22,169 nt of DNA, from IMG/VR virus record IMGVR_UViG_3300018080_000640, positions 1-22,169 of that record. One strand, 5' to 3'. The notes beneath the pieces were generated by a model. That model did not search any database. It was not told the DNA's origin and saw only the letters and a program-made list of their open reading frames with translations. Both the position numbers and the translations under genes were made by a program. Positions 1 to 22,169 of this stretch are shown here, one piece after another; within the stretch, counting starts at the first letter, position 1, and each line of letters starts with the position of its first letter. This DNA comes from a virus.

Positions 1-256
1 CGTTTATTTTCTTGTGCGCGATAAGTTAATAGTGTATGTTGGTCAGACTACGTCGCTGCCTACGCGTATAGAGAGGCATCGTGAAGATAAGGATTTTAAT
101 TATGTATTTTATATGCATGTCCCGAAAACTAGACTAGACGCAGTGGAATCTGCTTTTATAAAATATTTTAAGCCAGAATATAACGACCCGCGAAGCTACG
201 CGAAAGAGCCTGATATGGGAGTTATTAATGAATTTTTGAGTGTAGGTAGTGAGTAA
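1..256 (+). CDS. GIY-YIG nuclease domain protein (5' end outside window)
   Basis: The reading frame is open to the left edge of the window, reading VYFLVRDKLIVYVGQT from base 2, so the gene starts upstream and the GTG at 14 is only an internal codon. This stretch matches the GIY-YIG core: VYF stands for the GIY strand and VYVGQT for the YIG strand, followed by the helix with the expected arginine (TRIERHR), the metal-binding glutamate (DAVESAFIKYF) and the trailing PEYND with its asparagine. GIY-YIG enzymes cut DNA and include homing endonucleases, UvrC-type and phage recombination/restriction nucleases; the small single-domain form here does not tell which. The stop overlaps the next ATG by one base (TAATG), indicating translational coupling. 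Confidence 0.75.
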   Translation, partial: VYFLVRDKLIVYVGQTTSLPTRIERHREDKDFNYVFYMHVPKTRLDAVESAFIKYFKPEYNDPRSYAKEPDMGVINEFLSVGSE

Positions 257-654
257 TGGATAACAGAGTATTTAATGTCAACGGGACCGGAGACGAACTT
301 CTACTCCAAACGTTGAAGCTCGCGTTTGCTCAGGAGGGGCGGAACACGACTGCTAATGCGTGGAGGGAAACTAAGAAGCATGGACTCATTTTATGCTGGA
401 CTATTCCGGATTCAAGTCCGGAGAATTATAACCAGTTCCCGTCAGAGCTTACCGCAGAGGAAGTGTTTCCCGCAGTTAAGAAGTATCTTGAAAAAGCCGA
501 GGATATCGAGATGAAGGATTGGGACGCGAATGCTGACCATGACGGAAGCAACGAACTCGGATGGAGAGTTTATTGCGAGGACTGGGGGCATGTTGATGAC
601 GATTTTTATGCTATCGTTGCTATAAAGCCCGCCTATATGTGGTACGGGAAATAA
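256..654 (+). CDS. Hypothetical phage protein, 132 aa
   Basis: I do not recognise a named family. The protein is acidic and soluble, with no signal peptide or membrane segment. It contains a Trp/Tyr-rich C-terminal half (GWRVYCEDWGHVDDDFYA, then KPAYMWYGK at the end), the kind of conserved tail seen in small phage proteins of unknown function. The start ATG overlaps the stop of the GIY-YIG gene by one base, and the following gene begins one base after its stop, so it belongs to the same operon. Another frame on the opposite strand is open here but lacks a ribosome binding site and opposes the operon, so this frame is preferred. Confidence 0.7.
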   Translation: MDNRVFNVNGTGDELLLQTLKLAFAQEGRNTTANAWRETKKHGLILCWTIPDSSPENYNQFPSELTAEEVFPAVKKYLEKAEDIEMKDWDANADHDGSNELGWRVYCEDWGHVDDDFYAIVAIKPAYMWYGK

Positions 655-655
655 G

Positions 656-1027
656 ATGGGAAGTTTTGCCTCATGGAAGTTGCGGAATGCGCGACGTTCT
701 GCGAAGTGCCGCGTCCTCAAGCTTGTCGAGATATTGTTGAATGACGATGAGCGTATGCAGCAGTTGACTGAGATGTGCTTCACTGCTTTGGAATGTATCG
801 AGGACCCGATATGCGGGAACTGCGGGAAGCACAAAAGCGAACATCATTTTGAAAACGAGATATTTTGTTTTACAGATACGACAGGAGATATATTTACTGA
901 CGAGCCACACGATTATCGTCTGATTGATTTTATAGAACACTTTTATCCGGAACAGCATGCTCAGTACATCAAAGAGTGGAAAAGGATGCACGGACATTTA
1001 GGAGAAGAAGATGCCAGTGATACGTAG
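656..1027 (+). CDS. Hypothetical protein with CxxC/His cluster, 123 aa
   Basis: The N-terminal third is basic (MGSFASWKLRNARRSAKCRVLK). The middle carries ICGNCGKHKSEHHFE...FCF, a CxxC followed by several His and a Cys, a plausible small zinc site at about residues 57-75. The C-terminal part is acidic and helical, ending in EWKRMHGHLGEEDASDT. No known family is recognised. It starts one base after the previous stop and overlaps the start of the nicotinate phosphoribosyltransferase gene by 17 bases, whose ribosome binding site GGAGAAG lies inside this gene's last codons. The two are therefore likely translationally coupled, which places the protein in the NAD-related block but says nothing about its job. 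Confidence 0.65.
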   Translation: MGSFASWKLRNARRSAKCRVLKLVEILLNDDERMQQLTEMCFTALECIEDPICGNCGKHKSEHHFENEIFCFTDTTGDIFTDEPHDYRLIDFIEHFYPEQHAQYIKEWKRMHGHLGEEDASDT

Positions 1028-2189
1028 TTTACTAGATACCGATTTATATAAACTCACAATGATGCAGTTTGCTTTGCATCAGTGCCCTGACGTATACGTG
1101 AAGTATGCGTTTAAGTGCCGGACTGAGGGAGTGGATTTTTCTCCTATTAAAGCCCGGATACAGGACGAGATAAATTACATGAATCGTCTGAGCTTCAAGG
1201 AAGATGAGTTGATGTATCTCCGTGACCTGAGATTTATGAAGCGCGATTTTATTGATTTCCTCAGAACGTTCAAGCTTCATTCAAGATATGTACACATCAG
1301 CGATTCTGATTCGGAAGGACTCAGCATTATTGTCGAAGGGCCGTGGGTGCAGACTATTTTGTATGAGATTTATATTCTACGTACAGTTAATGCGTTATAT
1401 TTTGACAACCTTTGTTCTTCTAAAGACCGCAACGAGTTATTTAAGGAGGGGGAGAAGAAGCTGTCAGCCAGTCTATCGAACATACAGACGATGAAGGGAG
1501 TCAGTTTTGCTGATTTCGGAACGCGACGCGCATTCTCTCCGGAATGGCATGCGCGCGTTATAAAGTTGCTGACTCAGCCTGAGATATTCCCCGGATTTAT
1601 TGGGACGAGTAACGTCCTATTTGCAAAGGAGTACGGACTTAAGCCTATCGGAACGATGGCGCATGAAGTATTCCAAGTATGCCAAGCATTGACGAAGCCG
1701 GAATGGAGCCAGCGGTACGCGCTCCAGACGTGGGCTGACGAGTATCGTGGCGACCTGGGGATTGCTTTGTCGGACACCCTAGGATTGCAGAAATTCCTCA
1801 AAGACTTCGACATGTATTTTGCAAAGCTGTTCGATGGAGTTCGTCAGGATTCCGGGAGCCCAACTGACTGGGTAGAGAAAGTCATCCGTCATTACGAAGA
1901 TATGGGAATCGACCCCACAACGAAGAGCGCTGTATTCAGTGATGGATTGGATTTCAAGAATGTTGCCAAGATTCATACCTATGTCCGGGGACGTATAAAA
2001 GATGCTTATGGAGTTGGGACTCATTTGACAAACAACCTCGGGCCAGAACCGATTCAGATTGTAATGAAAGTTATTGAAGCCGGCAGAGACCCCGAGAATC
2101 TTCAGCCTGTAGCAAAGCTGTCCGATTCTACGGGGAAGGAGATGTGTCGGGATAAGGATTATGTGGACTATTTGAAGAAAGTGATATGA
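1011..2189 (+). CDS. pncB: Nicotinate phosphoribosyltransferase (PncB-like)
   Basis: Converts nicotinate plus PRPP to nicotinate mononucleotide with ATP hydrolysis, the entry step of Preiss-Handler NAD+ salvage, in the cytoplasm. The 392-aa length is typical of the E. coli PncB type, and the motifs run in order: SLLDTDLYKLTM at residues 6-17, FADFGTRRAFS at 166-176, GTSNVLFAKEYGL then GTMAHE at 214-219 with H218 as the histidine phosphorylated in the family, GVRQDSGSP at 276-284 (phosphate/PRPP loop), FSDGLDF at 309-315 and YGVGTHLTNNLG at 333-344. All key segments are present, so the enzyme looks intact. The start has GGAGAAG at 1001-1007. It overlaps the gene before by 17 bases and shares ATGA with the microORF after. 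A strict nicotinamide-using enzyme (Nampt) is less likely from the E. coli-like motif spacing, but substrate choice is an inference. Confidence 0.92.
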   Translation: MPVIRSLLDTDLYKLTMMQFALHQCPDVYVKYAFKCRTEGVDFSPIKARIQDEINYMNRLSFKEDELMYLRDLRFMKRDFIDFLRTFKLHSRYVHISDSDSEGLSIIVEGPWVQTILYEIYILRTVNALYFDNLCSSKDRNELFKEGEKKLSASLSNIQTMKGVSFADFGTRRAFSPEWHARVIKLLTQPEIFPGFIGTSNVLFAKEYGLKPIGTMAHEVFQVCQALTKPEWSQRYALQTWADEYRGDLGIALSDTLGLQKFLKDFDMYFAKLFDGVRQDSGSPTDWVEKVIRHYEDMGIDPTTKSAVFSDGLDFKNVAKIHTYVRGRIKDAYGVGTHLTNNLGPEPIQIVMKVIEAGRDPENLQPVAKLSDSTGKEMCRDKDYVDYLKKVI

Positions 2190-2335
2190 TGGGCGGATTA
2201 CAGAAAACGTTAGCTGAGGGGCTCAGGGAAATTCTTGACAAGGTCGAATCGGGAGCGTATGGAAAGGACGACGACATTAACGTTGAAGCTGTCGAGGAAG
2301 ATATCGAAGACGTTATGTGGGACGTCAAGGATTAG
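2186..2335 (+). CDS. Acidic 49-aa microprotein
   Basis: A short open frame that starts with ATGATG overlapping the pncB stop by four bases (ATGA), a standard coupled arrangement. It encodes MMGGLQKTLAEGLREILDKV, then a Gly-containing linker and a strongly acidic helix (VEAVEEDIEDVMWDVKD). The amphipathic first helix and acidic second helix suggest a small binding protein. No family is recognised. It fills what would otherwise be an unexplained 150-base gap in a gap-free operon, and its stop lies two bases before the next ATG, which supports it being translated. It may start at either of the two adjacent ATG codons (2186 or 2189). Confidence 0.6.
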   Translation: MMGGLQKTLAEGLREILDKVESGAYGKDDDINVEAVEEDIEDVMWDVKD

Positions 2336-2337
2336 TC

Positions 2338-2529
2338 ATGAGTTTGTATAATTGGAGTTGGAAAGACCCGTTGTGCTGGATGGCTGTTGCGGGACCGCTG
2401 TTTATTTCTGTTCTTATTTTGTCCGCGCTTTTATATGGAGCTTGGAAGCTCGGGTGGAAAGCGGGATGGGCAGCACGTCATCAGGTGGAAGTTGAGCATA
2501 TCGAAAAACGCAGTAATCAGGAGAAATGA
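2338..2529 (+). CDS. Single-pass membrane protein, 63 aa
   Basis: The chosen start is ATG 2338; an in-frame GTG at 2317 would add seven residues but lies inside the preceding microORF. After a short N-terminus with Trp residues (MSLYNWSWKDPLCW) comes one long hydrophobic segment at about residues 15-37 (VAGPLFISVLILSALLYGAW), then GWKAGWAARH and a charged C-terminal tail (EVEHIEKRSNQEK). This reads as one transmembrane helix with a cytoplasmic basic/acidic tail. No signal peptidase site or holin-like second helix is visible. Its position between pncB and the NADAR gene is shared with other unknown small proteins. The function is not known. Confidence 0.65.
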   Translation: MSLYNWSWKDPLCWMAVAGPLFISVLILSALLYGAWKLGWKAGWAARHQVEVEHIEKRSNQEK

Positions 2530-2532
2530 TTT

Positions 2533-2955
2533 ATGCCTATAACGAAAGAGGAGTTTATTGAGAAAGTTGGTCGGGAACCTACTGAAGATGAATTATCACG
2601 AGTTAATTGTGAGATTGTCGGAGTACCTGGGCATGACCATTGTGGGTGGTGTGAGGAGCACGATAAGCCTCGGATAGTATGTAAATGCATTGCCGGAGAT
2701 AATATCTACATGCATTCAAAATGCTGCGGCGCTCATTGGGAGCTTGTAAAGCATAACAATATAATCGGATTGTATTGCGCTAAGTGCTTTAAGTCGATAG
2801 GGGATGAGTTCAAAGTTATCATAGTTCCCAAGAAGCCGAAAGTGCCTCAAGCCCCGTCTCAGCACGCAGCGCCTCCGAAGGATATCAAGGTGGACGAACC
2901 TCCGCAGGACAAAAGTATTCCGGAGAAGGAATCGCAAGATGAAGCCGATTCTTGA
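2533..2955 (+). CDS. Cys/His-rich putative zinc-binding protein, 140 aa
   Basis: Start supported by AGGAG at 2519-2523. The N-terminal 25 residues (ITKEEFIEKVGREPTEDELSR) look like a short helical pair. Residues of about 33-90 hold many metal ligands: HDHCGWCEEHDK, IVCKCIAG, MHSKCCGAHW and YCAKCFK, i.e. at least three CxxC/CxC/HxxCC groups, enough for one or two zinc sites. The last 45 residues are Pro/Lys/Glu-rich and probably disordered (KKPKVPQAPSQHAAPPKD). No named family is recognised. It overlaps the NADAR gene by 17 bases, with the NADAR ribosome binding site inside its last codons, so the two are likely coupled. A zinc-finger adaptor or nucleic-acid-binding role would fit, but this is an inference. 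Confidence 0.65.
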   Translation: MPITKEEFIEKVGREPTEDELSRVNCEIVGVPGHDHCGWCEEHDKPRIVCKCIAGDNIYMHSKCCGAHWELVKHNNIIGLYCAKCFKSIGDEFKVIIVPKKPKVPQAPSQHAAPPKDIKVDEPPQDKSIPEKESQDEADS

Positions 2956-3490
2956 ATTCAAAGGAAAGTACTTTTTCCTGTCAAACTTTTACGAGATGGA
3001 GTTTGAGATGGACGGAGAGCTGCTTAAGTCCGGGGAACATGCATACCAGCGTGAGAAGACGTTGGACGCCGAGCGTCGCCAAGATATCGTAGACGCACCA
3101 TCACCAGGGTCCGCGAAAAAGCGTGGGAGGAGAGTTATTCTTCGTGATGACTGGGAATGCATAAAAATACCGGTAATGGCTAAGGTTTTGCATTCGAAAT
3201 TCAGTTATCCGGAAATGGAGCGCCGGCTGCTTTCTACCGGGGATTCGCTGCTTGTTGAGGGGAATACCTGGGGAGATGCTTTTTGGGGGTTTGACCTTAT
3301 TCGAGGGTTCGGTCAGAACATGTTAGGACGCCTTCTGATGCAGCTCCGTAAATCGAGACGTGATACTAGCCTTAAAGCGCGGTATGACCGCATAGCCGAT
3401 TCTGAGTGGTTTAAGGAGCATTATAGCGATGTTTCGCTCGGAGACGGGATACCTGTCGATTATGGATATAGTGATATTTTTGATGATTGA
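2939..3490 (+). CDS. NADAR-domain protein (YbiA-like)
   Basis: NADAR proteins cleave N-glycosidic bonds of NAD-derived or riboflavin-pathway compounds, and some remove ADP-ribose from guanine in DNA, acting as antitoxins to DarT-type toxins. The 183-aa protein shows the family pattern: FFLSNFYEMEF at residues 12-22, KSGEHAYQREK at 30-40 (the SxEHxYQ block with its conserved Glu33), the Arg/Gly stretch SAKKRGRRV, WECIKIPVMAKVLHSKF at 72-88, LLSTGDSLLVEGNTWGDAFWG at 97-117 and GFGQNMLGRLLMQLR at 123-137. The C-terminal ~45 residues go beyond the minimal domain. The family assignment is firm; the substrate (ADP-ribosyl-DNA, ADP-ribose or another glycoside) is not decided by sequence. It sits four genes after pncB, giving two NAD-linked genes in one operon. 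Confidence 0.85.
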   Translation: MKPILEFKGKYFFLSNFYEMEFEMDGELLKSGEHAYQREKTLDAERRQDIVDAPSPGSAKKRGRRVILRDDWECIKIPVMAKVLHSKFSYPEMERRLLSTGDSLLVEGNTWGDAFWGFDLIRGFGQNMLGRLLMQLRKSRRDTSLKARYDRIADSEWFKEHYSDVSLGDGIPVDYGYSDIFDD

Positions 3491-3506
3491 TGTTTCACGT
3501 GAAACA
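3491..3506. promoter_or_regulatory. Perfect parS-like palindrome
   Basis: TGTTTCACGTGAAACA is a perfect 16-bp palindrome. It fits exactly the chromosomal parS consensus known from Bacillus subtilis (TGTTNCACGTGAAACA), the site bound and loaded by ParB/Spo0J. It begins immediately after the NADAR stop codon and ends just before the ribosome binding site AGGAGG of the next gene. I saw no second copy in the window. A ParB-like gene follows about 630 bases downstream, but whether that protein or the host ParB binds the site is unknown. Confidence 0.8.
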
Positions 3507-3518
3507 TAGGAGGTTCAG

Positions 3519-4016
3519 ATGAACGAGAGAGATGTTATAAAAGAGACTCTTAAGCATATTTCAAGCGTATGCTGTAAGATTTTGAAGTTCTGTAATCGCA
3601 TGCATATGAGAGCGTATCATCATGATGATAGTAAGCTGGAAGAGCCGGAGTTTGAGACGTTTCTCAAATATACTCCAAAACTACGCGGTATGACGTATGA
3701 CGTCAATCCTGACAGTGAGTATCAGAAGTGCTTAAAGGAGATGAAACCAGCCCTGGACCATCATTATGCGAATAATGCGCACCATCCTGAGCACCATGAG
3801 AAGGGGATTGAGGACATGACCCTTCTGGATGTTACCGAGATGCTTTGCGACTGGTGGGCTGCGACAGAGCGCCATGCTGATGGGGATATAATGACGAGTA
3901 TCGAAAAGAATACCGAGCGTTTCGGATTATCTCCGCAGCTTGCTAAGATATTAGCGAATACGATTATTGAACTCAAGAATGACCTCGTTACGCATAAACC
4001 GGAAGACGTCGCGTAA
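3519..4016 (+). CDS. DUF5662-like, His-rich HD-type putative hydrolase
   Basis: Start supported by TAGGAGG at 3507-3513. The 165-aa protein is strikingly His/Asp-rich in ordered clusters: HMRAYHHDDSKLEEPEF near residues 29-45, DHHYANNAHHPEHHEKG near 86-102, MTLLDVTEMLCDWWAATERHADGDI near 106-130, and SIEKNTERFGL after it. This arrangement (HDxSK, NxHHPEH, EMxCDW) is what I recall of phage proteins grouped as DUF5662, thought to be related to metal-dependent HD phosphohydrolases; the catalytic activity is not known to me. It lies between the parS-like site and the ParB-like gene. The name is from memory of the pattern; the metal-ligand clusters are seen directly. Confidence 0.65.
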   Translation: MNERDVIKETLKHISSVCCKILKFCNRMHMRAYHHDDSKLEEPEFETFLKYTPKLRGMTYDVNPDSEYQKCLKEMKPALDHHYANNAHHPEHHEKGIEDMTLLDVTEMLCDWWAATERHADGDIMTSIEKNTERFGLSPQLAKILANTIIELKNDLVTHKPEDVA

Positions 4017-4037
4017 ATTTATGCGGTCGTTAAAATC

Positions 4038-4077
4038 GGTATGCATAAAATAGTATTTTTTATTTTTAGGTATGCAT
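4038..4077 (+). repeat. Direct repeat GGTATGCAT, two copies 31 bp apart
   Basis: GGTATGCAT occurs at 4038-4046 and at 4069-4077. The start-to-start distance of 31 bases is close to three helical turns, so both copies would face the same side of the DNA. Each contains the palindrome ATGCAT, and the spacer is almost pure A/T (4047-4068). Together with the inverted repeat and palindrome that follow, this makes the leader of the ParB-like gene a likely protein-binding region (autoregulatory operator or centromere-like site). Confidence 0.5.
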
Positions 4078-4084
4078 TCAATAT

Positions 4085-4100
4085 GTGACAAAAATGTCAC
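4085..4100. promoter_or_regulatory. Inverted repeat GTGACA-N4-TGTCAC, probable operator
   Basis: GTGACA at 4085-4090 and TGTCAC at 4095-4100 form perfect 6-bp arms around AAAA, the shape of a dimeric repressor or ParB-type operator. It lies 36 bases before the start codon of the ParB-like gene, where a bound protein could control its expression. Confidence 0.5.
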
Positions 4101-4109
4101 CAATGGCGG

Positions 4110-4123
4110 TGCAATCGATTGCA
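4110..4123. promoter_or_regulatory. 14-bp perfect palindrome TGCAATCGATTGCA
   Basis: A perfect palindrome directly in front of the AAAAGGAGG ribosome binding site (4123-4131) of the ParB-like gene. It can act as a dimer-binding site on DNA or fold as a short RNA hairpin next to the ribosome binding site. Confidence 0.5.
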
Positions 4124-4135
4124 AAAGGAGGCAAT

Positions 4136-4900
4136 ATGGCAGACGAAGTTAAGAATAACGTAGAAGATGTGGTCAATATCCCGATTGAGAAATTAATCAA
4201 AGCTGACTGGAATCCGCAAGTACAGTCAACTGAGACGTTTAACGAACTGGTAGCTGAGATTGAATCTGACGGATTTGATGAGCCTCTTGTCGTTATCAAG
4301 CATCCGGATAAAGAGGACCGGTTTCTGATTGTCGCCGGGAATCACCGGTACGACGCGGGGAAAGTCATCGGAATGACCGAATTACCCTGTATTATCAAGG
4401 ATTGGGACGAAGAAGAAGCCAAAATCAAAGCCGTACGTCGCAACATCATCCACGGAGACCTGGACGAAAGACGCTTCAGCACCCTTGTAAACAGCATTAA
4501 ACGCCGTGAGAAGATAACTGAGGACGAAGTCGCCAAGAAAATGGGATTCGCCAGTAAAGGTGAGTTTGATAAGCGGTATCGCAAGGAAGAGATAGAAAAG
4601 CGCGCAAAAGAGCGTAAGGAAGCTTATTCTCATGACGATATCCCCAAAGAACTACAGATGGTCGATAATGTTACGGTGGCAGTCAACGATATCTTCAGTA
4701 ATCATGAGGGAGATAGCATTGACCGGAGTTATCTGTTCTTCATGTACAAGAAGAAGATGCATCTCATCGTGACGTGCGATGACGCACTCGCGAAGACTGT
4801 ATCAAAAACCGTGGGACACATCAATGATAACTCTATGGACGCGGCTGAGTTTTTCAAGGCAGTGCTTGAAAAAGCAGTGAAGGAGTCGTCTAAAAAGTGA
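4136..4900 (+). CDS. ParB-like (ParB/sulfiredoxin-fold) protein
   Basis: The chosen ATG 4136 has a strong AAAAGGAGG five bases upstream; the frame stays open to an earlier GTG at 4085, but that would run through the palindromes of the leader. The protein is 254 aa. After an acidic N-terminus, residues 14-105 follow the ParB N-terminal domain: IPIEKLIKADWNPQ, FNELVAEIESDGFDEPLVVI, IVAGNHRYDAGKVIG (the GxxRxxA nucleotide-binding motif) and RRNIIHGDLDERRFSTLV, where the usual ENxxR box reads RNIIH, so the second CTP-contacting box is altered. A helical, very charged stretch follows (EDEVAKKMGFASKGEFDKRY), possibly a helix-turn-helix, then a C-terminal domain I do not recognise. Phage proteins of this class act in DNA segregation, transcription control or as nucleases. 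The nearby parS-like site makes a DNA-binding role worth testing. Confidence 0.8.
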   Translation: MADEVKNNVEDVVNIPIEKLIKADWNPQVQSTETFNELVAEIESDGFDEPLVVIKHPDKEDRFLIVAGNHRYDAGKVIGMTELPCIIKDWDEEEAKIKAVRRNIIHGDLDERRFSTLVNSIKRREKITEDEVAKKMGFASKGEFDKRYRKEEIEKRAKERKEAYSHDDIPKELQMVDNVTVAVNDIFSNHEGDSIDRSYLFFMYKKKMHLIVTCDDALAKTVSKTVGHINDNSMDAAEFFKAVLEKAVKESSKK

Positions 4901-4910
4901 CGGTTTCCGG

Positions 4911-4934
4911 AAAAATGAAAAAAATTTCATTTTT
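4911..4934. promoter_or_regulatory. AT-rich inverted repeat upstream of the promoter
   Basis: AAAAATGAAA (4911-4920), loop AAAA, TTTCATTTTT (4925-4934) is a perfect 10-bp inverted repeat ending three bases before the -35 box. It is preceded by the 10-bp palindrome TTTCCGGAAA (4904-4913). It has the T-run but no G/C stem of a normal intrinsic terminator. It may be a weak terminator of the ParB-like gene, an UP-type AT-rich promoter element or a repressor site. Confidence 0.5.
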
Positions 4935-4937
4935 TTC

Positions 4938-4966
4938 TTGACAAAATTTAGTCTATATGCTATACT
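4938..4966 (+). promoter_or_regulatory. Strong sigma70 promoter for the packaging/structural operon
   Basis: TTGACA (4938-4943), a spacer of exactly 17 bases, and TATACT (4961-4966), with TG at 4958-4959 giving an extended -10 (TGCTATACT). The -35 is perfect and the -10 has five of six consensus bases. Transcription should start near 4972-4974, at the foot of the leader hairpin, about 45 bases before the small terminase start. This is the only promoter of this quality I found in the window, and it points into the terminase-to-tail gene run. Confidence 0.85.
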
Positions 4967-4967
4967 G

Positions 4968-5004
4968 CTTGTGAATGTCCGGATATTGAAATCACATTCA
5001 CAGG
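4968..5004 (+). promoter_or_regulatory. Leader hairpin abutting the small-terminase ribosome binding site
   Basis: CTTGTGAATGT (4968-4978) pairs with ACATTCACAGG (4994-5004) around a 15-base loop, with one G-U pair; the eight-base core GTGAATGT/ACATTCAC is perfect. The stem begins at the predicted transcription start and its 3' arm touches the GGGAGG ribosome binding site (5003-5008) of the GTG-started small terminase gene. It could protect the 5' end of the mRNA, tune translation, or be a DNA operator at +1. Confidence 0.55.
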
Positions 5005-5017
5005 GAGGACGTCCGAC

Positions 5018-5569
5018 GTGGCAGAAAAAGACAAAGATGGTGCTTGGTTTGATGAAAAAGCCGACGCCGTAATGTCCCCCGAGCAGAAAAAAATTCAGTT
5101 ACGCAGAGAAACAGTCTTCGAATTGTATTATATGCGTAACATGTCACAAAGAGCAATCGCGAACGTCGTGACCTGCCACTACAACACAGTGGGTAGTGAT
5201 TTGAAATACATTCGCGAGCACATGGCTAAGAAGCATGGACATGGTGATGTTGACGTTCAAATTTTTGAAACGTGTGAACGAATGCAAGCAACCATGTCTG
5301 AACTATGGATGAATTATACTGCTGCTAAGAAGGATATTGATAAGCAGCGTTACTTAGAATTATTTCATAAAGTTCAGAAGGACCTCGCCGCATTCAAGTT
5401 GGATGTGGGGTTGATGCCACGAGCAGCTTCCCGCTCGAAGATTGAAGTTATAGCGAAGGAAGTCCAAGAGATGTCCGAGGCTGAACTGCTATCTCAAAGA
5501 GATAGATTGGTTCAACGTATAACGAGCGGGGAGTTTGACGAGGGTGCCGGACAAAACTTCAACAATTGA
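5018..5569 (+). CDS. terS: Terminase small subunit (putative)
   Basis: Recognises phage DNA and delivers it to the large terminase for packaging. Starts at GTG 5018 with GGGAGGA nine bases upstream. The 183-aa protein has an N-terminal helix-turn-helix, RETVFELYYMRNMSQRAIANVV then HYNTVGSDLKYIREH at about residues 30-68, which fits the DNA-binding domain of small terminases. A long helical middle follows (oligomerisation region: FETCERMQATMSELWMNYTAAKKDIDKQRYLELFHKVQKDL), then a C-terminal tail ending GEFDEGAGQNFNN. Its end overlaps the large terminase start. Identification rests mainly on position plus the helix-turn-helix and coiled-coil layout; the family itself is poorly conserved. Confidence 0.75.
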   Translation: MAEKDKDGAWFDEKADAVMSPEQKKIQLRRETVFELYYMRNMSQRAIANVVTCHYNTVGSDLKYIREHMAKKHGHGDVDVQIFETCERMQATMSELWMNYTAAKKDIDKQRYLELFHKVQKDLAAFKLDVGLMPRAASRSKIEVIAKEVQEMSEAELLSQRDRLVQRITSGEFDEGAGQNFNN

Positions 5570-8366
5570 GTCCCTTCATGGGTCAGCGGAAAAAAGTGAT
5601 GCGCTAGAAGCTCTGCGTGTCATGGAGAGCCGTCTTCTTGAAATAAAGAAAGTGCGCTCACCCCTGGAGCATGGATTTGCCGACTTGCTCGGCGAAGAAC
5701 TCGTTAACAAACGACACACCGAGTCAGATAAAGAACACGCACTTAGACAACAGCAAGCCATCTATGATTTTGTATCGTCAACACTTTATTTAGTCAAAGA
5801 TGGAAAACGCCAATACATTAAACTAGTCCCTGAAGCACGTCGTCTTATCGCTGACATTTTTTACGAACGTGTTAATAAAGCTATCCTCTGGAAATCTCGC
5901 GGCGGAGGAGGAAGCACATCAGCCGCAGTACTCATCTTTTTGATGATGGTTTACAAGTCAAAAGAGTTCACCAACCTTGCTGGTTCTGGTAGTCAGGCTC
6001 GTTCAATTTATGAAAAAGTTGTCGAGTTTTGTAGTTGTAACCCCCAGGTTTATCAGTATCTTATAGATGGTGACCCTTTGATATCCAGAACGCATTTTTA
6101 TAATGGAGCAAAGCTCCATTGTATCAATGCGACCGATAAGCAGGTCCGGAGTCGTCACGATTCCGGTCTTATTATTGATGAGGGGTGTTTACTCCCAGGT
6201 TCGAAAGTAATTACAGAGCGTGGGATTATTAACGTGGAAGATGTTGTTCCAGGAGATTGTGTAGTCAATCAAGATGGAATTATAACTTCTGTTAAGAATG
6301 TATGGAGCAAGGATTGGGATAATCGAGTAGTAAATATATCACTTAATGGATGGTCTACAGGATTAGAGTTGACTCATGACCACAGAGTAAAGATAATTCG
6401 AGGACTCGATAAAGGAAATCCAAAAAGAAAAGATTCTGTTAACGAGTCTAGTGCTGAGTGGGTTCACGCCGAAGATATAAGTGATAGAGATTATGTCCTC
6501 ATTCCAAAAATAAAGACGAGCGATATAGATGATTGTATACTCGCTGATACATACGACGGAGGGAAGTGGCTTGGATATTGGTTGGGGGACGGCTGGACCG
6601 GTAAACAGCGTTCAAGAGGAATTTATGTCGTATTCAATTCTAAAGATAAGCGTAATATAGATGAATATGTATCAATAAGTAAAGATTTGTTTGGGCGTGA
6701 GGTTTGCTTTGATAATTCGTCAGTTGAGAATAGAATTAATACTGATACTGCCTTATTTACTCATAAGGAATTAGCAGATTTTCTCGATACTACTTTCGGA
6801 ACAAAGTCTACAGAAAAAGGAATGCCTTTTGACTTTATAGCTGGGCAATCTAAAGATTTTGTCCGTGGAGTTATAAGCGGACTTATAGCTTCCGATGGAA
6901 CCGTATGGGAAGGGAAAGCCTCTTCAGGAGGAGTTTGCAAAAGAGCCTCGATACAGACCTCATCAGAAGCCCTGGCAGCTTCTATATTTACATGTCTGGC
7001 TAAACTTGGAGTAGCTGCTTCTTATAGAGAGCGTCCGGCGAAAATATCTAATATACGTGGTAAAGAGTACTGTACTAAAGAATCATGGGTTATTGATATA
7101 AATGGAAAGGCAATGAGCTTATTTACAGATACCGATGATTCTGATAGAAAGCAGAAGGCTTTTAATTCATGGGTGGAGATTGATAATTATATTGCTGTCC
7201 CTGTTAAAAGCGTAGAGTCTAGGCATTATTCCGGAGAAGTGTGGGATATAGAAGTCAAAGACGGTGAATCATTTATGATGATGAATGCTGTTGTGCATAA
7301 CTGTCAGGAAGACTTGAAAGCCGGCGAAGTGATGAAAACAGCTCTCCAGAACGCACTTACTCAGCCGGAACATCTTATCCTCATACTCAGTACGTTTCAT
7401 CATCCTGAAGGATTTTTCCAGGAGTATTGGGACGACGCAGAGACTCATGGATTTACTAGATATAAATGGTCTGTGTACGACACGATGGTCAAGTGTGAAC
7501 TTGATATCGACTGCGCCGACTGTTATTTGTCTGAGGTAGTGAATGAACACGATGAGCGCGGACGCGTAATCGGAACGACCGTAAAAGGATGCAACGGAAC
7601 TGCGCGGAAAGCAGAAGGTTACCAGTCGTTTGAAGCTGTATGTGATATTAAAAAAGTAAATGAGGGTTCGAGCGTTTATACAGTCGAGTTTGAATGCGAG
7701 CGCCCGAAATTTTACGGAAGCATTTATGACATTGAAGCTTTAGCGGAATCGGAGTGGGAAGATATTACATGGTATGAAGAGATTGAGAAATCAGTAGGAC
7801 TGGACTGGGGTTATGTAGGACAGACGGCAATATGCATGACTGTTCGAAGTGAGATAGGTGTCGGAGTTCTCGAGACAGCATGGTTTCATGAGCAAAAAAT
7901 CGGGGAGATTATCGGATACCTGAATAAACTTAGAGAAGAGTACGGTAACTTTGTAGTGTTTGCCGACTCATCGGACCAGTTCAGTAATCGCGAGCTGCAT
8001 GAAGAAGGGTTCAAAGTAATTCCTGTTGTTTTTAAGAAATGGAAAGAGTTCGGAATACAAAACGTATCGAAGTTCCTTACTACCGGACGTCTTCAATTTC
8101 TTAAAGACGGAGAAGGTAATGACCAGTTACTTTCTCAGTTGAGGAGATACCGTGCTGACGGAAACGGTAAGCCGATAAAAAAGGATGACCACGGACCTGA
8201 TGCTCTGATGTGTGCTATGCTTAACTGGAGATATTTTGAAATGTTTGCTGGCTCTCCGAATCTGAGGAAGATGCATCCGGAGCAGTACCAGGATAAGGAC
8301 GGCTCGATTGATGGAGAGCAGAAAAGAAGCAAAATCGACGCCAATCAGCAAGTAATCTTAATTTGA
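5544..8366 (+). CDS. terL: Terminase large subunit, interrupted by an intein
   Basis: Packaging motor: ATPase that pumps DNA into the head plus nuclease that cuts it. The chosen GTG 5544 has GGGGAG ten bases upstream; TTG 5535 (one base from that site) and ATG 5622 are alternatives. Numbering from the TTG, the ATPase has a deviant Walker A, KSRGGGGST at residues 120-128, with the lysine at the front as in lambda gpA, and Walker B GLIIDE at 211-216. One residue later an intein of 372 aa begins (Cys218). The C-extein resumes at CQEDLKAGE, with HLILILSTFHHPEG as the coupling motif. A Cys cluster follows (KCELDIDCADC, later GCNGTARK). The RNase H-like nuclease shows GLDWGY, VVFADSS and DDHGPDALM with three acidic ligands. 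Spliced length is about 570 aa, normal for the family. Confidence 0.92.
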   Translation: MPDKTSTIESLHGSAEKSDALEALRVMESRLLEIKKVRSPLEHGFADLLGEELVNKRHTESDKEHALRQQQAIYDFVSSTLYLVKDGKRQYIKLVPEARRLIADIFYERVNKAILWKSRGGGGSTSAAVLIFLMMVYKSKEFTNLAGSGSQARSIYEKVVEFCSCNPQVYQYLIDGDPLISRTHFYNGAKLHCINATDKQVRSRHDSGLIIDEGCLLPGSKVITERGIINVEDVVPGDCVVNQDGIITSVKNVWSKDWDNRVVNISLNGWSTGLELTHDHRVKIIRGLDKGNPKRKDSVNESSAEWVHAEDISDRDYVLIPKIKTSDIDDCILADTYDGGKWLGYWLGDGWTGKQRSRGIYVVFNSKDKRNIDEYVSISKDLFGREVCFDNSSVENRINTDTALFTHKELADFLDTTFGTKSTEKGMPFDFIAGQSKDFVRGVISGLIASDGTVWEGKASSGGVCKRASIQTSSEALAASIFTCLAKLGVAASYRERPAKISNIRGKEYCTKESWVIDINGKAMSLFTDTDDSDRKQKAFNSWVEIDNYIAVPVKSVESRHYSGEVWDIEVKDGESFMMMNAVVHNCQEDLKAGEVMKTALQNALTQPEHLILILSTFHHPEGFFQEYWDDAETHGFTRYKWSVYDTMVKCELDIDCADCYLSEVVNEHDERGRVIGTTVKGCNGTARKAEGYQSFEAVCDIKKVNEGSSVYTVEFECERPKFYGSIYDIEALAESEWEDITWYEEIEKSVGLDWGYVGQTAICMTVRSEIGVGVLETAWFHEQKIGEIIGYLNKLREEYGNFVVFADSSDQFSNRELHEEGFKVIPVVFKKWKEFGIQNVSKFLTTGRLQFLKDGEGNDQLLSQLRRYRADGNGKPIKKDDHGPDALMCAMLNWRYFEMFAGSPNLRKMHPEQYQDKDGSIDGEQKRSKIDANQQVILI
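6186..7301 (+). mobile_element. Intein with LAGLIDADG-type homing endonuclease motifs, in terL
   Basis: A 372-residue in-frame protein intron. Block A starts with CLLPGSKVITERG and continues EDVVPGDCVV; block B has LELTHDHRV (TxxH); endonuclease blocks are WLGYWLGDGW and GVISGLIASDGTV, the paired LAGLIDADG-like helices with acidic ends; block F is VWDIEVKDGESFMM and block G is AVVHN followed by the +1 nucleophile Cys of CQED. All residues needed for standard class 1 splicing (Cys1, block B Thr/His, His-Asn end, Cys+1) are visible, so it should be active. Removal joins GLIIDEG to CQEDLK, restoring the Walker B region. Base use is more A/T-rich than the host gene: two sampled 60-base lines (from 6661 and 6721) have 19 and 18 G/C, against 25 in an extein line (7921), consistent with separate origin. 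Confidence 0.93.
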
Positions 8367-8380
8367 TATGGGAGACTAAT

Positions 8381-8977
8381 ATGGAGAGTAGACTGAAAAC
8401 TTTTAAGCCGATGCATGACGCGGTTATCAGTCCATGCTGTCTCCGGCACGTAGAACGTAACCACGGAATATATCCCGGAAAGGGATTTACGTGTTCCTCC
8501 TGTGGGACGTTTTTGAAAAGTGCGTGGCTCGACTTTAATAAGTCATTGAGTTACAGTGCCGACAGCATTTACAGACATGATAATAAGATTGAGGACTTTG
8601 TTCCGCTATCAGTTATCGTGCTTAGGAACTACTCGGAAACTCGTCGTGAGTATGACAAGAAGTTCCGTGTTCTTCGCGAATCAGTTACCGCAGGTTTGGA
8701 TGATGCCGAAGTTGTGGACAGGGACGAAGGACGTGAGTTCATCCTTAATTCTAATATTAAGGTGGACAGTATTCGTATTATCAGGCTCGGTCGTGATATC
8801 TACGCCCTTATCGGGAAGATGTCTGAAGAAGACCGGAAAGAAAAAGATGTAAGCGGAATAACATTCGCTTTTGGCGGTGGAGGAAGAGGTCGTAAGAAAA
8901 ACATGGCATCATTTGCCATGACCGGAGGGGAAGTTCCCCCGAATCCGCAAGTACGTAACGTACGCCTCTTCGGATAA
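8381..8977 (+). CDS. Zinc-ribbon-like hypothetical protein, 198 aa
   Basis: Start ATG 8381 has GGAG at 8371-8374; an in-frame TTG at 8363 overlaps the terL stop but lacks a suitable site. Residues of about 19-41 carry PCCLRH...FTCSSCG, a CC/H plus CxxC pair spaced like a small zinc ribbon. The central part (residues 75-150) is charged and mixed alpha/beta (IRIIRLGRDIYALIGKMSEEDRKEK). The C-terminus is a flexible Gly/Arg/Lys stretch (FGGGGRGRKKN) followed by a Pro-containing tail. I do not recognise a family. Its place between terL and portal suggests a packaging or head-assembly accessory, and the basic Gly-rich tail could bind nucleic acid; both are inference. Confidence 0.65.
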   Translation: MESRLKTFKPMHDAVISPCCLRHVERNHGIYPGKGFTCSSCGTFLKSAWLDFNKSLSYSADSIYRHDNKIEDFVPLSVIVLRNYSETRREYDKKFRVLRESVTAGLDDAEVVDRDEGREFILNSNIKVDSIRIIRLGRDIYALIGKMSEEDRKEKDVSGITFAFGGGGRGRKKNMASFAMTGGEVPPNPQVRNVRLFG

Positions 8978-9018
8978 TATTTATTTTTTGTGGCGTTTTT
9001 TACGAGGTAGTATAAGGT

Positions 9019-10842
9019 ATGGCTGAACCTGGAACAAGTACACTTGAAGGTGTGGAGAAGGGTACTGCCAAGGATGCCGGGATAGTGTACGAAGCTGTTG
9101 TCATTGAAGGCAACGATTTCGGAGGCATCTTTGAGGAGAAATCTTTGTCGCAACCCACTGAGGGTTCGACGCAGAAGAAACCCGCCCAGCAGCAGACCAA
9201 GACGTTCAAAGAGAACGAAATAGCGAAGCCTACTTTTGATATTGATTTGTGGGCTTCGATGATGGAGTTCAATACTCGTCTTGCTCAGTGTGTGCGGTTG
9301 TATTCGCGCAATACTGTGGGGCTGGGGTGGAAAGTTACTTCTACAGTTACTATTAATCGGGAAGCACCCGATGAGCTTAAGCAGCGTTATGAGCTTGAAA
9401 AAATGATGTTACTAGACTTGTTGTTAAAACCGAATACGGATACGCCGTTTTCTGATTTATGCAATATGTTCATGACTGACAGATTGCTTATTGGAAATGG
9501 TTATATAGAAGTTGTCCGTAATCGAAAAGGTGACATCGTAGAGTTATATCATGCTAAATCCAGAACAATTCGTGTTCTTAAGAACGGGAATGGTTTTGTC
9601 CAGTTACGTGGAAACACTCTTCGTTATTTCAAACATTTCGGAGAAACCCGTAATATGGATATGGACACCGGGGAACTCGGTGGAAGCGTGGGAATTAAGA
9701 AGCGCGCTTCAGAGATGATTCATTTCAAAGAATACAATACTGTAGATGACTTTTATGGAGTACCTCGTTATAAATCAACCGCACCTGCTATAATGGGTAA
9801 TAGGGCTGCGGCTGAACGTAACCTGAATTTCTTTCGTAACGATGCTGTTCCGAGAATGGCTCTTACAATATCTGGTGGGAAGCTTTCGCAAGATTCTGTG
9901 GACACAATTCAGAAATTCTTCAAAGCATCCAAAGGAGTTTCTAATGCGCATCGCATGATGATTATTCAGGTGGATAGCGAAGCTACTCAGTTCACATCTC
10001 AAGCAAAGCCGGACGTTCAGTTGAAGCCGTTGACCGTTGGTGAGACGGATGACGCCAGTTTTCAGAATTATCGCATGCAGAACGATGAGGAAGTTCGCGA
10101 AGCATTTGGGATTGCGAAAGCGTTTTTTACTCCCGAGGACGTCAATAAAGCAGTTGCATATGCTACCAAGGAAATTACCAATGAGCAGGAGTTTGACCCG
10201 ACGCAGAAACAGGTAGAGCACACATTTTACCATACGGTTATCATGGATATGTTCTCAAGTTCCGAAGGAGTGAATCAGAAAGACTTCTATTCAGTAATTA
10301 ATAAAGCCAAGCAGTTTTTAGATGACGGAGTTCTCGAGCGCATACAGCGCAGACATTTCGGCGGCATATTCTTTTCGAAGTCCTCCCTGTCTGAAGAAGA
10401 GATGTGCCAGCATGAAACGCGTCGTAAGCGCAATGATTATGTTATCGATGTACTTCAGGCTACTGGACTTATGAAGTTTAATCGGATTCGTAAGGATGAT
10501 GAGAATAATGATATACTTATGTTCGAGTCGCTCCCGTTAGTAAAGCTTGAGTTCGAGCGTCCGAAAGTTCTGGATGAAGCCGATAAAGCAGAAGTTCACG
10601 AGATTTATCTCGAGAATGGAGTTGTAACTCCTAATGAAGTTCGTCAGGAGTTGGGTTTAGAACGTTATCCCGATGACCTCGATTTCGGCGATACTCCGAT
10701 TCCATATTTCGATAAGGTCGGAGTCTATACCGGTACAGGAAGTCAGGCGGTAGAGCCTGCTGCTGAACCGGACGATGAAGATGACGAGGATGGAACGGAT
10801 GTAGACATTAATCCGGATGAAGGAGATAATAACAATGAGTAG
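9019..10842 (+). CDS. Portal protein
   Basis: Forms the dodecameric ring at the capsid vertex through which DNA passes. The 607-aa protein follows the typical portal layout: a low-complexity N-terminus (to about residue 70), then WASMMEFNTRLAQCVRLYSRNTVGLGWKV, the clip/wing region with LIGNGYIEVVRNRKGDIVELYH, the stem-adjacent FYGVPRYKSTAPAIMGNRAAAERNLNFFRN, a long KPLTVGETDDASFQNYRMQNDEEVREAFGI segment common in portals, and an acidic disordered C-terminus (EPDDEDDEDGTDVDINPDEGD). It follows terL and precedes the head protease, as expected. The nearest family by pattern is the HK97/PBSX-like portal group. GAGG at 9004-9007 and AAGG at 9014-9017 lie before the ATG. Its stop overlaps the next gene's start by eight bases. 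Confidence 0.85.
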   Translation: MAEPGTSTLEGVEKGTAKDAGIVYEAVVIEGNDFGGIFEEKSLSQPTEGSTQKKPAQQQTKTFKENEIAKPTFDIDLWASMMEFNTRLAQCVRLYSRNTVGLGWKVTSTVTINREAPDELKQRYELEKMMLLDLLLKPNTDTPFSDLCNMFMTDRLLIGNGYIEVVRNRKGDIVELYHAKSRTIRVLKNGNGFVQLRGNTLRYFKHFGETRNMDMDTGELGGSVGIKKRASEMIHFKEYNTVDDFYGVPRYKSTAPAIMGNRAAAERNLNFFRNDAVPRMALTISGGKLSQDSVDTIQKFFKASKGVSNAHRMMIIQVDSEATQFTSQAKPDVQLKPLTVGETDDASFQNYRMQNDEEVREAFGIAKAFFTPEDVNKAVAYATKEITNEQEFDPTQKQVEHTFYHTVIMDMFSSSEGVNQKDFYSVINKAKQFLDDGVLERIQRRHFGGIFFSKSSLSEEEMCQHETRRKRNDYVIDVLQATGLMKFNRIRKDDENNDILMFESLPLVKLEFERPKVLDEADKAEVHEIYLENGVVTPNEVRQELGLERYPDDLDFGDTPIPYFDKVGVYTGTGSQAVEPAAEPDDEDDEDGTDVDINPDEGDNNNE

Positions 10843-13800
10843 AAAAAAAGTTGCTTTTAATACGCGAGTATTCAAAGCGTACACGAAAAAGGACGATTCT
10901 ACCGGCGAAGAGAAAATGCATGTCGTGGCTATTGCCAGCGATTCTAAGCCGGACTGCGAAAATGACCGCATGAGCGAGCGGTGCATTGACGGGTTCGTCG
11001 AACAGTGTAATAGGGGAGTCGATATTCTCGACAACCATCGCTCAACATTCCCGATAGGCGTTACCAGCGAAGCCTGGAAGGAAGAGGAAGCCGATAAGGT
11101 AAATCTCGTTATTGATATCGAGCTGGACGAAACCTTCCCGCAGAGCACCCGCCTGTTCCAGGATGTTCTCGAGGGCAGGGCGGAGTGGCAGATGAGCATT
11201 GGTGGTTATCTTGACCCCGATGCCGGGATTGAGTATGAGATTAATAGTGAAGGTATTCGCGTCCGTGTTATTCATGGAATCGAGCTGGACCATATTGCTT
11301 GTACTCGAAAGAATCAAGCTTGCAATCAGCGCGCAGGATTCTTGCAGGCGATGATTAAGGATATCCTTGGCGGGATACCTGAGTTCAACCCTGCGAAATA
11401 CCGCAAAGCTCTCGTCGCTATTCAGAAAGAGAATGGCGGTAACGGGAAGATTATTACTGGTCTTACCGGTAACGCTGATATGGACGAGCATTTCCACGAG
11501 TTCGCTATGTACGTAGTGGACGGGGAAGTCGTAGCCGGAGAGACCGGGATGTCGATATGGGGATTCGAAGGGACAGAACATACGCATACTATCAGTGACC
11601 TTATGAAAACTGATACTGCGCGTGAGCACACGCACATTCTGATGATGGGTGTTGTGGAACTTTCTGTTGATAATCGTTTGACTGTCAAAGCTCTTCCTGA
11701 AGAAACTCTTTTTGGTGACGGAGCTTCGTATGATGAGTGGGCAACGAAAGTTCACAACATGTACGCGAAAAATGAAATCTCTGACGATTTAATGTATGCT
11801 TATATGAAGCAGCTCAGCGCACGCGCCGATGCATTCAAATCTGATTACGATAAATTTCGCAGGACTTTTGATGTCAAGAGTGTTGAGAAGTTCGTTGATT
11901 CCGCAGAGCGCCGTTTTAAGGATGTCCTGGAATGTGCGTGTAGCGGAAAATGCAGCGATAAAGAAGTTTATGATGAGGTAAGGCAGCAGTGCGCAGATAT
12001 GTATGAGTATGGCTTGTACCTCGGAAATATTATTACTGATAAGAGCGTTGAGACTACGGACGATGACGTTAAGCGTGTAGCGAAAGTCGCCCGCCAGATT
12101 GTTGATGACATAAATCATGCAAAGAAACGCAGCGAAGTTATGTCTGATACGACGCTGGAAGACCAGGATTTTTTCGGAACAATTCTCAGGTTCTTGTCAG
12201 ATGCTTTTGAAAAGACGGGCTACTACGATGAAGAGTCTGCATCGTTCGCACTTACTGAAGTGAAGAGCCCATTTACAATAAAGGGAATAAAATTCCCAAT
12301 GCCTAACGGTCCAATCGGTGATGCCATCATGCGTACATCAGTTATTGCAGATGGGATTACCGGACAAGTAAGCAGGTTGTCCGACGACTACACTGTCGGC
12401 ACGTCAAAAGCTGCCGGTGGGCACTTCCATAAATATATTGTCCGGAATCGTGACGGTAAGGGTATTGCGTTGAAATCCCTCGGACACACTCATTCAATAA
12501 GTGACCACAGGTTTATGGAAGAAGTCGAAAACCATGTCCATAAATTAGGAGGTGACGTCATGTCGGACAATATAATTGCTTTTGTTTCTCTTCCGCTCGC
12601 GGATGTCGAAGATAATATCAGTGCTTCGAAAGAAGTCAACGATTACGCGTGGGCTGACGGAGATGTTTTGAAATATCAACACCATTCTGACGGTAAGACA
12701 ATTCTTCGCGGATTGATTGTATCAGCCGCAGAACTTCTTGGTGTTAAGGATGGCGGTAGAGTCGGTTCGGATGATGCCAAGGAGGTAGCTGCTCATTTGA
12801 ATAAGCATTTTGAAGAATTTGATATAACTCCTCCCGAAAAGCTTGCTTCTATCGCGAAACAAGGCTGGGCTTATTGTGTATGCCCGGACTGTGGATTTAC
12901 TCAGGATAAAGAAGCCGGTGTTCCTTGCAGGACTATTGATTGTCCTGAGTGCGGTACTGCTTTGATGGGCAGTGATTCGCCGGGAGAAGTGAGCGAAAGT
13001 ATTACGCTCAACAATTTTGCAATGCATTTTGAGACGCAAGGCATAGAAATGCTATGGTTTAGTGAATTAATTGAAGGAGAATCCAATATGGGCAAGAAAA
13101 TCGAAGACGAAGTCCAGGAGGATGTCGTTACTACTGATAAGGATAATAACGATGCTCCGACCGAGGACGCAGACAAAGACGTTACCAAAGAGGATGAAGC
13201 TGCGGATGCTTCTGACGGTGACGCTACTGAAGGAGGAGATGACGCACCTGCTGAAGGCGGTGACGATGCTCCTGCTGAAGGTGAAGGCGATGCTCCTGCT
13301 GAAGGAGACGCTGAAAGTGATGACGCCGCACCTGCTGAAGGTGATGGTGATGCGCCTGCTGAAGGTGACGACGCTGCCGAAGGTGGTGACGCTGCCGAAG
13401 GCGATGCTGATGCTGATGCCGGTGACGGCGAAGCTGAAGGCGAAGGGGATGATGCCGAGGGTGGAGAAGAAAAGTCCATCTTTGACTCTATCCTCAAATC
13501 TCATCTGAAAACCAAAGAAGATGAGGAAGATGCTTCCGACGAAGGAGGCGATGACGAAGAGGGCGAAGCTGAAGGCGGAAACGCTGAAGGTGACGCGGGC
13601 GATGCAGAAGGAGAAGCTGGCAGCGATTCTGACGCTGATGGTGAAGGTGACGCTGAAGAAAAAGAGCTTCCTCCTGTTCTTGACGGTATTGACGGATTCA
13701 GGTCTGCTCTCCAGCAGGCTATTGCTCTGGCCCTCGGTGGTCAGGCTGTGAGTCCCGAGCTTAAAAATCTGCTTGAGTCTATGGATAAGTATCTCACAGA

Positions 13801-14146
13801 GAAAGGTCTGCCCGACAGCTCTGTAACTGCTGAGGATATTAACAAAGCGGTTACTGAGAAAACTGAAGCTGTGCTGAAGGATGTCGCTGGTGGCTTCGTG
13901 AAGACGCTGGAAGATATTGCGAAAGCAATCTCCGTGTCAAGCGAACAGAATGCTGAGGTAAAGAAAACCCTGTCCGGACTCTCGAACAGAATTGCTGACC
14001 TTGAGGATGGGTCAAGTGGGAGTAACCAGAACAAAGAAGACGCCGGTGGCGAGGGCGGAGACGAAATCGATGAAGATAACGTTTTCCGTGGAATGTTCGG
14101 CAATCCTGCAAAACAGGCTTTTGGCATGAGAGGTCAGAAGCAGTAA
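10835..14146 (+). CDS. Prohead protease fused to multi-domain linker and scaffold
   Basis: Processes scaffold and capsid during head maturation and carries the scaffold in the same frame. Start ATG 10835 has AAGGAG at 10820-10825 (an in-frame ATG at 10817 is too close to it). The 1103 aa read in order: HK97-type serine protease at residues 1-172 with DNHRSTFPIG (His68), EWQMSIGGY (Ser121) and IELDHIACTRKNQACNQRAGF; a first His-rich module (219-268); a helical region (300-430); a second His-rich module (530-569); a domain with LKYQHHSDGKTILRGLIVSAAELLG and AKEVAAHLNKHFEEFDITPPE (605-667), which resembles regions in other phage proteases; a zinc ribbon YCVCPDCGF...CRTIDCPECG (680-708); then an acidic Ala/Gly/Glu/Asp scaffold with a helical C-terminus. 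This is several times the usual protease length. In-frame starts at 12560 and 13088 imply shorter products. Confidence 0.8.
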   Translation: MSRKKVAFNTRVFKAYTKKDDSTGEEKMHVVAIASDSKPDCENDRMSERCIDGFVEQCNRGVDILDNHRSTFPIGVTSEAWKEEEADKVNLVIDIELDETFPQSTRLFQDVLEGRAEWQMSIGGYLDPDAGIEYEINSEGIRVRVIHGIELDHIACTRKNQACNQRAGFLQAMIKDILGGIPEFNPAKYRKALVAIQKENGGNGKIITGLTGNADMDEHFHEFAMYVVDGEVVAGETGMSIWGFEGTEHTHTISDLMKTDTAREHTHILMMGVVELSVDNRLTVKALPEETLFGDGASYDEWATKVHNMYAKNEISDDLMYAYMKQLSARADAFKSDYDKFRRTFDVKSVEKFVDSAERRFKDVLECACSGKCSDKEVYDEVRQQCADMYEYGLYLGNIITDKSVETTDDDVKRVAKVARQIVDDINHAKKRSEVMSDTTLEDQDFFGTILRFLSDAFEKTGYYDEESASFALTEVKSPFTIKGIKFPMPNGPIGDAIMRTSVIADGITGQVSRLSDDYTVGTSKAAGGHFHKYIVRNRDGKGIALKSLGHTHSISDHRFMEEVENHVHKLGGDVMSDNIIAFVSLPLADVEDNISASKEVNDYAWADGDVLKYQHHSDGKTILRGLIVSAAELLGVKDGGRVGSDDAKEVAAHLNKHFEEFDITPPEKLASIAKQGWAYCVCPDCGFTQDKEAGVPCRTIDCPECGTALMGSDSPGEVSESITLNNFAMHFETQGIEMLWFSELIEGESNMGKKIEDEVQEDVVTTDKDNNDAPTEDADKDVTKEDEAADASDGDATEGGDDAPAEGGDDAPAEGEGDAPAEGDAESDDAAPAEGDGDAPAEGDDAAEGGDAAEGDADADAGDGEAEGEGDDAEGGEEKSIFDSILKSHLKTKEDEEDASDEGGDDEEGEAEGGNAEGDAGDAEGEAGSDSDADGEGDAEEKELPPVLDGIDGFRSALQQAIALALGGQAVSPELKNLLESMDKYLTEKGLPDSSVTAEDINKAVTEKTEAVLKDVAGGFVKTLEDIAKAISVSSEQNAEVKKTLSGLSNRIADLEDGSSGSNQNKEDAGGEGGDEIDEDNVFRGMFGNPAKQAFGMRGQKQ
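11489..11638 (+). other. His-rich metal-binding module 1 (residues 219-268)
   Basis: Within the protease ORF this stretch has three HxH motifs in the order HFHEFAMYV, EHTHTIS and EHTHIL. A second copy with the same order lies at 12422-12541. The pattern suggests a bound divalent metal; no family name is assigned. Confidence 0.55.
12422..12541 (+). other. His-rich metal-binding module 2 (residues 530-569)
   Basis: HFHKYIVRNRDG, GHTHSIS and ENHVHKL repeat the HxH...HTHxIS...HxH plan of module 1, with a shorter spacing between the first two motifs. It ends just before the strong internal ribosome binding site at 12547. Confidence 0.55.
12547..12562 (+). promoter_or_regulatory. Internal ribosome binding site and in-frame ATG (start at 12560)
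   Basis: AGGAGGTGA (12547-12555) is the full complement of the 16S rRNA 3' end, with ATG at 12560-12562 in the same frame as the protease ORF (residue 576). It would yield a C-terminal product of 528 aa beginning MSDNIIAFVSLPLADVED, made of the putative HL-H domain, zinc ribbon and scaffold. A site this strong inside a coding sequence is unlikely by chance, but purifying coding constraints (Gly-Gly codons) could also produce it. Confidence 0.55.
13088..14146 (+). CDS. Scaffold protein nested in the protease ORF (internal start)
   Basis: An in-frame ATG at 13088 (residue 752 of the long ORF) is preceded by AAGGAG at 13074-13079 with an 8-base spacing, the same quality as the site of the full ORF. 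The 352-aa product would be a free scaffold: acidic low-complexity N-terminal half with Ala-Pro-Ala-Glu-Gly repeats, a short KSIFDSILKSHLKTK helix, a second acidic tract, then a helical C-terminal core (SALQQAIALALGG, ELKNLLESMDKYLTEKG, AVLKDVAGGFVKTLEDIAKA, LSNRIADLED) and a terminal MFGNPAKQAFGMRGQKQ basic tail suited to capsid binding. The arrangement follows the lambda C/Nu3 precedent, in which the scaffold is made from an in-frame start inside the protease gene. The C-terminal tail lies immediately before the major capsid gene. Confidence 0.7.
   Translation: MGKKIEDEVQEDVVTTDKDNNDAPTEDADKDVTKEDEAADASDGDATEGGDDAPAEGGDDAPAEGEGDAPAEGDAESDDAAPAEGDGDAPAEGDDAAEGGDAAEGDADADAGDGEAEGEGDDAEGGEEKSIFDSILKSHLKTKEDEEDASDEGGDDEEGEAEGGNAEGDAGDAEGEAGSDSDADGEGDAEEKELPPVLDGIDGFRSALQQAIALALGGQAVSPELKNLLESMDKYLTEKGLPDSSVTAEDINKAVTEKTEAVLKDVAGGFVKTLEDIAKAISVSSEQNAEVKKTLSGLSNRIADLEDGSSGSNQNKEDAGGEGGDEIDEDNVFRGMFGNPAKQAFGMRGQKQ
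13247..13401 (+). repeat. Tandem coding repeat (Ala-Pro-Ala-Glu-Gly units)
   Basis: The 11-base core CCTGCTGAAGG starts at 13247, 13271, 13295, 13331 and 13355, i.e. mostly with a 24-base (8-residue) period and one 36-base step. Related GCTGCCGAAGG cores follow at 13373 and 13391 (18-base step). They encode APAEG/AAEG units with Gly and Asp between. All steps are multiples of three, so copy number can change without breaking the frame. Confidence 0.8.
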
Positions 14147-14196
14147 TTTGATTTTACTTTTTATTCCTAATTGCTTTTTGAAAAGGAGTTTATAGG

Positions 14197-15510
14197 ATGG
14201 ACAACGAAGAAATCCTTAAAACAATCGAAACCGCTGATTTCCTGCATGGCGGTTTGCTTCATCCGAAGCAGCAGGACAAGTTCATCATGTACGTAAAGCA
14301 GTTCTCAACAATGCTTGACAATTGCCGCACAATCACGATGACTCAGAAACTCGAGGACATTGATAAAGTTCACATCGGTGAGCCTATCACTGAATCCGCT
14401 GCTGAAGCAACGGAACAGGGGTCCCCGAACAACGAAGGTGAGCCCAAATACAACAAGGTGACACTGACTGCCGTTAAGGTTCGGTCAACCTGGAATATTT
14501 CTACGGAAACGCTCCAGAATAACATCGAACAGGCCGGCTTTGAAGACACCATGATGCAGGGCATGACTCAGCGCATCGCGACTGACCTCGAGATGCTCGG
14601 TATCCAGGGTGATACCACTGCTGGTTCTGCAACGAAAGTTGCCCGCCTGCTCAACCGTCTCGACGGCTGGGACCTCCAGACTGAGAATTCTCATATTCTC
14701 GACGTTGCCGGCGCAAGCATTTCGAAAGATGTGTTCCGCGTCATGAAACGTCAGCTTCCGAAACAGTACCGCAATGACCCCGGCCTTCGCTGGATTATGT
14801 CTGACGCGCTGCTGGATGACTGGGTAGCTAGCCTGGCTGCTGACAAAGTTGCTGGTGTCTACGGGAACGCTGTCGAAGGACAGGGTCTCAACCCGCTCGG
14901 GATTCCTATCCTGACTGTTGAGATGATTCCTGAAGACCTCCCCGTTTCTGCTGGAGCTGCTACTGCGGCTGAAGCAATCGGTTACAAATACGACCCGTTC
15001 GTAATTGTTGCTGGTTCCAACGATGCGCTTGACATCGATTTCACTGACTCGTCTGACGTCACCGTCAACGTAACCCTGACTCTGTCAGAAGGTACGCTGC
15101 ACGCTGGTCAGGTGGCTAAGGAAATCAATGCTGCTATCGCAACTGCTGGCGCTGCCGGTCTTGCGGAAGCAACCGCTGACAACCGCCTGAAGCTGAAAAC
15201 GACTGAAACCGGTGTGGACACCGAGGTCATCGTTAACACTCCGGCGAACGGTGCTGAAACCACTCTCGGTATCAATGGTATCGATGTGGACGGTACTGAC
15301 AGCGGCGGGACCGTTTTGGAAGGTTCCTTCATCTGGCTCGGCAACCCGCAGAACTTCATCTGTGGTATTCTTGCCGGAACTCGTATCTTCACGAAATTCA
15401 ACGAGAAGAAAGACACGATTGAAAATATCGTGTACAACCAGCTCGACGTGAAGGTTGAGAACCTCGATGCCATCGTGAAGGCTAAGAACGTCCGCCTGGC
15501 TTCAATCTAA
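14197..15510 (+). CDS. Major capsid protein (HK97 fold) with inserted domain
   Basis: Builds the icosahedral shell. The 437-aa protein has a short N-terminal arm, then the HK97 pattern: FLHGGLLHPKQQDKFI, the E-loop region EPKYNKVTLTAVKVRSTWNISTE (84-104), the spine helix DTMMQGMTQRIATDLEMLGIQGD (117-139), RLLNRLDGWDL, VMKRQLPKQYRNDPGLRWIMSD (182-203), GLNPLGIPILTVEMIPE (230-246) and the C-terminal FIWLGNPQNFICGILAGTRIFTKFNEKKDTIE. Between about residues 246 and 378 lies an insertion whose core (KEINAAIATAGAAGLAEATA, LKLKTTETGVDTEVIV, LGINGI) resembles the flagellin/hook IN motif and is probably surface exposed. It lacks the long N-terminal delta domain of HK97, consistent with a separate scaffold. 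Start has AAGGAG at 14183-14188. Codon use is richer in G/C than neighbours, as in highly expressed genes. Confidence 0.9.
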   Translation: MDNEEILKTIETADFLHGGLLHPKQQDKFIMYVKQFSTMLDNCRTITMTQKLEDIDKVHIGEPITESAAEATEQGSPNNEGEPKYNKVTLTAVKVRSTWNISTETLQNNIEQAGFEDTMMQGMTQRIATDLEMLGIQGDTTAGSATKVARLLNRLDGWDLQTENSHILDVAGASISKDVFRVMKRQLPKQYRNDPGLRWIMSDALLDDWVASLAADKVAGVYGNAVEGQGLNPLGIPILTVEMIPEDLPVSAGAATAAEAIGYKYDPFVIVAGSNDALDIDFTDSSDVTVNVTLTLSEGTLHAGQVAKEINAAIATAGAAGLAEATADNRLKLKTTETGVDTEVIVNTPANGAETTLGINGIDVDGTDSGGTVLEGSFIWLGNPQNFICGILAGTRIFTKFNEKKDTIENIVYNQLDVKVENLDAIVKAKNVRLASI

Positions 15511-15512
15511 GG

Positions 15513-15527
15513 TAGGCTCGTAGCCTA
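15513..15527 (+). other. Short hairpin after the capsid gene
   Basis: TAGGCT (15513-15518) and AGCCTA (15522-15527) form a 6-bp stem with a CGT loop, two bases after the major capsid stop. Only AATTTAC follows, so it is not a good intrinsic terminator; an mRNA-stabilising 3' hairpin is possible. Confidence 0.4.
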
Positions 15528-15560
15528 ATTTACGGGATACCTTAACGTGATAGGGAATGG

Positions 15561-15603
15561 GCAGCACTCTTGCACTAACAGTGTAGGAGTGCTGTACCTC
15601 CTT
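15561..15603 (+). other. Long stem-loop plus anti-SD-like CCTCCTT in the capsid-downstream gap
   Basis: The 140-base gap 15511-15650 holds no gene. CAGCACTCTTGCACT (15562-15576) pairs with AGTGTAGGAGTGCTG (15580-15594) over 15 bp with two G-U pairs and an AAC loop; G15561-T15595 can extend it. No T-run follows, so it is not a classic terminator. Directly after comes ACCTCCTT (15596-15603), complementary to a ribosome binding site and able to pair with GAGGAG just before the next ATG (15651). Likely an mRNA processing, stability or translation-control element at the capsid boundary. Confidence 0.6.
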
Positions 15604-15650
15604 CCGATAAGTGTCCCAAATTGTTTTCCTTTTGAAGAGGAGTAGTTTCG

Positions 15651-16019
15651 ATGGCAGAATCAAGATATTTTGTGTATCAGGGCTCTGCTTCGTATTCGAA
15701 GATTGCTGATGATGGGTCAGCCGTTTACCAGTTCAGACCTGGTAGTCCGGTAGAAGTGAAAAACTTCAATGACCAGATGAAATTCGCGGGAAACCCGGAT
15801 TTTATTGAGACGGATAAGAAAGGTAAGCCCGTCGAAAACAGCGAACTTCCTACGAACAATGGCCCCGCTGGTGCTATCTCTTATGTGACGATGGGAGGGG
15901 AGAAACCTGCTCCGGCAGCCACACCCCCTGAACCCAAAGCAGAGGAGAAGCCTGCTGAACCCAAGAAAAAAACTTCCAGCGCTAAGAAAAAGAGCGCCAA
16001 GAAGAGCGCAGGGAAGTAG
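15651..16019 (+). CDS. Small virion-region protein with Lys/Ala-rich tail, 122 aa
   Basis: Start supported by GAAGAGGAG before ATG 15651. Residues 1-65 form a small beta-rich domain (RYFVYQGSASYSKIADDG, then VYQFRPGSPVEVKNFND). The C-terminal 45 residues are Pro/Ala/Glu- then Lys/Ser/Ala-rich (PAEPKKKTSSAKKKSAKKS), histone H1-like and surely disordered. No family is recognised. Position immediately after the major capsid gene suggests a head decoration, head-tail or DNA-contacting role; the tail could bind DNA or an acidic partner. The gene before the sheath (19297) has the same plan, with an FxPGxxVxVKN-like core and a Lys-rich tail, so the two may be related. Its stop overlaps the ribosome binding site of the connector gene. 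Confidence 0.65.
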   Translation: MAESRYFVYQGSASYSKIADDGSAVYQFRPGSPVEVKNFNDQMKFAGNPDFIETDKKGKPVENSELPTNNGPAGAISYVTMGGEKPAPAATPPEPKAEEKPAEPKKKTSSAKKKSAKKSAGK

Positions 16020-16028
16020 GAGACGCTG

Positions 16029-16868
16029 ATGTATCCGTTCAGATATTGCACTGTTGCTGAAGCCAAAGCCTATTCCGGAACGGAACAAGGGGTGGACGAA
16101 ATACTCCGCCAAATTGAGCTTTGGAGTGAAACCATTAACCGTATTACAGGGAAGTGGTTTACCCCGCTTTACTTTGCGGGACAGATGGAGCAGTTGTATG
16201 ATGGACGGTTTGTTATGCGTGGTAAGGTTCCTATCATTGAGATATCGGAACCAGTCGAAGCGGACTTTTCGCCTAACGGCGGATACAAGGATTTGCCTTT
16301 CGATACTGAGCACGTAGTTGTTCAGAGTGCTGAGGATAATGCTGAATACAGTTCGCTTTTATACAGTCAAGTCTCGGTAGCTGGTTACTTTGGTTGGCTT
16401 AATCATGCACGTACCAAAGTAACCACTACCGTTACGACTGCTGCTGCGGAAGGTTCGGACACTCTTGTGTTCGACTCGACTGCGGGAATGAGCAAAGGAA
16501 GTGTCGTGCTCATTGATAATTATGTTTCTGCTATTATTTGCGAAGTATGCGATGACCATATTGTTAAAGTTGACCCGCTAGCCGAAAGCGTCGCAGTTGA
16601 CGACGAGGTTATCGTGTTTGGACGCATACCTCGGGATATAGTTTATTGTACACAGGAACTCGTAGCCAAGAAAGGCGGAGGTCTCCAAGCGCAACGGAGT
16701 TACCAGTTTCAGCAGATGATGGTAAGTGAGACTACGGATAGTTATACGTACCGCTTAGCTGACCCAGGAGCTTCGGCATACGGGATTAATTCTGTCGGAA
16801 CAGGAATTAACGAAGTTGATAAGATTTTGATGAGGTATCGTACGAACGTTGACGTGAGGCTTATATAA
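16029..16868 (+). CDS. Head-tail connector / adaptor protein
   Basis: Docks on the portal and starts the neck. The 279-aa protein has the adaptor-type N-terminus (YCTVAEAKAYSGTEQGVDEILRQIELWSETINRITGKWF: a helical pair ending in Trp/Phe), then GQMEQLYDGRFVMRGKVPIIEI, typical of gp6/gp15-like connectors, and a C-terminal helix region (IPRDIVYCTQELVAKKGGG) ending MRYRTNVDVRLI. Residues of about 142-200 are an extra beta module (DTLVFDSTAGMSKGSVVLID...IVKVDPLAESVAVDDEVIV) also found twice in the tail sheath of this phage. The family assignment rests on order and the helical N-terminus. It overlaps the following gene by one base (TAATG). Confidence 0.65.
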   Translation: MYPFRYCTVAEAKAYSGTEQGVDEILRQIELWSETINRITGKWFTPLYFAGQMEQLYDGRFVMRGKVPIIEISEPVEADFSPNGGYKDLPFDTEHVVVQSAEDNAEYSSLLYSQVSVAGYFGWLNHARTKVTTTVTTAAAEGSDTLVFDSTAGMSKGSVVLIDNYVSAIICEVCDDHIVKVDPLAESVAVDDEVIVFGRIPRDIVYCTQELVAKKGGGLQAQRSYQFQQMMVSETTDSYTYRLADPGASAYGINSVGTGINEVDKILMRYRTNVDVRLI

Positions 16869-17293
16869 TGAGTGACCCGTTAGTATCTTCGATTGATTAT
16901 GATGCTCTTCCGATGAGGATGGCATTAGCTAAAATCAAGATAGCACAGCTCCGTATGAGCCACACTCATGTTGATAGAGTTTACGGAGAAGCCGTAGGGA
17001 AAGAAGAGCGCAAGACTGTTACTGTATATGGTCAGAACAACTCCGCAGCGATTAAGCGGAAAACAGCGACTTCTACTGGTGATAGGATTAATACTGCCGG
17101 GCATCTTGTATTCAAGAAGAAGGACCTGGACGATGCCGGAGTAGTTTTAAGAACCGGTGATTATATTATAGAAATTGCCGGAGCAAAAGTAAATTTTGAA
17201 ATTGTCGAAGTTCGCCCTGAGAGTATTCTCGGGGGGAAACAGCGTTTAATATATGCAGACTACATGGCTGCAAAAGAAAGGTCGTCAGTATAA
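16868..17293 (+). CDS. Head-tail stopper (head closure) protein, putative
   Basis: A 141-aa protein placed between the connector and neck genes. After a helical N-terminus (MRMALAKIKIAQLRMSHTHVDRVYGEAVG) comes a beta-rich region with the pattern usual in stopper proteins: GHLVFKKKDLDDAGVVLRTGDYIIEIAGAKVNFEIVEVRPESILGGKQRLIYADYMA. In stopper proteins of SPP1/HK97-like phages this barrel closes the portal channel after packaging and gives the tail its docking surface. The name is based on that pattern and gene order. One-base overlaps with both neighbouring genes point to tight translational coupling. Confidence 0.55.
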   Translation: MSDPLVSSIDYDALPMRMALAKIKIAQLRMSHTHVDRVYGEAVGKEERKTVTVYGQNNSAAIKRKTATSTGDRINTAGHLVFKKKDLDDAGVVLRTGDYIIEIAGAKVNFEIVEVRPESILGGKQRLIYADYMAAKERSSV

Positions 17294-18003
17294 TGGCACT
17301 CGCAACACTCGGAAAAATCAAAGCTACTAAGGGAGCACGCAAAGCTCTTAGTATCAATTTCCGTTTGGGGCGGACTAGTCGTTATTATAAGAGTGATATC
17401 CGCCGTGCACAGAAGGCTTTGGTTAAGCTTCCTGATGTTTTGATGTTATCTTTTAAGAGAGCGACTGGACGTGCGACGTTTGTTAAAGGATTGAAGACAG
17501 TATTTGCAAATACTGCTCAAGCAGCAGCATCGCAAGTGCCTTTACGTGAAGCGACAATCCGTATACGTGAGTATATGAATAGTGAGTTAGGATATCCTAT
17601 GGCATCGTCTGATAAAGTGATGGTGCATAGCGGGCGTATGTTAACTGACGGGATAGATGTCGGAGCTACCGGAAAAGGGAAAAACTTCAGCTTGTGGGTC
17701 GGGTTTTCTGCGAGATTGCGGTCACCCGTTCCTGTAAAGACGCCGCATAGCGGATTATCCTATGCTGACGTAGCTCGTAGAATTGAATCGGGATTTGTTA
17801 TTCCGATTGATAGTACTGTGAAGGAGCTGTTTGCCAATGCTGGATTAAAGCTGAACACGAAGAAGCGTAAAGCTCTTTATGTTAAGCCGAGACCCTTCAT
17901 GGATAAAACTGCTCGAGTAACGATACAATATATTTATGATGTCGGTTTGAAAGAGACTGAAAAAGAAATTGATGGTGCTGCTGCGGAGGTTATACCGTTC
18001 TAA
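17293..18003 (+). CDS. Neck / tail-completion protein, putative (236 aa)
   Basis: Basic N-terminus (GKIKATKGARKALSINFRLGRTSRYYKSDIRRAQKAL), then a helix (VLMLSFKRATGRATFVKGLK), the central motif VHSGRMLTDGIDVGATGKGKNFSLWVGF, KTPHSGLSYADVARRIESGFVIPI and VKPRPFMDKT near the C-terminus. The combination of a GRMLxxG strand, IESGF and RPF(M/L) is common to HK97 gp10-like neck and tail-completion proteins. Its position, after the stopper and before the tail terminator candidate, agrees. No membrane or signal segment. Overlaps both flanking genes by one base. Confidence 0.55.
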   Translation: MALATLGKIKATKGARKALSINFRLGRTSRYYKSDIRRAQKALVKLPDVLMLSFKRATGRATFVKGLKTVFANTAQAAASQVPLREATIRIREYMNSELGYPMASSDKVMVHSGRMLTDGIDVGATGKGKNFSLWVGFSARLRSPVPVKTPHSGLSYADVARRIESGFVIPIDSTVKELFANAGLKLNTKKRKALYVKPRPFMDKTARVTIQYIYDVGLKETEKEIDGAAAEVIPF

Positions 18004-19313
18004 TGGCTAGTCTAGTTTTTTGCGCAAACAGATTTGATGGATGGGAGATGTCAAGTAGGGATGCCTACCTTGATACTTCATCCCGTTTTATATCGTTGCG
18101 TAAGACGGATGTATACGGAAACTACGCGCGTGGAGGTATGTATTACCCTGCTGACTTCAAGAGTTATTCATTACGGGCGTCGCTTATCGATAGTTTTTTC
18201 GGGTTAACTGTTAGTGCAAGTGATTGCAAATTAGGATTTAGGATATCTACTGATGGAGGCAATCATTGGCAGTATTTTAATGGTCAGCGTTGGGTGACTA
18301 TCGGGGGAGCCAGGGGTGGCGGCGGAGATTATGTTGGAGGACTTGGGATTCACATGCTTCTTGGGGACGACTACGATGAGCCTGAGTGGATGAATGAGAA
18401 CAAATTCCATCAGGGGATACAGAGTCTTTCGCCCGGCGAGCGTAATATAATGATGTGGATTAAGATGTACCCGGTTGATTTGGATACTAAGCCTAAGTTT
18501 AACTGGATAGCTATTGATTTTGTCGAAAGTATCCGGGATAATTTTCTTGATGATAGTATTCGTTCAATATCTATGCACCTACAGAATTACTATTATTTTG
18601 ATGACCGTGTCGTCAAAGAATTAGATAGAGCCGATACATATAGGCTTCCGTATACGACCAGGACTGACCCTGAAGGGAATACGGTCCCGGCGTCTACGAT
18701 TGTCGAGTACGTCAGAGCATACAATATAGATGACGACCCGCAGAAAACGACCAACGTCGTTTCTGATTGGAGTTCTGACGGAAACATTACATTTACATCA
18801 GAGCAGGATGGATATGTTGAATTCCAGTTTGGTCATAGGCCACCAGTTCATGTTGAAACGAAGCCTATTGTCCAGTTATCTGATGAAGTTGCTCTTGTTA
18901 TAGCAACTATTAATGAAGAAGAGTGGGGTCCCTATGAAGATAAAGTTGAAATAAACTGGTGGGACTTTTCTTCGCGAACATACCTGGAGCGTTGGGCAGA
19001 ATTTCGTTTCGACCTCTTATGCCAAGCTCATCGTACAGAGCAGGCTGTTAGAATGGAGGAAGGGATACGTAGGCTCATTGAACGACGCTCAGTTTATTCT
19101 GAAGGGCTTGGAAGAAGATTGAAGTGGACGTTGCGGTATGATGAAGTCACGACACCTTCCAGAGTTATTGATGAACTTACCGTCGTGGACGTTCCACTAC
19201 GGTTCGGGAGGTACCGTAGTATCGGAGCGGTTAAAGAGTCTAAGCTTGCTACCGATATTGATATTAACGTAATTGTAATAGAAAGGAGTGCTCAATATGA
19301 AGCAAGTTACTAA
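18003..19313 (+). CDS. Tail terminator/completion candidate with N-terminal adaptor-like domain
   Basis: The 436-aa protein seems to have two parts. Residues 1-175 are Trp/Tyr/Gly-rich and beta-like (FDGWEMSSRDAYLD, GFRISTDGGNHWQYFNGQRW, SPGERNIMMWIKMYPVDLD), resembling a jelly-roll adaptor domain. Residues of about 250-430 are mixed alpha/beta (RTYLERWAEFRFDLLCQAHRTEQAVRMEEGIRRLIERRSVY, GLGRRLKWTLRYDEV, ending ATDIDINVIVIE), a plausible tail terminator placed directly before the sheath gene. The split and names are inference; I see no single family match. A GDDYDEPEW acidic loop lies between. The end overlaps the next gene by 17 bases, with that gene's AAAGGAG inside. Confidence 0.45.
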   Translation: MASLVFCANRFDGWEMSSRDAYLDTSSRFISLRKTDVYGNYARGGMYYPADFKSYSLRASLIDSFFGLTVSASDCKLGFRISTDGGNHWQYFNGQRWVTIGGARGGGGDYVGGLGIHMLLGDDYDEPEWMNENKFHQGIQSLSPGERNIMMWIKMYPVDLDTKPKFNWIAIDFVESIRDNFLDDSIRSISMHLQNYYYFDDRVVKELDRADTYRLPYTTRTDPEGNTVPASTIVEYVRAYNIDDDPQKTTNVVSDWSSDGNITFTSEQDGYVEFQFGHRPPVHVETKPIVQLSDEVALVIATINEEEWGPYEDKVEINWWDFSSRTYLERWAEFRFDLLCQAHRTEQAVRMEEGIRRLIERRSVYSEGLGRRLKWTLRYDEVTTPSRVIDELTVVDVPLRFGRYRSIGAVKESKLATDIDINVIVIERSAQYEASY

Positions 19314-19587
19314 TCTCACAAAAAATTTGAGAGCGTATGACTTAGACTCTTTCGACGAGAACGGTAGACGCAGAGCCGTACATCTTGCTCCAGGTGAAAG
19401 CGTATCTTTGAAGAACGATGACGCTGCATCGAGACAGCTTGTAGCAGCCCTTGACCGTAAAGAAATTTCGATTGAGGATGCAAAAGCTGCTAAGGAAGAT
19501 AAGGAAGATAAGAAAGAAGAGAGTGGCGAGTCAAAAAAACCTGCAAAAAAATCAAGTAGTAAACCTAAAGATAAGGAGGATAAGTAA
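19297..19587 (+). CDS. Small protein with Lys-rich tail before the sheath, 96 aa
   Basis: Start ATG 19297 has AAAGGAG eight bases upstream; an in-frame GTG at 19288 is part of that region. The first 60 residues make a small domain (KNLRAYDLDSFDENGRRR, VHLAPGESVSLKNDDAASRQL). The rest is Lys/Glu- then Lys/Ser/Pro-rich (EDKEDKKEESGES, KKPAKKSSSKPKDKEDK). The plan is the same as the 122-aa gene after the capsid (15651): similar PG-containing strand plus charged tail. Function unknown; a tail-assembly or virion component is inferred from position. One-base overlap with the sheath gene. Confidence 0.6.
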   Translation: MKQVTNLTKNLRAYDLDSFDENGRRRAVHLAPGESVSLKNDDAASRQLVAALDRKEISIEDAKAAKEDKEDKKEESGESKKPAKKSSSKPKDKEDK

Positions 19588-21557
19588 TGGCGCAAAGATT
19601 ACATCCGGATGTTTACGTTGAAGAAATCGGTGGACGTCCGACTCTCCTCGGAGTTGGAACGGGAACCGGTTCCTTCATAGGGACTGCTCCTAGCGGTCCT
19701 ACGAATGTCGCTGTACTGGTCACCAACTATGCCCAGTATGAAAGCACATTCGGACCTGACGGTGGAAATCTCGATGAAGCTGTCAAAGCGTTTTTTGATA
19801 ATGGCGGAACCAGGTGTTACGTCATTCGCGTCGTAGGGACCGGCGCACTTGCTGCAAGTGCATCTCTGGATGATATGGACGCTGACGCGAGGTACGTCGG
19901 TACAGAGATGAACGGAGCAACAATTACAACTACGCGGTATACGTGTCTGATTGACCCGTCAGATGACCTCGTATCCGCAACGGGGACTGAAGTTGACCTC
20001 GTAGATGCTTCCAATGTCGAGATTGGGGACATCATCAACTTTTGGGACGGAGCTGCATGGGTAGAGGTTCACGTTGTAGATATTGTTGGAAACAAGATTT
20101 ACCACGCTGCCGTTACTTTCTCAGGCACCGTCAACGGAGTTACGACTCAGACTTACCCCGGTGTATGTGCTACGACACATAAGATTTCCACTCGGGTTAA
20201 CGGTGTTCTGAGCAACGGCGTGGCTGTTACGCAGCTTACGCTTCAGAGCATCGGCGCGCTGGAAATCGGTGATGCTGTAAGCATTGTTTACTGGGATAGC
20301 GTCGGTGGCGCCGCCTATCAGTGGACTCGCAGAATTACCGCTATCAACGGTAATATAGTGACAATCGATTCCTCGATAACTCCGGGTGCAGACATGACTC
20401 CGTATGTCGCATCACTTGAGTTCAGTGTTGTCGTTTCGAATAACGGCGTTGTTATTGAAGATACTCTTGACAATCTTTCAGCAAGTGCTCAGAGTCCTCG
20501 ATTCTACGGGACTATCGTGAATGCTACGACCGGTTCACAGAATATCTCGCAGTATGTCGAGCTGAGTTATACTGGCGGTGGTTCGAGTGTCGGCGATAAC
20601 ATTCCGTTTAATATGGCATCGCCGTATGACGGAAGCGCTGTAGCGATGGCTGGCGGAAATGCCGGTGGAACTCCGAGCAATGATGACTACATCGGGACTC
20701 AGACCGCTCCTCGGACCGGCATGGGTCTTCTGGAAGATGTTCGCGAAGTGAACATGCTTTCAGTTCCGGGTGTCACGACGGAAGCTGTGATTCTGGAAGG
20801 TGTTCGTTATTGTGAGATTCAGCGCGGGACCATTTCTTATATTTATGCTGGACCGGCTGGCTATAATCCCACTCAGATTAAGCAGTGGAGGAGCCAGGTT
20901 GTCAATGTGGACAGCAGTCATGCTATCCTTCTGTACCCGTGGTACAACATTGATGATGGTCTCGGCGGAAATAAACTCATATCTCCGGACGGAGCTTTCC
21001 AGGGAATATGGGCTCGTGTAGCCGGACAGCAGAATATTTCTGTTGCTCCTGCGAATGTTGTTGTTGCGAACGCTAAGAGTCTCGAATACGATGTATCGAA
21101 CGGTGAGCAGGACATCCTGAACCCGCTCGGAATTAACTGCATCCGTGACTTCGGAACTCGCGGTATTCGTATTTGGGGTGTGCGTACTCTCACCTCTCTT
21201 ACCGATGGACGTCATTACACGAACGTTCGCGGGCTGCTGAATTTCATCAAGGCTACAGTCTTTGAAGGAACGCAGTGGGCTGTTTTCAAAAACAGCGACC
21301 CGAAACTGTGGGGACAGATACGCAACGTTGTGACAAAATTCCTCCGTGGCCTGTGGCAGGAGGGTATGCTTTACCCGTCAGATGATATGGGTCGTGCTTT
21401 CTACGTTAAGTGTGACGCAGAAAACAATCCCGAAGAAGTACGCAACCAGGGGAAAGTCGTCTGTGAAATTGGCGTTAACCCGCCGCTACCCGCCGAGTTT
21501 GTTGTATTCAAAATCGGTCTGTGGGATGGTGGTGGGTCTATCACTGAGACCGTTTAA
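19587..21557 (+). CDS. Contractile tail sheath protein
   Basis: Forms the contractile sheath around the tail tube, which marks the phage as a myovirus. At 656 aa it is longer than minimal sheaths. Family features: HPDVYVEEIGGRP at the N-terminus, GTGSFIGTAPSGP (27-39), FFDNGGTRCYVIRV (69-82); C-terminal half with GTISYIYAGPAGYN, LISPDGAFQGIWARVAGQQNISVAPAN, GINCIRDFGTRGIRIWGVRTL, YTNVRGLLNFIKATVFEGTQWAVF, FLRGLWQEGMLYP, FYVKCDAENNPEEVRNQGKVV and PLPAEFVVFKIG. Residues of about 112-275 are an insertion with two tandem beta modules (132-186 and 212-275), similar to the one in the connector. The next gene encodes the tube, as usual. Confidence 0.93.
   Translation: MAQRLHPDVYVEEIGGRPTLLGVGTGTGSFIGTAPSGPTNVAVLVTNYAQYESTFGPDGGNLDEAVKAFFDNGGTRCYVIRVVGTGALAASASLDDMDADARYVGTEMNGATITTTRYTCLIDPSDDLVSATGTEVDLVDASNVEIGDIINFWDGAAWVEVHVVDIVGNKIYHAAVTFSGTVNGVTTQTYPGVCATTHKISTRVNGVLSNGVAVTQLTLQSIGALEIGDAVSIVYWDSVGGAAYQWTRRITAINGNIVTIDSSITPGADMTPYVASLEFSVVVSNNGVVIEDTLDNLSASAQSPRFYGTIVNATTGSQNISQYVELSYTGGGSSVGDNIPFNMASPYDGSAVAMAGGNAGGTPSNDDYIGTQTAPRTGMGLLEDVREVNMLSVPGVTTEAVILEGVRYCEIQRGTISYIYAGPAGYNPTQIKQWRSQVVNVDSSHAILLYPWYNIDDGLGGNKLISPDGAFQGIWARVAGQQNISVAPANVVVANAKSLEYDVSNGEQDILNPLGINCIRDFGTRGIRIWGVRTLTSLTDGRHYTNVRGLLNFIKATVFEGTQWAVFKNSDPKLWGQIRNVVTKFLRGLWQEGMLYPSDDMGRAFYVKCDAENNPEEVRNQGKVVCEIGVNPPLPAEFVVFKIGLWDGGGSITETV
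19980..20411 (+). repeat. Two tandem beta modules in the sheath insertion
   Basis: Protein-level repeat. Copy 1 (residues 132-186, 19980-20144) reads TEVDLVDASNVEIGDIINFWDG...VVDIVGNKIYHAAVTF. Copy 2 (residues 212-275, 20220-20411) reads TQLTLQSIGALEIGDAVSIVYW...ITAINGNIVTIDSSI. The shared frame is T-x-L-x-L...(V/L)EIGD...V..I.GN.I. DNA identity between copies looks low, so the duplication is old. Confidence 0.6.
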
Positions 21558-21573
21558 TTGAAGGAGTCATAGT

Positions 21574-22071
21574 ATGGCGAATATAGGACAAAGAGAGGTT
21601 TCACGGAACTACAAATATGAAGTAGAGATAGGTGCCATCGGTACCTTTGGATTCTCTATGGTATCCGGTCTCTCTGATGAATCTGAGGTCATTGAGTACC
21701 GTGAGGGAAATATGGCTGCATACCCGAGGAAACTTGTCGGTCAGGCGAGTTCCGGGGATGTTACGCTTGAGCGCGGTGCCGGCGATGACGAGGCTACCGC
21801 AGCGCTCCTCGGATGGAGAGAGACTGCGAAGACAATCATGGACGCAGGGGAACCCGGTTCTCCGTTGTCTATGGAAGATATTCGCGAGGATATCATCATC
21901 AGAGTTCAGGGTGAAATCGACCAGGCTGTTATACTGTCGTATAAGCTTGAGAATGCATGGCCTTCTGCCGTTGAAGTAGGCGACCTCGATGCAGGTGCAT
22001 CAGAAGTTCTGATTCACACGCTGACCGTCGTTTCCGAGAGGACCAGCTTCGCGCAGCTCGACAGTTTCTAA
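21574..22071 (+). CDS. Tail tube protein
   Basis: Polymerises into the inner tube through which DNA is injected. The 165-aa protein fits the gp19/T4-like tube family: NYKYEVEIGAIGTFGFSMVSGLSDESEVIEYREGN at residues 12-46 (strand, then S-G-L and Y-R-E-G-N), PRKLVGQASSGDVTLERG (51-68), an acidic turn, WRETAKTIMDAG helix (81-92), REDIIIRVQGEID, and YKLENAWPSAVEVGDLDAGASEVLIHTLTVVSE (122-154), where W-P-x-x-V/A-x-x-x-D-L is a tube family hallmark. Start has AAGGAG before ATG 21574. It follows the sheath gene, the standard order of contractile tails. Confidence 0.9.
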   Translation: MANIGQREVSRNYKYEVEIGAIGTFGFSMVSGLSDESEVIEYREGNMAAYPRKLVGQASSGDVTLERGAGDDEATAALLGWRETAKTIMDAGEPGSPLSMEDIREDIIIRVQGEIDQAVILSYKLENAWPSAVEVGDLDAGASEVLIHTLTVVSERTSFAQLDSF

Positions 22072-22090
22072 GTAAAAAGACCGTTACTTC

Positions 22091-22122
22091 AGGGAGAGTC
22101 GTTTTGTCAGGCGGCTCTCCCT
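22091..22122 (+). terminator. Strong hairpin after the tail tube gene, terminator-like
   Basis: AGGGAGAGTCGT (22091-22102) pairs with GCGGCTCTCCCT (22111-22122): 12 bp with two G-U pairs and a loop TTTGTCAG. The core AGGGAGAG/CTCTCCCT is perfect and G/C-rich. The following tract CAACCTTATTCTCTT is T-biased but lacks a clean T-run, so it would terminate partially at best; it may instead balance tube (high copy) against downstream gene expression. The rest of the 22072-22151 gap holds only the next gene's AAGGGGA ribosome binding site. Confidence 0.5.
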
Positions 22123-22151
22123 CAACCTTATTCTCTTGAAGGGGAATTAAC

Positions 22152-22169
22152 ATGGCAAAGTTTGATGAA
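22152..22169 (+). CDS. Start of next tail gene (cut by window end)
   Basis: ATG 22152 follows AAGGGGA at 22139-22145 and opens MAKFDE before the window ends. Only six codons are visible. In contractile phages the gene after the tube is usually a tail-assembly chaperone, but the sequence here cannot show it. Confidence 0.4.

Follow-up and report, generated by a model that had tools for sequence, protein, structure and literature searches.

The window, a stretch of 22,169 nucleotides of viral DNA from IMG/VR considered here at its full length, contains at positions 3491 to 3506 the 16-mer TGTTTCACGTGAAACA. As the preliminary description had claimed, this perfect palindrome is the exact 16-bp chromosomal parS consensus, the defining sequence of a chromosomal-type parS (TGTTTCACGTGAAACA or a close variant). 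In the available text of two sources, the same 16-mer serves as the parS consensus in biochemical work on ParB (PMC7383237) and is the optimal parS of Bacillus subtilis (PMC4333373), and 19 bases of the 20-mer GATGTTTCACGTGAAACATC of a ParB co-crystal (PMC7383237) agree with the window. The perfect dyad enclosing the consensus is 18 bp long (ATGTTTCACGTGAAACAT, 3490 to 3507, with no strand assigned). It lies, also as described before, at a 28-base gap between two genes, with the upstream stop codon ending at 3490 and the downstream ATG at 3519. The upstream gene (2939 to 3490, plus strand) encodes a NADAR domain protein (PF08719, 6.2e-21), and the dyad starts on the A of its TGA stop codon. 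Directly 3' of the dyad is AGGAGG (3508 to 3513, plus strand), read from the sequence as the Shine-Dalgarno motif of the downstream gene, which encodes a DUF5662 protein (3519 to 4016, plus strand; PF18907, 1.6e-35).

Three further plus-strand genes follow. P0001 is a ParB_N-domain protein (4136 to 4900; PF02195, 44.5 bits), whose start was placed at ATG 4136, with the upstream GTG 4085 as a possible start. It is adjoined by a putative small terminase subunit (5018 to 5569), with a role suggested by its position and a gene order kept in relatives, and then by a large terminase with an inserted LAGLIDADG intein (5535 to 8366, from profile matches). Long gaps are present on both sides of the ParB_N gene. 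The first (4017 to 4135) contains a 14-bp dyad at 4110 to 4123 and two copies of ATGCAT, and the second (4901 to 5017) a near-consensus promoter at 4938 to 4966 (TTGACA and TATACT with a 17-base spacer and TG before the second hexamer).

Under Markov models of orders 0 to 4, the exact 16-mer is expected 3.0e-6 to 6.7e-6 times per window, in agreement with the earlier statement that far less than one copy is expected per 22 kb, and 2.5e-5 to 5.6e-5 times per 183,648 bases, the length of the longer contig containing the window, where one was observed. Twelve perfect dyads of at least 12 bp occur in the window, that at parS included, and another 18-mer lies within a gene (17498 to 17515). Palindromes are therefore common in this DNA, and the improbable part is the match to parS rather than the dyad symmetry. 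The phage shows neither enrichment nor avoidance of the CACGTG core (24 seen, 25.6 expected). No second parS site was found in the window with up to three mismatches allowed. The presence of parS on a large phage is real and statistically secure.

The window is part of two longer IMG/VR contigs, G001 (101,531 bases) and G002 (183,648 bases), and shows one difference from each over 19,821 compared bases. Both contain exactly one parS copy and none other within three mismatches, so the extra copies outside the window that the preliminary description proposed to look for were not found. Each also encodes one ParB_N protein. An AAA_31-type ParA (PF13614) was found in neither contig (0/2), nor was a ParB above the TIGR00180 cut-off (0/2) or a Phage_integrase match. 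The completeness of the contigs is not given, and these absences consequently hold for G001 and G002 only. A phage-encoded ParABS, with a ParA ATPase near ParB and parS, was thus not seen (AAA_31 in 0/2 contigs), and the phage is one without its own ParA and canonical ParB as judged by AAA_31 and TIGR00180. The suggestion of a plasmid-like lysogen is not supported by the profile searches for Phage_integrase and AAA_31 ParA, neither of which gave a match.

The gene set (portal, capsid, sheath and intein-bearing terminase) corresponds to a large contractile-tail phage, with genes for RecA, a DnaB-type helicase and a CobT-like protein with a MoxR/CbbQ-type ATPase, and with 45 tRNA genes by ARAGORN, one of which has an undetermined anticodon. 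Profile scans of G002 covered 20 proteins and 68 others from 160 minus-strand ORFs of at least 100 amino acids, with 25 of the 31 families matched by the 68 proteins listed. G002 carries an RNA-repair and RNA-binding set, comprising RtcB, RlaP and a TROVE-type protein (at about 7.8 to 9.0, 160.9 to 161.8 and 2.0 to 3.5 kb), and a match to the anti-Pycsar family Apyc1. NAPRT (1011 to 2189) and NADAR are encoded in the window, and NAD synthase, isochorismatase-type and cytidylyltransferase-type proteins elsewhere on G002; together these genes possibly form a whole NAD+ salvage route on the phage. GATC is absent from the window and G002 (L143 to L151), compared with about 722 expected in about 185 kb, as are CAGCTG, CTGCAG, CCCGGG and GTCGAC. 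GATC is present in the distant relatives examined, and its absence here suggests that this phage strongly avoids restriction sites or has a modification trait. The Spo0A-box TGTCGAA occurs 40 times, compared with 22.6 expected under uniform bases, which is not a proper null model.

Six of the seven NAPRT homologues found by a bacterial scan belong to Desulfonema, Desulfoluna and another member of the Desulfobacteraceae (48 to 52%), and the seventh to a Clostridia MAG (41%). This is a weak hint of a host among the Desulfobacterota, given by a single gene that may have its own history. All seven bacterial genomes with these homologues have one or two sites of the TGTTYCACGTGRAACA form.

The preliminary description had offered, as an alternative to the ParB of the host, use of the site by the phage's own ParB-like protein. 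The P0001 gene lies 630 bases downstream of parS, and the N-terminal CTPase-type domain of P0001 matches the structures of Noc and Spo0J, both of which would favor P0001 as the reader of parS in a private partition or packaging system. However, the match to solved ParB proteins stops at about residue 139 to 140, and P0001 reads G137-F-A-S at the place of the ParB sequence Gly-Lys-Ser-Arg (judged by position, as the alignment ends there). The parS contacts of Caulobacter ParB include G170, K171, S172 and R173, and R173 is absolutely conserved among ParB orthologues, according to the available text of the source (PMC7383237). P0001 seems to lack parS-reading residues; PF02195 is over its cut-off, but the TIGR00180 score is 54.2 bits against a cut-off of 58.45, no AAA_31 ParA accompanies it on the contigs, and the combination of CTPase domain and parS-reading helix-turn-helix typical of a canonical ParB was not found. 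A structure model of P0001 (mean pLDDT of 45, with two sequences in the alignment) was too poor for use. Orthologues of P0001 in L276 (35%) and L375 (37.5%) both adjoin the terminase, as here, and neither record contains parS. In Agrobacterium phage JP1, a ParB-like gene precedes the terminase, and parS was not found at one mismatch or fewer. The GFAS sequence and the terminase-side orthologues in records lacking parS indicate that P0001 is better seen as linked to the terminase than as a reader. It was rejected as reader on the missing helix residues and on these orthologues, and a private system built on it is very unlikely.

Sites of this kind are not peculiar to the window. BLASTN of GenBank phages with a 30-nucleotide query of parS in its window context returned 370 of 50,697 records and 1,065 places, with a palindromic site counted once per strand. 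The best place had at least 99% identity in 214 of the 370 records, and the remainder include near matches. Two control palindromes with the same half-site dinucleotides as parS and the same flanks returned 39 and 9 records, with one place each. By host, the parS-matching records include Listeria (90), Microbacterium (66), Arthrobacter (34), Bacillus (26) and Gordonia (25); the Listeria rows consist of many fragments and near-identical phages, and the 370 records are therefore not 370 independent events. In IMG/VR, the exact 16-mer was found in at least 120 stretches, compared with 11 for a control palindrome with the same half-site dinucleotides and a CACGTG core.

The exact 16-mer was present at all seven GenBank places inspected. 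The phages concerned are Arthrobacter phage Atuin (194 kb), the T5-like Vibrio phage phi 3 (L360; record positions 2934 to 2949, within the left-hand terminal repeat), Lactobacillus phage Iacchus (Herelleviridae), Gordonia phage Harambe and Ruegeria phage vB_RpoS-V10 (L363; near the left end), as well as the microvirus Spiroplasma phage 4 (L365), with one exact consensus site, and the inovirus bajarodino virus 6 (L364), with six in 5,910 bases. In the Vibrio and Ruegeria phages, parS is thus placed at a terminal repeat or close to a genome end, in DNA that may be the first to enter the cell; a near match to parS was also listed in the DTR of phiPsa374 (H267). No parS was found in SPO1 or Cp-1, nor, at one mismatch or fewer, in any of seven named phages, six with DUF5662 and one with a ParB-like homologue. 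Canonical ParB was surveyed with TIGR00180 in 39 contigs of at least 25 kb from the at least 120 parS loci, in four control records and in both copies of this phage. None of the 39 parS-bearing viral records had a ParB over the cut-off, and five had weak matches; the four control-palindrome records had no match. L017 and L044 contain five sites each in 6 to 12 kb, and some parS-bearing IMG/VR contigs may be pieces of bacterial chromosomes. One viral contig of 116.7 kb (G035, which includes piece L087) has a tract of 65% GC, at 91.7 to 112.4 kb, with 24 parS-like sites, many of them between a stop codon and the Shine-Dalgarno motif of the next gene. Twenty-three of the 24 are asymmetric, all TGTTCCACGTGAAACA in a single orientation.

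A megablast of the window against phages and a contig profile search with the capsid alignment gave no match, and no relatives with between 51% and 100% capsid identity were found among the matches listed, although short peptide patterns can miss some. The relatives found are near-identical copies or have 36 to 51% capsid identity (n = 16, non-identical). The TGTTYCACGTGRAACA form, at one mismatch or fewer, is absent from all 16 of these distant capsid relatives. Nine of the 16 are records of <15 kb, and two have an identified ParB_N orthologue. Among the matches listed, 1 of 18 records has a site, a wider capsid relative (G070, 33%) with one TGTTCCACGTGAAACA. In relative G060, no NADAR or DUF5662 match lies within 4.2 kb on the upstream side of the ParB_N gene, which indicates that the NADAR-DUF5662 stretch is lineage-specific. 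A tie between DUF5662 and parS was ruled out, since relative G061 (piece L357) has a DUF5662 homologue (53%) and no parS, and the seven named phages also lack the site. At the depth of the relatives compared, the parS site is lineage-specific.

This distribution, together with the lineage-specific stretch indicated by G060, would fit a site that is an accident, or a remnant of host-chromosome DNA, of no use to the phage. However, the expected number of sites is far below one, and matched palindromes match about 10 to 40 times fewer phage records than parS does, and chance or relic origin is accordingly extremely improbable.

Little can be drawn from the intergenic position of the site. Of 146 parS sites in IMG/VR loci among the matches listed, 67 lie between genes, 75 in coding sequence and 4 at an edge. 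Non-coding sequence averages 9.9% of the loci, and 10 of 11 control-palindrome sites are intergenic. Since controls are, if anything, more intergenic than parS, position between genes was dropped as evidence. A fixed rule requiring a place just before a Shine-Dalgarno motif and start codon was satisfied by 19 of 146 parS sites and 0 of 11 control sites, with a background of 3.1% for random positions (737 of 24,000) and 5.0% for random positions between genes (109 of 2,170); 9 of the 12 sites present in L087 satisfy it on the coding strand. Part of this excess may be phylogenetic.

The excess, the place of the site just upstream of a gene start and the common orientation of the 23 asymmetric copies on G035 would fit an operator before the DUF5662 gene, recognized by some other palindrome-reading regulator of phage or host. 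No promoter-like site was found at the palindrome of the window, however, the DUF5662 homologue of G061 lacks the site, three of the four phi29 sites are inside genes and the exact match to parS would have to be a coincidence, so that an operator is improbable. The same leader position could accommodate an RNA hairpin that sets translation or decay of the mRNA, as the 16-mer folds as RNA at -3.9 kcal/mol and adjoins the Shine-Dalgarno motif. That fold is only modestly better than those of shuffled sequences (z of -1.4 to -1.9), and a hairpin needs no such fixed sequence. Moreover, TGTTCCACGTGAAACA, the mRNA sense on G035, does not fold (0 kcal/mol), unlike its reverse complement, although it is a good DNA parS. 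A hairpin function on G035 is therefore unlikely, and in the window the hairpin, a weak candidate on its z values, has scarcely any probability. Placement between stop codon and Shine-Dalgarno motif is most simply explained as use of free non-coding space in a packed genome and is not proof of a role in mRNA.

The closest known parallel is phi29, for which Meijer et al. in 2005 reportedly described parS sites and Spo0J-dependent entrapment in the spore. Four TGTTTCACGTGGAACA sites are present in phi29 (10445, 15903, 17243 and 18760), compared with an average of 0.12 matches at three mismatches or fewer for 60 shuffled palindromes. The site at 17243 is directly 3' of the gene 16 stop codon, and the other three are within genes. 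Among the matches listed, 25 of 227 IMG/VR parS loci have relatives of phi29 proteins, and in 16 of these 25 the stretch examined contains between two and five exact sites. Two to six exact sites were present in 11 of 12 phi29-like contigs examined, a set picked for having sites. According to the available text of a later paper, Spo0A suspends the lytic cycle of phi29, which enables Spo0J to entrap the phage chromosome in the spore (PMC9437464, citing Meijer et al. 2005). The window and phi29 are alike in carrying a chromosomal-type parS on a phage, in the case of phi29 with host Spo0J/ParB as the reported partner and with no gene annotated as ParA or ParB, and in having a site that abuts a stop codon. 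They differ in that phi29, a protein-primed podophage of 19 kb, infects a spore former and has four TGTTTCACGTGGAACA sites, three of them inside genes, whereas a single perfect site is found here on a 184-kb contig of a contractile-tail phage, the host of which may not form spores. The exact 16-mer also occurs in phages of Listeria, Lactobacillus, Vibrio and Microbacterium, bacteria that do not form endospores. These phages and the hint of a host in the Desulfobacterota are the reasons for which spore capture was set aside as the whole story.

Other known systems are less similar. Chromosomal ParABS (Spo0J/ParB and parS) shares the identical cis site, and the one copy here agrees with the one or two found in each of the seven bacterial genomes, but the site is on a virus, on a phage contig without an AAA_31 parA or a parB over the TIGR00180 cut-off. 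Partition systems of phage-plasmids, P1-type ParABS and others, have their own ParA and ParB and private centromeres; they likewise couple phage DNA to a partition protein, whereas the consensus here is that of the host, and neither ParA (AAA_31) nor ParB (TIGR00180) was found. Short motifs just upstream of phage translation starts are also known from actinophages, namely, the SAS/ESAS of cluster K and the inverted repeats GATCAACCNNGGTTGATC of Microbacterium cluster EG, but in the available text of the sources the printed motifs are multicopy and are not parS (PMC3203893, PMC7302621).

The parS of the window is probably a landing site for host ParB that ties the phage genome to host segregation and aids its positioning or retention; the binding, the spreading and the benefit (retention, placement or titration) are what we infer. 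Host ParB would be the natural reader because P0001 is linked to the terminase and none of the 39 parS-bearing viral records has a ParB over the TIGR00180 cut-off. Host-ParB recruitment is the part of the preliminary description that is best supported, by the consensus, the excess in phages, phi29 and the absence from the contigs of an AAA_31 ParA or a ParB over the TIGR00180 cut-off, while its proposals of a phage ParB and a plasmid-like lysogen were not sustained. A large tailed phage with no recognizable partition system would in this way carry a genuine chromosomal-type parS, to which host ParB would bind during infection. Bound ParB would load as a CTP-dependent sliding clamp, spread over neighboring phage DNA and tie the genome to the host segregation machinery, and this tie might help the phage genome to be positioned and retained, whether in a daughter cell or during a stalled (pseudolysogenic) infection. 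The precedent for such a mechanism would be host Spo0J acting on phi29 during sporulation. Set against a host-ParB landing site are the single copy here, compared with the two to six of the phi29-like contigs, the absence of parS from the 16 distant relatives (9 of them short records) and its absence from the seven named DUF5662 and ParB-like phages, SPO1 and Cp-1.

A site that binds host ParB could instead be a decoy, with replicated phage genomes drawing ParB and SMC loading away from the parS sites of the host origin and so disturbing segregation or freeing resources. Each of the seven bacterial genomes has just one or two TGTTYCACGTGRAACA-form sites, which even one site per phage genome would outnumber after replication; some phages have many sites, such as the 5.9-kb inovirus and G035. 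Many sites would, however, be expected in a large phage that acted in this way, compared with the one in 184 kb here, and the work on phi29 points to capture rather than titration. A decoy is unlikely.

A host-ParB landing site is of a kind known from phi29; its breadth over microviruses, an inovirus, T5-like phages, Herelleviridae and actinophages appears not to be described in the open-licence literature searched. Carriage of a host-type parS could be a general, convergent strategy of phages beyond phi29, though we put this forward tentatively and consider it somewhat more doubtful than not. Unrelated groups, mostly without canonical ParB, would have ParB clamps, and possibly SMC, loaded on their DNA soon after entry, whether or not the host forms spores. 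The groups concerned are single-stranded DNA microviruses, an inovirus, T5-like phages, Herelleviridae, phi29-like phages, actinobacterial phages and the 184-kb contractile-tail phage described here, which would be the minimal form, with one perfect site in a 28-base gap. Because parS matches occur in laboratory-grown phages (phi29-like, Microbacterium, Arthrobacter and Gordonia phages), the idea is directly testable. If host ParB does load through a borrowed parS, chromosome segregation would be a recurring target of phages, and it could see to their retention, placement or distribution with no need for phage genes. parS would then serve to identify phages persisting in cells that are dividing or dormant, and such phages would provide a natural way to ask what the loading of ParB and SMC does to DNA that is not chromosomal.
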